Assembly: GCA_016794585.1 (NCBI GenBank)
Contig: JAEUJM010000001.1
Coordinates: 124,001 to 188,000 of the forward strand
Direction of reading: 5' to 3'
Length of the DNA stretch: 64,000 nt
Origin: Acidimicrobiales bacterium
GTDB lineage: Bacteria > Actinomycetota > Acidimicrobiia > Acidimicrobiales > DATDAH01
The position numbers were made by a program, and so were the translations under genes. Below, piece after piece: positions 1 through 64,000 of the stretch. The notes beneath the pieces were generated by a model that was not told the DNA's origin, did no database searches, and saw only the letters and a list, made by a program, of their open reading frames with translations. Positions within the stretch are counted from its first letter, which is position 1. Each line of letters begins with the position of its first letter.

Positions 1-72
1 GCGTCGGTCACGAGTGGTCCCCCTCGGTGGCGTACCCCCGATCCTGCCACCCGCCGCCACGGCGGCGCCCGC

Positions 73-3000
73 TCAGCCCGGCGGCGTGCGGACCGCGCTC
101 GGCCGGAACCGGGCGATCGCGTCGGTGCCGTCGCCCAGGGTGCCGAGGTACCCGAATCCCCAGCACCACACCCCGCCGTCCCGGGTCAGGCACGCGCCGC
201 TGGTTCGGGTCGCGAGGCCGGTGGCGCCCGCGACCGGCTCGCCCGTGTCCGGATCGAGCACGAGTGTGGGGCGCCCGGTCGTCGCCGGGGGCAGGGTGCC
301 GAGCTGGCCGTAGGCGTTCGACGCCGACCAGCACGCGACCTGCCCCGCAGTGAGCAGCGCGCAGGTGACGTCGCTGGAACGACTGATCGACTGGACACCA
401 GTGAGGGGCCCCGCGCCCGATGGGCTGGGGACCACCGTAGGGGTGGAGCTGTCGAGAACGGAGCTCGTCCAGCACCGGGCCTCGCCGTTCGCCAGCGTGG
501 CGCACCCGGCGTCGATCTGCGCCACGCCGGTGAGGGGGCCGACGCCGCTGACGTCGGGGAGAGGGGCGGGAAGCACGTGGTTGTTCCCCCAGCACCGGAC
601 CTGCCCCGAGTCCAGCAGCGCACACGTGAGCGGGCCTCGCGCAGAGAGCTGCGTGATGCCGGTCAGCGGGGTGGTGCCGGTCTCGTCCAGGACGGCGACG
701 GGAGTCGCTCTGTCGGTGGTGCCGCCGTCGCCCAGCTCGCCTCGGCTGTTCTCGCCCCAGCACCGGGCCTCACCACTGTCGAGCAGGGCGCAGGTTCGAT
801 CCATCCCAGCCGACACCGCGACCACGTCCCCGAGCGTGGCGATCCCGCCGACGCCGACGACGGAGGCCGGGAGCTGCCGGCCGAGGGCGGTGCCGTCCCC
901 GAGCTGTCGAGACTCGTTCGACCCCCAGCACCGCACCCCGCCGTCGTCCATCGCCGCGCAGGCGTGCTCGGCGCCGACGGACACGCTGTGGGCGCCAGAG
1001 AGTCCGTCGCTGTCCTCGCTGTCGCGGATCTCGACGGCGCTGCGGGCCACGACGGCATCGGGGTTGCCGAGCGCACCATGGCCCCAGCAGCGCAGCTGCC
1101 CGGAACCCGACGCACAGGCGAGGTACTCGTTCGCGTCGATCTGGCTGACCCCCGTGATGGCCGGCTGCGCAAGAGGGTCGACCACCAGGGTCGGTCGTGC
1201 GCGGGGTGTCTCCGTGCCGTCGCCGAGAAGCCCACCCGAACCGCCCCAGCACCGGGCCTGACCGTCGGTCAGCACGGCACAGGCCGAGTTGCGACTCACG
1301 GTGACCGCCACCACGTCATCCAGGACGCCTGCGCCCGTCTCGTCCAGCACGGGCTCCGGCCGGACGACGACGTCGCTGGTCGAGCCGGTGCCGAGCAGCC
1401 CATCGCCGTTGGTTCCCCAGCAGGACAAGGAGCCGTCGATCAGGAGCGCGCAGGTCTTCTCGCCGCCGGCGTGGACGCTGCGCACCCCGGTGAGCGGGCC
1501 GGTCCCGTCCCCGTTCGAGACGGTGACGGGCCGCGACCGGTCGGCCTGCGTGCCGTCTCCGAGCTCGCCGGCGCCGTTGCGCCCCCAGCACCGCACCTGC
1601 GTGGATGTGAGCACGGCGCAGGTGTGCTGATGGCCGGCGCTCACCTGCACCACGTCCTCGAGAACGCCGGGCCCGTTCGGCGCGAGCACCTCGCCGGGCC
1701 GGACCCGCTGGGTGGTCGTGCCGTCACCCGACTGTCCCCTGTTGTTCGCTCCCCAGCACGAGACCGTGCCGCCGTCCATCAATGTGCAGGCGTGGAAGAG
1801 CCCGACCGTGAGTGCTCGAGCTCCGGTGAGTGGACCCAGGCCGTCGGGATCGGAGACGGCAGCGGGTCTGGGGTGGTCGGTCGTCGTACCGTCGCCCAAC
1901 TCCCCGTCGCTGTTGCCGCCCCAGCAGTGCACCTCGCTCGATCGGAGAAGCGCACAGCTGACGTTTCCGCCGGTGCCGACCGTGGTGACCCCCGTCAGGG
2001 GACCGCTGCCGGAAGCGTTCGAGACGGCCACGGGGGTCCGTCTCACCGACGTCGTGCCGTCACCGAGCGTGCCGCGGCTGTTGTAGCCCCAGCACCGGGC
2101 CTCGCCGGAGTCGACGACGGCGCAGGCGTGGCTGAAACCGACGCTGACGTCGACCACGTCATCGAGCACACCCGCACCGCCGACGCCGGCCACTTCCTCG
2201 GGCGTGGTGCTGTCGCCGGCGTTCCCGGTGCCGAGTTGTCCAGTGTCGGTCTCCTGGTCGCCCCAACAGCGCACTCGGCCCGTCGTCAGGCGGGCACAGG
2301 TGCTCTGCATCCCGGCCGAGACGTCGACGACGCCCTCGAGCCGCGGCAGGGGGCGTCGATGCGTCACCGTGCAGCGCGACTGCGACCCGGGACGCACCGC
2401 GACCTCGAAGGTGCCGGCATCGATGTCCACGTTCCGGTCGTTGCTGCCGCAGTCGATCGAGCTGAGCTCGTGCTCCGGCACGGGATCGACGGTGACGGAG
2501 TACCAGCCCGCGGGGAGGGCGGCTCGGCCGCTGTAGCGGTCCCGGTCGGGTCGGGCGTCGTCGTCGAGTACGACGTCGGCGCAACCACCGTCACCGCATC
2601 GGTGCATGGTGATGTCGACCGGGCCGTCCGGTTGCGTGTCCACCTCGAGCTCGAGGGATCCGGACTCGGTCGAGTAGTCGTTCCGGAAGGTGCAGGTGAC
2701 CTGTCGCCCCGGGACCAGGGTGATGTCGACGCCGCTCTTGGTGCTCCACACCGACCCCGATGAGCACGTCAGGTTCGTTCGGGGCCAGTTCGGCTCATCG
2801 GTCGTCGACCACACCCGGTAGCTGCCCGGGGCGAGGCCGACGGCGGTGATGGACGACGGGTGCTCGGGATCGGCGTCGTCATCGAGGACGAAGGGGGCGC
2901 AGCCGGAGCCCATGCAGCCATCGAAGGAGAAGTCCTGGGCGTCGTCGGGGCTGGTGTCCTGGATGACGGTGATCGACGCCGCCTGGTTGGTGAAGGTGCA

Positions 3001-3711
3001 CGTCGTCTGCTCGTCGGCGGAGAGCGTGATGGTGACCCGGCGGTTACCGAGGCTCACGCTCTCTCCGGTCGTGCACGTGATCGACGTCAGCGCCCACGTG
3101 GCGTCGGCCGCCTGGGTCACGGTGTAGGTGCCGGGGGCGAGGCCGGCGCTGGACTGGCGGCGGGGGAGGGTGCCATCGGCGTCGTCGTCGAGGGCGAAGT
3201 CGGCGCAGCCCGACCCGAGGCACCCGGTGAAGGAGAAGTCCCTGGCGTCGTCGGGGCTGCTGTCCTGGATGATGGTGATGGACGCCGAGGTGTTGGTGAA
3301 GGTGCAGGTGACGTCCTCGCCGGCGGTCAGGTCGATGGTGGCGCGGCGGCTGGCGAGGCTGGTGGTCTCGCCGGTGTCGCAGGTGAGCGCCGAAAGGGTC
3401 CAGTTGGGGACCGCGTCCTGGGTGACCGTGTAGGTGCCGGGCTCGAGGTCGGCGGTGGTCGTGTTCGACCGGGTCGGGTCGGCGTCGTCGTCCAGGACCA
3501 TCGGTCCGCACCACTGCCCCTTGCACCCGGTGAAGCTGACGTCCTGGCCGTCGTCGGGCGAGGCGTCGAGCACGACGGTGATGGTCCCGGTGGCGGGCTC
3601 GTCTGCCGAGGCGGCGCCGGCGGTCAGCAGGACGAACCCGAGGACGGCGCTCGCGGCCACGAGCGCACCGGCGAGCCAGCGCGCCACGCGCGTCACCCCC
3701 CGACGGACCAT
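73..3711 (-). CDS. Secreted RCC1-repeat protein with N-terminal prealbumin-like repeats
   Basis: Predicted surface or secreted protein of 1212 aa; function unknown. Residues 1-36 form a signal peptide ending ASA/DEP. Four repeats of about 100 aa follow (roughly 41-452), each with a DASPDD/DTSPDD-like start, a paired-cysteine motif, an LDDDAD turn, a PGTYTVTQ-like strand and a CTFTN-like end, as in prealbumin-like or SpaA-like stalk domains. From about 460 to the end there are 14 RCC1-type repeats of about 54 aa, marked by CALLDSGQVRCWG-like strands and LGDGT turns. The ATG at 3711 is chosen because GGAGAG lies just upstream and the signal peptide begins there; longer readings run into the neighbouring kinase gene. 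Fourteen repeats fit two seven-bladed propellers (inference). Such propellers usually bind proteins or nucleotides; no catalytic motif is visible. Confidence 0.88.
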   Translation of the reverse strand: MVRRGVTRVARWLAGALVAASAVLGFVLLTAGAASADEPATGTITVVLDASPDDGQDVSFTGCKGQWCGPMVLDDDADPTRSNTTTADLEPGTYTVTQDAVPNWTLSALTCDTGETTSLASRRATIDLTAGEDVTCTFTNTSASITIIQDSSPDDARDFSFTGCLGSGCADFALDDDADGTLPRRQSSAGLAPGTYTVTQAADATWALTSITCTTGESVSLGNRRVTITLSADEQTTCTFTNQAASITVIQDTSPDDAQDFSFDGCMGSGCAPFVLDDDADPEHPSSITAVGLAPGSYRVWSTTDEPNWPRTNLTCSSGSVWSTKSGVDITLVPGRQVTCTFRNDYSTESGSLELEVDTQPDGPVDITMHRCGDGGCADVVLDDDARPDRDRYSGRAALPAGWYSVTVDPVPEHELSSIDCGSNDRNVDIDAGTFEVAVRPGSQSRCTVTHRRPLPRLEGVVDVSAGMQSTCARLTTGRVRCWGDQETDTGQLGTGNAGDSTTPEEVAGVGGAGVLDDVVDVSVGFSHACAVVDSGEARCWGYNSRGTLGDGTTSVRRTPVAVSNASGSGPLTGVTTVGTGGNVSCALLRSSEVHCWGGNSDGELGDGTTTDHPRPAAVSDPDGLGPLTGARALTVGLFHACTLMDGGTVSCWGANNRGQSGDGTTTQRVRPGEVLAPNGPGVLEDVVQVSAGHQHTCAVLTSTQVRCWGRNGAGELGDGTQADRSRPVTVSNGDGTGPLTGVRSVHAGGEKTCALLIDGSLSCWGTNGDGLLGTGSTSDVVVRPEPVLDETGAGVLDDVVAVTVSRNSACAVLTDGQARCWGGSGGLLGDGTETPRARPTLVVDPLAQPAITGVSQIDANEYLACASGSGQLRCWGHGALGNPDAVVARSAVEIRDSEDSDGLSGAHSVSVGAEHACAAMDDGGVRCWGSNESRQLGDGTALGRQLPASVVGVGGIATLGDVVAVSAGMDRTCALLDSGEARCWGENSRGELGDGGTTDRATPVAVLDETGTTPLTGITQLSARGPLTCALLDSGQVRCWGNNHVLPAPLPDVSGVGPLTGVAQIDAGCATLANGEARCWTSSVLDSSTPTVVPSPSGAGPLTGVQSISRSSDVTCALLTAGQVACWSASNAYGQLGTLPPATTGRPTLVLDPDTGEPVAGATGLATRTSGACLTRDGGVWCWGFGYLGTLGDGTDAIARFRPSAVRTPPG

Positions 3712-3740
3712 CTCTCTCCATCGGCAGGGTCGCGAGTCAT

Positions 3741-3783
3741 TTGGAGGAAATATCCCCCGGAATCCGGGGGGTATTTCCTCCAA
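3741..3783. terminator. Long near-perfect inverted repeat (hairpin)
   Basis: Arms of 21 bp (3741-3761 and 3763-3783) flank a single base and differ at one position, which would be a G-U pair in RNA. Each arm starts TTGGAGGAAATA when read 5' to 3'. It lies 11 bp beyond the stop of the PPK2 gene and 29 bp before the start of the RCC1 gene, both on the minus strand. No T-run follows. It may terminate the PPK2 transcript, act as an operator, or both; the role is unproven. Confidence 0.6.
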
Positions 3784-3794
3784 CGAAGGGCGAT

Positions 3795-4559
3795 TCAGAG
3801 GAGGAGGGAGCGGGCGGGGGCCACGATGGTGGGGTCGGGCGCCGCCGCGGCGGCGGGATCCTTGCCGTCGTAGGGCAGGGCGTGGAGCACGTGGCGGATG
3901 GCGTGGAGGCGGGCCACCTTCTGGCGGTTGGCGTTCACGCCGGTCCAGGGGGCCCACTCGGTGTCGGTGGCGTCGAGCATGGTGTGCAGCGCCTGGGTGT
4001 AGGCGTCGTACTTCTCCATGGCCACCTCGTCGATGGGGCTGATCTTCCACGCCTTCAGCGGGTCCTCGCGGCGCTCCTGGAGGCGCTCGGCCTGGAGGTC
4101 GCGGTCGACGTCGAGGTAGAGCTTGAAGAGGTGGGTGCCGTCCTCGACGAGAGCCTGCTCCACCTCGGGGGCCTGGCGCAGGAACAGCCGGTGCTGCTCC
4201 TCGGTGCAGAACCCCATCACCGGCTCGACGCCGGCGCGGTTGTACCAGGAGCGGTCGAAGAAGACGATCTCGCCGGCGGTGGGCAGTTGCGCCACGTAGC
4301 GCTGGAAGTACCACTGGCCCTTCTCGGCGTCGTTGGGCTTCGGCAGCGCGACGACACGGGCCTGGCGGGGGGCGAGGTGCTCCCGGAAGGTGTCGATAGT
4401 GCCGCCCTTGCCGGCGGCGTCGCGGCCCTCGAACAGGATCACCACCCGAGCGCCCGAGGCGATCACCCACTGCTGGAGCTTGACCAGCTCGAGGTGCAGG
4501 GCGTGGAGCTGCTCGTCGTAGTCGTCGCCGTCGATCTTGGCGGGGCGCGTCAGGGCCAT
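3795..4559 (-). CDS. ppk2: Polyphosphate kinase 2 family protein (PPK2)
   Basis: Cytosolic kinase of 254 aa that transfers phosphate between polyphosphate and nucleotides. Seen: Walker A GRDAAGKGG at 45-53, Walker B FFDRSWYNR at 100-108, and a DPLKAWKISP segment typical of PPK2. Length is normal for a one-domain PPK2. The ATG at 4559 starts the conserved N-terminal helix; a longer reading to 4715 runs into the amidohydrolase gene and is rejected. It lies 28 nt downstream of that amidohydrolase on the same strand and may share its transcript. A second PPK2 paralogue sits at 50352. Whether it prefers NDP or NMP acceptors cannot be read from sequence alone. Confidence 0.92.
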   Translation of the reverse strand: MALTRPAKIDGDDYDEQLHALHLELVKLQQWVIASGARVVILFEGRDAAGKGGTIDTFREHLAPRQARVVALPKPNDAEKGQWYFQRYVAQLPTAGEIVFFDRSWYNRAGVEPVMGFCTEEQHRLFLRQAPEVEQALVEDGTHLFKLYLDVDRDLQAERLQERREDPLKAWKISPIDEVAMEKYDAYTQALHTMLDATDTEWAPWTGVNANRQKVARLHAIRHVLHALPYDGKDPAAAAAPDPTIVAPARSLLL

Positions 4560-4587
4560 GGCGGGGGCTCCGTCCGGTTGGGGCCGG

Positions 4588-6324
<1,737 letters not shown>

Positions 6325-6404
6325 GTCTGCTGTGTCCCTCCTTCGTCGGGACGGCTTCGCCATCCGGTTCGTCGGTGCTGCTGCTCCACTCCGTTGCGCA
6401 GCGT
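6325..6404 (-). repeat. Dispersed repeat, copy A (upstream of the amidohydrolase)
   Basis: Read on the minus strand it runs from GCGCAACGGAGTGGAGCAGC through GAACCGGATGGCGAAGCC to CGACGAAGGAGGGACACAGC and ends two bases before the ATG at 6324. It matches copy B2 almost base for base. The GGAGGG near its end serves as the ribosome binding site of the gene. Confidence 0.85.
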
Positions 6405-6444
6405 CGCCGCCGCCGGGCGAGCCCCTCGCGTGCCGCTCAGTCTC

Positions 6445-6906
6445 TCAGCTGTCGGAGCCCGTGGGGTCCTCGGGCGTGTGGTCGATGCCGGTCTTCGAGT
6501 AGCCGTCCATGATGTGCTCCATCCACCACAAGGGCGCGGCGTCGAGGAGCCCCTGGAGGTCGGGGTAGTCCCACCACCGGGTGATGCGCCCGTCGAAGTC
6601 GATCTCGTGGACCGACACGAATCTCACGGTGAAGCACTCGCCCGTGTGCCAGTGCCACTCCTCGGCGTGCTCGGTCATCACCGTCTGCTCGTCGGCGACG
6701 ATGCGACCCGGGTGGTGGAAGATGCCCTCGAGGGGCTCGAGCCCGAGCCGGAGGCGGGCGGCGATCTGGGCGGGGCCGACCGCGAGGTCCTCGTCGGGGG
6801 TGAACACGTCGGTGTACTGCCCGTCGGGCGTGAAGTAGGCGCCCACGGCGTCGAAGTCCCGCCGGTAGAGGTCCGCCCAGAAGCGCTCGATGAGCGCCTT
6901 GTTCAT
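6445..6906 (-). CDS. SnoaL-like / limonene-epoxide-hydrolase-fold protein
   Basis: Small cytosolic protein of 153 aa with the NTF2/SnoaL cone-fold pattern: an N-terminal helix (NKALIERFWADLYRRDFDAV), then YFTPDGQYTDVFTP, an FHHPGRIVADEQTVMTEHAEEWH stretch, a central strand and DGRITRWWDYPDL near the end. The family includes polyketide cyclases, epoxide hydrolases and non-enzymatic ligand binders; the substrate is unknown. The start is ambiguous. ATG 6906 leaves GGAGG 15 nt upstream; ATG 6921 places GGAGG directly against the start codon. The shorter form matches the fold boundary better. It diverges from the beta-helix gene at 7043. Confidence 0.75.
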   Translation of the reverse strand: MNKALIERFWADLYRRDFDAVGAYFTPDGQYTDVFTPDEDLAVGPAQIAARLRLGLEPLEGIFHHPGRIVADEQTVMTEHAEEWHWHTGECFTVRFVSVHEIDFDGRITRWWDYPDLQGLLDAAPLWWMEHIMDGYSKTGIDHTPEDPTGSDS

Positions 6907-6958
6907 GTCTGCCGTGCGCATCCTCCCGACGTTAAGCGGTCCCAGCCGCCCCGTCGTC

Positions 6959-7021
6959 AGGTTGTGACCTCCAGCCCTTGGCGGATCCCCCTCCTCCCCG
7001 GACGATGAGGTCGTGGGACCT
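6959..7021. promoter_or_regulatory. Paired inverted repeats in a divergent promoter region
   Basis: AGGTTGTGACCT at 6959-6970 and AGGTCGTGGGACCT at 7008-7021 are two interrupted palindromes of AGGT/ACCT type, with centres 50 bp apart, between the divergent genes starting at 6906 and 7043. They look like a paired operator, but no regulator can be assigned. Confidence 0.35.
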
Positions 7022-7042
7022 GCCTGACCGGAGGAGCACACG

Positions 7043-9571
7043 ATGACCGCGATCACGAGACGACCGAACCGGGCGGCTGCGCTGGCGGTGTCGATTGCGT
7101 TGGCCCTCGTGCCCATGGTGCCCGCTGGGGCGGGCCGCGCGAGTACCGCAGGCGCCGCGGCGTCGCCGGAGTCGACGGTGGTGTCGGTCGCCGACGCCGC
7201 CGGGTACCGCCAGGCGCTCTCGGACCTGTCGGCGCTCGCCGGCGCGGGCGCGAACCGCATCGAGGTCACGGCGGACTTCGCGATGAGCGGCTCGGCGTGG
7301 CCGATCTACGACGGCTCCCGCTCGCTCACGGTCGACGGCAACGGGCACCGGGTCGACGGTGGCACGGCGGAGCGGCCCTTCCTGCGCGTCGAGGGCGGAC
7401 CGACGGTGAAGGTCCTCGACCTCACGCTCATGGGCTTCCGCGGCTCCGCGATCACCGCGACCGCGGACGCCGCCGACCGATGGGGCCGGCTCGTCGTGCG
7501 TCGCAGTCGCTTCACGGGCAACTCGACCAGTGGGCGAGGTGGTGCGATCTCGGCGGCGTTCGTGGAGATCGGCCAGAGCACGTTCGACGAGAACCACAGC
7601 ATCGGCGCCGGCGGCGCGGTCCACGCGCAGTACCGCTTGGGCGCCGCTCGCAGCACCTTCACGGGGAACTCCTCCGGCACCGGCGGGGCCGCGCTCCACT
7701 CGACCGGCGGTCTCGACCTGTCCGCGTCCACCGTCGTCGACAACTCGTCGCCGAACGCCTCCGTCCGGGTCCGTGACTCGCTCATCGCCGGCGGATCGGT
7801 CGTGGCCAACCCGCTGGGCGGCGGCGTCGCCTGCGCCGTCGGCGCCTCCAACGACCACGGGAGCCTCGCGTCCGACCCCTCCTGCGGGTTCGACGTCGTC
7901 GACCCCGCTGATCCCGGCCTCGGAGCCTTGGCCGACAACGGCGGCCCGACGCCGACCCGCATGCCCGCCCCGGGCTCGCCGCTGGTCGACGCCGGCCCCG
8001 GCGGCGACCCCCTGTCCGACCTGTTCTGCTACCCGGCGGACCAGCGGGGCGTGCGCCGGCCGGTGGCCGGGGCATGCGATCTCGGCGCGGTCGAGCGCGG
8101 CTGGGGCGCCGTGGTGACCACCGGCGCCGATGCCGGCCCGGGCTCGTACCGCCAGGCGGTCACCGACGCGTCGGCGGCGCCGTGGCCGGTCCGCATCGAC
8201 CTCGACGAGCAGCGGGTGTCGCTGACCGGCGGCGACGTCGTCTACAGCGGCGACCAGCCCATCGAGGTGCGCGGCGTGCCGGGGGCGGGGATCGACGGCG
8301 GTGGCGGCGGGCAGATCCTCCGGGCCACCGTCTCGCCCTCGGTCTCGGTGGTGGACCTGGTCCTGCAGCACGGGGTGAGCGACGACTCCGGTGGGGCCGT
8401 CGAGGTCGAGGCGGCGGGCGGCGCCCTGACCATCGAGCGCTCGGCCCTCCTCGACAACGTGGCCGACGTGTACGGCGGCGGGGCCGGCTCCCAAGGGACC
8501 CTCACCCTGCGCAACTCGACGGTGTCCGGCAACGAGGCAGGCATCGGCGGCGGTGGGGTCGCCTCGGCCGGCACGATGACCCTCGAGCACGCGACCGTCA
8601 CCGACAACACCTCGGGCGTGGGGGCCAACGCCGCCGGCTTCGGGGCGCTCCACTCGTTCGGCTCGGTCCTCGCCGAGGCGAACGGCCCGTCGAACTGCTC
8701 GTTCCCGGAGGCGCCCGTGTCGGAGGGGTACAACTACTCGACCGACACGACGTGCAACCCCGGCACCGGCACCGACGTGACCGGGGGCGCCGACCCCCGA
8801 CTCGGCCCGGTGCGCGACAACGGCCGAGCGACTCCCACGCGCTTCCCCCTCGCGGGATCGCCGCTGGTCGACGCCATCCCGGTGGACGAGTGCCGCGAGC
8901 CGTTCGACCAGCGACAGCTCGACCGGCCGTTCCCGATCGAGGGTCCGTGCGACATCGGCGCCATCGAGGCCGTGTACCCGGAGCACCACTTCACCGACGT
9001 GCCGGGCAAGTACGACGCCGCCGTGCGCTGGGTGTCGAGCCACGTCAACGATCCTGCGCTGATGGATCCCTACGCAGGGGGCGCGTTTCTCCCGAGGCTC
9101 GTCCTGACCCGCGGCAAGCTGGCGTTGACGCTGTACCGCCAGGCGGGCACCCCGGACGTGTCGTCCCTCCCGCCCGTCGCCTTCACCGACGTCCCCGCCG
9201 CCCAGCAGGACGCGGTGCGGTGGGCGGTCGGTACCAGCATCCTCGCCCCGCGGACGCCGACCGTCTTCGGTGCCGGCGACCCGAGCACCCGTGTGCAGGT
9301 GGCCGTCGCCCTCTACCGGGTGGCCGGATCCCAGGACGTGACCTCGTTCCCGCCGCACGGCCTCGACGACGTGCCGGCGTGGGCCGATGACGCCGTCACG
9401 TGGGCGGTGCACCACGGGGTCATGGTCGGCTCCGATGGCTCCTTCAACCCGCGCGAGCCCGTCAGCCGCGGTCCCTTCGCCCGGTTCGACTACCGGCTCG
9501 CGATCGACCCGGCCGCCTGGGCCGATCCCTCGGTGGCGCCCTCGACCGTGCCCTTCCGCCCCTCGCCCTGA
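7043..9571 (+). CDS. Secreted parallel beta-helix protein with SLH-like C-terminus
   Basis: Exported protein of 842 aa. Signal peptide about 1-32. Two parallel beta-helix blocks, rich in SxFTGNSxxGRGGAI-type repeats, each end in a choice-of-anchor-Q-like motif (GSPLVDAGP...CDLGAVE near 310-352; GSPLVDAIP...CDIGAIE near 612-645). From about 649 there are three SLH-like modules starting FTDVP/FTDVPA/LDDVPA, with conserved AVRWAV, VAVALYR and FNPREPVSR motifs that may bind wall polymer. The ATG is supported by GGAGGAG ten nt upstream. No pectate-lyase catalytic signature was recognised, so it may be adhesive or structural rather than enzymatic. The two halves look like an internal duplication. 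Confidence 0.85.
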   Translation: MTAITRRPNRAAALAVSIALALVPMVPAGAGRASTAGAAASPESTVVSVADAAGYRQALSDLSALAGAGANRIEVTADFAMSGSAWPIYDGSRSLTVDGNGHRVDGGTAERPFLRVEGGPTVKVLDLTLMGFRGSAITATADAADRWGRLVVRRSRFTGNSTSGRGGAISAAFVEIGQSTFDENHSIGAGGAVHAQYRLGAARSTFTGNSSGTGGAALHSTGGLDLSASTVVDNSSPNASVRVRDSLIAGGSVVANPLGGGVACAVGASNDHGSLASDPSCGFDVVDPADPGLGALADNGGPTPTRMPAPGSPLVDAGPGGDPLSDLFCYPADQRGVRRPVAGACDLGAVERGWGAVVTTGADAGPGSYRQAVTDASAAPWPVRIDLDEQRVSLTGGDVVYSGDQPIEVRGVPGAGIDGGGGGQILRATVSPSVSVVDLVLQHGVSDDSGGAVEVEAAGGALTIERSALLDNVADVYGGGAGSQGTLTLRNSTVSGNEAGIGGGGVASAGTMTLEHATVTDNTSGVGANAAGFGALHSFGSVLAEANGPSNCSFPEAPVSEGYNYSTDTTCNPGTGTDVTGGADPRLGPVRDNGRATPTRFPLAGSPLVDAIPVDECREPFDQRQLDRPFPIEGPCDIGAIEAVYPEHHFTDVPGKYDAAVRWVSSHVNDPALMDPYAGGAFLPRLVLTRGKLALTLYRQAGTPDVSSLPPVAFTDVPAAQQDAVRWAVGTSILAPRTPTVFGAGDPSTRVQVAVALYRVAGSQDVTSFPPHGLDDVPAWADDAVTWAVHHGVMVGSDGSFNPREPVSRGPFARFDYRLAIDPAAWADPSVAPSTVPFRPSP

Positions 9572-9618
9572 CAGGGGGCGTCCCCGGACGTGGGAGGCTG
9601 CAGCCGGCGCCGAGCGCG

Positions 9619-9660
9619 GCATCGTGGACGAACCGAACGGCGAAGCCGTCCCGACGAAGC
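9619..9660 (+). repeat. Dispersed repeat, partial copy B1
   Basis: A partial copy carrying GAACCGAACGGCGAAGCC and then CGACGAAG, where it breaks off before the GGAGGG segment. It lies directly before the full copy B2 and shares ATCGTGGACGAACCGAA with it, so the pair looks like a tandem duplication. Confidence 0.75.
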
Positions 9661-9665
9661 ATGAC

Positions 9666-9741
9666 GATGCGCAACGGAGTGGAGCAGCATCGTGGACGAA
9701 CCGAATGGCGAAGCCGTCCCGACGAAGGAGGGACACAGCAG
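9666..9741 (+). repeat. Dispersed repeat, full copy B2
   Basis: Runs from GATGCGCAACGGAGTGGAGC through GAACCGAATGGCGAAGCC to GAAGGAGGGACACAGCAG and abuts the ATG at 9742. It is nearly identical to copy A on the opposite strand at 6325-6404 and provides GGAGGG as the ribosome binding site. Confidence 0.85.
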
Positions 9742-10461
9742 ATGGAAAAGGTGATGTACGTGGTGCGGGACCCCGCGCGCGGGCAGGGTGACGGGCTGCG
9801 GGACGCGTTGGTGGCCGCCGCCGACCGCTTCATCGAGGCCGGCGCGCTCGCCCTCACGGTCGACGTGGACGACTCCGACTCGGACGTTCCGCCACCCGTG
9901 CCGGCCCCCGAGGACGAGCCCACCTTCCGGGCGCTGGTCTCGGTCTGGTTGGACAACTACCAGCAGCGAGGGCCCGTCGAGGCGCTGCTCGACGAGCTGG
10001 TGCCTGACTACGACGGGTACCTCGTGGTCGAGTCGCTGTACACCGACTATGGGGGCAACGCCCACGCCGCGCCGCGCGACTGGCCCGATGGCGAGCGCTC
10101 CCGGGGCCTGCTCACCGTGACCTGTCTCGAGATGCCCGAGGGCGCGGACTACGAGGCCTGGATCGAGCACTGGCACGGCCACCAGTCCCCGATGTCCGAG
10201 GCCATGCAGCCCCGGACGCGCTACGTCCGCAACGAGGTCGTGCGACCGCTCACCCACGGCGCCCCACCCTGGAAGGCCATCGTGGAAGAGGCCTGGCCCA
10301 GCGCCGAGCACGTCACCGATCCGTTCCTCTTCTACACGGCGAGCGATCAGGACGAGCTGAACGCCAACCTGACCACCATGTTGGAGAGCGTCAGCCAGCT
10401 CACGGATCTTTCCACGCTGCGGGTCAACACCATGAGCGAGTACCTGCTGCGCACGCTCTGA
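9742..10461 (+). CDS. EthD-like protein of unknown function
   Basis: Predicted cytosolic protein of 239 aa. A dimeric alpha-beta-barrel (EthD-like) pattern is suggested by MYVVRDPARGQGDGLRDAL at the start and by EDYEAW-type GADYEAWIEHWHGHQSPMSEAM, RYVRNEVVRPLT and PFLFYTASDQDEL later; HWHGHQSP resembles the conserved W-x-x-H-x-P region of EthD proteins. No enzyme activity can be named. The ATG at 9742 follows the repeat-borne GGAGGG by 11 nt; longer upstream readings only translate the repeat. It is separate from the beta-helix gene (170 nt gap filled mostly by the repeat). Confidence 0.75.
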   Translation: MEKVMYVVRDPARGQGDGLRDALVAAADRFIEAGALALTVDVDDSDSDVPPPVPAPEDEPTFRALVSVWLDNYQQRGPVEALLDELVPDYDGYLVVESLYTDYGGNAHAAPRDWPDGERSRGLLTVTCLEMPEGADYEAWIEHWHGHQSPMSEAMQPRTRYVRNEVVRPLTHGAPPWKAIVEEAWPSAEHVTDPFLFYTASDQDELNANLTTMLESVSQLTDLSTLRVNTMSEYLLRTL

Positions 10462-10518
10462 CCGGCGCCGCCCGCGTCGGCACGTTCTCCGGGAGCGTGG
10501 CGCGGGTAGTGACCGACC

Positions 10519-10983
10519 ATGGCCGACCACATCGAGAAGCTGGAACGGGCGACCGACCGGGCGACGGCGCCGGAGCACGCCCGCAAGCACGCCCGCTCCG
10601 AGGACGTGCGCGACGACGTGCGCGAAGCCATCCGGGAGCAGCGTGAGGAGATCAACGGCTCCTGGGCGGGCCCCGGCCTGGGGCCCATGACCGACGGCCA
10701 GTGGAAGGGCTTCGTCATCGGCGCACTGGTCGGCGGGGCGCTCGGCATGGTCCTGCTGCTGCCCTTCGGCCTCCTCGGTTGGGGAGGCGGTCTGGCGCTG
10801 GGCTGGCGGCTGCTGGTGGCCGCGATCGCCGGTGCACTCGCGGGAGGCACCGCCGGCGTCATCTACCTGGGGGGCCGGGTACCCGAGCTGGAGGGGGAAA
10901 CCGTCGACGCCGCCGGCCGACCGGACATCGGATCGTCACCGCGTGACCCGGCCACCGACGCTCGGGGGCGCCACCACGCCTGA
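10519..10983 (+). CDS. Small membrane protein with glycine-rich hairpin
   Basis: Protein of 154 aa. A charged N-terminal helix (about 1-50, rich in Arg, Glu and Asp) precedes two membrane segments around 67-86 and 93-119 with glycine-zipper spacing (GFVIGALVGGALGMV; AIAGALAGGTAGVIYLGG), then a polar tail. No family was recognised. TAGTGA lies six nt before the ATG and no Shine-Dalgarno is visible, so the mRNA may be leaderless. The genes on both sides look unrelated. Confidence 0.7.
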   Translation: MADHIEKLERATDRATAPEHARKHARSEDVRDDVREAIREQREEINGSWAGPGLGPMTDGQWKGFVIGALVGGALGMVLLLPFGLLGWGGGLALGWRLLVAAIAGALAGGTAGVIYLGGRVPELEGETVDAAGRPDIGSSPRDPATDARGRHHA

Positions 10984-11046
10984 GGGCGCTGGGCCCACCG
11001 TCACCCGTTTGCGCCTGCGGTCCGGACGGTCGTGCGGCCTCGGGCG

Positions 11047-11913
11047 TCACCTCGTCGCCTGCGCCTCCAACCAGGCGCAGGCCGCGTCGAGGTGTCCTCC
11101 GGGGACGCGGTCCCGGCCCACGGCGGCGCCTGTTCGTGCGGACGCCGCCAGCGCCGCGGCCACGTCAGGTCGGCTGGCGAGCACCCGGAGGGGTGCGAAC
11201 TGCACCCGGATGGTGAACAGGACGGCCCCCGACCCCGGGAGCCGTCGCAGGGTCTGACGCTCGCTGCGCAGCCAGAGGCGCTCGCCGGCGTTCCCTGCCG
11301 TGATGCCCGGGCGGGGCGGCGGGTGCTCGGGCACGAAGAGGGTGTCGTGGTCGTGGACCCCCCAGTTGCGCCGCAGCACGATGCGGCCCTCGGGGATCCG
11401 CTCGAGGAAGCGGTCGACCTTGGCACGCAGCTCCTGCTCGTAGTGCGGGACGGGGCCGTGGATGGCGGCGGCCGACCCCCCGATCTTGTCGGCGAGGCGC
11501 CAGTGCGACGGGAAGCAGAGGGCCGCCGCCACCAGTGCGATGTCGCCGTCGCGCTCGGCCATGAGGCACAGGTCCTCCTGCACCAGTCGGGCCGCGGCCT
11601 CGAGGGGGTGACACCCTGCCGGCGGCGGCGCCGCCGCCGTGCTCCGGAGACCCTCGGGCCGGTGGGTCGCCAGCCACGCCTCGACCAGGGCGAGCGTCTC
11701 CGCGCCGGCGGCCTCGGTGCCGGGCAGGGCGGCGAACACGTCGTCGTGGCGCCGGCTCAGCAGGCGGGCCTTCTCCGTGAGCTCGGCCTCGCGCCGGTCG
11801 TCGACGGCCAGCCAGGCCGCTTCGTCGATCGTGCGCAGGCCCATGTGCAGCCAGGGCGGGCCCGGCTCGAGCACCAGCTCGTCGAGCCACGACGGCGGCT
11901 CGACGCGCGACAC
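11047..11913 (-). CDS. Heme-dependent oxidative N-demethylase family protein (DUF3445)
   Basis: Predicted 288 aa protein of the DUF3445 family, whose studied members bind heme through a PAS-like fold and oxidatively demethylate secondary amines. Seen: PPWLHMGLRTID near the start, VQEDLCLMAERDGDIALVAA, CFPSHWRLADKIG, IHGPVPHYEQEL and the IVLRRNWGVHDHDTLFVPE block. Partner ferredoxin or reductase subunits are not beside it. The GTG at 11913 is the first start outside the divergent gene; an ATG at 11952 is in frame but would overlap that gene. Neither has a Shine-Dalgarno. Family assignment is fairly sure; the substrate is unknown. Confidence 0.78.
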   Translation of the reverse strand: MSRVEPPSWLDELVLEPGPPWLHMGLRTIDEAAWLAVDDRREAELTEKARLLSRRHDDVFAALPGTEAAGAETLALVEAWLATHRPEGLRSTAAAPPPAGCHPLEAAARLVQEDLCLMAERDGDIALVAAALCFPSHWRLADKIGGSAAAIHGPVPHYEQELRAKVDRFLERIPEGRIVLRRNWGVHDHDTLFVPEHPPPRPGITAGNAGERLWLRSERQTLRRLPGSGAVLFTIRVQFAPLRVLASRPDVAAALAASARTGAAVGRDRVPGGHLDAACAWLEAQATR

Positions 11914-11922
11914 TGGCGAGCC

Positions 11923-12363
11923 ATGGCCGGCTCGGGCGTCACCATCAACCATGTGGGGCAGTGTGTCAGCGATCTGGACCGCGCCAGGGCGTTCTACGAG
12001 GCCTTCGGCTTCGCCGTGGTGCGTGAGCTCCAGGTGCCCGACGGGGCGTCGTCGCTCCTGCGCCTCGACCCGCCCATGGGCATGACCGCGCTCTACCTCG
12101 AGCGTGACGGCTTCGTGCTCGAGCTGATGCACTTCGCCGGCGACGGCCCGGAGGCTGCGCCCGCCGTGCCCCGCCCGGTCAACCAGCCCGGGCTGACCCA
12201 CCTCTCCCTGGGGGTCGACGACCTCGACGAGGCCCTCGCCACGGTGCGCGACCACGGGGGCGAGGTGCTCGACGACACGAACGTGGGGGTGGCGGTGTTC
12301 GTGCGCGACCCCGACGGGCAGCTCGTCGAGCTCTTGACCGGGTGGACCAAACCCACCCGCTGA
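11923..12363 (+). CDS. VOC/glyoxalase-fold protein
   Basis: Protein of 146 aa with two beta-alpha-beta-beta-beta modules. Seen: INHVGQCVSDLDRARAFYEA (first metal-ligand His), LYLERDGFVLELM with its Glu, GLTHLSLGVDDLDEALA (second His) and VFVRDPDGQLVELL (second Glu): four residues in the positions that bind divalent metal in the vicinal-oxygen-chelate family. Members are glyoxalases, extradiol dioxygenases, epimerases or resistance proteins; the substrate is not evident. The ATG lies only nine bp from the divergent GTG at 11913, with no Shine-Dalgarno. Confidence 0.85.
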   Translation: MAGSGVTINHVGQCVSDLDRARAFYEAFGFAVVRELQVPDGASSLLRLDPPMGMTALYLERDGFVLELMHFAGDGPEAAPAVPRPVNQPGLTHLSLGVDDLDEALATVRDHGGEVLDDTNVGVAVFVRDPDGQLVELLTGWTKPTR

Positions 12364-12379
12364 GGGCGGTCGCCCTGGC

Positions 12380-12835
12380 TCAGCCGGCCGTGCCGAGGGC
12401 CGCCAGGGCCTTGTCGGCGTGGACGTTCATGTTCAGCTCGCTGGTGACCACCTCGACGATGGTCTGATCGGTCCCGATCACGAAGGTGGCGCGCTTGTTG
12501 GGGAGCGGGCCTCGGCGTGACACCCCGAAGCCGTTGGCCACGGTGCGGTCCGGGTCGGACAGCAGGGGGTACCCCAGGCCGTGCTTGTCGTCGAACTCGG
12601 CCTGCTTGTCGACGGCGTCGGCGCTGATGCCGATGCGCTGCGCGCCGACGGCCTCGAACTCGGCGCCGATGTCGCGGAAGTGGCACGCCTCGCGGGTGCA
12701 GCCCGTGGTCATCGCCTGCGGGTAGAAGAAGAGCACCACGGGGCCGTCGGCGAGCAGCCCCGCCAAAGTGACGGTCGCGCCGTGCTGGTCGAGGAGCTCG
12801 AAGTCCGGGGCCCGCTCGCCCACTTTCAGTGCCAT
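12380..12835 (-). CDS. bcp: Thiol peroxidase / peroxiredoxin, Bcp type
   Basis: Cytosolic peroxiredoxin of 151 aa that reduces hydroperoxides. Seen: VGERAPDFELLDQHG at the start; the active-site loop reads MTTGCTREACHFRD, with the peroxidatic Cys and a second Cys five residues on, as in Bcp/PrxQ proteins; VIGTDQTIVEVV near the end. The usual Pro in the PxxxTxxC loop is not in its common place (YPQAMTTGC), a small departure. The start is supported by TAGCCT six nt upstream, indicating a leaderless mRNA. It diverges from the L,D-transpeptidase gene. Confidence 0.92.
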   Translation of the reverse strand: MALKVGERAPDFELLDQHGATVTLAGLLADGPVVLFFYPQAMTTGCTREACHFRDIGAEFEAVGAQRIGISADAVDKQAEFDDKHGLGYPLLSDPDRTVANGFGVSRRGPLPNKRATFVIGTDQTIVEVVTSELNMNVHADKALAALGTAG

Positions 12836-12841
12836 CGGGCC

Positions 12842-12847
12842 AGGCTA
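12842..12847 (-). promoter_or_regulatory. -10 box for bcp (leaderless)
   Basis: TAGCCT on the minus strand, followed by six nt and then the ATG at 12835. No Shine-Dalgarno is present. The same hexamer occurs before the divergent gene at 12921. Confidence 0.65.
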
Positions 12848-12907
12848 CGGGGCGGCGGCCGCACTGTGGGCATCGGGTGACGCGGGTGACCCGGTTGACC
12901 GCGTCGG

Positions 12908-12913
12908 TAGCCT
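12908..12913 (+). promoter_or_regulatory. -10 box for the L,D-transpeptidase gene (leaderless)
   Basis: TAGCCT followed by seven nt and the ATG at 12921, without a Shine-Dalgarno. Tandem CGGGTGAC-like units lie just upstream at about 12876-12900. Confidence 0.6.
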
Positions 12914-12920
12914 TGAACCG

Positions 12921-13700
12921 ATGTCCACCCGGCGTCGCGTGCTCGTGCTGTCGATGGTCGGCCTGCTCCTGGTCGCCGGCACCATCGCCTTGCGCGTCGG
13001 TGCCGATCAGCCCACGGAGACGTCGGCGCTGGCCGAGACCCTCGCCGGGGTCGAGCCGCCGCCGCCGACCACGTCGTCCACGAGCACCACCGTCGATCCC
13101 GCCGACGAGGGCTTCCTGGCCGCCCACGCAGGGGTGCCGTCGGTCGAGCTCTTCGACTCGCCGACGGCCACCCAGCCGCTGGCGGCGCTTCCCAACCCCA
13201 CCGACGAGAACGTCCCGTTGGCGTTCCTCGTGCGTGAGGAGCGCGGTGACCGGCTGAAGGTGGCCATCCCCGAGCGCCCCAACGGCACGGAGGCCTGGAT
13301 CGACAAGGTGGACGTCGTGACGAGGGAGGTCCCGAACCGCATCCGGGTCGAGGTCGGCGCCCGGCGGCTCACGGTCCTCCGCGGCCACAGCGACGAGGCG
13401 GTCGTCACCATGACGGTGGCCGTGGGGACCGATGCCACCCCCACACCCCTCGGCAACTTCTACGTCGACATCTCGGTGGCGCAGACGAACTACACGCCCT
13501 GGATCCTCAGCGTGGCCGGGTTCTCCGACGCCCTCCAGAGCTTCGCCGGGGGCAACGGCCAGATCGCCATCCACGGCTGGAGCGACAACTCGGTCCTCGG
13601 ACAGAACGTCAGCAACGGCTGCGTCCGGGTGAGCTTCGACGACCTGTGGCGCCTCCGCGACCTCGCCCCGGTGGGCACCCCCGTCGAGATCGTCGCCTGA
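12921..13700 (+). CDS. L,D-transpeptidase (YkuD domain), membrane anchored
   Basis: Protein of 259 aa. N-terminal membrane anchor about 7-24, a Thr/Pro linker (PPPPTTSSTSTTVD), an SH3-like middle region, then a YkuD domain. The catalytic signature is complete: IAIHGW followed by VSNGCVRV near 214-236, giving the HG...SxGCxR set with the nucleophilic Cys. The enzyme forms 3-3 peptidoglycan cross-links outside the membrane. It faces the deacetylase/Rpf genes at 13744-15279, which also act on the wall. The start is supported by the -10 box at 12908. Confidence 0.92.
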   Translation: MSTRRRVLVLSMVGLLLVAGTIALRVGADQPTETSALAETLAGVEPPPPTTSSTSTTVDPADEGFLAAHAGVPSVELFDSPTATQPLAALPNPTDENVPLAFLVREERGDRLKVAIPERPNGTEAWIDKVDVVTREVPNRIRVEVGARRLTVLRGHSDEAVVTMTVAVGTDATPTPLGNFYVDISVAQTNYTPWILSVAGFSDALQSFAGGNGQIAIHGWSDNSVLGQNVSNGCVRVSFDDLWRLRDLAPVGTPVEIVA

Positions 13701-13743
13701 TCGACCGCGGCGCGTCGCTCGGCGGCCCCGAGGCGCGGTGCCG

Positions 13744-14868
13744 TCACCCGGGTGAGGTGCCCTCCGGCTCCTGAGGGTCCTGCCCGAGGCCGGGGAGCAC
13801 GAAGCGGTACCCGGCTCGTCGCAGGCCGGTGATCACGTAGGGCAGGGCGTCGACGGTGGTCTGGCGGTCGCCTCCGCCGTCGTGGAACAACACGACGGCC
13901 CCGGGCTCGACCTGGTCGAGGAGGGCGGTCACCAGGGCGGTGGGTGCCGGCCGGGCGAAGTCCTCGGTGTCGACCGCCCAGCCGAGCACCCGGAGGTCGC
14001 GCTCGTGCGCCTGGGCCACGACGTCGTCGGTGAAGATGCCGTAGGGCGGCCGGAACAGGGTGGGACGTTCACCGGTGATGGCTTCGACGCGGTCGGCCGT
14101 CGGCCCGATCTCCGCGGCGAGCACGTCCGGCGACGCGTCGGTCAGGTCGGCGTGGTCGATGGAGTGGTCGCACAGGCGGTGGCCCTCGGCGGCGATGCGG
14201 GCCACGAGGTCGGGGTGGGCGTCGACCATGTCGCCGACGACGCAGAACACCGCCGGCACGTTGCGGCGCTTCAAGATGTCGAGCACCTGCGGGGTCCACT
14301 CGGCGTGGGGCCCGTCGTCGAACGACAAGGTGACCACCCGGCCCGGCACCTCGTAGGCCTCGACCGCCGGGGTCACCACTGTGGAGCGCACGGCCTCGTC
14401 GCTGTGGGCGCCGACGACGACGCGCCGCACCCCGTCGCGGCCGGGTCGCCAGGCGTGGCGCTCCACGTCGGGCAGGCCGGAAGCGGCGATGGGCTCGGTC
14501 CGGCTCACCGTCGCCTCCACCCAGTCGGTGCCGTCGGCGGTGCGCACCACGTCTCCCTCGTGCACCCGGTGGTCGTGGGTCGTGGCTTCCCCATTGCGGG
14601 TGATCACCGCCGGGTCGGTGACCCCCCGGATCACCCGGCCCGAGACGACGCTGCGCAGTCGGCCGTCACGGGGCGCCACGCCGGCGAGGTCCAGGGCCCG
14701 CCCCACGGTCGCCGGTTGACCCACCGCGACGGGCTGTTGGTCCACGACCACGTGGATGCGCACCGTGGCCGGAGGCGGTGTCGCCACCCCGAGGCCGACG
14801 AGGGCGAGCGGGGCCACGAGCCAGCCCGCCACGGTGCGCCCCGTGCGGGGTCGTCCGGAACGGGCCAT
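13744..14868 (-). CDS. DUF348-polysaccharide deacetylase fusion protein
   Basis: Exported 374 aa protein. N-terminal membrane anchor about 13-30; a DUF348-like region (VRIHVVVDQQPVAVGQPATVGRAL...) at about 35-95; then a segment that may be a diverged G5 domain; then a NodB-type carbohydrate esterase 4 domain from about 187. Seen: the TLSFDDGPH motif with its metal/base Asp pair, the H...H metal ligands in CDHSIDHADL, and RPPYG. CE4 enzymes deacetylate peptidoglycan or chitin-like sugars. DUF348 is normally found in RpfB; here an Rpf gene lies six nt upstream in the same operon. The ATG at 14868 begins a good signal anchor. Confidence 0.88.
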   Translation of the reverse strand: MARSGRPRTGRTVAGWLVAPLALVGLGVATPPPATVRIHVVVDQQPVAVGQPATVGRALDLAGVAPRDGRLRSVVSGRVIRGVTDPAVITRNGEATTHDHRVHEGDVVRTADGTDWVEATVSRTEPIAASGLPDVERHAWRPGRDGVRRVVVGAHSDEAVRSTVVTPAVEAYEVPGRVVTLSFDDGPHAEWTPQVLDILKRRNVPAVFCVVGDMVDAHPDLVARIAAEGHRLCDHSIDHADLTDASPDVLAAEIGPTADRVEAITGERPTLFRPPYGIFTDDVVAQAHERDLRVLGWAVDTEDFARPAPTALVTALLDQVEPGAVVLFHDGGGDRQTTVDALPYVITGLRRAGYRFVLPGLGQDPQEPEGTSPG

Positions 14869-14874
14869 GGCGGC

Positions 14875-15279
14875 TCAGGCCGGCCCGACGCGTTGGCCGC
14901 AGACCGGCCAGGGGGCGGCGCCCCGCTCGTCCCAGAGGGCACGGGCCATGGCGTCCTGCTCGGCGACGCTTCCCTTGTGCGGACCGAGTCCTTCGAGCCA
15001 CGGGTAGTAGCGACCGGCCACGTCGTTCCAGGTGGCGCGGGAGAACTGGTAGGCGCCGAAGTAGCGCCGGTTCGCGCTCTTGGCCTGGTAGTTGTCGCTC
15101 GACTCGCACTCGCGGAGGCGCAGGAGCTGTCGGTCGCTGAGCGCGTCGCGGTGCTTGGGCTCCTCGGCGAGGAAGGCGGCGAGCTGGGCGGAGGTGCAGG
15201 CCGAGAGCCCGAGGCACAGGGCCACCACGAGCAGCACGGCGCGCCAGGCCCGCGGGGGCGCGGTCGTCGGGACGGTCAT
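14875..15279 (-). CDS. Rpf-type transglycosylase lipoprotein
   Basis: Protein of 134 aa. Lipobox LSAC puts the lipidated Cys at residue 28. Residues 50-133 form an Rpf-like lysozyme-fold domain: LRECESSDNYQAKS with the candidate catalytic Glu57, RYFGAYQFSRATW, QDAMARALW and AAPWPVCG, with two Cys (58 and near the end) able to form the family disulfide. Rpf enzymes cut glycan strands and help dormant actinobacteria resume growth. The ATG at 15279 has GGAAG upstream and starts the lipoprotein signal. It is the first gene of an operon with the deacetylase (6 nt gap). Confidence 0.88.
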   Translation of the reverse strand: MTVPTTAPPRAWRAVLLVVALCLGLSACTSAQLAAFLAEEPKHRDALSDRQLLRLRECESSDNYQAKSANRRYFGAYQFSRATWNDVAGRYYPWLEGLGPHKGSVAEQDAMARALWDERGAAPWPVCGQRVGPA

Positions 15280-15382
15280 GGGGCTTCCGTCGGCGTGCGA
15301 CGGGCGACCTTGAGCGCAGGCTCGGTCGCTAGGGTCAGCGAACGACCGGGCGAGCCGGCCCATGGCGACGAGAGCGGGAGCG

Positions 15383-16837
15383 ATGAGCGAGACCATCCAC
15401 GAGCTGTTGATCGGCGGCCGGCGGCGTCCGGCCCGGTCGGGTGCAACCTTCTCGGTGAACGAGCCCGCCACAGGTCGGCCCATGGCCACGGTAGCGAAGG
15501 CCGGCCTGGCCGACGTGGACGACGCGTTGGCCGCCGCGACCCGGGCCTTCGACGAGGGGCCGTGGCCGCGGATGTCGCCCACCGAGCGGGGCCGGGTGCT
15601 GCTCCGGGCCGCCAACCTGCTCCGGGAGCGCAGCGAGGCCTTCGCCGAGGTCGAGGCCCGCAACGCCGGCAAGCCCATCGGCGACGCCCGCTGGGAGGTC
15701 GTCGAGGCCGCGGCCGCCACCCTCGAGTACTTCGGCGGCGCCGCCGACAAGCTCCAGGGCGAGGTGGCTCCCATCGCCGCCCCCGGACTCGGTCTGGTCC
15801 TGCGCCAGCCGGTCGGCGTGTGCGCGCTGATCGTGCCCTGGAACTTCCCGCTGATGATCGCCACGTGGAAGATCGCCCCCGCCCTCGCCTGCGGGAACCC
15901 CGTGGTGTTGAAGCCGGCGTCGTACACGCCCCTCAGCGCGCTCATGCTCGGCGAGCTGCTGGTCGAGGCCGGCGTGCCCGAGGACGCCATCTCGGTGTTG
16001 CCCGGGCCCGGCGGCGAGGTGGGCAATGCGCTGGTGAGCGACGAGCGCGTGGCGAAGATCTCCTTCACGGGTGAGACGGGCACGGGCACGTCGATCCTCC
16101 AGGCATCGGCACCGAACATCGCCCGGGTGTCGCTCGAGCTGGGCGGCAAGTCGGCCTGCATCGTGTTCGGCGACGCCGACATCGACCGGGCGGTCGACGA
16201 GCTCGCCGGCGCCGTGTTCGGCAACGCCGGCCAGGACTGCTGCGCCCGGAGCCGGGTGCTCGTCGAGCGGGGTGCCTACGACCAGTTCGTCGAGGCCTTC
16301 GTGCGCCGCACCGAGGCCATCAAGGTGGGTTCCCCCCTCGACGAGTCCACGCAGATGGGGCCGCTCATCTCCGAGGGCCAGCGGGCCACGGTGCGCGGGT
16401 ACGTCGAGTCGGGTGCGGCTGAGGGCGCCGCCGTCGTCACCGGTGGGGACGCCCCGGACGACCCCGCGCTGGCCGACGGCTCCTACCTCCGTCCGTGCGT
16501 GCTGAGCGGCGTCGACAACGACATGACGGTGGCACGGGAGGAGATCTTCGGTCCGGTGGCGGCGTTGCTGCCCTTCGACACCGAGGCCGACGCCGTGCGC
16601 ATCGCCAACGACTCCATCTACGGCCTCTCGGGCTCGCTCTGGACCCGCGACGTCGGTCGGGCCATCCGCGTCGCCAAGAGCGTGCGCACCGGTGTCCTCT
16701 CGGTGAACTCGAACCGCAGCGTGCACCCGCAGATGCCCTTCGGCGGCCACAAGCGCAGCGGTCTCGGTCGCGAGCTGGGGATGCACGCGCTGACGGCCTA
16801 CACGGAGGTCAAGAGCATCTACCTCTCGGACGAGTGA
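15383..16837 (+). CDS. Aldehyde dehydrogenase family protein
   Basis: NAD(P)-dependent aldehyde dehydrogenase of 484 aa. Seen: PWNFPLMIATWKIAPALACGN (cofactor loop), SFTGETGTG, the general-base Glu in SLELGGKSA, the nucleophile in NAGQDCCARSR, and EEIFGPV near the C-terminus. The exact aldehyde is unknown; it resembles betaine-aldehyde/aminobutyraldehyde-type enzymes. An upstream ATG at 15362 is in frame, but GGGAG precedes the one at 15383 and SETIHELLIGG is the usual beginning. TAGGGT at 15330-15335 is a possible -10 box. The next gene starts 13 nt after its stop. Confidence 0.9.
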   Translation: MSETIHELLIGGRRRPARSGATFSVNEPATGRPMATVAKAGLADVDDALAAATRAFDEGPWPRMSPTERGRVLLRAANLLRERSEAFAEVEARNAGKPIGDARWEVVEAAAATLEYFGGAADKLQGEVAPIAAPGLGLVLRQPVGVCALIVPWNFPLMIATWKIAPALACGNPVVLKPASYTPLSALMLGELLVEAGVPEDAISVLPGPGGEVGNALVSDERVAKISFTGETGTGTSILQASAPNIARVSLELGGKSACIVFGDADIDRAVDELAGAVFGNAGQDCCARSRVLVERGAYDQFVEAFVRRTEAIKVGSPLDESTQMGPLISEGQRATVRGYVESGAAEGAAVVTGGDAPDDPALADGSYLRPCVLSGVDNDMTVAREEIFGPVAALLPFDTEADAVRIANDSIYGLSGSLWTRDVGRAIRVAKSVRTGVLSVNSNRSVHPQMPFGGHKRSGLGRELGMHALTAYTEVKSIYLSDE

Positions 16838-16850
16838 AGGACCGCTGACC

Positions 16851-17897
16851 GTGGCCCGCGCCGGCGCCGTCGAGCTCCGCTGCTGCTTCTACAACGCGTT
16901 CCTCCTGCGGGCCGCCCGGGTGCCCCTGCCCGGCCGCGCGCGCTACCTGCACTCGGCGCCGGCGGTCGACGCCCGGTCCCGCGAGCTGGGCCGGCGCCTG
17001 GCCGGCCGCTACGACGTCGCCGCGCTCTGCGAGGTGTTCGACCAGTCCGAGCACCGGGCCCTGGTGTCCGGATGGCACGGGCGCGGCGGCCGCCATGGCC
17101 GTCCCCGCACGGCGGCGGGCCCACCGGTGCTCCTGCGGCGGGTGCCCCTGGTCAAGACCAGCGGCCTGCTGACCGTGGTCGACGGCCATGCGGTCGCCCG
17201 GACCGCCACGCACCTCTACCGCACCCGCGGGCACCGGTTCCTGGACGCCGACGCCTGGGCCCACAAGGGCGCCTTGCTGGTCGAGGTGGACGTGGGCCTC
17301 GCCGCCAACCTCGAGGTCTACAGCACCCACCTGATCTGGGGTGGCGACCTGCTCGTCCCCCGTGAGCGCCATCACCGCTCCGCCGTGGCCGACTTCCGCC
17401 AGGCGCAGGCCCACGAGTTGCTGGACTTCGTGCGCCGCACCCACCGCCCGGGCAACGCCACGCTGGTCGTGGGTGACTTCAACATCGACGCCCTGCACCC
17501 GAGCTCGGCCTACACCGACCTCACCGGCGCCATGGGAGACGCAGGCTTCGACGACCTCTGGCTGACCCACGGCACCGGCCCGGGATGGACGTGTGACCTG
17601 CGCAAGGCGCCCGAGGTCATCGCCGTGGCCGACCCCGACGATCCCGACCGCTGCCTCGACCGGGCCTCACGAGAGGACCAGGCGCAGGCGGACGCGCCCC
17701 CCGAGGACGGGAACGAGCCGGGAAAGCGGATCGACTTCGCGTGGCTGCGCCGGCCCACCGGCGAGGACGGGGTCGCCGTCGAGGTCCGGGCCGTTCGCCG
17801 CCTCGCGTTCCCCCGCGAGCCGGGGGTCCCGGGCTACGACGAGCTGCCGTTCCTCTCCGACCACCTCGGGCTGCACCTCGAGCTCGCCTTGCGCTGA
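16851..17897 (+). CDS. Endonuclease/exonuclease/phosphatase-fold protein
   Basis: Predicted 348 aa member of the EEP superfamily (DNase I, AP endonuclease and sphingomyelinase fold). Seen: CCFYNAFLLR near the start, ALCEVFDQ (metal-binding Glu), YSTHLIWGG, VVGDFNIDA (Asp-x-Asn) and a terminal SDHLGLHLEL (Ser-Asp-His). All key acidic residues and the final His are present, so activity is likely; whether it cuts nucleic acid or a phosphodiester lipid cannot be decided. No signal peptide is evident. The GTG follows the aldehyde dehydrogenase by 13 nt, so the two are probably co-transcribed although unrelated in pathway. Confidence 0.82.
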   Translation: MARAGAVELRCCFYNAFLLRAARVPLPGRARYLHSAPAVDARSRELGRRLAGRYDVAALCEVFDQSEHRALVSGWHGRGGRHGRPRTAAGPPVLLRRVPLVKTSGLLTVVDGHAVARTATHLYRTRGHRFLDADAWAHKGALLVEVDVGLAANLEVYSTHLIWGGDLLVPRERHHRSAVADFRQAQAHELLDFVRRTHRPGNATLVVGDFNIDALHPSSAYTDLTGAMGDAGFDDLWLTHGTGPGWTCDLRKAPEVIAVADPDDPDRCLDRASREDQAQADAPPEDGNEPGKRIDFAWLRRPTGEDGVAVEVRAVRRLAFPREPGVPGYDELPFLSDHLGLHLELALR

Positions 17898-17925
17898 GGC
17901 TCGCCGCGGCCGTAGCGCGCGTGCG

Positions 17926-19047
17926 TCAGCCCGGCGCGCGAGCTCGGCGGCGCACGAGGGCGAGGCCGGCGGCGGGCAGCAGGACGGCGGCCGCCACGAC
18001 GACGACGGGGGCGAGCCAGGGAGCGAACCGGCCGTCCAGGCCCTCCGCCGGTGGCGCCGGCGCGAGGGGGTGGCGCACCGCCCCCTCGGTCACGGCGGCA
18101 TCCGCGTCCACCACGCCCGCGCCGAGGCGGGGGTCCTCCTCGGGGTTGCTGGCGGTGGTCACGAGCACCTCACGGACCTCCTCGGCGTTCAGCCCCTGAG
18201 CCAGCAGGAGGGCGGCCACCCCCGACACGAGCCCGGCCGACATCGAGGTGCCGTCCAGTGCCTCGTAGCCGTCGGTGCCGTTCGGCCACCGGGTCGTGGG
18301 AGCGACCGGGGCGGTCGACAGCACGTCCACCCCGGGGGCGGCGACCGCGCTGGGGTCGCCGAAGGTGCTGAAGGAGGCGGGGTCCCCGCCGGCGTCCGTG
18401 GCGTTGACCACCACGACCGGTACGCCCGGCCGGTAGGCGGTCTCGGTCTCGGCCCCGTTCCCCGCGGCGGCGACCACGACCACGCCGCGCTCGGCGGCGT
18501 TGCGCACGGCCCGGTTCAAGGGGCCGTTGGTGAACAGCGCCGGGGCGAGGCCGTCTCCGCCGAGCGAGAGGTTGACCACCCTGGCACCGTGGGCCACGGC
18601 CCAGTCGACCCCCTCGGCGATGGTGCGGGCCGAGCCCGAGCCGTCGGTCCGCAGGGCCCGCACCGGGAGGAGCTCGGCCTCGGGGGCGGCGCCGGTGATG
18701 CCCTCGCCGTTGCCTCCCACGGCGGCGGCGAGACCGGCGACGTGGGTGCCGTGCCCGTTGGGGTCGTCGGGGTCCTCGTCGCCGTCGACGAGATCGACCC
18801 CGGGGCGCAGGTGGTCGGCGAGGTCGGGGTGGCGTGGGTCGACGCCCGTGTCGACGACCGCGATCAACACCCCGGCACCCTGGGTCCGGGTCCAGGCCGC
18901 GGGGAGGCGCAGGGTGGTGAGCGCGTACTGCGTGTCTCGCCGCGGGTCGCCGTCCTGGATCCGATCGGCGAGCGCCGTCGCGGGGGTGAGGGTCGTTGCG
19001 GTGACCACGCCGGCAACGGCGATCGCCGCGAGTAGCCGTCGTCCCAT
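17926..19047 (-). CDS. Subtilisin-like serine protease, C-terminally membrane anchored
   Basis: Exported S8 peptidase of 373 aa. Signal peptide about 1-27; catalytic Asp66 in VVDTGVD, His99 in NGHGTHVAG, oxyanion region AAAGNGAET and Ser in DGTSMSAGL. A C-terminal membrane helix (WLAPVVVVAAAVLLPAAGLALV) followed by RRRAR gives a type I topology like mycosins. No type VII secretion genes are nearby, so a mycosin role is not supported by context. The ATG at 19047 starts the signal peptide; no Shine-Dalgarno is visible. It converges with the EEP gene. Confidence 0.9.
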   Translation of the reverse strand: MGRRLLAAIAVAGVVTATTLTPATALADRIQDGDPRRDTQYALTTLRLPAAWTRTQGAGVLIAVVDTGVDPRHPDLADHLRPGVDLVDGDEDPDDPNGHGTHVAGLAAAVGGNGEGITGAAPEAELLPVRALRTDGSGSARTIAEGVDWAVAHGARVVNLSLGGDGLAPALFTNGPLNRAVRNAAERGVVVVAAAGNGAETETAYRPGVPVVVVNATDAGGDPASFSTFGDPSAVAAPGVDVLSTAPVAPTTRWPNGTDGYEALDGTSMSAGLVSGVAALLLAQGLNAEEVREVLVTTASNPEEDPRLGAGVVDADAAVTEGAVRHPLAPAPPAEGLDGRFAPWLAPVVVVAAAVLLPAAGLALVRRRARAPG

Positions 19048-19094
19048 GTCGATCCGTCGGCCCGGCGGGGGGCCGGGTGAAGGTCGGGAGCGGC

Positions 19095-19280
19095 TCAGGC
19101 GGCTTCGGGGTGACGCAGCGGCGCGGCGGCCGGCGGCGTCTGTGCCGTGTCCTCGGCGCTCTGATCTGCCTCGCGCAGGTCCTCGAGGACCCGCTCCCAG
19201 CGCAGGGCCCCGGCCAACCACGCCTGGGCGGCGACGCGTCCCGCCTGCTCGGAGTTCGTGATCGTGTTCACAAGGAGCAC
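19095..19280 (-). CDS. Small protein of unknown function behind stacked palindromes
   Basis: A 61 aa reading frame starting at GTG 19280 (an internal GTG at 19271 is also possible). The first 40 residues make an amphipathic helix rich in Ala, Glu, Arg and Trp (QAGRVAAQAWLAGALRWERV); the tail is Ala/Pro rich. No family was recognised. It is separate from the subtilase, 47 nt upstream of that start and on the same strand. Two palindromes lie just upstream, one CRP-like and one matching the KstR-type pattern, making regulated expression of a real gene more likely. Confidence 0.5.
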   Translation of the reverse strand: MLLVNTITNSEQAGRVAAQAWLAGALRWERVLEDLREADQSAEDTAQTPPAAAPLRHPEAA

Positions 19281-19289
19281 GGTACCGAG

Positions 19290-19303
19290 TAGAACGCGTT
19301 CTA
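19290..19303. promoter_or_regulatory. Perfect palindrome TAGAACGCGTTCTA (KstR-like operator)
   Basis: A 14-bp perfect palindrome ending ten bp before the GTG at 19280. It fits the TNNAACNNGTTNNA pattern described for the TetR-family regulator KstR in mycobacteria. That KstR or a related protein binds here is inference. Confidence 0.6.
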
Positions 19304-19317
19304 GAAATTCCTGGCGC

Positions 19318-19333
19318 TGTGATTGGTGTCACA
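19318..19333. promoter_or_regulatory. CRP/GlxR-type palindrome
   Basis: TGTGATTGGTGTCACA is a perfect TGTGA-N6-TCACA match, the consensus for CRP/GlxR proteins. Its centre lies about 45 bp before the GTG at 19280, which would suit activation if transcription begins just before that start. Confidence 0.6.
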
Positions 19334-19347
19334 CCCCGGACGCGAAG

Positions 19348-19370
19348 AGGGGGCCCCTTCGGGGCCCCCT
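19348..19370 (-). terminator. Strong GC hairpin after the gene at 19438
   Basis: Ten-bp perfect stem AGGGGGCCCC / GGGGCCCCCT around a three-base loop. It lies 68 bp beyond the stop of the minus-strand gene at 19438-19647. No U-run follows, so it would be a non-canonical terminator. Confidence 0.6.
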
Positions 19371-19437
19371 CCAGTCCAGTCTGATCGTGGGTTCGTCCGG
19401 GCCCGCGACCCCGAAGGGCGACCGGATTCCCTGACGA

Positions 19438-19647
19438 TCAGGCGGCGTCGCCCCCGGCCGAGATGCGGGAGATGGTGGTGGTCGGACCGACCCACCGGAC
19501 CTCGCCCGACTCCGACACCTGAAGGCGTCGGTCCTGTAGGAGTGCCCCCTTCGCGATCAGCGTGGAAACTCGAGGCACCATCTCGTCGGCGACGTGCATG
19601 TCACCGAGCGGAAGGTGCGTTCCCTCCTCTGTCCGCATGTTGTTCAT
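19438..19647 (-). CDS. Small hypothetical protein
   Basis: A 69 aa polar protein with no recognised domain (for example PRVSTLIAKGALLQDRRLQV and SGEVRWVGPTTTISR). The ATG at 19647 follows GGAGGG by 14 nt, a long spacing. A longer reading to 19782 translates sequence that does not look coding. The DNA just upstream is less GC-rich than the neighbouring genes, so this may be a recent arrival or an intergenic region. The strong hairpin at 19348-19370 downstream supports its being transcribed. Confidence 0.45.
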   Translation of the reverse strand: MNNMRTEEGTHLPLGDMHVADEMVPRVSTLIAKGALLQDRRLQVSESGEVRWVGPTTTISRISAGGDAA

Positions 19648-19836
19648 GTCTGCCAAACGGCCCTCCGACCACCCCTCTGAAGGCCAATGGGCCGGGTGGA
19701 TCAGGCAAATGATCCGTACGGCCCATCGATACCGACGGGTCCGGAACGACGCCCCGCGGCACGGGATCGGCCAAGGGTTCACCTGGGGGTCACGGAGACG
19801 TCATCGCGGTCCTCCAGGCCCGTCAGACGGTGTCCG

Positions 19837-19842
19837 TACCGT
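19837..19842 (+). promoter_or_regulatory. -10 box for the small gene at 19850 (leaderless)
   Basis: TACCGT followed by seven nt and ATG 19850, with no Shine-Dalgarno; same arrangement as other leaderless starts in the window. Confidence 0.5.
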
Positions 19843-19849
19843 CCGTTCC

Positions 19850-20026
19850 ATGGACGACACCACGACCGTCACCGCCCGCCAGCGGGTCGTCATCGCGCTG
19901 GCCGCCGCCGCCGTCGTCGCGCTGACGATGCTGCGGCCGACCGCCGACGTCGGCGCCCACCTCGACGGCGTCAACGAAGTGCCGGTGGGCCCGACCGTCT
20001 TCTCGGGGACGGCGCAGGGCCGCTGA
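19850..20026 (+). CDS. Small membrane or secreted protein
   Basis: A 58 aa reading frame with one hydrophobic segment (VVIALAAAAVVALTMLRP, about 13-30) after a short polar start, then a polar tail (HLDGVNEVPVGPTVFSG). No family was recognised. It ends one base before the stop of the convergent ParA-partner gene. The -10 box seven nt before the ATG is the best evidence that it is real. Confidence 0.45.
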   Translation: MDDTTTVTARQRVVIALAAAAVVALTMLRPTADVGAHLDGVNEVPVGPTVFSGTAQGR

Positions 20027-20344
20027 TCAGGAGCGTCCGGCCCGCCGACGGCGGCGGAAGGCCCAGCTGAGCGCGAACACCAGTGCGGTGAGGGCGACGC
20101 CCGCCCCCACCTTCTTCGCGGGGAGGCGGCGGGCGGTGCCGCCGACCTGGGCCGGCGCCGGGGAGGCGTCGGCCACGCTCACGGGGCTCGGCCCCGAAGG
20201 GGCGGCGGCCGGCTCGGACTCGGGTGCCTGCTCAGGCTCCGGTGCCGGTTCGGCGGCGACGTCGAGCAGCTCGTCCACGGGGGCGGGCTCGTCGGCGGTG
20301 GGCTTGGGCCGGGCGTGGCCCTTCTGGGGGTCGTAGGTGGCCAT
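20027..20344 (-). CDS. Membrane partner protein coupled to ParA-like ATPase
   Basis: Protein of 105 aa with a positively charged start (TYDPQKGHARPKP), a long Ala/Pro/Glu-rich linker (about 20-75), one membrane segment (VGAGVALTALVFALSWAF, about 79-96) and an Arg-rich end (RRRRRAGRS). It looks tail-anchored. Its ATG shares a base with the ParA stop (TGATG), so the two are translationally coupled. No known family; a membrane receptor or positioning partner for the ATPase is inference. No ParB-like gene is nearby. Confidence 0.7.
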   Translation of the reverse strand: MATYDPQKGHARPKPTADEPAPVDELLDVAAEPAPEPEQAPESEPAAAPSGPSPVSVADASPAPAQVGGTARRLPAKKVGAGVALTALVFALSWAFRRRRRAGRS

Positions 20345-21129
20345 CAGGCGTCCTCGGAGGGGTCGGGCACGACCTGGGCGAGCAGGTCGGCGAATTCCTG
20401 GGCGGCGGTCTCGGCGCCGGCGCGCTGGCCCAGGGCGTGGAGCGGGAGGGACTGGGCGGATGCCTCGGCGACGGCCGCCCGCAGGTGGATGGGACCGACG
20501 ACGAGGTCGCCGTAGGTCTCGACGAGCTGCTCGTGCCAGTAGCGGGCGTCGCGGGTGCGGCCCAGGCGGTTGACGACGATGCCGGCGACTGCCAGGTCCG
20601 TGCGTTGGCGGTCGCGCACCCGCTCGATGGTGCGCAGCATCTGGGCCACGCCGTCGGAGGCCCAGGCGGCGGGCTCGCTGACCACCACGACGCGGTCGGC
20701 CGCCACCAGGCCGTTGACCGTGAGCAGGCCGAGCGACGGAGGGCAGTCGATGATGACGAGATCGTGGGGGACGCCCTTGAGCGCCGTGTGCAGCCGGTCC
20801 TGGGCGCCGACGGCGTCGGTGGCGAGCTGCACCTCGCGGCCGGCGAGTGCAGGGGTGCTGGGGGCGAGTTCGGGCACGGGGCCGGCGCCGGCCGGCCAGG
20901 CCGCGGTGGTGATGCTGGCCTCGATGGCACCGGGACGGTCGACCGAGAGGGCGTCGTCGACGGTGGCGGTGGCGTCCCACACCCCCAGGCCGGTCGTGGC
21001 GTTGGCCTGGGGGTCGAGGTCGACCACGAGGACGCGCCGACCGGCCTCGGACGCGGCGGCGGCGAGGCCCAAGGCGACGGTGGTCTTGCCCACCCCGCCC
21101 TTCTGGTTGGCGACCGCGAGCACCGGCAT
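20344..21129 (-). CDS. ParA/MinD-family ATPase
   Basis: Deviant-Walker ATPase of 261 aa. Seen: KGGVGKTT at 10-17 with the signature lysine of the ParA/MinD superfamily, VLVVDLDPQANATTGLG (switch I), and VIIDCPPSLGLLTVNGL (Walker B). These proteins position cargo on the nucleoid or membrane. Without ParB or parS nearby, it is more likely an orphan ParA that places a protein complex than the chromosomal segregation protein. A TACCGT box six nt before the ATG suggests a leaderless mRNA. Confidence 0.9.
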   Translation of the reverse strand: MPVLAVANQKGGVGKTTVALGLAAAASEAGRRVLVVDLDPQANATTGLGVWDATATVDDALSVDRPGAIEASITTAAWPAGAGPVPELAPSTPALAGREVQLATDAVGAQDRLHTALKGVPHDLVIIDCPPSLGLLTVNGLVAADRVVVVSEPAAWASDGVAQMLRTIERVRDRQRTDLAVAGIVVNRLGRTRDARYWHEQLVETYGDLVVGPIHLRAAVAEASAQSLPLHALGQRAGAETAAQEFADLLAQVVPDPSEDA

Positions 21130-21135
21130 GGGCCA

Positions 21136-21141
21136 ACGGTA
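21136..21141 (-). promoter_or_regulatory. -10 box for the parA-like gene (leaderless)
   Basis: TACCGT on the minus strand, six nt before the ATG at 21129; no Shine-Dalgarno. Confidence 0.55.
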
Positions 21142-21208
21142 CCAACCGCCGCCTCGGGCCCCGGGGGACCCGGGAGGCGATGCCACCCCGACGATGCCAT
21201 GATCGGCG

Positions 21209-23191
21209 GTGATGCGGGGGACGTGGGGCAAGTGGACGACCTGGGGGGTCGTGGTCGTGGTCGCGGCGCTCGCGGTGTCCTGTGGCAGCGACGACGCCGC
21301 CCTCGATGCCCCCGACGACGGGCCCGACACCGCCGCGGTGGGCGAGTGCGACTGGCCGATGTGGGGCCAGTCCCCGGAGCGTCGCTTCGTGGCGCCGGCG
21401 GCGTGCCCGACGAGCCTGTCGGCGGCGACGGTGGGCGTCCTCGAGCAGGCCTGGTTCTTCAACACGGACGACGTCGTGACCGCGACGCCCGCCGTCGTGG
21501 GCGACTCCCTGTACGTCGGCGACTGGACCGGGCGCTTCTACGCCCTCGACCGCGACGACGGGTCGCTCCGGTGGAGCTTCCAGGCCGAGCCACACGAGCA
21601 GGTCTACGCCGGCCAGATCGTGTCGAGCGCGGCGGTGGCCGACGTGGCGGGTGCCCGCACCGTCTACTTCGGTGCCGGCAAGACCCTCTACGCCCTCGAC
21701 GGCGCCACCGGCGAGGAGGTGTGGGCCCACGAGCTGAACCCCGACGGCGACGACGACGATCCGACCGAGATCGAGACGTCGCCCGTCGTGGTCGACGGGC
21801 CCGCCGGCCAGATCGTGATCGTGGGCTACGACGTCCACAACGCCCCGACCGAGCGGGCCGGCGTGGTGGCCCTCGACGCGGCCACCGGCGACGAGGTGTG
21901 GACCTTCGACCCCGACCGGGGTGGGCCCCCGAGCGGGTGCGCCGACGTGTGGTCGTCGCCCTCGGTGGACGTGGCGCGGGCGCTCGTCTTCTTCGGCACG
22001 GGCAACTGCAACACCTCGCCCGAGGGGTGGACCCGGTTCACCGACGCCCTGGTGGCGATCTCGCTGGACGACGGCTCGCTGGCGTGGCGCTTCCAGCCCC
22101 ACGAGCCCAACAACGACGACCTCGACTTCGCCGGCGCGCCGAACCTGTTCAGCGCCGACGGCGCCGACCTCGTCGGCTTGGGGAACAAGGACGGTCACTA
22201 CTACGCGGTGGACCGGACGACCGGTGAGTTGGTCTGGGAGGTGGAGGCCACGCAGCCGGGCCTCAACGAGCCCGGGGGCAACTTCTCGACGGGTGGCTTC
22301 ATCGGCCCCACCGCCGTGAGCGACGACGGCACCATCGTCGGGGGGACCGCGGTGGGCCCCTGCCCCTGCCTGCACGGGATCGACGCCGCCACCGGCGAGA
22401 TCGTCTGGCAGCAGGACCTCGCCGCCCCCACCTACGCAGCCACCTCGATCGTGGGCGACGTCGCCTTCTCGGGCGGCACGGACTTCACCCTGCGGGCGGT
22501 CGAGGTGGCCACCGGCGACGTGCGCTGGGAGCAGGAGATGGACGGCCCGGTCGCCGGCGGCGTGGCCATCCAGGACGACGACGTGTTCGCAGTGGCAGGG
22601 CTGCGCGAGCCCGGGCAGGACGTCCTGGCCGAGAACAGCGGCGTCTACCGCTTCACGCTCCCCGGCGAGGATGCGCCGACGACCACCACCGAGGTGGCGG
22701 CGCCGACGACCACGGCGGTGCCGATCGCGGCGTTCGTCGACGACGGCCAGGAGTGCGTCGGCGCGCCCTGTGCGTTCTCGTTCTCGCTGAAGGACCCCCC
22801 GGCAGGGCTGACCCCGGAGATGACGTTGGAGATCGCCACCGACCCGGCGTCGGTGACGGTCTTCGCCACCGGCCTCGGTGCTCCCGACGGCTGGTTGCGC
22901 CCCGGGAGCCCCGCGGCCAATGCCGGGGCGAGCGACTACGCGGTGTTCCTGTCGAAGGGGGTCGACAACCCGAACGGCGCGCTCGTGTGCGTGCTGGAGC
23001 CGACGGTCGACTCCGATCCCGACGCGCTGGCGTGCCACACCGACGCTCTTCCCGACCTGGGCACCGCGTTCGACCGCCTCAGCGTGCTCGCGGTCAACGA
23101 CACGTCCGCCCTGCCGCCCATCGCCGAGGGCTTCGACCGCCTCGTCGACACCATCTCGTTCGACCCCCCGCTCCGACCGGAGGCACCATGA
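21209..23191 (+). CDS. PQQ-type beta-propeller lipoprotein
   Basis: Exported lipoprotein of 660 aa, lipid Cys at 25 (LAVSC). Residues about 50-480 form an eight-bladed-type propeller with repeated Trp-docking blades (GRFYALDRDDGSLRWSF, TLYALDGATGEEVWAHEL, VVALDAATGDEVWTF, YYAVDRTTGELVWEVE, HGIDAATGEIVWQQDL). A Thr-rich linker and a C-terminal region with two Cys pairs follow. It resembles polyvinyl-alcohol/quinoprotein dehydrogenases, but quinone-binding residues were not confirmed and it may be a non-enzymatic propeller. Starts GTG 21209 and ATG 21212 are both possible. Its ATGA end overlaps the next lipoprotein gene. Confidence 0.87.
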   Translation: MMRGTWGKWTTWGVVVVVAALAVSCGSDDAALDAPDDGPDTAAVGECDWPMWGQSPERRFVAPAACPTSLSAATVGVLEQAWFFNTDDVVTATPAVVGDSLYVGDWTGRFYALDRDDGSLRWSFQAEPHEQVYAGQIVSSAAVADVAGARTVYFGAGKTLYALDGATGEEVWAHELNPDGDDDDPTEIETSPVVVDGPAGQIVIVGYDVHNAPTERAGVVALDAATGDEVWTFDPDRGGPPSGCADVWSSPSVDVARALVFFGTGNCNTSPEGWTRFTDALVAISLDDGSLAWRFQPHEPNNDDLDFAGAPNLFSADGADLVGLGNKDGHYYAVDRTTGELVWEVEATQPGLNEPGGNFSTGGFIGPTAVSDDGTIVGGTAVGPCPCLHGIDAATGEIVWQQDLAAPTYAATSIVGDVAFSGGTDFTLRAVEVATGDVRWEQEMDGPVAGGVAIQDDDVFAVAGLREPGQDVLAENSGVYRFTLPGEDAPTTTTEVAAPTTTAVPIAAFVDDGQECVGAPCAFSFSLKDPPAGLTPEMTLEIATDPASVTVFATGLGAPDGWLRPGSPAANAGASDYAVFLSKGVDNPNGALVCVLEPTVDSDPDALACHTDALPDLGTAFDRLSVLAVNDTSALPPIAEGFDRLVDTISFDPPLRPEAP

Positions 23192-24474
23192 CCGCCGTTT
23201 CCCGCGCTCCAGGACCACGCTCCCATGGGACCGACCGACACGGTGGTCCCGGAGCGAGGCGCCGCCGGGGGCTCGCGTCCTCCGCCCTGCTCGTCGTCGC
23301 GCTGCTCGCCGCGGCCGCGTGCAGCAGCAGCGGAGACGACGCCGGCGTCGCCGAGACCGGCGACGCGGCCACGACGTCCACCACCTCGGCGCCGGCCGCG
23401 CCCATCGTCCTCAGCGGCCAGGGCAACGACCTCGTCGCATACGCCACCGACGAACCCGGCGATTCGCAGGTGGTGCTGACCAACAAGGAGGACGACCCCG
23501 AGACGGGCCGGGACATCAACGCCCAGATCTGCTTCTTCCCCGACGACCCCACCCAGTTCATCGCCGGCGAGGACACCAACCAGCCCGACCCCCTCCAGGG
23601 TTGGGGGATCTTCCGGCTCGAGGGCGACACGGTGGGGGACCTGTCCGCCACGCAGGTGGGCAAGCTCACCCCGACCTACCAGGGTTCGGCCGACAACGCG
23701 GAGAACTACGGCTGCGGCTTCCTCTCCGACGGCCGGGTGGTCACCAGCGACATCGGCAACCAGGCCAGCGGCGAGGGGGACGGGCAGTTGATCGTCTGGT
23801 TCCCGCCCTTCACGGGGGGTGAGTACGTCGACGGGGCCGACAACGCCGGCTTCGACGACGTCGCCTTCTGCAAGGTGGACGTCGGTATCGCCACGGCGGG
23901 CGGCATCTTCGTCGACGGCGACGACAACGTGTACGTGGGATCGGCCCGCCCGCCCACCGCCGGCGTGCTGCGCTACTCGGGCGACTGGCCCACGGGCCCG
24001 GACGCCGCCGGCGGCTGCGGGCGTACCGACGGCACCGGCGCCCCACTGGTGGACGAGGGGGCGGTGACCCGCGAGGTCTTCATCTCCGCCGGGGAGAACG
24101 GCTTGTCGACGCCCCATTCCATCGCGCCGGCGCCCGACGACGGCTTCTACGTGTCGAGCATCATCACGGGGGTGATCAACGAGTACGACGCCGGCGGCGC
24201 CTTCCTGCGCACCATCCTCGAGCCGCCCGCCGGCGAGGCGCTCGGCCCCGAGCCGTTCTCCACCGGCACGCCCCTCGGCCTCGGCGTGGCCCCGGACGGC
24301 ACCCTCTACTACGCCGACATCGGCGTGGTGGCCGACCCCGTCGACGGGTTCGGCCCCGGCGACGACACCGGCTCGGTGCGCGCCATCGTGTTCGTCGACG
24401 GCGAGCCCCAGCCCCCCGAGACCCTCGACGAGGGCCTCGCCTTCCCCGACGGCATCGGCGTCTTCGTCCCATGA
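23188..24474 (+). CDS. NHL/SMP-30-like lipoprotein
   Basis: Exported lipoprotein of 428 aa, lipid Cys at 45 (LAAAAC). The mature part has propeller-like repeats, including GGIFVDGDDNVYVGS and HSIAPAPDDGFYVSS and GLGVAPDGTLYYADIG, as in NHL/SMP-30 proteins. Catalytic role unknown. The start shares ATGA with the stop of the preceding lipoprotein, and GGAGG is well placed, so the two are one operon and may form a complex on the outer face of the membrane. Confidence 0.83.
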   Translation: MTAVSRAPGPRSHGTDRHGGPGARRRRGLASSALLVVALLAAAACSSSGDDAGVAETGDAATTSTTSAPAAPIVLSGQGNDLVAYATDEPGDSQVVLTNKEDDPETGRDINAQICFFPDDPTQFIAGEDTNQPDPLQGWGIFRLEGDTVGDLSATQVGKLTPTYQGSADNAENYGCGFLSDGRVVTSDIGNQASGEGDGQLIVWFPPFTGGEYVDGADNAGFDDVAFCKVDVGIATAGGIFVDGDDNVYVGSARPPTAGVLRYSGDWPTGPDAAGGCGRTDGTGAPLVDEGAVTREVFISAGENGLSTPHSIAPAPDDGFYVSSIITGVINEYDAGGAFLRTILEPPAGEALGPEPFSTGTPLGLGVAPDGTLYYADIGVVADPVDGFGPGDDTGSVRAIVFVDGEPQPPETLDEGLAFPDGIGVFVP

Positions 24475-24479
24475 TCGGT

Positions 24480-24556
24480 GCGATGTTGCGAGCGGAGCGG
24501 AACAGCGCCACCGGCGAACCGGATGCCGAAGGGGTTCCGACGAAGGAGGAACAGAG
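24480..24556 (+). repeat. Dispersed repeat, copy C (upstream of the FAD oxidase)
   Basis: A diverged copy: GCGAGCGGAGCGGAACAGC, CGGCGAACCGGATGCCGAAG, then CCGACGAAGGAGGAACAGAG, directly before the GTG at 24557. The GGAGG acts as the ribosome binding site. Confidence 0.8.
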
Positions 24557-25687
24557 GTGAAGGTGGTCGTGGTGGGGGCGGGGGCCATGGGGTCGGCGTC
24601 GGCCTGGCACTTGGCGAAGGCGGGCGCCGACGTCACCTTGCTCGAGCAATTCGAGCAAGGGCACGACCGCGGCTCGTCGCACGGCACCGTGCGCATCTTC
24701 CGGCTGGCCTACGCCGACGACCTCTACGTGCGCCTGGCCCTCGAGGCCGAGCCGCTGTGGGCCGAGCTGGAGGAGGCCGCCGACGAGGAGCTGCTCGACC
24801 GAGTCGGGGCGCTCGACCACGGCGAGCCCGAGCGCATCCACGAGGTGGCCGCCGCCCTCACCCGGGCGGGGGTGCGCCATGAGCTCGTGGGCCCCGAAGC
24901 GGCGGCCGAGCGCTGGCCGTTCCTGCGCATCGAGGGGCCGGCGGTGTTCCAGCCGGACGGGGGCATCTCCTTCGCCGACCGCACGGTGCGCGCCGCCCAG
25001 GACGTCGCCCGTGGTCTCGGCGCTGAGGTGGCCCACGAGGAGCCCGCCCGGGCCATCCACCTCCGTGACGGCGGCGTCGTGGTCGAGACCGACGGCCGCG
25101 AGCTGCTGGCCGACGTCGTGGTCGTGTCGGCCGGCGCGTGGGCCGCGCCGCTCGCCGGCGACCTGGTGCCGCTGCCGCCGCTGACCGTCACGTTCCAGCA
25201 GCCCGGCTGGTTCGCGCCCCGGGACCCCACCGCGGTCTGGCCGTCGTTCATCCACTACCGGGACACGTCCAGCGCGTCGGCGGCGTCGTTCGGCGCCTAC
25301 GGCATGGGCGACCCGGGCATCGGCGGCCGGCGCACGACCTTCCCCGGCACCGCGGTGAAGGTGGGGGAGGAGAGCGTGCCCACCGTGGTGGACCCCGACG
25401 ACGGGCCCTTCGAGGTGCGCCAGGACGCCCTGCGCCGCCTCGCCGACTACGTCGAGATGTGGCTGCCGGGCCTCGACCCGGTGCCCCTGCGGGCCGAGAC
25501 CTGCCTGTTCACCCAGACGCCGAACGACGACTTCGTCCTCGACCGCCGCGGCGCCGTGGTGATCGCCTCACCCTGCTCGGGCCACGGCTTCAAGTTCACC
25601 CCGGTCATCGGGAGGATGGTGGCCGACCTGGTCCTGGACGAAGGCGCCGCCGACGCCCTCGACCAGCGCTTCCGCCTCAGGCGCTGA
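24557..25687 (+). CDS. FAD-dependent oxidoreductase, monomeric sarcosine oxidase-like
   Basis: Flavin amine oxidase of 376 aa. Seen: the FAD-binding start VVVVGAGAMGSASAWHL, GSSHGTVRIFRLAY typical of sarcosine/N-methyl-tryptophan oxidases, ETCLFTQTPNDDFVLD whose Cys matches the covalent-flavin Cys of that family, and SPCSGHGFKFTPVIG. It probably oxidises an N-methylated or secondary amino acid to give formaldehyde or an imine plus hydrogen peroxide. The GTG uses the ribosome binding site of repeat copy C. Its end overlaps the convergent acyl-CoA dehydrogenase gene by 11 bp. Confidence 0.9.
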   Translation: MKVVVVGAGAMGSASAWHLAKAGADVTLLEQFEQGHDRGSSHGTVRIFRLAYADDLYVRLALEAEPLWAELEEAADEELLDRVGALDHGEPERIHEVAAALTRAGVRHELVGPEAAAERWPFLRIEGPAVFQPDGGISFADRTVRAAQDVARGLGAEVAHEEPARAIHLRDGGVVVETDGRELLADVVVVSAGAWAAPLAGDLVPLPPLTVTFQQPGWFAPRDPTAVWPSFIHYRDTSSASAASFGAYGMGDPGIGGRRTTFPGTAVKVGEESVPTVVDPDDGPFEVRQDALRRLADYVEMWLPGLDPVPLRAETCLFTQTPNDDFVLDRRGAVVIASPCSGHGFKFTPVIGRMVADLVLDEGAADALDQRFRLRR

Positions 25688-26903
25688 GCAGGTTGCGGGC
25701 GATCTGGGAGATCTGGATCTCGTCGGTGCCGGCGTAGATCTGGAGGACCTTGGCGTCGCGGGCGAGCTGCTCGACCTGGTACTCGGCCATGTAGCCGTTG
25801 CCGCCGAACACCTGGACGGCCTCGAGGGCGACCTCCATGGCCGCCTGCGCGGAGTAGAGCTTGCAGGCCGATGCCTCGGTGAGGTCCATGCCCGTGCCGT
25901 TGGCGGCCATCTCGATCTGGCGGAAGACCAGGTTCTGGATGTTGAGGCGGGCGACCTCCATCTTCGCCAGCTTCAGCTGGATGAGCTGGAACTCGCCGAT
26001 GGGCTTGCCGAACTGGACCCGCTCCTTGGCGTACTCGGTGCAGAGCTCGAGGCAGCGCTCGACGATGCCGAGCGACATGGCGGCCACGCCGGTGCGCTCC
26101 ATCGAGAAGGTGTCCTTGGCGCCGGCCCGGCCACCCGAGGGCAGGTCCTCGGTCTCGCCGAGCAGGCGGTCCTTGCCGACGCGCACGTCGTTGAGGAAGA
26201 GCTGGCCGGTGGGGGAGGAGTGCATGCCCATCTTGCGCAGGGGCTTCGACTGCTCGAGGCCGGGCATGCCGGAATCGAGGACGAAGCTGAGGATCTTGCG
26301 GTCGGCGGGGTCGTTGCCTTCGTCGAGCTTGCAGATGAACACGATGGTGTCGGCGTAGGGGCCGTTGGTGATGAAGGTCTTGGAGCCGTTGAGGACGTAC
26401 TCGTCGCCGTCGCGCTTGGCGGTGGCCTTCATCGAGCCGAAGGCGTCCGAGCCGGAGTCGGGCTCGGTGATGGCCCACGAGCCGATCTTCTCCATGGTCA
26501 GCAGGTCGAGCGCCCACCGCTCCTTCTGGGCGGTGGTGCCCTTCGACATGATCGCCGAGGCGGTGAGGCCGACGCTCACGCCCATGGCCGTGACCATGCC
26601 GGGGCAGTACCGGCAGATCTCGATGATGGGGATGAGGGTCATCGACCCATCGCCCCCGCCGCCGCGCTTCTCGGTGGAGGCCTCGGCCTCGCCCGCGGCG
26701 ACCGCCTTCTCCTTGTCCATCTGGCGCTTGAAGCGGTCGCGGGCGGCGGCGTCCATCCCGAAGGTCGACCACAGCTTGCGCAGCACCTCGTAGGGCGGGG
26801 TGTCGCCGTGCTCGAGCTCCTCGAGGTTGGGGACGATCTCGGCCTCGACGAAGCGACGCATGGCGTCGCGCATCATCTGGTGCTCTTCGCTCCACTCGTA
26901 CAT
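25677..26903 (-). CDS. Acyl-CoA dehydrogenase
   Basis: Flavoenzyme of 408 aa. Seen: the N-terminal helical domain (EEHQMMRDAMRRFVEAEIVP), the central WAITEPDSGSDAFGSMKATA, an SKTFITNGPYADTIVF block, the VQFGKPIGEFQ segment and YAGTDEIQISQIARNLL at the end. The usual Glu of YEGT is Ala here, so the base may be the Glu in SMERTG, as in isovaleryl/long-chain types (inference). A Gly/Lys-rich insertion (TEKRGGGGDGS) near residue 80 is unusual. No electron-transfer partner is adjacent. GATACT six nt before the ATG suggests a leaderless start. Confidence 0.92.
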   Translation of the reverse strand: MYEWSEEHQMMRDAMRRFVEAEIVPNLEELEHGDTPPYEVLRKLWSTFGMDAAARDRFKRQMDKEKAVAAGEAEASTEKRGGGGDGSMTLIPIIEICRYCPGMVTAMGVSVGLTASAIMSKGTTAQKERWALDLLTMEKIGSWAITEPDSGSDAFGSMKATAKRDGDEYVLNGSKTFITNGPYADTIVFICKLDEGNDPADRKILSFVLDSGMPGLEQSKPLRKMGMHSSPTGQLFLNDVRVGKDRLLGETEDLPSGGRAGAKDTFSMERTGVAAMSLGIVERCLELCTEYAKERVQFGKPIGEFQLIQLKLAKMEVARLNIQNLVFRQIEMAANGTGMDLTEASACKLYSAQAAMEVALEAVQVFGGNGYMAEYQVEQLARDAKVLQIYAGTDEIQISQIARNLLSA

Positions 26904-26985
26904 ACCCCCAGTATCGGACGTGCTCCGGTGCTCCGGCCACCCCGCCCGTCCTCACACCGGGAGGGGAGCCTGCCGATTGGTCCAT

Positions 26986-28071
26986 ATGGCCCATGGCGCG
27001 CGCCGCTGGAGTGTGATGGCGCTCGCCGTCGCGCTCGTGGCCGCCGCGGGGTGCTCGGCGGACAGCGGCCGGGACATCGAGGCCCTCGAGAACCCCACGC
27101 GCACGACGATGGAGCCGTACGTCGAGCCACAGTTCGACGACACCCGCGACGTGACCCTCGCCCCCGTGCCGCCGGGCGCCCCCCTGGCCTTCCCGGTCAC
27201 CATCCGTGGCGGGGACGCGTCCCTGACCGGCACCCTCGTCGGCCCGGACGGGCCGGTGGCCCGGGGACGGATCCGCCTGGAGCGCTTCGTGGGGGAGGCC
27301 TCGGCCGTGCTGGAGGTGGCCACGAACGAGCAGGGCCGATGGAACGCCAAGGGGATCATCGGCGGCCGTTACCGCGTGCGCGGCTGGCGCATGCCCGACC
27401 TCGCCATGAACTCGTCCACCGTGCTGTTCCTCGGAGCCGAGGAAGCCGGCACCGTCGACCTCGAGGCCACGGCCCAGGGCGGCGTGGACGTGCAGGCCGC
27501 GATCCTGACGCCGACGCCCACCATCGGCGCCGCGGTCAACGTCACGGCCCTCATCACCCGCCACGAGGTGGACGGCGACGGGGTGGTCCGAGGCATCCCC
27601 CTCACCGGCACGGTCGCCGCCCTGACGTCGGGCGCGGGCTGGGAGATCGCCGCCCCGGACGTCAGCGTCGACGGCGCCGGCGGCGCCACCTGGACCGTCA
27701 CCTGCACGGCCCCGTCGCCGGGCGACCTCGTGATCACCGCCGGTGAGGGGGTGGCCCGGATCACGGTGCCGGCGTGCTCGCGCCCGGTGGGCCCGACCAC
27801 GTCGACCACCGCGCCCGACACCCCGGTGGCCGACTTCGCCGTCGGCGAGCAGTTCACGCCGCCCTTCGCCGGGCCCCTCCCGGCCGGCACCTACACCGTC
27901 GTGGGCGACGCCGCCTCGTGCGCCCTCGTCTACGAGGTCTGGGAGGACGACGCCTGGAGCGACGACCAGCGCACGTTCACCGGTACCGGCGCGCTGGTGC
28001 TCGACACCTTCGCCCGCAACCTCGTCACCCTGGGTGACGCCCCGGCGTGCACGTTCGAGCGGGTGTCGTGA
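26986..28071 (+). CDS. Lipoprotein, first gene of the PBP operon
   Basis: Exported lipoprotein of 361 aa with lipid Cys at 23 (AAAGC). A carboxypeptidase-regulatory-like or bacterial-Ig-like beta domain covers about 65-155 (TLVGPDGPVARGRIRLERF...NEQGRWNAKGIIGGRYRVRGW); a second Ig-like region with a Cys pair lies near 225-265, followed by a Thr/Pro linker and a small C-terminal domain with two Cys. No enzyme motif. ATG 26986 is chosen for the signal peptide; no good Shine-Dalgarno. Its TGA overlaps the PBP start (TGATG), so it likely assists wall synthesis. Confidence 0.8.
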   Translation: MAHGARRWSVMALAVALVAAAGCSADSGRDIEALENPTRTTMEPYVEPQFDDTRDVTLAPVPPGAPLAFPVTIRGGDASLTGTLVGPDGPVARGRIRLERFVGEASAVLEVATNEQGRWNAKGIIGGRYRVRGWRMPDLAMNSSTVLFLGAEEAGTVDLEATAQGGVDVQAAILTPTPTIGAAVNVTALITRHEVDGDGVVRGIPLTGTVAALTSGAGWEIAAPDVSVDGAGGATWTVTCTAPSPGDLVITAGEGVARITVPACSRPVGPTTSTTAPDTPVADFAVGEQFTPPFAGPLPAGTYTVVGDAASCALVYEVWEDDAWSDDQRTFTGTGALVLDTFARNLVTLGDAPACTFERVS

Positions 28072-30215
28072 TGGCCCGCCGAGCCGACCGCATCGCCCCG
28101 TTCCCACCCCCGAAGCGCCGCCGGCGCTGGTGGGGCATCCCCCGCATGACCGTGAAGATGGTGGTGCTGGTCGCCGTGGTGGTGGGCGTCTGCGTGCCCG
28201 CGGCGGCGGCGACGGCCTTCTGGACCCTCATCAAGGCCGACGTGCCCGGCACCCTGCCGACCGACCGCAACCCCCGCGTGCGGTCGATGCCCACCACGGT
28301 CTACGACGCGGCTGGCAACCCCATCACCCAGTTCCGCGAGTTCGAGCTGACGGTCCCGACCCGGCCCGAAGACATCCCCCAGGTGTTGAAGGACGCCGTG
28401 GTGGCGGTCGAGGACCAGAACTTCTGGGAGCACGACGGCGTCGATCCCGAGGCCATCGTGCGCGCCGCCCTGAGCAACTTCGAGGAGGGCGACACCGTCC
28501 AGGGCGGCTCCACCATCACCCAGCAGTACGTGAAGAACACCTACACGACCGGTGAGCGAAACCTGAGCCGCAAGCTCCGCGAGGCACTGCTGGCCAGCCG
28601 TCTCGAGCGGGAGATCACCAAGGAGCAGATCCTCTTCCGCTACCTCACCAGCATCTACTTCGGCGACGGCGCCTACGGGGTGGGTGCTGCGGCCGAGTCC
28701 TACTTCCGCAAGCCGCTGTCCGAGCTGACCGCCTCCGAGGCCGCCATGCTCGCGGGCACCATCGCCTCGCCCAACAACTACGGGCCCCGGGGCAACGCCG
28801 AGGTGGCGGAGACCCGCCGCATCCAGTCGCTGCGGGCCATGCGGGACCAGGGCTACCTGACCCTCACCGAGTTCCGGGCCGCCCGCGACGAGCACATCTG
28901 GTACGCCCCCTTCGGCGACCCGCCCGGGCCCGCGACCGTCGTCCACGCGCCGCCGCAGAACGACGTGGCCACCGTCCACCCGTACTTCGTGGACTACGTG
29001 CGGCGCTTCCTGCTCGCCCGCTTCGACCACGAGTCCCTCTACCGAGGCGGCCTGCGGGTGGAGACCACCCTCGACCCGAGGCTCCAGCTGCTGGCCCAGC
29101 AGTCGGTCAGCCGCACCCTCGACGGCACCGCGCCGCCGCTCGAGATGTCGCTCGTCACCGTCGACCCCGCCACCGGCCACGTGAAGGCCATGGTGGGCGG
29201 CCGGGACTTCGCCCAGAGCCAGGTGAACCTCGCCCTCGGCGGCACCCTGGGGGTGCAGCCGGGGTCGTCGTTCAAGGCCTTCGTGCTGGCCTCGGCGTTC
29301 GAGCGGGGCATCACCCCCGAGGACCGCTACCCGGCCCCGGCGTCGATCACGCTGCCCGACTGCACCGGCCAGTGCACGATCTCCAACGCCGAGGCGGGCA
29401 ACGGAGGCGAGGAGGATCTGCGCCAGGCCACCGCCCACTCGGTGAACACCGTGTTCGCGCAGCTCATCCAGGACGTCGGCCCGCAGAACGTCGCCGAGCT
29501 GGCCCACCGTCTCGGCGTCCGCTCGATCGACCCCGAGACCACCCAGTACGGGGTGTCGCTCGCCCTCGGGGCCTACGAGACCTCCCCGCTGGAGATGGCG
29601 GCCGGCTACGCCGTGCTCGCCAACCACGGCGTGCGGGCTCCCGCCACCCCCATCCTGCGCGTGCTCGACCACGAGGGTCGGGTCCTCATGGACAACACCG
29701 CCCCGCAGGGCGAGCAGGTGCTCGACCCGGCCGTGGCCGACACGGTCACCAGCCTGCTCGGAGGGGTCATCTCGAGCGGCACGGGCCGTGCTGCGGACAT
29801 CGGTCGGCCGGCGGCGGGCAAGACCGGCACCGCCCAGGAGCACCGCGCCGCCTGGTTCGTGGGGTACACGCCGCAGCTCTCGACCGCGGTGTGGATGGGC
29901 TACTCGGACGTGCCCCGCCCGCTCTACGGCATCAAGGGCGCGTCCCGCGTCTTCGGAGGCGGCTTCCCCGCAGAGACGTGGGCCGACTTCATGCGCAACG
30001 CCCTCGCCGACCAACCGGTGCTGGGCTTCCCCGTGCCGGGCCCGCTGCCCACGCCCGTGGCCCAGACGCCGGCTCCTGCTCCGGCCGCCACCCCGGGCGC
30101 ACCGCCGACCACCGTGCCCTTCGAGCCGGAGCCCCTGGCGCCCATGACCCCGGGGCAGGTGGCCACCGACTGCGGCGGGCCCTGTGATCAGACACCGACC
30201 CTGGGGGACCCATGA
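28071..30215 (+). CDS. Class A penicillin-binding protein
   Basis: Bifunctional peptidoglycan synthase of 714 aa. A short cytosolic basic start, a membrane anchor about 27-50, a GT51 glycosyltransferase domain (VEDQNFWEHDGVD, GGSTITQQYVKN, EILFRYLTSIYFG-type and PNNYGPRGN motifs) and a transpeptidase domain with SSFK, SVN and KTGTA motifs, all intact. A Pro-rich tail ends with two Cys. The start is coupled to the preceding lipoprotein (TGATG) and the stop to the following pseudoprotease (ATGA), so the three proteins are probably made together. Confidence 0.95.
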   Translation: MARRADRIAPFPPPKRRRRWWGIPRMTVKMVVLVAVVVGVCVPAAAATAFWTLIKADVPGTLPTDRNPRVRSMPTTVYDAAGNPITQFREFELTVPTRPEDIPQVLKDAVVAVEDQNFWEHDGVDPEAIVRAALSNFEEGDTVQGGSTITQQYVKNTYTTGERNLSRKLREALLASRLEREITKEQILFRYLTSIYFGDGAYGVGAAAESYFRKPLSELTASEAAMLAGTIASPNNYGPRGNAEVAETRRIQSLRAMRDQGYLTLTEFRAARDEHIWYAPFGDPPGPATVVHAPPQNDVATVHPYFVDYVRRFLLARFDHESLYRGGLRVETTLDPRLQLLAQQSVSRTLDGTAPPLEMSLVTVDPATGHVKAMVGGRDFAQSQVNLALGGTLGVQPGSSFKAFVLASAFERGITPEDRYPAPASITLPDCTGQCTISNAEAGNGGEEDLRQATAHSVNTVFAQLIQDVGPQNVAELAHRLGVRSIDPETTQYGVSLALGAYETSPLEMAAGYAVLANHGVRAPATPILRVLDHEGRVLMDNTAPQGEQVLDPAVADTVTSLLGGVISSGTGRAADIGRPAAGKTGTAQEHRAAWFVGYTPQLSTAVWMGYSDVPRPLYGIKGASRVFGGGFPAETWADFMRNALADQPVLGFPVPGPLPTPVAQTPAPAPAATPGAPPTTVPFEPEPLAPMTPGQVATDCGGPCDQTPTLGDP

Positions 30216-31600
30216 CGCCACCGGACCCACCTCTTGCTCAGGCGCCCGGCGCAACAGCCGATGAGAACACCATGATCGACCGCGCCGCCCACGCGGAGAC
30301 CCGTCGACTGCACCGCGAGCTGCGTTCGCCGCTGCCGGACGACGAGGTGGACGTCGGCGTTGATCACGTCGACGAGCTGCGCCAGCTCTGGGACGGGCTC
30401 GTGGCCGAGAGCATGCCCGTCGAGCCCGTGGTGCCGCCCCTCCCGCCGGCGCCCGTCGCCGACGTCGTGGCGCCGGCGTGGCCCGCGGTGGCGCCACGCG
30501 TGCACACCGGCCCCGCCGGTCCGACCCCCCTCACGACCCCCCTCACCGATCCCCTGATCGTCCTCCCCGATGCCCGCACCGCCCCCGGGGCGCCGGTGCC
30601 GCCCGTTCCCCCGATCGCCCCCGCCGCGCCGGTGGCGGCCCCGGTCGTCGAGTCACCGAGCACCGAGCGCCCGTCCCGCCGCGAGCGTCGGGCCGCCAAG
30701 CGCCTCGCCAAGGACGAGAAGCGAGGCGCCCGCCTCGAGCTCCGCCGCCACCGCATCCTGCCCCGCACCGTGATCGGCATCTCGATGCTGTTGCTGGCGG
30801 CGGCCATCGGTGCGGCCTTCGCCGGGGCGATGCTCTACGCCTATTACGACTGGCGTCTGTCCACGAACGAAGACCGCGTCGGCGTGCTGGCCGAGAGCCT
30901 TCAGCAGCGCCTCACCGACGCCGGCGCCTCGATCGACGAGGCCCAGCAGCAGGCCCTCACCGAGCTCCAGGAACGGGCCGGGCCGCTGATCGACCAGAAG
31001 AGCGACGCCGTCGCCATGGCCGACCTCACCCCCGTGGTGCTGCCCTCCACCTTCTTCGTGTCCACCCTCGACGAGAACGGCCAGCCCTCGGTGGGCACGG
31101 CCTTCGTGGTCTCGTCCGACGACAGCCAGTCCCTGCTCGTCACCTCCTACCGGGTGGTGTCCGCATCGACCACCCAACCCGGCCCCGAGATCCGACTCAC
31201 CAACGCCGGCGGCGAGGCCGTGGTCGCCCAGCTCCACAGTTGGGACCCCGCGCACGACCTCGCCCTGCTGAGCCTCGACCGGGGTGGCCTGGAGCCGCTG
31301 ATCTGGGCGACGGGCGACGCCGCCGCCGTGACCGGCGAGCGGGTCTACGCCGCCAGCGGCGTGGGCGCGGCCGGCGTCACCTTCAGTCCGGGCATGGTCC
31401 TCGGCCAGAGCGCCGAGGGCATCCAGATGACCACGCCGGTGGGCAGCGCATGGCAGGGCGGGCCGGTCGTGACCCAGGACGGCAAGGTGGTGGCGGTGGC
31501 GTCACTCGCCTACCAGCCCCTCGGCTTCAACCCCGGCCAGGTGCCGTACGCGCCCCCGGTCGACGCCGCCTGCGAGACGCTCCTCGACTGCGGCGCCTGA
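30212..31600 (+). CDS. Membrane-anchored trypsin-fold pseudoprotease
   Basis: Predicted 462 aa protein. A long Pro/Ala-rich cytosolic part with a basic stretch (about 150-185), one membrane helix (about 189-212), a coiled stretch, then an extracellular trypsin-like domain from about 270. The fold is shown by VGTAFVVSSDD, LLVTSYRVVSAS, HSWDPAHDLALLSL and SAWQGGPVVTQDGKVVAV. At the place of the catalytic His (TxAHVV) the sequence reads SYRVV, and in place of GNSGGP it reads AWQGGP; only the Asp remains. It is therefore probably inactive as a protease and may sense or bind wall components. ATGA overlap with the PBP gene indicates linked function. Confidence 0.85.
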   Translation: MTPPDPPLAQAPGATADENTMIDRAAHAETRRLHRELRSPLPDDEVDVGVDHVDELRQLWDGLVAESMPVEPVVPPLPPAPVADVVAPAWPAVAPRVHTGPAGPTPLTTPLTDPLIVLPDARTAPGAPVPPVPPIAPAAPVAAPVVESPSTERPSRRERRAAKRLAKDEKRGARLELRRHRILPRTVIGISMLLLAAAIGAAFAGAMLYAYYDWRLSTNEDRVGVLAESLQQRLTDAGASIDEAQQQALTELQERAGPLIDQKSDAVAMADLTPVVLPSTFFVSTLDENGQPSVGTAFVVSSDDSQSLLVTSYRVVSASTTQPGPEIRLTNAGGEAVVAQLHSWDPAHDLALLSLDRGGLEPLIWATGDAAAVTGERVYAASGVGAAGVTFSPGMVLGQSAEGIQMTTPVGSAWQGGPVVTQDGKVVAVASLAYQPLGFNPGQVPYAPPVDAACETLLDCGA

Positions 31601-31602
31601 CA

Positions 31603-31692
31603 CTGGCTCCTCGTTCCTCGGAGCGGCTTCGCCACGTCGGCGGGCCTGGCGGCGGGTTCGTCGGTGTTGCGACTCCGCTCCGCTCCGTCACG
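31603..31692 (-). repeat. Dispersed repeat, copy E (between convergent genes)
   Basis: Read on the minus strand: GACGGAGCGGAGCGGAGTCG, then CACCGACGAACC, a diverged middle, GTGGCGAAGCCGCTCCGAGG and ACGAGGAGCCAG. It belongs to the family but ends in ACGAGGAGCCAG instead of the GAAGGAGGGACACAG end of copies A and B2. It starts two bases after the stop at 31600. Confidence 0.75.
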
Positions 31693-31742
31693 TGACCTGT
31701 CCGGACATCGGTGCCTCCAACGCCTGAGGGCATCGCCTCGGG

Positions 31743-32891
31743 TCAGGGTGCGATCGTGGTCGGGGTGACGGCTGGGGCGACCGTGGTGGGCGTCGGGGCG
31801 CCGTTGGGGAGGTCTTCTTCGATCGCCGCGAAGATCGCGTCGGCGGCACGGTCGCCACCGGCGCGGGTCATGTGGATGCCGTCGCTGTTGCGCATGTTGA
31901 CGACCTCGCCGCCGGCGCCGGGCAGGTAGTCGGAGTAGTTGCCGTTCTCGTCGGCGAACAGGTCGTAGAGCGACACGATGGTGGTGTTGGGGTGGTCGGC
32001 GGCCACCTCCTCGAAGATGCCGTTCATGAGCTGGAGCCGGGCCGAGTACTCGCCGTCGCGGGCGATGGGCTGACCGATCCAGTAGACCCGCACGCCCTGT
32101 TGCTCGAGGTAGGTCATGACCGCGTCCACCCGGCGGGCGTACTCGGCGTTCCACTCGGGGTCGCCCGGCTGGAACACGCCGGTGTCGAGCTCCATGCCCT
32201 GGCCGTCGTTGGCCCCGAACACCACGACCATGGCGTCCGGGTCGGTGGTCTCGACCACCTGTTGGATCTCGGCCGGCCAGTTGAAGAAGTCGGGTCGCGT
32301 GAGCCCGCTCGAGAACTCGAAGTCGAGGGTGGCGTCCATCACCCCGGTGGCGGCGGCCTTGTCGATCACGGACTGACCCAGGATCTCGGCTTGCGAGTCG
32401 CCCACGACCACGATCTCGAGGGGGTCCGCCGCCGTGGGCTCGGGCAGCTCGGTGGCCGGGGGAGCGGCGGGCGGCTCGGCGGTGGTGAGGTCGTCGAAGG
32501 CCTCGGCGTCGCCGAACTCGTGGCCGAGGGCGTCGTCGGCGGTGGTGCGGGGGCGGTCGAGGAAGAGCAGGTGGCTCAGGCCGTCGATGGGCTTCACCAG
32601 GGCCACCTGGACCGAGCGCTGCCAGCCGAAGGGCTGACGCTCGACGATGCGCAGCAGGCTCGAAGCGTTCATGAGCGTGAACAGCCCGAGGGCCACGACC
32701 CCGACGATGGTGACCTGGCGCAGGTCGAGGGTGCGGGCCGGCGGCGCCAGAGGTGGTGTGAAGCGACCGTGGTCGCCGGGGTCCATGGCGTCGAGGCGGT
32801 CGAGGGCCCGCTGGGTCCGCGGGCCCGGCTCCTCGCTGCCGGGCCGGGCTGCGCCGGGGGAGTGGGGGTCGGGGGTGTGGTGGTCGGGCAT
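31743..32891 (-). CDS. SGNH-hydrolase-fold protein (DUF459-like), membrane anchored
   Basis: Predicted 382 aa protein with a cytosolic start, a membrane helix about 59-80 and an external SGNH domain: VVVGDSQAE (nucleophile Ser block), VFGANDGQ (Gly-x-Asn) and SDGIHMTRAGGD (Asp-x-x-His). Such proteins transfer or remove O-acyl groups on cell-surface polymers. It lies four nt after the MBOAT gene in the same direction; the pair matches the MBOAT-plus-SGNH arrangement of alginate, peptidoglycan and teichoic-acid acylation systems. A Thr/Pro-rich tail ends the protein. The target polymer is unknown. Confidence 0.87.
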   Translation of the reverse strand: MPDHHTPDPHSPGAARPGSEEPGPRTQRALDRLDAMDPGDHGRFTPPLAPPARTLDLRQVTIVGVVALGLFTLMNASSLLRIVERQPFGWQRSVQVALVKPIDGLSHLLFLDRPRTTADDALGHEFGDAEAFDDLTTAEPPAAPPATELPEPTAADPLEIVVVGDSQAEILGQSVIDKAAATGVMDATLDFEFSSGLTRPDFFNWPAEIQQVVETTDPDAMVVVFGANDGQGMELDTGVFQPGDPEWNAEYARRVDAVMTYLEQQGVRVYWIGQPIARDGEYSARLQLMNGIFEEVAADHPNTTIVSLYDLFADENGNYSDYLPGAGGEVVNMRNSDGIHMTRAGGDRAADAIFAAIEEDLPNGAPTPTTVAPAVTPTTIAP

Positions 32892-32895
32892 CGGA

Positions 32896-34335
32896 TCAGA
32901 ACTGGAAGTAGATGAACGGGGCCACGCCGACGGGGCCCAGGGTGTCGATGAGCACGAAGCTGAGGGCCAGGGCCACCCCCTGGAGCACCGGAGCCAGGCG
33001 GGAGAACCCGGACTTGCTCCAGGCGCCGACCCAGCGGGGGGAGAACTGCGCCGCCAACATCCCTACCACCACGGCGACGAGCAGCAGGGTCGGCCCCGGC
33101 AGCAGGTCGGTGACGTCGAAGATCCCCTTGATGACGTCGAACGCCGTCGCGAACGACTCGGCCCGGAAGAAGATCCAGGCGAAGCACACGAGGTTGAAGG
33201 TGGCGAGCCACGCCAACACGGGCCGCAGGGCCTCGGGGATGACCGAGGGCGCCAGCGTCCCGGCCTCCTCCTGCGCCGCCCGCCGGCCATTGCGCCAATG
33301 GCCGACGCATTGGTAGGTGCCGTGCAGGCCGCCCCACACCACGAAGGTCCACGAGGCGCCGTGCCACAGGCCGCCGAGCAGCATGGTCAGCATGAGGTTG
33401 CGGTAGGTGGCGGACTCGGAGCCCCGGCTCCCGCCGAGGGGGATGTAGAGGTAGTCCCGCAGCCAGCGCGACAGCGTGATGTGCCAGCGCCGCCAGAAGT
33501 CCTGGATGGAGAGGGCCGAGTACGGACGGTCGAAGTTCTGCGGGAAGCGGATGCCGAGCAGCAGGGCGATGCCGATGGCGATGTCGGTGTAGCCGCTGAA
33601 GTCGGCGTAGATCTGCATCGCGTAGCCGTAGACCGCGAAGAGGATCTCGAGGCTCGAGAAGTTGCCGGGCACGGCGAAGACGGGGTCGACCACCTCGGTG
33701 CCGAGCCAGCTCGCGATCACGACCTTCTTGAAGAGGCCGGCGACGATGAGGAAGAAGGCCTCGGTGGCGGGGATGCGGTGCTCGTCGGGGCGCCGGCGCA
33801 GCTGGGGGACGAACTCGCTGGCCCGCACGATGGGCCCCGCCACCAGGTGGGGGAAGAACGACAGGTACATGCCGAACTCGATGGGCGAGGCCGGCTCGAG
33901 CTCGCGGCGGTAGATGTCGACCACGTAGCTGATGGCCTGGAAGGTGAAGAACGAGATCCCGATGGGCAGGATCAGCCGCAGCAGCGGGGGGTTGGCGTCG
34001 AGGCCCAGCTTCGCCAGCCCGTTGGTGACCGAGACGACGAAGAACTCGTAGTACTTGAAGAACCCGAGCACGACGAGGTTGCCGCTCACCGCCAGCCCCA
34101 TCAGCAGCTTGCGGGTGCCATCGTCGTGGTTGCGGTGGATGGCCGTCCCCATGGCCTGGTTGAACAGCGTCGACCCGGCGATGAGCAGCACGAAGCGCCA
34201 GTCCCACCAGCCGTAGAAGACGTAGCTGGCCGCCAGGGTGAACGCCATCCAGGCGCGCCGGTTGGGGCGCAGGCGCCAGCTCACCAGGAACACGATGATG
34301 AAGAAGATCCCGAACTGGGCCGTCGGGAAGAGCAT
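32896..34335 (-). CDS. MBOAT-family O-acyltransferase
   Basis: Integral membrane protein of 479 aa with about ten hydrophobic segments. Seen: VLGFFKYYEFF and LPIGISFFTFQAISYVVDIYR, the SFFPHLVAGPIVR motif, QDFWRRWHITLSRWLRDYLYIPLGG and the active-site region MLLGGLWHGASWTFVVWG with its His. These mark AlgI/DltB-type transferases, which pass acyl groups across the membrane. With the SGNH protein downstream it forms a two-gene acylation cassette. TAGTCT at 34368-34373 (minus) is a possible -10 box, and GAGGAG lies about 12 nt before the ATG, so this gene has a leadered mRNA. Confidence 0.94.
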   Translation of the reverse strand: MLFPTAQFGIFFIIVFLVSWRLRPNRRAWMAFTLAASYVFYGWWDWRFVLLIAGSTLFNQAMGTAIHRNHDDGTRKLLMGLAVSGNLVVLGFFKYYEFFVVSVTNGLAKLGLDANPPLLRLILPIGISFFTFQAISYVVDIYRRELEPASPIEFGMYLSFFPHLVAGPIVRASEFVPQLRRRPDEHRIPATEAFFLIVAGLFKKVVIASWLGTEVVDPVFAVPGNFSSLEILFAVYGYAMQIYADFSGYTDIAIGIALLLGIRFPQNFDRPYSALSIQDFWRRWHITLSRWLRDYLYIPLGGSRGSESATYRNLMLTMLLGGLWHGASWTFVVWGGLHGTYQCVGHWRNGRRAAQEEAGTLAPSVIPEALRPVLAWLATFNLVCFAWIFFRAESFATAFDVIKGIFDVTDLLPGPTLLLVAVVVGMLAAQFSPRWVGAWSKSGFSRLAPVLQGVALALSFVLIDTLGPVGVAPFIYFQF

Positions 34336-34437
34336 GGGTCGGCGTCACTCCTCGGGCCGGTGCCCCGAGACTAGGCATGCGGCCACCGCCGCCTGCGGCA
34401 TCACGGCCCCAGGATCGGGCGGACCGGTGGGTGCGCC

Positions 34438-36717
34438 TCAGGGCGACGCGGGAGCCGTCGCGGCGCCGTCGAGCAGCTGCGGGAGGATCATCACGCGGTT
34501 GCGACCGAGTCGCTTGGCCTCGTAGAGGGCGCCGTCGGCCCGGGCCAGGAGCCGATCGGGGGTGTCGCCGGCGCTCCAGGTGGACACCCCCGCGGACGCC
34601 CCGGGCTTGCTGGACAGCACGAGTCGCTCGAGCACGCTCGTCGCCTCGGGCACCGGGCACGAGGGCAGGATGACCACGAACTCGTCGCCGCCGTAGCGGG
34701 CGAGGATGTCCGAGCCGCGCAGCGCCGCCCGCCACCGGTCGGCCACGCCGGCCAGCACCCGGTCGCCCATCTCGTGGCCGTGCGTGTCGTTGACCGATTT
34801 GAAGTGGTCGAGGTCGACGACGGCGACGCACAGCGGCTGCCCGGTCCGTTGGGCCCGGGCGATCTCGCGCCCGAGGAGGCCGGCCAGGGCCAGGCGGTTG
34901 GGCAGGCCGGTGAGCACGTCCGTGTGCGCGAGGGCCCGCATCTGCTCGCTCAGCCAGCCGGTCACCGTCCCCGCCACGAAGACCGTGCCCATGACGATCA
35001 CCCAGATCGACGCGGGCGCGGGAAGGCCGACGGCGAGGAGGGCGCCGGCGTAGAGCGCGCCGGCGAGGCCCACGTGGGCGGCGGCGGCGCGCCAGGAGAA
35101 GAAGTAGGCCGCGTAGAGGGCGACCCAGACGTAGTAGGTCGACGTCGTGATGGAGGCGTCGCTGCCCTCGGACACCACCACGCCGGCGGTGATCATCACC
35201 GTGCCGCCCGCGAGCAGGAGGTGGAACGCGGCGTTGGGCAGGCGATCACCCACCCAGAAGAGTGCCAGCGCGGTCGGCAGGCCGAGCCCCGAGATGGCGG
35301 CCGACAGCCACCAGGTGACCTCCGGGGGGTGGGGGAGCAGGAGCGCGGCCCACGAGAGGGCCGCGCCGGCCGCGAAGAACACGGCGAGGGCCCGGGCCTG
35401 GACCGCGGCGGAGCCGACGTCGCCCGCGAGCTCCCGGGAGACCCAGCGCGCCAAGGGGACGGGCGACGGTTGCGGGCCGGCCGGGGTTCCGGTCGGCGCG
35501 CCCTCGGCGGTTCGGGTGACGGCGTGCCGGGCGTCGGCCCGGAGCAGCCCGGCGACGACGTCGGGAGGCTGCGGGGGCGAGAACAGGTAGCCCTGGGCCA
35601 GGTCGCAGTCGACGGCGGCGAGGGCGGCGAGCTGGTCGGCGGCCTCGACGCCCTCGGCGATCGTGGTCTTGCCGAGATCGTGGGCGAGGCTGACGATGGC
35701 GCCGACGATCGTGGCGGCCTCGGTGTCGCCGGCCATGCCGGCCACGAACTCCTGGTCGACCTTGACGACGTCGACGGGCAGTTGGCGCAGGTAGCTCAGC
35801 GACGAGTACCCCGTGCCGAAGTCGTCGACCGCGATGCGGACGCCGAGCGCCTTCAACTCGAGCAGCCGGGCGGTGGACTCGGCGACGTCTTCGACCAGCG
35901 CGCTCTCCGTCACCTCGAGGTGCAGGAGTGAGGGGTCGAGGCCGGTCTCCCGCAGCACCCTCGCGATCACCTCCGTGACGTCCGGGCGGGCGAGCTGTCG
36001 ACTCGAGAGGTTGACGGCCATGGTCAGTGGGCGGCCCGGGCGCTGGTCGTTCCACTCGACGACCTGGCGGCACGCGGTCTCGAGGACGAAGGCGCCGATG
36101 GGCACGATCATGTCGTTGGCCTCGGCATCGGGCACGAAGGCGGCCGGCGACAGCAGGCCGTGCTCCGGGTGCTCCCACCGCACGAGGGCCTCGAACCCGA
36201 CGATATGGGGGTCGGCGCCGACCACCACCACGGGCTGGTAGTGCACGGTGAACTGCCGCTGCTCGAGGCCGTCGTGCATGGCGTTCTCGAGCTCGAGGGC
36301 GGCCAGCTCGTCCTTGACCGAGCCCGACGACCGTTCGATGAGCAACGTGATGGTCGTGCCGATGAGCACGAACAGGAAGGTGCGCACGATCCACTCGGCG
36401 CTGGACTGGGCCACGCCCGTGGCGACCTCGGCGGGCATGACCGGCCCGCTCAGCAACCCGGCGGCGACGGCGGTCACGAAGGCGCCGCCCAGACCGAAGC
36501 GCACGCCGGCGAACACGATGGGCAGGTAGAACCAGTGGGGCGGCACCTGGTCGACGCCGCCGAGCCAGTAGGTGAGGGCGGTGCACGCTCCGAGCTGGAG
36601 CAGGACCATGCCCACCCCCTCGTGCGTGGAGGCGCCGAGGGGCACGGCGAGCACGCGCGTGACCCAGCGGTCCCGACGGCGGGGGGCCGGTGAGCCGGGC
36701 GCGGCGCGCGGATCCAT
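34438..36717 (-). CDS. Membrane protein with EAL then GGDEF domain
   Basis: Predicted 759 aa c-di-GMP enzyme with an unusual order. Membrane segments about 12-110; EAL domain about 140-395 with FEALVRW, VNLSSRQL, DDFGTGYSSLSYL and EGVE intact; a second membrane module of about six helices (about 435-590); and a C-terminal GGDEF domain about 605-755 with ARYGGDEFVV intact. In most dual proteins GGDEF precedes EAL. Both domains look catalytically able, so the balance must be regulated. ATG 36717 follows GGAGAGGGG; ATG 36729 is an alternative. It diverges from the dCTP deaminase gene. Confidence 0.92.
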   Translation of the reverse strand: MDPRAAPGSPAPRRRDRWVTRVLAVPLGASTHEGVGMVLLQLGACTALTYWLGGVDQVPPHWFYLPIVFAGVRFGLGGAFVTAVAAGLLSGPVMPAEVATGVAQSSAEWIVRTFLFVLIGTTITLLIERSSGSVKDELAALELENAMHDGLEQRQFTVHYQPVVVVGADPHIVGFEALVRWEHPEHGLLSPAAFVPDAEANDMIVPIGAFVLETACRQVVEWNDQRPGRPLTMAVNLSSRQLARPDVTEVIARVLRETGLDPSLLHLEVTESALVEDVAESTARLLELKALGVRIAVDDFGTGYSSLSYLRQLPVDVVKVDQEFVAGMAGDTEAATIVGAIVSLAHDLGKTTIAEGVEAADQLAALAAVDCDLAQGYLFSPPQPPDVVAGLLRADARHAVTRTAEGAPTGTPAGPQPSPVPLARWVSRELAGDVGSAAVQARALAVFFAAGAALSWAALLLPHPPEVTWWLSAAISGLGLPTALALFWVGDRLPNAAFHLLLAGGTVMITAGVVVSEGSDASITTSTYYVWVALYAAYFFSWRAAAAHVGLAGALYAGALLAVGLPAPASIWVIVMGTVFVAGTVTGWLSEQMRALAHTDVLTGLPNRLALAGLLGREIARAQRTGQPLCVAVVDLDHFKSVNDTHGHEMGDRVLAGVADRWRAALRGSDILARYGGDEFVVILPSCPVPEATSVLERLVLSSKPGASAGVSTWSAGDTPDRLLARADGALYEAKRLGRNRVMILPQLLDGAATAPASP

Positions 36718-36765
36718 GCCCCTCTCCATCGGCCGGGGCCGCCGGGCGTTGACCCCGGGGGCGAG

Positions 36766-36771
36766 TACGCT
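36766..36771 (+). promoter_or_regulatory. -10 box for the dCTP deaminase gene (leaderless)
   Basis: TACGCT followed by eight nt and ATG 36780, without Shine-Dalgarno. Confidence 0.5.
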
Positions 36772-36779
36772 CCCGCCGG

Positions 36780-37946
36780 ATGGACGAGGGGGCCCCTGAC
36801 ACCGCGCCGGACGGCGCCGACCCGGTGCTGCCCCACGGTGCCCAGGGGGTGCTGCCCAGCCAGATGCTCGAGCGGGCCATCGCCGCGGGCTGGATCGGCG
36901 CCACCTACGACAAGATCCCCACCGACGCCATCCAGCCCGCCAGCGTGGACCTGCGCCTCGGCGAGCGGGCCTACCGCGTGCGGGCCAGCTTCCTGCCCGA
37001 CGACGACACCGTCGAGGCCAAGCTCGACGACCTCGTGGTGGACGAGCTCGACCTGCGCGACGAGGGCGCAGTGCTCGAGACCAACCGGCCCTACCTGATC
37101 CCCCTCATCGAGGAGCTGGCCCTGCCCCCCGGCGTGCGGGCCCGCACCAACCCCAAGAGCTCGACGGGGCGCCTCGACGTGTTCACCCGGGTCATCACCG
37201 ACCACAGCTACCGCTTCGACGAGATCGACGCCGGCTACCAGGGCCGGCTCTGGCTCGAGGTGGTCCCCCTGTCGTTCACCGTGCGGGTCAAGCACCGCCT
37301 CGCGCTCAACCAGCTGCGCCTCGTGAGCGGCCGGGCCGGCCTCACCGACGACGAGCTGCACGAGCGCCACGCCCGCGAACCGTTCCTGTTCCGCGGCGAC
37401 GAGCCCGTCTCCGATGCCGAGCTGGCGACCGCAGACGGGCTCTTCCTCAGCCTCGACCTCGAAGGCGACGAGTCCGGGCGGGTCGGCTACCGCGCCAAGG
37501 GCAACGCCCCGCTGCTCGACATGGGCCAGGTGCGCACCCACGCGCCCGCCGACTACTGGGAGCCCGTGCCCCGCGAGGGCGGCGACCGCATCATCTTGGA
37601 CCCGGAGCGCTTCTACCTGCTCCTGTCGGACGAGAGCGTGCGCGTCCCGCCGGACCTCGCCGCCGAGATGACCGCCTATGACCCCACCAGCGGTGAGCTG
37701 CGCACGCACTACGCCGGGTTCTTCGACCCCGGCTTCGGCTACGACCGCGACGGCGCCATGCACGGCTCACGGGCCGCCCTCGAGGTGCGGGCCCACGACG
37801 TGCCCTTCCTCATCGAGCACCGCCAGCCCGTCTGCAAGCTCACCTTCGAGCAGATGATCGAGCCGCCGGCGAAGCTGTACGGCGCCGACATCGGCAGCAA
37901 CTACCAGGGCCAGGTCGAGACCCTGGGGAAGCACTTCAAGCGCTGA
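36780..37946 (+). CDS. dcd: 2'-deoxycytidine 5'-triphosphate deaminase, double-domain type
   Basis: Predicted 388 aa enzyme that deaminates dCTP to dUTP for thymidylate supply. The N-terminal half carries IQPASVDLRLGERAYRVRASFLP, ARTNPKSSTGRLDVFTRVITD and GYQGRLWLEVVPLSF; the C-terminal half repeats the dUTPase-like fold with a GFFDPGFGYD block and VPFLIEHRQPVCKLTFEQM. The length is about twice that of the usual one-domain dCTP deaminase and fits the longer family found in some proteobacteria. Cytosolic. The strand opposite the diverging EAL-GGDEF gene carries its -10 box. Confidence 0.88.
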   Translation: MDEGAPDTAPDGADPVLPHGAQGVLPSQMLERAIAAGWIGATYDKIPTDAIQPASVDLRLGERAYRVRASFLPDDDTVEAKLDDLVVDELDLRDEGAVLETNRPYLIPLIEELALPPGVRARTNPKSSTGRLDVFTRVITDHSYRFDEIDAGYQGRLWLEVVPLSFTVRVKHRLALNQLRLVSGRAGLTDDELHERHAREPFLFRGDEPVSDAELATADGLFLSLDLEGDESGRVGYRAKGNAPLLDMGQVRTHAPADYWEPVPREGGDRIILDPERFYLLLSDESVRVPPDLAAEMTAYDPTSGELRTHYAGFFDPGFGYDRDGAMHGSRAALEVRAHDVPFLIEHRQPVCKLTFEQMIEPPAKLYGADIGSNYQGQVETLGKHFKR

Positions 37947-37949
37947 CCG

Positions 37950-37999
37950 CTGGCTCCTCGTCCCTCGGAGCGGCTTCGCCATCCGGTTCGTCGGTGTGC
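37950..37999 (-). repeat. Dispersed repeat, copy F (between convergent genes)
   Basis: Minus-strand reading: CACACCGACGAACCGG, then GATGGCGAAGCCGCTCCGAG and GGACGAGGAGCCAG. It lacks the GGAGCGGAGC upstream part. The same ACGAGGAGCCAG end occurs in copy E. It fills the gap between the ends of dcd and the Lrp-type gene. Confidence 0.75.
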
Positions 38000-38012
38000 C
38001 GCGGTCCCGCCG

Positions 38013-38480
38013 TCACCGCACGCCCCAGGCGTAGGTCTGCTTCTCGAGGTGGAGGTAGGGGAAGGCGTCGGCGGAGCGGACGCCGGGGAGGGTGCGGATG
38101 CGGTCGTTGAGCAAGTCGAGCAGCTCGTCGGTGCCCTCGCACACCGTCTCGACGAGCACGTCGTAGCCGCCGGAGGTGACCACGACGTAGTCGATCTCGT
38201 CGATGGCGGCCAGGGTGCGGGCCAGCGCCCGCAGGTCGCCGTCGGCGCGGATGCCGATCATGGCCTCGAGGTTGAAGCCGAGCGCGAGGGGATCGGTGAC
38301 GGCCACCACCTGCATCACGCCGCGCTCGATGAGGCGTTGGACGCGCTGGCGGGCGGCGGCCTGCGACAGTCCCACCGCCGGCCCGAGCCGCGCGTACGGC
38401 AGGCGCCCGTCGATCTGGAGCTCGGTGATGATGCGCTTGTCGATGTCATCGAGGGGGACGGGGTCGGGCGCGGCGGCCAT
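38013..38480 (-). CDS. Lrp/AsnC-family transcriptional regulator
   Basis: Regulator of 155 aa: an N-terminal helix-turn-helix (DDIDKRIITELQIDGRLPYARLGPAVGLSQAAARQRVQRLIERG) and a C-terminal RAM/AsnC ligand domain (VVVTSGGYDVLVETVCEGTDELLDLLNDRIRTLPGV). These proteins sense amino acids or related amines and control catabolic operons. It diverges from the aldehyde-dehydrogenase/aminotransferase pair and is the likely local regulator. CAATCT lies six nt before the ATG on its strand, inside the operator-like region, which fits autoregulation and a leaderless start. Confidence 0.93.
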   Translation of the reverse strand: MAAAPDPVPLDDIDKRIITELQIDGRLPYARLGPAVGLSQAAARQRVQRLIERGVMQVVAVTDPLALGFNLEAMIGIRADGDLRALARTLAAIDEIDYVVVTSGGYDVLVETVCEGTDELLDLLNDRIRTLPGVRSADAFPYLHLEKQTYAWGVR

Positions 38481-38590
38481 CGAGACAGATTGTCACAGAT
38501 GGGCTAGCATCTGACGATCGAATCCGTCGTCTGTCGACACGTTGACGACGGAATCACTCGCACGAACGCGAACGACCATCCGGAGGGGAC
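38481..38590. promoter_or_regulatory. Divergent operator region between the Lrp-type gene and the aldehyde dehydrogenase
   Basis: Contains ACAGAT twice (38486-38491 region and 38495-38500), the interrupted palindrome CAGATG-N6-CATCTG (38496-38513), and an 11-bp inverted repeat AATCCGTCGTC / GACGACGGAAT (38521-38531 and 38544-38554, one mismatch) flanking TGTCGACA. A dense array like this suits Lrp-type wrapping; binding is inferred. Confidence 0.55.
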
Positions 38591-40024
38591 ATGCCCGACC
38601 AGAACTTCATCGGCGGCGAGTGGGTGCCGGCGCAGAGCGGCGCCACCGACGCCGTCCTCGATCCCGCCACGGGCCTGAGCCTGGCCGAGGTCGCCTCCAG
38701 CGACAAGGCCGACGTCGACGCCGCGGTGGCCGCGGCCGCTGCGGCCTTCGCCGGCGAGTGGGGCCAGTCGACCCCGGGTGATCGCGCCAACGCCCTCTGG
38801 AAGCTGGCCGAGGTGCTCGACGAGCACAGCGACGAGCTGGGCAAGCTCGAGAGCCAGAACGTGGGCAAGCCCATGAACACCATGGCCGACGAGATGGGGC
38901 AGATGGTCGACCACCTGCGCTTCTTCGCCGGCGCCGCCCGCACCCTCGAAGGCCGCGCCGCCGGCGAGTACATGGCGGGCTACACCTCGATGCTGCGCCG
39001 CGACCCGCTCGGCGTGGTCGGCTCCATCACCCCGTGGAACTACCCGCTCATGATGGCGATCTGGAAGATCGGCCCGGCGCTCGCCACCGGCAACACCGTG
39101 GTGCTCAAGCCGTCCGAGCTCACCCCGCTCACCACCCTGCGGATGGCCGAGCTCATCGCCGAGCACGACATCCTCCCCGCCGGCACCCTCAACGTGGTCA
39201 CCGGCCAGGGCCCCACCGCCGGCGCGTCGCTCGTCACCCACCCCGAGGTCCGGCTGATCTCGCTCACCGGCAGCGTCGGCACCGGCAAGGCCATCGCCAA
39301 GGCCGCGTCCGACAGCCTCGCCCGGGTCCACCTCGAGCTCGGCGGCAAGGCACCCGTGCTGGTGTTCGACGACGCCGACCTCGAGACCGTCATCGAGGCG
39401 ATCAAGATCGGCGGCTACTACAACGCCGGCCAGGACTGCACCGCCGCGTCCCGCGTGGTCGCCGCCCCCGGTATCTACGACGACCTGGTCGCCGGCCTGG
39501 CCGACGCGGTGTCGTCGCTGCCGCTGGGCGACCCGACCGACGAGGCCATCGACCTCGGCCCGGTGATCTCGAGCGCGCAGCGCGAGCGCATGGCGGGCAT
39601 GGTCGAGCGGGCCAAGGAGGCCGGCGCCGAGGTCGTGACCGGCGGCGCCAAGGTCGGCGGCGACGGCTTCTTCTTCGAGCCCACCGTCGTGGCCGGCCCC
39701 GCCCAGGACGCGGAGATCGTCCAGAAGGAGGTCTTCGGCCCGGTGGTGAGCGTCCAGCGCTTCGCCGACGAGGACCAGGCCGTCGCCTGGGCCAACGGCG
39801 TCGACTACGGCCTCGCCGCCAGCGTCTGGACCCGCGACGTCGGCCGGGCCATGCGCCTGTCGAAGGCCCTCCAGTTCGGCACCGTGTGGGTCAACGACCA
39901 CATCCCCCTCACCCCCGAGATGCCCCACGGCGGCTTCAAGCAGTCGGGGTACGGCAAGGACATGTCGGTGTACGCCCTCGAGGCCTACACCGAGATCAAG
40001 CACGTCATGATCAGCCACACGTGA
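38591..40024 (+). CDS. Aldehyde dehydrogenase, gamma-aminobutyraldehyde dehydrogenase-like
   Basis: NAD-dependent aldehyde dehydrogenase of 477 aa. Seen: [12 protein letters not shown] at the start, [35 protein letters not shown], the Glu in [21 protein letters not shown] with the nucleophilic Cys, and [13 protein letters not shown]. The overall pattern resembles PatD/YdcW-type enzymes that oxidise 4-aminobutanal from putrescine to GABA, but specificity is inference. GGAGGGG lies five nt before the ATG. It is controlled from the Lrp-type operator region and is followed by an aminotransferase in the same direction. Confidence 0.92.
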
Positions 40025-40042
40025 GTCGGGGGCGAGCGGGCG

Positions 40043-40124
40043 TGAGGCTGCGAAGCGGAGCGGAGCAGCACAACAGTCGAGAGTCGGATCCCGAAGGGGC
40101 GACGACGGAGGAGGAGCAAACGAT
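40043..40124 (+). repeat. Dispersed repeat, copy D (upstream of the aminotransferase)
   Basis: Diverged copy: GCTGCGAAGCGGAGCGGAGC, then AGAGTCGGATCCCGAAGGGG and ACGACGGAGGAGGAGC, ending just before ATG 40125. It supplies GGAGGAGGAG as the ribosome binding site. Confidence 0.75.
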
Positions 40125-41480
40125 ATGAGTGACCAGATCATGGACCGGGCCCACGCCATCATCGAGCGGGAGGGCGCGGCCATGCAGGCGCGCACGCCGA
40201 AGTCGGCCGCCCTCTTCGAGCGGGCGGTGCGATCGCTGCCGCTCGGCGTGGCCTCGTCCTTCCAGGCCGCCGACCCGTACCCGATCTACCTCGAGCGGGG
40301 CGAGGGCAGCCACGTGTGGGACGTCGACGGCAACGAGTACGTCGACTACCACTCCGGCTTCGGCGTCAACGCCGTGGGCCACGCCCACCCGAAGATCGTC
40401 GAGGCCGTCTCCGACGTCGTGCGCCGTGGCACCCACTTCGCGGTGACCACCGAGCTCACCGTGGCCTTCGCCGAGGAGCTGTGCCGGCGCTTCAACATGG
40501 ACCAGGTGCGGTTCTGCAACTCGGGCACCGAGGCCACCATGGACGCCATCCGCATCGCCCGGGCGTACACCGGCCGCGACAAGGTGCTGAAGATCGAGGG
40601 GTCGTACCACGGGCACCACGACACGGTGATGTTCTCGGTGGTGCCCGACACCAACGAGATGGGCGACCGCGAGAACCCGCAGTCGACCCCGATGTCCAAG
40701 GGCATCCCGGCCGAGATGGCGCTGGACACCCTCGTGGTGCCCTACAACGACGCGCCGGCCCTCGAGCGCATGCTCGGCGAGCGCGGCAGCGAGATCGCCT
40801 GTCTGATCATGGAGCCGGTGATGATGAACATCGGCCTCGTCCTGCCCGACGAGGGGTACCTCGCCGAGGTTCGGCGCATCTGCACCGCCCACGGCGTGGT
40901 CCTCATCTTCGACGAGGTGAAGTGCGGCGCCACCATCGCCGCCGGCGGGGCCACCGAGCTCTTCGGCGTGCAGCCCGACCTCGCCTGCTTCGCCAAGGCC
41001 ATCGGCGGCGGCACGCCGACGGCGGCCTTCGGCGGCAAGGCCGAGGTGATGGACGTCATCGCCAACGGGGCGGCCCAGCAGGGCACGTTCAACGGCAACC
41101 CCCTCGTGGCCGCCGCGGGTCTGGCCGCCCTCACGGAGGTGCTCACCCCCGACGCCTACGAGCACATGGCCAAGCTGGGCGCCCGCCTCGCCACCGGTTG
41201 CCGCGACGCCATCGCCGAGCACGGCATCCCCGCCAACGTGGTCGACCTCGGCTGCAAGGGCTGCGTCTGCTACCGCCCCGAGCCGCTGCGCAACTTCCGC
41301 GACTTCCTCGAGACGAACGCCACGCTGTTCGCGGCCTCGTGGGCGTGGGTCATCAACCGGGGCATCTTCATGACCCCGGGCGACGAGGAGCAGTGGACCA
41401 TCTCGGCGCAGCACACCGAGGAGGACATCGATCGCTACGTGGACGTGTTCGGGGCCTTCTGCGCTGAGCTGGCCTCCTAG
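40125..41480 (+). CDS. Class III aminotransferase, glutamate-1-semialdehyde-aminomutase-like
   Basis: PLP enzyme of 451 aa. Seen: YLERGEGSHVWDVDGNEYVDY, FCNSGTEATMDAIRIARA (phosphate cup), IEGSYHGHHD, LIFDEVKCG (Asp to the pyridine ring) and CFAKAIGGGTPTAAFGG with the PLP-binding Lys. It resembles the GSA-aminomutase branch, but lying beside an aldehyde dehydrogenase rather than heme genes it more likely transaminates an amine or omega-amino acid. The ATG follows repeat copy D. It ends 84 nt before the chosen start of the PAS-GGDEF gene. Confidence 0.9.
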   Translation: MSDQIMDRAHAIIEREGAAMQARTPKSAALFERAVRSLPLGVASSFQAADPYPIYLERGEGSHVWDVDGNEYVDYHSGFGVNAVGHAHPKIVEAVSDVVRRGTHFAVTTELTVAFAEELCRRFNMDQVRFCNSGTEATMDAIRIARAYTGRDKVLKIEGSYHGHHDTVMFSVVPDTNEMGDRENPQSTPMSKGIPAEMALDTLVVPYNDAPALERMLGERGSEIACLIMEPVMMNIGLVLPDEGYLAEVRRICTAHGVVLIFDEVKCGATIAAGGATELFGVQPDLACFAKAIGGGTPTAAFGGKAEVMDVIANGAAQQGTFNGNPLVAAAGLAALTEVLTPDAYEHMAKLGARLATGCRDAIAEHGIPANVVDLGCKGCVCYRPEPLRNFRDFLETNATLFAASWAWVINRGIFMTPGDEEQWTISAQHTEEDIDRYVDVFGAFCAELAS

Positions 41481-41550
41481 GTTCCGGGCCGGTCCGACCG
41501 CACTGCGTGGTCGGGCCGGCACGTGCTGCGTCAGGAAGAACCCGACGGGG

Positions 41551-41556
41551 TAACCT
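41551..41556 (+). promoter_or_regulatory. -10 box for the CHASE-PAS-GGDEF gene (leaderless)
   Basis: TAACCT followed by eight nt and GTG 41565. This favours the internal GTG over the one at 41523. Confidence 0.5.
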
Positions 41557-41564
41557 CGGGCGCA

Positions 41565-43556
41565 GTGAGATCCCGGCGCTCGCCCCTGGCGATCGCGCTG
41601 GTCGTCCTGATCGGCGGGCTGGTGACCAGCGTGGTCGCGTCCGCCGTCTGGCGTGCGGTGCTGCGCGACGACGCCTCGACGTCGTTCACCGGCGCCGCCA
41701 CCGAAGTCGAGGACGACCTCGCGGCCCGGCTCGACGCCCTCGCCGTCGCCGCCCGGTCGACCCGCACCGAGCTCGCCGATGGCGACGACCCCGTCACGCA
41801 GCGCTCGTTCGAGCGGGCGGCGGCCACGGCCACCGCCGACCTCGACCCGGGGGACGCCGCCAGCGTCGTGTACGTGCAGCCCGCCTCGGGGACCGTCGCC
41901 CTCGACGAGTTGCGGGCCGAGGTCCAGGCCCGGGGGGTGCCCGGGTTCGACGTCAACAACCCGACGGGAGGCGACGAGCACCTGGTGGCCACCTTCGAGG
42001 CGCCGTCGCAGTCGGTGCCGGTGTTCGACGGGCTCGACCTCGCCACCGTCCCGGCCACACGGGCCGCCCTCGACGGCGCTCGGGTCGAGGGCCGGGCGGT
42101 GCTGAGCGACACGCTGGAGATGCTGCCCCGTGCCACGGCGCGCGCCTACCCGTCGCTGCGCCAGTCCGGTGTCGCCGTCGCGGTGCCGGTGTACCGGGGC
42201 GCCACCACTCCCACGACTCCGACGGGACGTATCGAAGGGCTCCAGGGCTGGGTGGTCGTGGTGAGCTCCGCGCAGGACCTGCTGGAGGCCGCCGTGGCCC
42301 CGACCGGCGGCGAGCTCGCCGCGCAGCTCGAGGACCTCGGCGACCCCGATGCGCCGGGACCCAGCACCCCCGAGGCCGGTCCCGTCCTCGTCGCCTCGAC
42401 CACGCTGGCCGACGGTGGGCCGGTCCAGGCGCTCGACGGCGCCGACCCGGACACGACGGCCGAGGCCTCGGTGGAGCGCCTCGGTCAGAGCTGGGCTCTG
42501 ACCGTGGTCGACGTCGACGGCTTCGGCGGCGCCACCACGCGCGAGCCCTTGTGGATCCTCGCCGGCGGAGCCACCCTCTCGGTCCTCCTCGCCGCCCTGG
42601 TCTGGAGCCTCGCCTCGACGAGAGCGTCGGCGCTGGCCATGGCGGCGGCCGCGACCGAGGAGGTCCGCCGCACGGAGGCCCGCTTCCGCGCCCTCGTGCA
42701 CAACCTGCCGGACCTCATCGTCGTCACCGACGACGAACGGACGATCTCGTTCGTCAGCCCCTCGGTGACCGCGCTGCTGGGGTGGACGTCGGAGGAGGCG
42801 CTGGGGGCGGTCCTCGCCACGGTCGTGCACCCCGACGACCGTGCCCGCTTCGAGCAGGCGCTCACCCAGGCGGCCGGTGGGGCCAGCATCGAGATACGCG
42901 TCCTCGCCAACGACGGCCAGTACCGGTGGTTCGAGGGCGCGGTCACGAACCTCTACGACGACCCGGCGGTCGAGGGCCTGGTCATCACCGCCCATGACAT
43001 CACCGCGCAGAAGGCGGTCGAGGACCGGCTCGCACACGAGGCGACGCACGATCCGCTCACCCACCTCCCCAACCGCGTGATCGTGAACGACCGTCTCGGC
43101 CACGCGCTGGAACGCGGTCGCCGCGACGGATCGCGGGCGGCGGCCATCTTCCTCGACATCGACGAGTTCAAGCAGGTCAACGACCGCTGGGGCCATGCCG
43201 CCGGCGATGAGCTCCTCCGGGAGGTGGCGGTGCGCGTCCAGCGGGCGGCCCGGTCCGCCGACACCGTGGGCCGCTACGGCGGCGACGAGTTCGTGGTGAT
43301 CTGCGAGAACCTGCCGTCGGCCGCCGACGCCCTGGTGGTGGCCGAGCGCATCCGCGACGAGGTGGCCCGGCCGGCGAGCGTCGACGGCGCGGAGGTGCTG
43401 GTGGGGACGTCCATCGGGGTCGCCCTCAGCATGGATGCGGACGAGACCACCCGCGACCTCATCGGCCGGGCCGACGCCGCCATGTACGAGGCGAAGTCGA
43501 AGGGCCGTGGCCGCATCGTCATCGACACCGAAGCCACCGCGGGCCTGGGCGACTGA
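41565..43556 (+). CDS. CHASE-PAS-GGDEF diguanylate cyclase
   Basis: Predicted sensory diguanylate cyclase of 663 aa. N-terminal membrane helix (about 9-31), an external CHASE-like sensor (about 35-330, with VVYVQPASG and VAVPVYRG segments), a second membrane helix (about 338-362), a PAS domain about 375-490 (FRALVHNLPDLIVVTDDERTISF) and a GGDEF domain about 495-655 with intact RYGGDEFVV. It makes c-di-GMP in answer to an outside signal. GTG 41565 is preferred because of the -10 box; GTG 41523 adds 14 unconserved residues. Confidence 0.9.
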   Translation: MRSRRSPLAIALVVLIGGLVTSVVASAVWRAVLRDDASTSFTGAATEVEDDLAARLDALAVAARSTRTELADGDDPVTQRSFERAAATATADLDPGDAASVVYVQPASGTVALDELRAEVQARGVPGFDVNNPTGGDEHLVATFEAPSQSVPVFDGLDLATVPATRAALDGARVEGRAVLSDTLEMLPRATARAYPSLRQSGVAVAVPVYRGATTPTTPTGRIEGLQGWVVVVSSAQDLLEAAVAPTGGELAAQLEDLGDPDAPGPSTPEAGPVLVASTTLADGGPVQALDGADPDTTAEASVERLGQSWALTVVDVDGFGGATTREPLWILAGGATLSVLLAALVWSLASTRASALAMAAAATEEVRRTEARFRALVHNLPDLIVVTDDERTISFVSPSVTALLGWTSEEALGAVLATVVHPDDRARFEQALTQAAGGASIEIRVLANDGQYRWFEGAVTNLYDDPAVEGLVITAHDITAQKAVEDRLAHEATHDPLTHLPNRVIVNDRLGHALERGRRDGSRAAAIFLDIDEFKQVNDRWGHAAGDELLREVAVRVQRAARSADTVGRYGGDEFVVICENLPSAADALVVAERIRDEVARPASVDGAEVLVGTSIGVALSMDADETTRDLIGRADAAMYEAKSKGRGRIVIDTEATAGLGD

Positions 43557-43650
43557 GCCCCTCGTCGACGCCGGCAGGAGGCGAGAGGTCAGCGACGGGG
43601 AAGCCAGCGGGGCAGCGGGTCGGTGAAGCCGGCGGCCCCCGGCCTCTGGT

Positions 43651-43700
43651 TCAGGGCGAGGGGGATCAGGGCGTCCGGCTCAGGGCGTCCGGTTCAGGGG
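43651..43700. repeat. Short tandem repeat (14-bp unit) at the end of the surface-protein gene
   Basis: Units TCAGGGCGTCCGGC (43666-43679) and TCAGGGCGTCCGGT (43680-43693), plus a variant at 43651 and a truncated unit from 43694. On the minus strand each unit starts with TGA, and the 14-bp period puts these stops in all three frames. Confidence 0.7.
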
Positions 43701-44629
43701 GTGGTGCCGAGGCGGGCGATGCGCACCGCCCCGAGGGCGACGCCGACGAGGACGAGGCCGATGACCAGGCCGAGGGGAAGGGCGGCCCAGAGGCGGGAGG
43801 TAAACGGTGGCGCCGGGGCCATGCTGCCGGCGGGAGCGGCGAGGCCACCCTCGGCCAGCGCGGTCTCCCCGAACGGGGCGATGGCGGTCTCACCGTCCCC
43901 GGCAGGTGCGGCGCCTCCCGCCGAAGCGCTCGCGTCCTGGCCCCCGCCGGCGCTCGACGGGTCGGTGGCCCCGTCCGTCTGCTCGTCGGTCACGGCGGCC
44001 TCGGCGTCATCGTCCCCGCCCGTGGCGTCCGGGTCGTCGGCGCCCGTGGACCCGGGCGAGTCGACGCCGCCGCCGGCCACGGTGGTGGGCGGCACGGTGG
44101 TCGGCGCCTCGGTCGTGGTGGGAGCCGGTGGCTCCGTGGTGGAGGTGGTGGTGGGCCGGTTGGGAGCGATCACCCCCGGCGGGCGACAGCTGTGCTCCTT
44201 CTTGGGGCCGTCGTCGTCGCCATCGTCATCGTCGTGCCCGCCGCCGTGTCCGTTGTTGCCGCCGGCGCAGCCGCTGAAACCGGGAGACACGATCGAGGTG
44301 GGCACCGGAGGTGGCTCGGTGGTGGTCGGCGCCTCGGTGGTGGTCGTGGTGGCGGGCGCCTCGGTGGTGGTGGTCGGTGCTTCGGTGGTGGTGGTCGGGG
44401 CCGCGGTGGGCGGCTCGGGCACCATCGTCGTCGCCGTGGGGTCGACGACGGTGGTGGCCACGCCCGCACCCACGGCGATCGGGTCGCCGGAGACACCGTC
44501 GTCGGCGAGGGCGACCGCCGTGCTGGCGGTGAGGCCGAGGACCACCGTCGCGGTGACCGCGGCGGCGATCCGCAGGGCCTGCCCCCGGGGTGCTGGCCCG
44601 GTGAGCCGGGTGGGCGGCGACACCTTCAC
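43694..44629 (-). CDS. Thr/Pro-rich surface protein with C-terminal anchor
   Basis: Exported protein of 311 aa. Signal peptide about 1-42 (VVLGLTASTAVALA). The middle is low-complexity, with TTTTEAPTTTTEAP-like and Gly/Asp-rich stretches (GHGGGHDDDDGDDDG) and two Cys flanking the acidic part. One membrane helix near the end (ALPLGLVIGLVLVGVALGAV) followed by a short basic tail anchors it. No enzyme domain. The GTG at 44629 has an AAGG-type ribosome binding site. A long open frame on the opposite strand here is only its low-complexity shadow. Confidence 0.75.
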   Translation of the reverse strand: MKVSPPTRLTGPAPRGQALRIAAAVTATVVLGLTASTAVALADDGVSGDPIAVGAGVATTVVDPTATTMVPEPPTAAPTTTTEAPTTTTEAPATTTTTEAPTTTEPPPVPTSIVSPGFSGCAGGNNGHGGGHDDDDGDDDGPKKEHSCRPPGVIAPNRPTTTSTTEPPAPTTTEAPTTVPPTTVAGGGVDSPGSTGADDPDATGGDDDAEAAVTDEQTDGATDPSSAGGGQDASASAGGAAPAGDGETAIAPFGETALAEGGLAAPAGSMAPAPPFTSRLWAALPLGLVIGLVLVGVALGAVRIARLGTTP

Positions 44630-44738
44630 ACCGCGGACCTTACCCCGGATCGCGCAAATGTGACACAGGGAGTTTCTGCGACCACGGAGGGTGAGAAGCT
44701 CCTCCCATCGAGGGCACGGAACGTGGTGGCTCGACCGC

Positions 44739-46019
44739 TCAGGGGCGTCGATCCCGCCAGCGGTACCACTGGCCCACGAGGGGCAGGTACGCGCCCCGCA
44801 GCCCCCGGACGGGGATGGACGGGCCGCGGAGCTCGGCGAAGGCAGGGGCGGGGTCGCCGGCGGCCATGGCCCCCACCTGGGTACCCATCCAGGTGTTGAG
44901 AGCCACGCCGGAGCCGTTGCAGCCGGTGGCGTAGTGCACGCCGTCGAGCACGCCGACCTGGGGCATGCGGTCGAAGGTGATGGCCACGTTGCCGCCCCAG
45001 GCGTGGGTGACGGCCACGCCGGCGAGCTGCGGGTGGACCCGCACGAGCGATTCGTAGAGGAAGTCGCGCGCCTCGGTGATGGAGACCGGCGCGAGGCTGC
45101 GCCTCCCGCCGAACACCATGCGCCCGTCGGCGGTCAGGCGCCAGTAGAAGAGGAAGTTCTTGCTGTCGACGAACATGCGCCGGTGCGGGTTCACCGCGGC
45201 CTGCACCTCGGGGGCCAGGGGCTCGGTGGCGATGATGTAGCTGCCCACGGGCAGGACCCGTCGACGCAGCGGCGGGACGAGCCCGTCGGCGTAGGCGTTC
45301 GTGGCCACGATCACCTGGCCGGCCTCGACGGTGCCCCGGTCGGTGCGCACGGTGAACCCGGCACCTCGCCGCTCGACGCCCTCTGCTGCGGTGTGCGGGT
45401 GCAGCAGCGCGCCGGCCTCGTCGGCGAGGGCCTCGAGCCCCTGGTGGAACGCCGCGGGCTGAAGCCCGCCGGTGCGCTCGAGCAACAGCCCACCGAAGTA
45501 CTGGTCGGAGCCGATCTCGCCGGCGAGCTCGCCGGCAGGCACGAAGTGGGCGGGCTGGCCGGCGGCGTTCATCTCGTCGGCCTCGTGGCGGAGGTGCTCG
45601 ACCACCCGAGGGTGGTGGGCGAGGTAGAGCTGCCCGGTGCGCTCGTAGTCGCAGGCGATGGGGCCCTCGCCGGTGACGAGCGACTCCACCTGGTCGAACG
45701 CGTCGTTGACCGCCTGGAACAGGCGACGGCCGAGCTCGCCGTACTTGGCCTCCAGCGCGGCGGGGCCGACCTTCAGCTCGGGGATGACCATGCCCCCGTT
45801 GCGGCTGCTGGCCCCCCAGCCCAGCGCCTCGCGGTCGACGACCACCACCTCGAGCCCCCGGGAGGCCAGCTCGGTGGCGGCGGCCAGCCCGCAGTAGCCG
45901 CCGCCGACGACGACGACGTCGGCGCGCGGCGGCAGGGGCGCAGGCTCGCGATCGGCGAGGGGTCGCTCGTCGGTCCAGAGGGGGGTCTCGCGGTAGCCGG
46001 CGGCGAGGGGGGTGCTCAT
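44739..46019 (-). CDS. FAD-dependent amine oxidoreductase (PuuB/DadA-like)
   Basis: Flavoprotein of 426 aa. Seen: the dinucleotide-binding start DVVVVGGGYCGLAAATEL, VVVDREALGWGASSRNGGM, a VEAGQVIVATNAYA segment, FYWRLTADGRMVFGGR, and the C-terminal HYATGCNGSGVALNTWMG. It resembles gamma-glutamylputrescine oxidase and related amine oxidases: likely product an aldehyde, ammonia and peroxide. Its place beside MmsA and other aldehyde dehydrogenases supports a role in amine breakdown. TACCGT eight nt before the ATG suggests a leaderless mRNA. It diverges from mmsA. Confidence 0.88.
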   Translation of the reverse strand: MSTPLAAGYRETPLWTDERPLADREPAPLPPRADVVVVGGGYCGLAAATELASRGLEVVVVDREALGWGASSRNGGMVIPELKVGPAALEAKYGELGRRLFQAVNDAFDQVESLVTGEGPIACDYERTGQLYLAHHPRVVEHLRHEADEMNAAGQPAHFVPAGELAGEIGSDQYFGGLLLERTGGLQPAAFHQGLEALADEAGALLHPHTAAEGVERRGAGFTVRTDRGTVEAGQVIVATNAYADGLVPPLRRRVLPVGSYIIATEPLAPEVQAAVNPHRRMFVDSKNFLFYWRLTADGRMVFGGRRSLAPVSITEARDFLYESLVRVHPQLAGVAVTHAWGGNVAITFDRMPQVGVLDGVHYATGCNGSGVALNTWMGTQVGAMAAGDPAPAFAELRGPSIPVRGLRGAYLPLVGQWYRWRDRRP

Positions 46020-46027
46020 CAGGTGCG

Positions 46028-46033
46028 ACGGTA
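46028..46033 (-). promoter_or_regulatory. -10 box for the FAD oxidoreductase gene (leaderless)
   Basis: TACCGT on the minus strand, eight nt before ATG 46019. No Shine-Dalgarno is seen. Confidence 0.55.
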
Positions 46034-46060
46034 ACCGCCGGGATCGGCGAGGATGTCCCG

Positions 46061-47584
46061 ATGGCCGACGACCTCATCCATCACTGGCACCGTGGCAACG
46101 CCTGGACGGGCGCGGAGGGCGGGCGGGTGGGCGACGTCTTCGATCCCGCGACGGGAGCGGTGACCCGCACGGTCCCCCTCGCCTCGGCCGCCGAGGTCGA
46201 CGACGTGGTCGCCGCCGCGGTGGCGGCCGCGGCCGAGTGGCGCTCCTCGTCGCTCACCAAGCGGGCCAAGACGATGTTCGCGTTCCGCGAGCTCATCGTG
46301 CGCCACACCGACGAGATCGCCGCGCTGATCACCTCCGAGCACGGCAAGGTGCTCGACGACGCCCGGGGCGAGGTGGCCCGAGGCCTCGAGGTCGTCGAGT
46401 TCGCCTGCGGCATCCCGCACCTCCTGAAGGGCTCCCACAGCGAGAGCGTCTCCACCGGCACCGACAGCCACTCGGTGCGCCAGCCCGTGGGCGTGGCCGC
46501 CGGCATCACCCCGTTCAACTTCCCGGCCATGGTCCCGCTCTGGATGTTCCCCATCGCCATCGCCTGCGGGAACGCGTTCGTGCTGAAGCCCTCCGAGCGG
46601 GACCCGTCCGCGTCGGTGCGCCTCGCCGAGCTCTTCACCGAGGCCGGCCTTCCCGACGGCGTGCTCAGCGTCGTGCACGGTGACCGCGAGGCCGTCGACG
46701 CGCTCCTCACGCACCCGTCGGTCGGCGCGGTCAGCTTCGTCGGCTCCACGCCCATCGCCCGCCACGTGTTCGAGACCGCCGCCACCTCGGGCAAGCGGGT
46801 CCAGGCCCTCGGCGGGGCGAAGAACCACATGGTGGTGCTCGCCGACGCCGACCTCGACGCCGCCGCCGACGCCGCGGTGAGTGCGGGCTACGGGTCGGCC
46901 GGCGAGCGGTGCATGGCCATCTCGGTCGTCGTGGCCGTGGACGCCATCGCCGACGAGCTCGTGGCCAAGATCGCCGAGCGCACCCGCACGCTCCGGGTGG
47001 GCGTGGGCACCGAGCCGGACAGCGATCTCGGTCCGCTGATCACCGGCGCCCACCGGGACCGTGTGGCGGGCTACGTCGAAGCCGGGATCGCCGCCGGGGC
47101 CGAGCTCGTGGTGGACGGGCGCCACCCGGAGGTCGCCGGCGGGGCCGCCGGTGAGGGGTTCTTCCTCGGCCCCTGCCTGTTCGACCGGGTCGACCCCTCG
47201 ATGACGATCTACACGGACGAGATCTTCGGCCCGGTGCTGAGCGTGGTGCGCGCCCCGTCGCTGGCCGACGCCGTGTCGCTCGTCAACGCGAGCCCGTACG
47301 GCAACGGGGTGGCGCTGTTCACCCGCGACGGCGCCGCCGCCCGGTGGTTCGAGGCCGAGGTCGAGGTCGGGATGGTGGGCATCAACGTCCCCATCCCGGT
47401 GCCCATGGCGTTCTACTCGTTCGGCGGGTGGGGCCAGTCGCTGTTCGGCGACACCCACGTGCACGGTCCCGAGGGCGTGTCCTTCTACACCCGCGGCAAG
47501 GTCGTCACCACGCGTTGGGGGGTGCCGGCCGAGCTCGGCACCGCACCGAGCAGCCTCGACCTGCACTTCCCCACGAACCGCTGA
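46061..47584 (+). CDS. mmsA: CoA-acylating methylmalonate-semialdehyde dehydrogenase
   Basis: CoA-dependent aldehyde dehydrogenase of 507 aa. It carries the MmsA/IolA signatures: RQPVGVAAGITPFNFPAMVPLWMFPIA, FVGSTPIA, ALGGAKNHMVV in place of the usual ELGG Glu motif, and GSAGERCMAIS with the nucleophilic Cys. The absence of the general-base Glu is typical of this CoA-acylating branch. It turns malonate or methylmalonate semialdehyde into acetyl- or propionyl-CoA, the end of beta-alanine and valine breakdown. The ATG lies 41 nt from the divergent oxidase start. Confidence 0.93.
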   Translation: MADDLIHHWHRGNAWTGAEGGRVGDVFDPATGAVTRTVPLASAAEVDDVVAAAVAAAAEWRSSSLTKRAKTMFAFRELIVRHTDEIAALITSEHGKVLDDARGEVARGLEVVEFACGIPHLLKGSHSESVSTGTDSHSVRQPVGVAAGITPFNFPAMVPLWMFPIAIACGNAFVLKPSERDPSASVRLAELFTEAGLPDGVLSVVHGDREAVDALLTHPSVGAVSFVGSTPIARHVFETAATSGKRVQALGGAKNHMVVLADADLDAAADAAVSAGYGSAGERCMAISVVVAVDAIADELVAKIAERTRTLRVGVGTEPDSDLGPLITGAHRDRVAGYVEAGIAAGAELVVDGRHPEVAGGAAGEGFFLGPCLFDRVDPSMTIYTDEIFGPVLSVVRAPSLADAVSLVNASPYGNGVALFTRDGAAARWFEAEVEVGMVGINVPIPVPMAFYSFGGWGQSLFGDTHVHGPEGVSFYTRGKVVTTRWGVPAELGTAPSSLDLHFPTNR

Positions 47585-47604
47585 ACCCGCCGGCGTGGCG
47601 CCGG

Positions 47605-47610
47605 TAGCCT
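47605..47610 (+). promoter_or_regulatory. -10 box for the aldehyde dehydrogenase gene (leaderless)
   Basis: TAGCCT followed by six nt and ATG 47617; identical hexamer to those before bcp and the L,D-transpeptidase. Confidence 0.6.
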
Positions 47611-47616
47611 CCGCGG

Positions 47617-49119
47617 ATGAGCGAGATCACGCCCTTCCGGATCGGTGACGAACGTGTGGAGGCAGCCTCCGCGGAGGCCGTCAGCGTCGTCACGTCGCCC
47701 TACGACGGCCACGAGATCGGCCGCGTGCCGGCGGGCACCACCGCCGACCTCGACCGGGCCGTCGCCGTGGCGCTGGCCCGCCACCGGGAGGGCCCGCTGC
47801 CCACCCACCGGCGGGCGGCCGTGCTCGACCGCGCCGCCGAGCTGCTCTCCGAGCCCGACCGCCAGGAGCATTTCGCCCGCTTGGTCGCGGAGGAGGCGGC
47901 CAAGCCCATCAAGACGGCCCGGGTGGAGGCCGCCCGCGCGGTCGACACCTTCCGCTTCGCCGCGGCCACGGCGCGCACGTTCTCCGGTGAGATGGTGCCC
48001 ATCGACGCCAGCAGCGCCGGCGAGGGCAAGCTGGCCTTCGTCCAGCGGGTGCCCATCGGCGTGGTCGGCGCCATCAGCCCGTTCAACTTCCCGCTCAACC
48101 TCGTCGCCCACAAGCTGGCGCCGGCCATCGCCGCCGGCTGCCCCGTGGTGCTGAAGCCGGCGTCGGCCACGCCCCTGACCGCCCTCGCCCTCGTCGAGCT
48201 GCTGGTCGAGGAGTGCGGGTTGGAGCCCGGCTGGCTCAACATCGTCACCTGCTCGGGCAGCGTCGCCGACCACCTCGTCACCCACGACGACGTGGCCATG
48301 ATCACCTTCACCGGCTCGCCGCCGGTGGGCTGGGGCATCCGGGCCCGGGCACCGCGCAAGCGGGTGAACCTCGAGCTCGGCAACAACGCGCCGGTCATCA
48401 TCGAGCCCGACGGCGACTGGAAAGTGGCCGCGGCCAAGATCAAGGTGGCGGGGTTCTCCCACGCCGGCCAGTCGTGCATCTCGGTGCAGCGCATCTTCGT
48501 GCACCGTGACGTGGCCGAGGCCTTCACCGAGGCGCTGGTCGGCGAGGTCGCTCAGCTGAAGGTGGGGGATCCGCTCGACCCCGAGACCGACGTCAGCGCG
48601 CTCATCAACGCCGGCGAGACCGAGCGGGTCGAGTCGTGGGTGCGCGAGGCGGCGGCCGAGGGCGCGGAGGTGTGCACGGGGGGCACGATCGACGGCGGCG
48701 TCCTGGCCCCGACCGTCCTCACGGGGGTGCTTCCCGACATGAAGGTGTGCAACACCGAGGTCTTCGGGCCGGTGGTGGGCATCGCCGTCTACGACGACTG
48801 GCACGAGGCGCTGCGCCTGGCCAACGACACCCGCTACGGGCTCCAGGCCGGGGTCTTCACCACGAACGTGGCGCGGGCCCTCGAGGCGGGGCGTGTCCTC
48901 GACTTCGGTGGCGTGCTGGTGAACGAGGTCCCCACGTGGCGGGCCGACCAGATGCCCTACGGCGGCGTGCGCGACTCGGGCAACACCCGCGAGGGCCCGC
49001 CCTACGCGGTGCAGGAGATGACCGAGCGGCGACTGGTCGTCCTCCAGGGCTCACCCGTCGGCTACGGCGCCCGGACGCCGACGCCCGACCACGGCCCCCG
49101 GGCGACAGAGGGCGTCTAG
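47617..49119 (+). CDS. Aldehyde dehydrogenase family protein
   Basis: NAD(P)-dependent aldehyde dehydrogenase of 500 aa. Seen: VPIGVVGAISPFNFPLNLVAHKLAPAIAAGC, ITFTGSPPVGWGI, NLELGNNAPVII with the general-base Glu, AGQSCISVQR with the Cys and EVFGPVVGI. The pattern is near the succinate-semialdehyde/lactaldehyde group. The aldehyde may come from the neighbouring aminotransferase, nine nt downstream, but this is inference. It has its own leaderless-type promoter despite following mmsA by 32 nt. Confidence 0.91.
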   Translation: MSEITPFRIGDERVEAASAEAVSVVTSPYDGHEIGRVPAGTTADLDRAVAVALARHREGPLPTHRRAAVLDRAAELLSEPDRQEHFARLVAEEAAKPIKTARVEAARAVDTFRFAAATARTFSGEMVPIDASSAGEGKLAFVQRVPIGVVGAISPFNFPLNLVAHKLAPAIAAGCPVVLKPASATPLTALALVELLVEECGLEPGWLNIVTCSGSVADHLVTHDDVAMITFTGSPPVGWGIRARAPRKRVNLELGNNAPVIIEPDGDWKVAAAKIKVAGFSHAGQSCISVQRIFVHRDVAEAFTEALVGEVAQLKVGDPLDPETDVSALINAGETERVESWVREAAAEGAEVCTGGTIDGGVLAPTVLTGVLPDMKVCNTEVFGPVVGIAVYDDWHEALRLANDTRYGLQAGVFTTNVARALEAGRVLDFGGVLVNEVPTWRADQMPYGGVRDSGNTREGPPYAVQEMTERRLVVLQGSPVGYGARTPTPDHGPRATEGV

Positions 49120-49122
49120 ATT
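49117..49122 (+). promoter_or_regulatory. -10 box overlapping the upstream stop codon
   Basis: TAGATT, whose first three bases are the TAG stop of the aldehyde dehydrogenase, followed by six nt and ATG 49129. Confidence 0.5.
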
Positions 49123-49128
49123 CGCGGC

Positions 49129-50352
49129 ATGGCGCTGTCCCCGTTCCTGCACCCGTTCGCCCCGCCCGCCAAGGACGAGGCCGCCTTCGTCAAGATCGTG
49201 GGCGGCGAGGGCGCCGTGGTGTGGGACGACGGCGGCAACCGGTACGTCGACGCCATGGCCAGCCTCTGGTACTGCAACGTCGGCCACGGACGCACCGAGA
49301 TCGCCGACGCCGTCGCCGAGCAGCTGCGCACCCTCGCCGGCTACCACTGCTTCGACCCCTTCACCAACGAGCCCGCCGAGCGCATCAGCGCCGAGATCGT
49401 GGCCCGCGCCCCCATGGACGACGCCCGGGTGTTCCTCGTCTCCTCCGGGTCCGAGGCCGTGGACAGCGCCCTGAAGCTGGCCCGCCTGGCCCAGGGCCTG
49501 CTCGGCCATCCCGAGAAGCAGCTCGTCATCAGCCGGGAGTTCGGCTACCACGGGGTCACCTACGGCGGCATGTCCGCCCAGGGCCTGCCCGCCAACCAGG
49601 CCGGCTACGGCGCCATGCACCCCGGGCACGCCACCGTGCCCAACAACGACCTCGAGGCGGTGGCCACCGTGTTCGCCCAGCAGGGCGACGAGATCGCCGC
49701 GGTCATCGCCGAGCCGGTGCAGGGCGCCGGCGGCGTCTTCCCTCCGGCCCCCGGCTACCTCGAGGAGCTGCGCCGGCTGTGCGACCGCCACGGGGCCTTC
49801 CTCATCGCCGACGAGGTGATCACCGGGTTCGGCCGCCTCGGCCAGTGGTTCGGGTCGACCCACTTCGGCATCCGCCCGGACCTCGTCACCTTCGCGAAGG
49901 GCGTCAGCTCGGGGTACCTGCCCCTCGGCGGCGTCGTCGTCGGGCCGGCGGTGCGCGCCGCCCTGGAGGCCGACCCGGCGTTCCTGCTCCGCCACGGCCA
50001 CACCTACTCCGGCCACCCGGCGGCGTGCGTCGCCGGCCTCACCTCCATGGCCATCACCGAGCGCGAGGAGCTGCTCCCCGCGGCCGAGCGCATCGGCCTG
50101 CGGCTCAGCTCGGGGCTGCGGGCCCTCGAGGCCGATGGCCTCGTGGCCGAGGTCCGGGGCGAGGGGGCGGTGTGGGCGGTGAGCCTCCCCGAGGGCAAGG
50201 ACATCGCCGTCGTGCGCGACGCCATGCGTGCCGACGGAGTCATCGTCCGAGCCGTCCCGCCCAACCACCTCACCTTCTGCCCGCCGCTCGTCATCTCGGA
50301 CGCGCAGCTCGACCAGTGCGTGGACGTGCTCGAGCGGGCGCTGGCGGCCTGA
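49129..50352 (+). CDS. Class III omega-amino acid/amine aminotransferase
   Basis: PLP enzyme of 407 aa. Seen: PFAPPAKDEAAFVKIVGGEGAVVWDDGGNRYVD, a VSSGSEAVDSALKLAR phosphate cup, SREFGYHGVTYGGM, FLIADEVITGFGRLG with the ring-binding Asp and FAKGVSSGYLPLGGVVV with the PLP Lys. It belongs to the omega-aminotransferases that act on beta-alanine, GABA or putrescine with pyruvate. Placed between an aldehyde dehydrogenase and PPK2; its TGA shares a base with the PPK2 ATG (TGATG). Confidence 0.93.
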   Translation: MALSPFLHPFAPPAKDEAAFVKIVGGEGAVVWDDGGNRYVDAMASLWYCNVGHGRTEIADAVAEQLRTLAGYHCFDPFTNEPAERISAEIVARAPMDDARVFLVSSGSEAVDSALKLARLAQGLLGHPEKQLVISREFGYHGVTYGGMSAQGLPANQAGYGAMHPGHATVPNNDLEAVATVFAQQGDEIAAVIAEPVQGAGGVFPPAPGYLEELRRLCDRHGAFLIADEVITGFGRLGQWFGSTHFGIRPDLVTFAKGVSSGYLPLGGVVVGPAVRAALEADPAFLLRHGHTYSGHPAACVAGLTSMAITEREELLPAAERIGLRLSSGLRALEADGLVAEVRGEGAVWAVSLPEGKDIAVVRDAMRADGVIVRAVPPNHLTFCPPLVISDAQLDQCVDVLERALAA

Positions 50353-51110
50353 TGGGGCGCCTCGACGACGTCGATCTCAGCCTGCACCTCTCCCGCAAGG
50401 AGGAGGCGGAGCGCCTCGCCGCCGCCCAGGAGAAGCTGCTCCGGCTCCGGCTCGAGTGCGGCGGCCAGATCGGCAACGGCGAGCTGGGCCCGCCGCTGTG
50501 CGTCCTGTTCGAGGGGTGGGACGCCTCGGGCAAGGGCGGGGCCATCAAACGGCTGGTGGCCAACCTCGATCCCCGCCACGTGCGGGTCGCCCAATTCGCG
50601 GCGCCCACGCCCGACGAGCTGCGCCACCACTTCCTCTGGCGGTTCTGGCCGGTGCTGCCGGGTTGGGGCGGCATGGCCGTGCTGGACCGCTCGTGGTACG
50701 GGCGGGTGCTGGTCGAGCGGGTCGAGGGCTTCGCCACCCCCGACGAGTGGGATCGCAGCTACGACCAGATCCACGAGTTCGAGTCATCGCTCGCCGACGA
50801 GGGCATGGTGCTGGTCAAGTTCTGGCTGCACCTATCCAAGGACGAGCAGATGCGGCGATTCGAGCGCCGCAAGGACGACCCCCTCAAGAGCTGGAAGCTC
50901 ACGCCCGAGGACATGCGCAACCGCGAGAAGTGGGACCAGTACGTCGAGGCCGTCGAGGACATGCTCGACCGCACCGACCGCCACCGCCACCGCTGGCACG
51001 TCATCGAGGCCGAGTCCAAGCGCTTCGCCCGGGTCAAGGTGATCGAGACGGTCATCGCCGAACTCGAGGCCGGCATGGCCCGCGCCGGCACCCGCCCCAA
51101 GCCCGGCTGA
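50352..51110 (+). CDS. ppk2: Polyphosphate kinase 2 family protein (second paralogue)
   Basis: Kinase of 252 aa with Walker A EGWDASGKGG (about 55-64), Walker B VLDRSWYGR (about 114-122), FERRKDDPLKSWKLTPED lid motif and a C-terminal WHVIEAESKRFARVKVIETVI. It differs clearly from the paralogue at 3795: it begins with a long charged helix and uses a different lid. It probably makes nucleotide di- or triphosphates from polyphosphate. TGATG coupling to the aminotransferase is unexpected for such an enzyme. Confidence 0.9.
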   Translation: MGRLDDVDLSLHLSRKEEAERLAAAQEKLLRLRLECGGQIGNGELGPPLCVLFEGWDASGKGGAIKRLVANLDPRHVRVAQFAAPTPDELRHHFLWRFWPVLPGWGGMAVLDRSWYGRVLVERVEGFATPDEWDRSYDQIHEFESSLADEGMVLVKFWLHLSKDEQMRRFERRKDDPLKSWKLTPEDMRNREKWDQYVEAVEDMLDRTDRHRHRWHVIEAESKRFARVKVIETVIAELEAGMARAGTRPKPG

Positions 51111-51125
51111 CGGCCAACGGAGGCC

Positions 51126-53567
51126 TCATGCCGCCCCCGGGTCGGCCGTAGCGGGGGGAGCGGCTGAGCTCGCCGCTTCGACCGTGACGTGGGGCACCAG
51201 CCGGTCGAGCCATCGCGGCATCCACCAGTTGCGGTCGCCGAGCAGCGCCATCGTGGCCGGCACGAGGACCATGCGGACGAGGGTGGCGTCGAGGAACACG
51301 GCGAGGGCCAGTCCCAGCCCGAAGACCTTGATCTCGCGGATGTCCTCGAACACGAACGACCCGAAGACCACGACCATGATCGCGGCGGCGGCGGTGATGA
51401 CCCGTGCGGTCGAGGCCAGGCCGTCGGCCACCGAGGTCGTGGCATCGCCCGTGCGGTCGTACTCCTCACGGATGCGGGAGAGCATGAAGACCTCGTAGTC
51501 CATCGACAGCCCGAAGACGATGGCGAAGAGCATGAGCGGGATGAACGGGTTGATCGGCCCCTGCTCGATGCCGAGGAGCGTGTCCCCCCAGCCCCACTGG
51601 AAGACGGCCACGACCACGCCGTAGGTGGCGGCGATCGAGAGCACGTTCATGAGCACGGCCTTCAGCGGGACCAGCACGGAGCGGAACACCACCAGCAGGA
51701 CCAGGAACGACACGCCCAGGACCGCGGCGAAGAAGAGCGGCATGCGCTCGGCCAGGTAGTCCGTGACGTCGATGTTGGTGGCAGCGCCGCCCGTGACGTG
51801 GACGTCGAGGCCGGCAGCAGCCGCCGCGGGGACCGCATCCTCACGGAGGGTGCGGACGAGGTCGGTGGTGGCCTCGTCCTGGGGTGCCGATGTCGGGATG
51901 AGGGTCATCAGGTAGGCGCTGGGGTCCGCCGGATCGTCGACGACGGGTGCGGTCACGGCAGCAACCCCGGGCGTCGCCACCAGGGCCGCGTGCAGGTCGT
52001 CGATGCTCGCATCGGTCGTGTCGGGCCCCGTCGTGGCGACGATCACGAAGGGGCCGTTGAATCCGGGGCCGAAGCCGTCGGCGAGCAGGTCGTACGCCTG
52101 ACGGGTGTCGGTGGCCTCCGGGAAGTTGCCTTCGTCGGTCCAGCCCAGGGTCAGGCCGAGCACCGGCGTGGCCAACACGACGAGGACGACCGCCGCGGCC
52201 ACCGCCCACGGCCACGGTCGCCGCTGGATGGTGCGGCTCCAGCGGTGCGACAGCGTCGTCTCGGCCGGCTTGGCCGCCCGGTGCGGCACCTCGCGTCGCA
52301 GGTCGGGGACGAAGCGACCCGCCACCAGCACCGAGACGGTCACGAGCACTCCGACGGCGACGAGCGGGGTGACGTCGATGCCGACACCGAGGAGAGCGAC
52401 CGCCGCACCGCCGGCGGCGAGCAGTCCCCGCCACCGGGTGACCTCGAGCCGCCCACCGGTCATGGCGATGAGGGCGGGCAGCAGGGTCACCGACGTGAAC
52501 ATGGTCGCGAGCACCGTGACCGAGATGCCGATCCCCATGCCCGAGAGCATCCCGATGCCGACGAGCAGGAGACCGAGCATGGAGACGACGACGGTGGCGC
52601 CGGCGAAGACGACGGCCCGGCCGGCCGTGCCCATCGCGACCACGAGGGCGTCCCTCGGCGGGTGGCCGGCGGCCGCCGCCTCCCGGTAGCGGGTGACGAT
52701 GAAGAGCGCGTAGTCGATGCCGACGCCCAGCCCGACCATCGTGCCGAGCAGCATCGTGTCCTCCGGCACGGTCGCCACCTGGGTGAGCAGGACGACCGAT
52801 CCGAGGCCGATGCCGACGCCGCCCAGTGCCACCGCGATGGGCAGGCCCATCGCCAGCACCGACCCGAACGAGACGATGAGCACCACGATGGCGAAGGCGA
52901 TGCCGATCAGCTCGGTCTGTGGTGGCTCGATGGTGGCCAGGTACTGGCCGCCCGCGAGGACCTCGAGGCCCTCGATCGACGGTGCCTCCTCGGCGATCAG
53001 CTCCCCGATCCGGGCCGACTCGGTGTCGTCGATGTCGGCCGAGAGGTGCACCGTGGCGAACGCGAGGCGGCCGGCCAGGGGCCCGGCCGTGGCGATCTGA
53101 CCCGCCCCCTGATCCGAGTAGGGCGAGACCACCGTGGCGCCCGGTGCGCTCGGGACGCCCTCCTCGTCGGGGAACCCCGCGTCCACGGTGGCGAAGAGCT
53201 CCTCCATCGCTCCGACCACTTCGGGATCGTCGACGCCCTGCTCGGCCCGGAACACGATCGTCCCGGACTGACCGCCGGTACCGAGCTCGGGGAAGTGGGC
53301 CTCCAGTGCCGCGAACCCGGCGTCGCTGTCGGAGGCCGGTGCCGCCGAACCGCTGTCGAAGGCGGGACCGACGGCGCCGGCGGCCACGAAGACCACGGCG
53401 AGGAGGCCGGCCCACAGGGCGACGGCCGCTCGGCGGTGGTCGAAGCACCAGGCACCGAGACGGCTGAGGAGGGAGCCGTCCCGCGGTGAGGCACCGTCAC
53501 CTCCTTCGTCGGCAGGCGGTGACACGGCAGGGGCGCGATCGATCATCGAGGTCGGCATGACCGCCAT
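51126..53567 (-). CDS. MMPL/RND-family membrane transporter
   Basis: Integral membrane protein of 813 aa with twelve helices in two halves, each with a large external loop. Seen: a first helix (AAVALWAGLLAVVFVAAGAVG), the GLGVGIDYALFIVTRYRE and FGLSMDYEVFMLSRIREEY motifs in the two pore halves, and proton-relay Asp-Tyr pairs. Actinobacterial MMPL proteins export lipids or siderophores or hydrophobic drugs. A cytosolic tail ends the protein. Starts at 53567, 53558 and 53546 are all in frame with none clearly favoured. It diverges from a two-component system. Confidence 0.92.
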   Translation of the reverse strand: MAVMPTSMIDRAPAVSPPADEGGDGASPRDGSLLSRLGAWCFDHRRAAVALWAGLLAVVFVAAGAVGPAFDSGSAAPASDSDAGFAALEAHFPELGTGGQSGTIVFRAEQGVDDPEVVGAMEELFATVDAGFPDEEGVPSAPGATVVSPYSDQGAGQIATAGPLAGRLAFATVHLSADIDDTESARIGELIAEEAPSIEGLEVLAGGQYLATIEPPQTELIGIAFAIVVLIVSFGSVLAMGLPIAVALGGVGIGLGSVVLLTQVATVPEDTMLLGTMVGLGVGIDYALFIVTRYREAAAAGHPPRDALVVAMGTAGRAVVFAGATVVVSMLGLLLVGIGMLSGMGIGISVTVLATMFTSVTLLPALIAMTGGRLEVTRWRGLLAAGGAAVALLGVGIDVTPLVAVGVLVTVSVLVAGRFVPDLRREVPHRAAKPAETTLSHRWSRTIQRRPWPWAVAAAVVLVVLATPVLGLTLGWTDEGNFPEATDTRQAYDLLADGFGPGFNGPFVIVATTGPDTTDASIDDLHAALVATPGVAAVTAPVVDDPADPSAYLMTLIPTSAPQDEATTDLVRTLREDAVPAAAAAGLDVHVTGGAATNIDVTDYLAERMPLFFAAVLGVSFLVLLVVFRSVLVPLKAVLMNVLSIAATYGVVVAVFQWGWGDTLLGIEQGPINPFIPLMLFAIVFGLSMDYEVFMLSRIREEYDRTGDATTSVADGLASTARVITAAAAIMVVVFGSFVFEDIREIKVFGLGLALAVFLDATLVRMVLVPATMALLGDRNWWMPRWLDRLVPHVTVEAASSAAPPATADPGAA

Positions 53568-53592
53568 CTTCGGGAGGACACTGCCACGCCAC

Positions 53593-53625
53593 ATCAGGCG
53601 TCCGGCCACTTCGGCATCGCCTGAT
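53593..53625. promoter_or_regulatory. Inverted repeat in the MMPL/kinase divergent region
   Basis: ATCAGGCG (53593-53600) and CGCCTGAT (53618-53625) form a perfect 8-bp inverted repeat with a 17-bp spacer, 26 bp before the MMPL start. It is a candidate operator for the neighbouring response regulator. Confidence 0.4.
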
Positions 53626-53678
53626 CGGCCGACTCCCGAACCGTCCTTTCGGCTGATCCCCACCCGGATGGGTTCTCG

Positions 53679-53684
53679 TACCCT
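53679..53684 (+). promoter_or_regulatory. -10 box for the histidine kinase gene (leaderless)
   Basis: TACCCT followed by six nt and GTG 53691, with no Shine-Dalgarno. Confidence 0.55.
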
Positions 53685-53690
53685 TGCCCC

Positions 53691-54842
53691 GTGGTGCTGC
53701 TGACGAGTCGTCCGTACTGGGCAGAGCCACGAGCCGCCGATCCCACCGGACCGACACCGCGCGACTGGTGGCTCGTCGGGGTCGTGGTCGTGGTGGCGGC
53801 GATCGAGACGGTCGCCCGCGACCAGATGGTGTGGCGGTGGCCCTCCCTGGCCGTGACGGTCGCCGTCGCCTGCCTGCTGCCCTGGCGCCGGGTCCACCCC
53901 CTTCTGGTCGTGGCCCTGGTGTTCGGGACGATGAGCCTGGGCCACACGGTGGCGCTCGTCCGCGACGTGACCTGGGACGGGCTGTTCGTCAGCCTCGTAC
54001 TGCTCCTGCTGCCGTACTCGCTGACGCGATGGGGGTCCGGGCGCGAGGTTGGCTTGGGCCTCCTCGTGCTCTCGATCCCGGTGGTGCTGACCGCGGCCGC
54101 CGGTGCACCGGTGGGCGACATCGTCGGCGGGGCCATCGTGCTCCTGCTCGCCTGCGCCGTGGGCGTCGCCGTCCGCTACGCCGTCGAGCTGCGGGCCGAG
54201 GAGGTGGCCGGGCTGCGAGCGCGCGAGCGTGAGGAGCTCGCCCGCGAGCTCCACGACACCGTCGCCCACCACGTCTCCGCCATCGCCGTGCGGGCCCAGG
54301 CCGGCCGGGTCGTGGCGGCCACCCGGCCCGAAGCCGCGGTTGACGCGCTCTCGGTGATCGAGGAGGAGGCGACCCGCGCCCTCGAGGAGATGCGATCGAT
54401 GGTCGGCACGCTGCGCCAGGGCGACCAAGCGGACCTGCGGCCCCAGCAGGGCATCCGCGACCTGTGCCGCCTGGAGCACCGCGGTGGCGGACCCGGTCCC
54501 CGCGTGGTGGTGACGGTCGCCGGGGAGGTCGACGAGCTCCGCCCGGCGGTCGATGCGGCCTGCTTCCGTCTCGCGCAGGAAGCCGTGACGAACGCGCTGC
54601 GCCACGCCCGCCAGGCCTCCGAGGTCGAGGTGCGGGTCGAGGCCGACGACGACGACGTGCGCCTCACGGTCGTCGACGACGGGCGCGCCACGGTCGGGCC
54701 GACGGCCTCGGCCCCGGGGTTCGGGCTGGTCGGAATGGCCGAGCGGGCCAAGCTCCTCGGGGGCACGTTCGCCGCCGGGCCCGCTCCTGGCGGGGGCTGG
54801 ACCGTCACGGCCACGCTGCCCCGTCGGGCGGTGACGGCGTGA
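53691..54842 (+). CDS. Sensor histidine kinase (NarL/DesK type)
   Basis: Membrane sensor kinase of 383 aa. About five hydrophobic segments in residues 27-165 without a large external loop, so it may sense the membrane itself. A HisKA_3 dimerisation/phosphorylation box (ELARELHDTVAHHVSAIAV) starts near 183, and the ATPase domain has AQEAVTNALRHA and GFGLVGMAERAKLLGG. The GTG has a -10 box six nt upstream. Its stop overlaps the regulator start (GTGA). Sitting opposite the MMPL transporter, it probably controls that transporter (inference). Confidence 0.92.
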   Translation: MVLLTSRPYWAEPRAADPTGPTPRDWWLVGVVVVVAAIETVARDQMVWRWPSLAVTVAVACLLPWRRVHPLLVVALVFGTMSLGHTVALVRDVTWDGLFVSLVLLLLPYSLTRWGSGREVGLGLLVLSIPVVLTAAAGAPVGDIVGGAIVLLLACAVGVAVRYAVELRAEEVAGLRAREREELARELHDTVAHHVSAIAVRAQAGRVVAATRPEAAVDALSVIEEEATRALEEMRSMVGTLRQGDQADLRPQQGIRDLCRLEHRGGGPGPRVVVTVAGEVDELRPAVDAACFRLAQEAVTNALRHARQASEVEVRVEADDDDVRLTVVDDGRATVGPTASAPGFGLVGMAERAKLLGGTFAAGPAPGGGWTVTATLPRRAVTA

Positions 54843-55498
54843 CCATCCGCGTGCTGATCGCCGACGACCAGGACATCGTGCGCACCGGTCTGCGCATGAT
54901 CCTCGACGCACAGCCCGGCATCGAGGTCGTGGGCGACGCCGCCGACGGCCTGGAGGCGCTCGATCTCGCGCGCCAGCTGCGCCCCGACGTGTGCCTGTTC
55001 GACATCCGCATGCCCGAGCTCGACGGCATCGAGCTCACCCGCCGGCTGGCGGGCCCCGACGTGACCGATCCACTCGCCATCGTGGTCATCACGACCTTCG
55101 ACCTGGACGAGTACGTGCACGGCGCGCTGAAGGCCGGCGCCCGCGGGTTCCTGCTGAAGGATGCCGGGCCCGAATTGCTCGCTCAGGCGGTGCGCTGCGC
55201 GGCCAGCGGCGACGCACTGATCGCCCCCAGCGTGACGGCTCGCCTGCTGTCGGCCTTCGCCGAGCTCGGCGATTCCCCACGGTCGCCGGGGGCGCAGCCG
55301 TTCGACCCGCTGTCCGAACGCGAGGAGGAGGTGTTGGTCACCGTCGCCCGCGGCCGCACCAACGCGGAGATCGCCGACGACCTGTGCATCAGCCTCAGCA
55401 CCGTGAAGACCCACCTCGCCAGCCTCATGCAGAAGCTCGGCGCCCGGAACCGGGTCGAGCTGGCGATGTGGGCCTACGAGACCAACCGAGTGAGCTAA
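54839..55498 (+). CDS. LuxR/NarL-family response regulator
   Basis: Regulator of 219 aa. Receiver domain 1-120 with ADDQ, the phosphoacceptor Asp in [13 protein letters not shown], and the conserved Thr/Lys region (ITTF...[11 protein letters not shown]). A C-terminal LuxR helix-turn-helix ([40 protein letters not shown]). The GTG at 54839 overlaps the kinase stop, so the pair is co-translated. Its stop codon overlaps that of the convergent GGDEF-EAL gene. Confidence 0.94.
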
Positions 55499-57396
55499 CT
55501 GGCGAGCTCGGAGCGGCGGCGGGGGACCCGGCTGACGGGCGGCACCACGGTGCCGGCGGGGCCGGCGGGGGCCTGGCGTCGAGGCGCCATCAGGGGCTGG
55601 GGCTCGTGCGGGCGGGGCGCATCGCGCTGGACCGGCCCGGCGGCCGCAGCGGGTGCAGGGGCGGGCGCCGCGGCTGCGGACGCCTCGGCGCGCTCGGCGT
55701 CCACGGCGCGGGCCATGCGGGCGGCGAGGGCGGCACGGCCGGCCTGGGCGGCCGCGGCCGCCACCTCGGTCTCGCTGCCGGGCCACGCGGCGGGGGACTG
55801 GGCGGGGATCTCCGCCGGGCGGGCGGTCGGCGCCGGCTGGGGCATGGGCGGACGGGGCGCGGCGGCGGGCTCGGCGGGCAGGAGCACCTCGGCCGGGGCC
55901 GCGATGCCGCGCTGGGGCAGCGACTCCCCGCCACGGGGAGGTGCCTGGGTGCGGGTGAGGGAGATGTCGTAGAGCATGTCCTCGATGACCTGGGCCGCGA
56001 CCGGGTGGCCGAAGAGGTAGCCCTGGGCCCGGTTGCACTTCAGGCGGCGGAGCGCCTCGAGCTGCTGAGGGGTCTCGACCCCCTCGGCGATGGTGATCAT
56101 GCCGAGCTCGTTGGCCAGGGCGAGCATCAGCTCGACGATGGCCGTGTCCTCCCGGGCCATGCCGAGGCCCGAGACGAACTGGCGGTCGATCTTCATCACG
56201 TCGGAGCGGAAGGTGCGCACCGACTGGATGGACGAGGAGCCGGTGCCGAAGTCGTCGAGGGCGAGGGAGACGCCCAGCTCCTTGGCCTGGCGCAGCATCG
56301 TCCAAGCGGTGTCGAGGTCGTCGCGGAGCGCTGCCTCCGAGACCTCCAGGCAGAGCTGAGGTGGGCGCACGCCGGCGGGGACCGACACGGCGTCGCGGAG
56401 CACGTCGAGGAAGTCGCTCTGGGCCACCTGTCGGGCGGAGACGTTGACGGTCATGTCGATGGGGCCGAGGTCGGGGTAGGCCTGCTGCCACTGGACCACC
56501 TGGCGACAGGCCTCCTGGAGCACCCACTCGCCGACCGGGACGATGAGGCCGGTCTCCTCCATGGCGGGGAGGAACTCGCCGGGGCTGATGAGGCCCCGCT
56601 CGGGGTCCATCCACCGGATGAGGGCCTCGACACCGGTCATGCGGTCGTTCTCGAGGTTGATGATGGGGAGGTAGAGCAGCTGGAACTCACCGCGGGCGAG
56701 GGCCTCGGTCAGGCGGCGGTTGGCGTTCGCCGGGGTGAGGCGGGCGTGCATCGACTGCTCGAACATGGCGATGGAGCCGGGCCCGTCGTCCTTGGCCTTG
56801 TAGAGGGCGACCTCGGCGTCGAGCAGCACCGACCCGACGTCGCTCAGGCGCTCGTCGGTGACGGTCAGGCCCACGCAGGCGTCCAGGGCGATCAGGTCCT
56901 GGTCCACCTGGAAGGGGGTCTGGATGGCGCCGAGCACCCGGCGGGCGAGCTGCTCGGCGGCCGTGGAGTCGGGGATCTCGGGGCAGAGCATGGCGAACTG
57001 GGTGCCGGCGCTGCGGATGAGCTTGTCCTGAGGGCGGAGCACGGTGCGCAGGCGGGCCACGATGGCCTTCATGAGCTCGTCGCCGATGTTGGCGCCGTAC
57101 GCGTCGTTGATGTGCTTGAAGCGGTCGAGGTCGATCAGCATCGTGGCCGCTCGGGCGGAATGTCGCCGCGAGGACGCGAGGCAGTCGGCCACCCAGGGCT
57201 CGAGCACCGAGCGGTTGGGCAACCCGGTGAGTCGGTCGTGGTGGGCGAGCTGGTTCAGCTCGGCCTCCACCTGCCGGCGGGCGCGCCGCTCTCGCACGGC
57301 CACGGCAGCAGCGATGGCCACGACCACCGCGGCGAGCACCAGCGTCACGAGCAACACGGCAGACCTCGATCCGAGAGAGACACTTGGGTTACTCAT
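55495..57396 (-). CDS. Membrane GGDEF-EAL protein with degenerate GGDEF site
   Basis: Predicted 633 aa protein. One N-terminal membrane helix (about 13-34), a GGDEF-like domain about 45-215, an EAL domain about 225-480 and a long Ala/Pro-rich tail. The GGDEF site reads SAGTQFAML, so cyclase activity is improbable; the EAL motifs [21 protein letters not shown] and EGVET are kept, so c-di-GMP hydrolysis is probable. The GGDEF domain may bind GTP as a regulator. GGGAAGGG precedes the ATG. It shares stop-codon bases with the convergent response regulator. Confidence 0.9.
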
Positions 57397-57454
57397 CGGT
57401 GCCCTTCCCGGCGAGTTGAGCCGGGGTGAGAGGGGTGCTGCTACACATCAGGCC

Positions 57455-58648
57455 ATGGCCGGCATCGATCTCCCCCGAGTGCGCCACGACACCCCCGGCG
57501 TCGCCCACGTGGCCCACTTCAACAACGCCGGCGCGGCCCTGCCCACCCGACCGGTGCTGGACGCCATGACCGACCACCTGTGGCTGGAGGCCAGGGTGGG
57601 CGGCTACGAGGCGGCTGCCATCCGGCGGGACGAGCTCGACCGCTTCTACGACGTCGCCGCTGCCCTCGTCGGCGGCCGCGCCGACCAGATCGCCTTCACC
57701 GACAACGCCACCCGGGCCTGGGACCTCGGCTTCTACGGCGTGCCCCTCGGCGAGGGCGACCGCATCCTGGTGTCGAAGTCCGAGTACGCCAGCAACGTCA
57801 TCGCCATGCTCCAGGTGGCGGCCCGCACCGGCGCCTCGATCGAGGTCGTGCCCGACGACGAGCACGGCCAACTCGACGTCGACGCGCTGGCCCACCTGCT
57901 CGACGAGCGGGTGAAGCTGGTCGCCGCGGTGCACGTCCCCACCCAGGGCGGGCTGGTCAACCCGGCCGAGGCCATCGGCGCCGTCGTCCGGGAGAGCGAG
58001 GCGCTCTACCTGCTCGACGCCTGCCAGTCGACGGGGCAGCTCCCCATCGACGTCGCCGCCATCGGGTGCGACGTGCTCTGCGCCACCGGCCGCAAGTTCC
58101 TACGCGGCCCGCGGGGGACGGGGTTCCTGTGGGTCTCGGACCGGGCCCTCGACATCGTCGACCCGCCGGTGCTCGACCTCTTCAGCGCCTCGTGGGAGGA
58201 CGACCGGCGCTACGAGGTGCGCGGCGATGCCCGCCGCTTCGAGCTGTGGGAGGTCGGCGTGGCCGCGAAGCTCGGCCTCGTCACGGCCATCGACTACGCG
58301 CTGGACCTGGGGCTCGAGGCCATCGAGGAGCGTGTCGTCGACCTTGCCGGGCAGATCCGCACGCGCCTCGGGGCCCTGCACGGCGTGTGGGTCCACGACC
58401 GGGGCGAGCGGCGCTGCGGCATCGTCACCTTCACCGTCGACGGGTGGGACGCCGCGGACGTCTCCCAGGCCCTGCGCGAGCAGCAGATCAACACCTCGGT
58501 CACCGCGATCACGGGGGCACGCTGGGACCTCGCCGACCGGGGTCTCGACCGCATGGTCCGGGCCTCGGTGCACTACTACAACACCAACCAGGAGCTCGAC
58601 CGCCTGATCGACGCCGTGGCCGACCTCAGCGTCCGCCCGGCACCCTGA
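57455..58648 (+). CDS. egtE: PLP-dependent hercynylcysteine sulfoxide lyase-like protein (EgtE-like)
   Basis: Class V aminotransferase-fold protein of 397 aa. Seen: HFNNAGAALPTRPVLDAM near the start, AFTDNATRAWDLGF, LYLLDACQSTGQLPIDV with the ring-binding Asp, and CATGRKFLRGPRGTGFLW with the PLP Lys. It could be a cysteine-desulfurase-like enzyme in other settings, but directly facing egtD it fits EgtE, which releases ergothioneine from its cysteine-sulfoxide precursor. It is convergent with egtD, three bp between stops. ACACAT six nt before the ATG may be a -10 box. Confidence 0.85.
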   Translation: MAGIDLPRVRHDTPGVAHVAHFNNAGAALPTRPVLDAMTDHLWLEARVGGYEAAAIRRDELDRFYDVAAALVGGRADQIAFTDNATRAWDLGFYGVPLGEGDRILVSKSEYASNVIAMLQVAARTGASIEVVPDDEHGQLDVDALAHLLDERVKLVAAVHVPTQGGLVNPAEAIGAVVRESEALYLLDACQSTGQLPIDVAAIGCDVLCATGRKFLRGPRGTGFLWVSDRALDIVDPPVLDLFSASWEDDRRYEVRGDARRFELWEVGVAAKLGLVTAIDYALDLGLEAIEERVVDLAGQIRTRLGALHGVWVHDRGERRCGIVTFTVDGWDAADVSQALREQQINTSVTAITGARWDLADRGLDRMVRASVHYYNTNQELDRLIDAVADLSVRPAP

Positions 58649-58651
58649 GTG

Positions 58652-59641
58652 TCAGCGGCGGACGCTGAGGCTGAGGGCGAAGTCCCCGGCCGCATCGGTC
58701 CACCACTCGCGGAGCTCGAAGCCCGCAGCAGCCACCTCGTCGGCCACCCGGTCCCGGCGGAACTTCGCGCTGATCTCGGTGCGGATCTCCTCGCCGTCGG
58801 CCAGGTCGACCACCAGGTCGAGGTCGCGGACCTGGACCCGCTGAGCGCCGAGCGAGCGGAGGCGCATCTCGATCCACTCGGCCTCGTCGTCCCACGACGC
58901 CACGTGGGCGAAGCGGTCGAGGTCGAGGTCGGCGCCGAGGTGGCGGTTGATGACGGCCAGCACGTTCTTGTTGAACGCCGCGGTGACCCCGGCGGCGTCG
59001 TCGTAGGCGCGCACGAGGCGGTCGGGGCCCTTCACCAGGTCGGTACCGAGCAGCAGGCCGTCGCCGGGGCGGAGCGCACCGGCCAGGGCTGCGAAGAAGG
59101 TGGCCCGCTGGGCGGGGTCGAGGTTGCCGATGGTGCCGCCGAGGAAGGCCACCAGCCGTGGCCCGTCGCCGGGCAGGGTGGCGAGGGCCGGCAGGTGGCG
59201 TTCGAAGTCGCCCACCACGGCGCCCACGGCGAGGGCGGGGTACTGCTCGGCCAGCGCCGCCGCCGAGGAGCGGAGGAAGTCCTCGCTGACGTCGAAGGGC
59301 ACGTAGCGGGCGAGGCGCCCGTCGGCGACCATGGCGTCGAGCAGGACGCGGGTCTTCTCCGACGACCCGGAGCCGAGCTCGACGAGCGTCTCCGCCCCGA
59401 AGGCGGCGACCGCGGGAGCCACGCGCCCGATGATCTCCGCCTCCCGGCGGGTGGGGTAGTACTCGTCGAGGCGGGTGATCTCGTCGAAGAGCTCGGAGCC
59501 GCGCTGGTCGTAGAACCACTTGGGCGGCAGCACCTTGGGCTGGGCGGTGAGCCCGGATCGGACGTCGGCGCTGAGGGCCCGCTCGAGCTCGTCGGGACGG
59601 AGGTGCACGTCGACGGGGAGCAGGGTGGGGGAGGAGGGCAC
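58652..59641 (-). CDS. egtD: L-histidine N-alpha-methyltransferase EgtD
   Basis: SAM-dependent enzyme of 329 aa that trimethylates histidine to hercynine, the first ergothioneine step. Seen: [27 protein letters not shown], the SAM loop [41 protein letters not shown] and a SAKFRRDRV segment, all typical of EgtD. Normal length. It is the last gene of the egtABCD run; GTG start. The gap from the egtC stop is 45 nt, so it may be less strongly coupled. Confidence 0.96.
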
Positions 59642-59686
59642 GGGGGTCTCGTTTCGAGGACGGTGGGACGGTTCGGGTGCGTGTGG

Positions 59687-60439
59687 TCAGGCGGGAGGGG
59701 CGAGGGGCTCGACGTCCAGGGCACCGGCGGTGCCGGTGACCACGGAGCGGTCGGGCACCTCCCGCCAGCGCGGATCGGTGTCATTGGGCTCGGATGCGAC
59801 GACGGTGCGCTCGCCGTCGGCCAGGCACCAGAGGGAGTCGCCCACCCGGGTGGCGGCCAGCGTGCGGCCGTCGGTGAGGACGAGGTTGAGACGCCCGCCG
59901 GAGCGCTGCTCGACCTCGGCCACGACCCGGCGGAGCGCGTCGCCGGGGGAGGCGCCGGCGGCCAGGGCGGCGAGGGTCAGGTGGAACAGCACCTCGCTGT
60001 CGGAGGCCCCGAGGATGGCCGACTCCTGCTCCGGGGTGAGGAGGCGGCGGAGCTCGGCGCCGACGCCGCGGCGGAAGCCCTCGACCGCTCCGTTGTGGGC
60101 GAACAGCCACGGGCCCGAGGTGAAGGGCGGCGTGCCGCTGGCCTCGGTCGGGGCGGGGGCCGTGGCGCCTCGGACCGCGGCGACCACCGCGGTCGAGGCG
60201 ACCAACCCGCTGAAGCTGGCGAAGGACCGGTCGGCCCACATCGGCAGCGTGGTGCGGTGCACTCCCGGTTCCGGACGGCGGGCGAGGTCGTACCAGCCCA
60301 CCCCGAAGCCGTCGGCGTTGACGGTTCCGCTCACCTGCTGCTCGGGGGCCCAGGCCTGATGGGCCAACCCGTGGGGCGGGTCGACGAGGAGCGCCTCGAG
60401 GGTGGCGGGCGGGCCGAGGCAGGCGAAGAGGCGGCACAT
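59687..60439 (-). CDS. egtC: Gamma-glutamyl hercynylcysteine S-oxide hydrolase EgtC
   Basis: Class II glutamine-amidotransferase-fold hydrolase of 250 aa that removes the gamma-glutamyl group in ergothioneine synthesis. Seen: MCRLFACLG with Cys2, which becomes the N-terminal nucleophile after removal of Met, NADGFGVGWY, an FAHNGAVEGF block and SDSEVLFHLTLAAL. The start fixes the Cys at position 2. It begins two nt after the egtB stop, so it is in the same operon. Confidence 0.95.
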   Translation of the reverse strand: MCRLFACLGPPATLEALLVDPPHGLAHQAWAPEQQVSGTVNADGFGVGWYDLARRPEPGVHRTTLPMWADRSFASFSGLVASTAVVAAVRGATAPAPTEASGTPPFTSGPWLFAHNGAVEGFRRGVGAELRRLLTPEQESAILGASDSEVLFHLTLAALAAGASPGDALRRVVAEVEQRSGGRLNLVLTDGRTLAATRVGDSLWCLADGERTVVASEPNDTDPRWREVPDRSVVTGTAGALDVEPLAPPA

Positions 60440-60441
60440 GG

Positions 60442-61785
60442 TCAGCTGCCGGCCTCGACGTCGGCGGCGCAGCGGAAGCCGGCGAAGATCTGGCGGCGGA
60501 TCGGGTAGTCCCAGTTGCGGAAGGTGGCCCGAACGGCGAGGGGGTCCGCCGCCCACGACCCGCCCCGCAGCACCTTGTACTCCGCGCCCCAGAACACCTC
60601 GGAGTACTCCCGGTAGGGGAAGGGCGTGAACCCGGGGTAGGGGACGAAGTCCGAGGACGTCCACTCCCAGACGTCCCCGATCAGCTGGTGGCAGCCGCTC
60701 GGGCTGACGCCCGCCGGGTACGAGCCCACGGCGGCGGGGCCGCGGTGGCGCTGGCCGAGGTTGGCGTGGGCGGCGGTGGGGGCCTCGTCGCCCCAGGGGT
60801 AGCGCCGGGCCGTGCCCGTGGTGGGGTCCCACCCCGCGGCGCACTCCCACTCGGCCTCGGTGGGCAGGCGCTTGCCCGCCCAGCGGGCGTAGGCGTCGGC
60901 CTCGTACCAGCAGACGTGCTGCACCGGCTCGAGGGGGTGCAGGGGCAGCCGTTCCCCGAAGCGCAGGACGGCCCAACCGTCGCCGTCGCGCTCCCAGAAC
61001 TGGGGCGCCTCGAGCTGGGCCTCGGTGCGCCACGCCCAGCCTTGCGGTGTCCACCAGCGTTCGTCGTCGTAGCCGGCGTCGGCGATGAAGGCGGCGTAGG
61101 CCCGGTTGGTGACGGGGGTGACGTCCATGGCGAACGGCGCCACCTCGACCTCGTGGGCGGGCCGCTCGTTGTCGTACGCCCACGGATCGAGGTCGGTGCC
61201 GAGCACCACCGTCCCGCCGGGCACGAGGACCTGGTCGGAAAGCTCGACGCCGACTGCGGGCGCCGGGGTGGTGCCCGCGGGTGGCGTCGCCCGCTCACCC
61301 ATGAGCTGGCGGGTGGCGAGGATGGTCTCGTCGTGCTGGTGCTCGTGCTGGAGCACCATTCCGTAGACGTAGGCGCCGGCCAGGAGGGGGTCGCCGCCCG
61401 GGGCGAAGGGGTCGTCGCCCGGCAGGCCGGCGAGGCGATCCAACACCCGGGCCCGCACTTCGGCGACGTAGGCGCGGGCCGCGTCGGGACCGAGGAGCGG
61501 GAGGGCCGGCCGGTCGGCGCGCGGGTGGCGGAAGGCGTCGTAGAGGTCGTCGTACCCGGGGTGGGCGGGAGGGGGGCCGCCGAGGGCGCGCTCGAGCCAG
61601 AGGTCCTCGTAGTTGCCGACGTGGGCGAGGTCCCAGACCACGGGCGACATCAGCGGCGACTGCTGGCGCAGCTGCTCGTGATCGTCCAGGGCGTCCACCA
61701 GGGCGAGGGTGCGGACGCGGCTGCGCTCGAGCTCGGCCGCGACCTGGGCGGCACGGAGGGTCGGAATCGAGGTCAGCTCGCCCAT
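60442..61785 (-). CDS. egtB: Ergothioneine sulfoxide synthase EgtB
   Basis: Nonheme-iron enzyme of 447 aa that joins hercynine and gamma-glutamylcysteine with oxygen. A DinB-like N-terminal domain with iron ligands (HVGNYEDLWLERAL and LQHEHQHDET) precedes a formylglycine-generating-enzyme-like domain (VTPVTNRAYAAFIADAGYDDERWW, KRLPTEAEWECAAGWDP, GDVWEWTSSDFVPYPGF, LRGGSWAADP). The ATG at 61785 overlaps the egtA end by 13 nt, so they are coupled; longer starts are rejected. Confidence 0.96.
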   Translation of the reverse strand: MGELTSIPTLRAAQVAAELERSRVRTLALVDALDDHEQLRQQSPLMSPVVWDLAHVGNYEDLWLERALGGPPPAHPGYDDLYDAFRHPRADRPALPLLGPDAARAYVAEVRARVLDRLAGLPGDDPFAPGGDPLLAGAYVYGMVLQHEHQHDETILATRQLMGERATPPAGTTPAPAVGVELSDQVLVPGGTVVLGTDLDPWAYDNERPAHEVEVAPFAMDVTPVTNRAYAAFIADAGYDDERWWTPQGWAWRTEAQLEAPQFWERDGDGWAVLRFGERLPLHPLEPVQHVCWYEADAYARWAGKRLPTEAEWECAAGWDPTTGTARRYPWGDEAPTAAHANLGQRHRGPAAVGSYPAGVSPSGCHQLIGDVWEWTSSDFVPYPGFTPFPYREYSEVFWGAEYKVLRGGSWAADPLAVRATFRNWDYPIRRQIFAGFRCAADVEAGS

Positions 61786-63053
61786 GCCGGCTCGCGATCG
61801 CAGGGGGTCCCGGCCGGCAGGAGGCGGCCGGTGCGGTGCCATTCGTCGAGGCGGTCGTCCGCCGGGCAGCGCCGACGGGCGACGTACCGCTCGGCGTACC
61901 GGGCGACCGCTTCACCGGCCCCGGTGGAGGCTCCGAGGCGGGGCAGTGCGTCGAGCGCCGCGGCGATGCAGGCGTCGGCGGCGCGGGCGAGGGCGGGATC
62001 GGCGAGGCCCACCTCGGCGGCCCGCTCCCACTGGTCCGCGGTCGACCGGGTGGCGTCGTCGGCGGCCTCTCCGGCGACCGGGTCGAGCAGGAGCGCGACG
62101 AGCACGGCCACGGCGACGGGCCACGTGTCGGCGTCGAGGGCGTCGAGCATGCGCAGTTCGAGCCACCCCCGGGGCCGTACGGGCGGGAAGAGGGTGGTCA
62201 GGTGGTACGAGAGGTCGTCCACGGTCGGCCACCCCTGCTCGTGACCGTCCTCCATCCACCGGGCGAAGGGGAACGGGGTGCGCACGGCCGTCGCCTGGTC
62301 GTCGGTCGCACCCCGGATCAGCAGCACGTTCGCGTCCAGCGCGTAACGCGCCCAGGACTCGGCCGGATCGGGGTCGAGGGTCGGCGCCGCGGTGCGGGTC
62401 GGATCGATGCCCCACCACGTGGCGAGGCGGTTGGCCACCCAGCCGCTCGGCCGACCGACGCCTCCCTCCGCGCCGAAGGGCGAGTTGGCGAACAGGGCGA
62501 TCAGGGTGGGCCCGAGGGCGTGGGCGCGGCGCCACCGGACACCGGGGTCACCGGGCCCGAGATCGACGTTCACCTGCAACGCCGCGGTGTTGCACATCAT
62601 CCGCCGCCCGTGGGGACCCTTGGCGTCGAAGGCCGCCTCCATGGCGTCGTAGCGGCCGGTGTGCAGCACCCGGTGCGGTGGTCGGCCGGCATCGAGGCCG
62701 ATGGGCACGAGTCCGACTCCGACGCGTTCCAACCGCCGGCTCAGCTCGGCGGCATCGAGGTGAGCGGCGGCGCACACGTCGTCGAGACCGACCAGCGGGG
62801 CGGTGTTGAGCTCGAGTTGGCCCCCGGGCTCGAAGCTGAGGGTGCCCCCGGCGGGCAAGGGCCCGGGCCCGGTGGCGGCGGCGCGCAGTGCGTCGAGGTC
62901 GAGTCGCTCACCGGGGCGGCCGGCGGCAATGGTGTGCCACTCCAACTCGAGGCCGATGTGCTCACCGGGTGCGACACCCTCGGGGGGTGAGAAGCACTCT
63001 TCGGCGATCCTGCGGACGTCGCCGGACGTGAGCGTGCGGTGGGGGGAGGGCAC
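61773..63053 (-). CDS. egtA: Glutamate-cysteine ligase EgtA
   Basis: ATP-grasp-like glutamate-cysteine ligase (GCS2 type) of 426 aa that makes gamma-glutamylcysteine for the EgtB step. Seen: IGLELEWHTI, LSFEPGGQLELNTAP (substrate Glu/Asn loop), MMCNTAALQVNVDLG and RGWLELRMLDALD. Start GTG 63053; the AGGA that serves as ribosome binding site overlaps the stop codon of a short upstream ORF (63066-63152), suggesting translational coupling or attenuation. First gene of the egtABCD operon. Confidence 0.94.
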   Translation of the reverse strand: MPSPHRTLTSGDVRRIAEECFSPPEGVAPGEHIGLELEWHTIAAGRPGERLDLDALRAAATGPGPLPAGGTLSFEPGGQLELNTAPLVGLDDVCAAAHLDAAELSRRLERVGVGLVPIGLDAGRPPHRVLHTGRYDAMEAAFDAKGPHGRRMMCNTAALQVNVDLGPGDPGVRWRRAHALGPTLIALFANSPFGAEGGVGRPSGWVANRLATWWGIDPTRTAAPTLDPDPAESWARYALDANVLLIRGATDDQATAVRTPFPFARWMEDGHEQGWPTVDDLSYHLTTLFPPVRPRGWLELRMLDALDADTWPVAVAVLVALLLDPVAGEAADDATRSTADQWERAAEVGLADPALARAADACIAAALDALPRLGASTGAGEAVARYAERYVARRRCPADDRLDEWHRTGRLLPAGTPCDREPAWAS

Positions 63054-63065
63054 GGGGTGAGGTTC

Positions 63066-63152
63066 CTAACGGTGACCGGTGGTCGCGCCGACCCACCGGG
63101 GGTTGAAGATGGCGGCGAGGGCGAGGTGCCGCAACTGGATCAGGTGGGTCAT
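63066..63152 (-). CDS. Short leader ORF before egtA (28 aa)
   Basis: ATG 63152 with AGGAAGG four nt upstream, ending TAG 12 nt before the egtA GTG. The peptide starts MTHLIQLRHLALAAIFNPRW and ends GATTGHR, with three His and no Cys. Its stop codon lies in the egtA ribosome binding site (TAGGAA). A regulatory leader peptide is likely; histidine is the ergothioneine precursor, so His-dependent control is a reasonable guess, not shown. The gap 63054-63363 holds this ORF, a six-bp hairpin GGCACC/GGTGCC (63243-63257) and two divergent promoter areas. Confidence 0.55.
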   Translation of the reverse strand: MTHLIQLRHLALAAIFNPRWVGATTGHR

Positions 63153-63350
63153 GGCCTTCCTCGGTGGGGTTTCTCGCTCTGTCTCGGCACAGGGCACTTC
63201 GTACCCGAGCAAGGATCCGGATGACCTCTCTCGGCCCGGCCGGGCACCGGAGGTGCCGATGGTGCAGCGTCCTCCACCTTCTTACCCCGGTGACGCCCGG
63301 ACGTGCGTCGCGCGGGGTGGCGCGACCATGACGCACCCCTGGCGGCCCGC

Positions 63351-63356
63351 TACCTT
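63351..63356 (+). promoter_or_regulatory. -10 box for the secreted coiled-coil gene (leaderless)
   Basis: TACCTT followed by seven nt and GTG 63364; no Shine-Dalgarno. Confidence 0.5.
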
Positions 63357-63363
63357 GTTCCCG

Positions 63364-64000
63364 GTGCGGCCTGCGGATCAGCCGCACGGGTCGGAGGGTC
63401 CCACGGGGGTTCCGGCGCCGTGCCCCCAGCTCTTCGATCGGCGACGGCGCGCGCCCGTGCCACCGTGGGGCCTCGCCGCGGCCACCGTCGCGGTCGTGTG
63501 GACCATGGTCGGCGCCCTCGTCTCGTTCGCGCCGTCCGCCCAGGCGCTGACCGTCGGCGAGGCCGAAGAGCGCGTCGAGGAGGCCCGCGTCCACCTGGCC
63601 GACACCCACACCGCCGTGCGGGAGGCCGAAGCGGCCATCGTGGACGCGCAGGCCGAGCTCGGCGACCTCCAAGCCGACGAGCTGGCACTCACCGAGCAGC
63701 TCCGGTCGAAGCGGCGTCAGGCCCGCCAGCTGTCGGTCGCCGCCTACATGAGCGGCGGCAACGAGAGCAGCATCGAGCTGCTGGCCGACACGGAGGAGGC
63801 CAGCGACCTCCTGTGGCGCCAGACCATGCTGGCCGAGCAGAGCATCGACACCCGCCGGGTCGCACGCGAGTTCCAGCAGCTGCGCAACGGCACCTCCGAC
63901 GACGTCGAGCGCACGGTCGAGCGGCTCGATCGCCTCGACCAGCGCCTCGAGGAGGCCCGCCAGGAGATCCCCCATGCCGAGCGCGAGCTCGAGCTCGCGG
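63364..64000 (+). CDS. Secreted coiled-coil protein, likely peptidoglycan hydrolase N-terminus (cut by window end)
   Basis: Open frame from GTG 63364 through the window end (at least 212 residues). A basic start (RRRRAPVP) precedes a membrane/signal segment (GLAAATVAVVWTMVGALVSFAPSAQA, about 36-61). The rest is heptad-rich coiled coil (EAEERVEEARVHLADTHTAV, AQAELGDLQADELALTEQL, RLDRLDQRLEEARQEIPHAE). This arrangement is common in actinobacterial NlpC/P60 and M23 wall hydrolases such as RipA relatives, but the C-terminal domain is outside the window, so the function is open. Confidence 0.75.
   Translation, partial: MRPADQPHGSEGPTGVPAPCPQLFDRRRRAPVPPWGLAAATVAVVWTMVGALVSFAPSAQALTVGEAEERVEEARVHLADTHTAVREAEAAIVDAQAELGDLQADELALTEQLRSKRRQARQLSVAAYMSGGNESSIELLADTEEASDLLWRQTMLAEQSIDTRRVAREFQQLRNGTSDDVERTVERLDRLDQRLEEARQEIPHAERELELA

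Follow-up and report, generated by a model that had tools for sequence, protein, structure and literature searches.

A degenerate HtrA-fold protein is co-inherited with one clade of class A penicillin-binding proteins and is probably its dedicated partner in a group of actinobacteria

In one group of actinobacteria a dead protease is always inherited together with a particular cell-wall synthase, and for this reason it is probably the dedicated helper of that enzyme. The dead protease is encoded by the third of three overlapping genes (26986-31600, forward strand) in a 64,000-nucleotide stretch of DNA from an Acidimicrobiales bacterium, which is called the window. The first gene encodes a lipoprotein, the second a class A penicillin-binding protein (PBP), and the third an HtrA-fold protein with one transmembrane (TM) helix. 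Judged from sequences and structure models, the third protein is a pseudoprotease; it would act as the dedicated membrane partner of a single subfamily of class A PBPs, and a probability of roughly two in three was assigned to this reading.

The features of the locus are compiled in Table 1. The original prediction had reported a TGATG and an ATGA overlap at the two gene junctions, and on rechecking the coordinates of both were correct. The translational coupling of three genes that had been proposed from them applies to the window, but not to the system as a whole, as it is restricted to the minority clade to which the window belongs. No structured RNA in the window matched Rfam. Convergent to the trio, on the reverse strand (31746-34335), genes for a DUF459/SGNH hydrolase and an MBOAT acyltransferase were found, which likely form an envelope O-acylation pair; no such pair adjoined the other colinear trios.

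Table 1. Features of the three-gene locus (positions in the window)
Feature	Position	Strand	Basis
Lipoprotein, 361 aa	26986..28071	+	ORF and lipobox
TGATG stop/start overlap, lipoprotein/PBP	28069..28073	+	Sequence; junction of -3 to +4 bases in 10/10 colinear loci checked
Class A PBP	28071..30215	+	Pfam, motifs, clade with SH-aLRT 99
ATGA start/stop overlap, PBP/pseudoprotease	30212..30215	+	Sequence; same in 4/10 colinear loci checked
Membrane-anchored HtrA-fold pseudoprotease, 462 aa	30212..31600	+	PF13365, family, structure, dN/dS
Predicted cytoplasmic N-terminal region, about 185 residues, Pro/Ala-rich, then strongly basic	30212..30766	+	Sequence
Single TM helix with small-xxx-small motif GAAFAG (family GAxxSG)	30767..30847	+	Column identity
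Predicted extracytoplasmic helical stalk, variable in sequence	30848..31048	+	Model helix 10-102
Trypsin-fold domain, without PDZ	31049..31597	+	Pfam, structure
His57 position: Arg (TSY[R]VV)	31151..31153	+	Alignment; His in 0/63 Acidimicrobiia members
Asp102 position: Asp (H[D]LALL)	31256..31258	+	Alignment; Asp in 63/63 Acidimicrobiia members
Positions 193-195: Ala-Trp-Gln replacing Gly-x-Ser (AW[Q]GGP); family usually Ala-Phe-Gln	31448..31456	+	

The second gene product was identified as a class A PBP by its Transgly (PF00912, E 2.3e-60) and Transpeptidase (PF00905, E 1.3e-31) domains in Pfam and by the motifs EDQNF, GGSTITQQ, SSFK, SVN and KTGT in its translation. The lipoprotein has the lipobox-like motif LVAAAGC with Cys23, which is followed by a low-complexity linker and several immunoglobulin-like/CNA-B-like beta domains. 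These were modelled by AlphaFold as beta-sandwich domains, and their best Foldseek matches (pilin, complement and DUF3823 domains) had low TM-scores and were generic and not discriminating; in Pfam, only PF13620 was retrieved, with an E value of 0.19. Homologues are located 5' of the PBP gene in colinear loci and also in L053/L200. The lipoprotein is an optional or accessory member that is kept in the colinear arrangement. L053/L200 represents the second of two pseudoprotease-PBP pairs in genome G020, and there the lipoprotein gene lies upstream of the PBP gene despite the convergent orientation of the pair.

The pseudoprotease gene was detected in 25 of 59 related genomes, and in 23 of these 25 a class A PBP gene was present at the same locus. 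A set of 43 named loci, nearly all from Acidimicrobiia or unplaced actinobacterial MAGs and including the isolate Acidiferrimicrobium sp. IK, whose locus L184 has the pair, contained the PBP in 39 cases; in two the contig ended first and in two the genes were truly apart, which leaves 39 of 41 testable loci, and such linkage percentages depend on fragmented MAGs. Two records named Acidobacteria or Acidobacteriota (L181, L193) have pseudoprotease-PBP loci of the Acidimicrobiia type and are probably misnamed or misbinned MAGs.

The PBPs that accompany the pseudoprotease are not a random selection of class A PBPs. When 89 class A PBPs were arranged in a tree, calculated like the other trees by quick maximum likelihood with SH-aLRT support and without bootstrap, all 33 linked PBPs, that of the window among them, fell together with two further sequences into a single clade (SH-aLRT 99). 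The two additional sequences, the only unlinked PBPs of the clade, came from G004 and G046, exactly the genomes that encode the pseudoprotease elsewhere. Outside the clade were the remaining class A PBPs encoded by these genomes as well as the class A PBPs from genomes devoid of the pseudoprotease, and a long-branch PBP paralogue of G057 was sister to it. A survey of 395 genomes of Acidimicrobiia, with thresholds of E < 1e-70 for the pseudoprotease and of at least 762 bits for the PBP clade (next score at most 649 bits), yielded the identical 18 genomes for both proteins (G000, G008, G010, G013, G016, G028, G039, G057, G090, G238, G252, G261, G300, G320, G348, G362, G364 and G409), which are related and do not amount to 18 independent events. 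The families f53, f17, f40 and f15 each comprised genomes with both proteins and genomes with neither. Thus, the pseudoprotease shows the co-inheritance with a cognate synthase that is expected of a class A PBP cofactor. Some genomes contain a second PBP of the clade and a single pseudoprotease. The co-inheritance would also agree with a shared process without contact of the two proteins.

The third protein belongs to the HtrA/Trypsin_2 family both by profile and by fold. Trypsin_2 (PF13365) matched residues 295-429 with 59.9 bits, compared with a curated cut-off of 27.6 bits, and an AlphaFold model (mean pLDDT 84) consisted of one long helix and a subsequent HtrA protease domain. With Foldseek and VIA-align this domain was found to resemble HtrA1, DegQ, DegS and Mycobacterium tuberculosis HtrA with Z values of about 24. 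A PDZ domain was not matched in Pfam at E values up to 1, and the protein stops directly after the trypsin domain. The positive-inside rule suggests that the N-terminus is located in the cytoplasm. Mean column identities were 0.54 for the TM helix, 0.53 for the protease domain and 0.33 for the stalk; Gly28 of the TM helix (model numbering) is invariant, and the G, A and G positions of the motif are invariant across classes as well. The trypsin-fold domain contains an invariant C-terminal Cys pair (C454/C460), which is common to the active relatives L054 and L055. For eleven close pairs dN/dS was 0.04-0.21, and the protein is therefore maintained under purifying selection and is not the product of a decaying gene.

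The shared fold would also allow another role, namely that of a non-catalytic subunit or decoy of active HtrA- or MarP-type envelope proteases, which would join protease oligomers or shield the PBP from them and would thereby affect it via turnover. Known HtrA members form trimers, and genes for active HtrA-like and MarP proteins are present in the same genomes. In addition, it has been shown for CofA that partners of class A PBPs can act through stability (PMC7205459). However, the pseudoprotease is linked to and co-inherited with one PBP clade, whereas MarP-type proteases occur in nearly all of these genomes, with or without the pair, and its TM helix is conserved as would be expected for a membrane partner, so that this role was regarded as unlikely.

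Two gene arrangements were observed. In the majority of the loci the pseudoprotease and PBP genes are convergent (tail to tail), with a median distance of 35 bases between the stop codons. The colinear order lipoprotein-PBP-pseudoprotease was found in a minority, i.e., in the window, in G010, G016, G039, G041, G090, G300, G348 and G362, and in two named loci. The three-gene order that was to be sought in other actinobacteria was thus recovered in this minority, but most relatives have the convergent arrangement, which does not form one operon. The neighbours of the convergent loci encode a histidine kinase, a metallo-beta-lactamase-fold protein and a NUDIX protein as well as SelA, SelB, WhiB and NfeD. 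On the far side of the convergent PBP gene, a selA-selB-(whiB)-nfeD block is present in Acidimicrobiia and likewise in a further class of actinobacteria (L086:11224-16173, L211:2555-7940). Around the colinear trio the neighbours of the convergent loci are absent, and the colinear loci grouped as a single clade whether the tree was built from PBPs or from pseudoproteases; therefore, PBP and pseudoprotease genes have moved together.

These observations bear on the idea that only a neighbourhood has been conserved, an old syntenic block of selA, selB, whiB, nfeD and NUDIX genes in which the two genes are not directly connected in function. Parts of the block do recur across classes. Yet PBP and pseudoprotease are still together in the colinear loci, from which the block is gone, G004 and G046 have kept both genes though they are apart, and across 395 genomes the two are either both found or both missing. 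The idea is thus largely contradicted and was considered very improbable. The tie to a class A PBP, which had been predicted from the gene overlaps, was strengthened well beyond the operon by the restriction to one PBP clade, the identical distribution in 395 genomes, the survival of the pair when it was moved to another locus, and its existence in other classes; the mechanism would be activation, placement or stabilisation.

It had further been predicted that the trypsin-fold domain lies outside the membrane and has lost its catalytic His and Ser. The HtrA domain was indeed modelled, with Arg in place of His and Gln in place of Ser. The sequence T-N-Y-H-V around the His of active HtrA-like proteins reads T-S-Y-R-V in the window, and G-N-S-G-G-P around the Ser reads A-W-Q-G-G-P; the same assignment was obtained independently when the protein was aligned by profile with a DegP-like chain of solved structure. 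The degeneracy extends over the whole family: among 64 distinct members from Acidimicrobiia the Ser position is occupied by Gln (50), Arg (8), Ala (4), Val (1) or Glu (1) and never by Ser, and His is likewise absent from its position (Table 1). Gly193 of the oxyanion hole is lost in 62 of the 64 members (Ala in the window), and position 194 is mostly Phe. The window protein therefore has neither the complete triad His57-Asp102-Ser195 nor the Gly193 that characterize active HtrA/S1C proteases. Chance does not explain the degeneracy, which is family-wide in a gene kept by purifying selection.

The rebuilt loop L1, Ala-Phe/Trp-Gln-Gly-Gly-Pro, is itself conserved, as might be expected if the fold had been repurposed to bind a ligand (a wall fragment, a metal or a lipid) and to report to the PBP or another envelope system. 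Among trypsin folds that have been repurposed, the closest precedent is MamO, a Trypsin_2/HtrA-type protein with a degenerate triad, a residue other than Gly at position 193, a bulky aromatic residue (Trp) in loop L1 and a non-catalytic task (PMC4794232). MamO is a metal-binding protein with a surface di-histidine site and a TauE transporter domain, acts in magnetite formation and has Thr at the nucleophile position; a TauE domain was not matched in the pseudoprotease in Pfam. An invariant metal-type cluster of His, Asp or Cys residues was not seen beyond the C-terminal Cys pair, which is shared by the active L054 and L055. As an explanation of its own, ligand binding was given very little weight, but it is compatible with a dedicated partner of the PBP and does not exclude it.

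A sample of the phylum yielded more distant members of the pseudoprotease family. The pair, in convergent orientation, recurs in two or more further classes of actinobacteria, and a convergent PBP was found in 14 of the fetched loci; for two f115 members no PBP match was obtained inside the fetched stretch. In a wider PBP tree all 47 linked PBPs were placed within one set of 50 entries (SH-aLRT 92). When two other classes were searched more closely, nearly all members turned out to be degenerate too. The pseudoprotease family forms a clade apart from triad-bearing HtrA-like proteins (SH-aLRT 98), and no PBP was detected near five such triad-bearing paralogues of Acidimicrobiia. One distant member, L205 (G597; L205:8001-8861), shows all three triad residues (His, Asp and Ser) at their sites but Arg at position 193, and its gene is convergent to one for a class A PBP; in the tree it branches from within the degenerate sequences, with the degenerate L216 as its neighbour. 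With respect to the predicted loss of activity, a homologue with an intact triad was thus encountered once, in a distant class and without Gly193, and not among the 64 members of Acidimicrobiia. That the family consists of active proteases with an unusual active site, or with a site completed by a partner, is hardly credible: L205, the retained Asp102 and a Ser kept at a 214-like position may be quoted in its favour, but none of the 64 members has His or Ser at the sites, Gly193 is lost in 62, the family alignment contains no other invariant His and no suitable Ser, the frequent QHD motif of the family is QMT in the window, and L205 itself has Arg at position 193.

For the preferred reading, a dedicated membrane partner of the PBP, the following course of events may be envisaged. 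Pseudoprotease and PBP would bind each other, with the small-xxx-small TM helix packing against the TM segment of the PBP and the adjoining glycosyltransferase domain. By means of the stalk, the pseudoprotease domain would be kept beside the catalytic domains of the PBP or beside the wall, and the cleft, non-catalytic without His57, Ser195 and Gly193, would bind a peptide or the surface of the PBP and leave it uncut. As with other cofactors of class A PBPs, the synthase could be activated, placed or stabilised in this way. In the clade of the window, the lipoprotein would be a third, translationally coupled member. The contact of the two proteins, with the helix binding the synthase and the dead domain binding a peptide or the synthase, is proposed because of the analogy with CofA and MacP. 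A more far-reaching version, that an old peptidoglycan-synthase module exists in several actinobacterial classes, in which the stalked dead HtrA domain, its helix packed on the synthase, reads wall peptides in what was once its active site and switches the class A PBP on or off, is a tentative suggestion with perhaps a slim chance of being correct.

CofA (DUF3566) is the cofactor of PBP1a in Corynebacterium glutamicum and binds through the TM helix of the PBP (PMC7205459). Like CofA, the pseudoprotease is a membrane protein of actinobacteria that would be devoted to a single class A PBP, and its TM helix is conserved. However, CofA has 114 amino acids, two TM helices, an N-in/C-in topology and a gyrase-side locus, whereas the pseudoprotease has one TM helix and an HtrA-fold domain and did not match DUF3566 in Pfam. 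Genes of the CofA type are separate in the genome of the window and track class A PBPs in general. A replacement of CofA by the pseudoprotease was ruled out, as CofA co-exists in most of these genomes. Within the 59 related genomes, those without any class A PBP tend to lack CofA as well, and G000 has three DUF3566 genes.

The pseudoprotease would also resemble MacP and the LpoA/LpoB proteins, the latter of Gram-negative bacteria, all of which are dedicated activators of single class A PBPs. MacP, LpoA and LpoB are not known to contain a protease fold. In Pfam the pseudoprotease did not match MacP, LpoA/LpoB or other cofactor families, which agrees with the earlier view that its fold is unlike those of known class A PBP partners, CofA included. 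MacP of Streptococcus pneumoniae is thought to act at the interface of TM segment and polymerase (PMC10746261). By analogy, the pseudoprotease would resemble the cofactors of class A PBPs in its way of working, but it fits no known cofactor family.

MarP (NF033740) of Mycobacterium tuberculosis activates RipA (PMC8565819) and is, like the pseudoprotease, a membrane-anchored trypsin-fold protein of the actinobacterial envelope with a tie to peptidoglycan; in contrast to the pseudoprotease, it is active. The pseudoprotease reached only 18.7 bits with the MarP family, for which the cut-off is 250 bits over 390 positions, and the genome of the window encodes a separate MarP-family protease with 303 bits (G000:C13:203753-204895). 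The possibility that the pseudoprotease is the MarP of a locus like mycobacterial ponA2-marP was ruled out by this score and by the separate MarP in most of the genomes.

A report on the pseudoprotease-PBP pair was not found among open-licence papers. Through their strict co-inheritance, the pseudoprotease and one clade of class A PBPs make up a defined pair that can be tested in a large section of the phylum that has received little study. Cell-wall synthesis would join the functions for which inactive protease folds have been reused.
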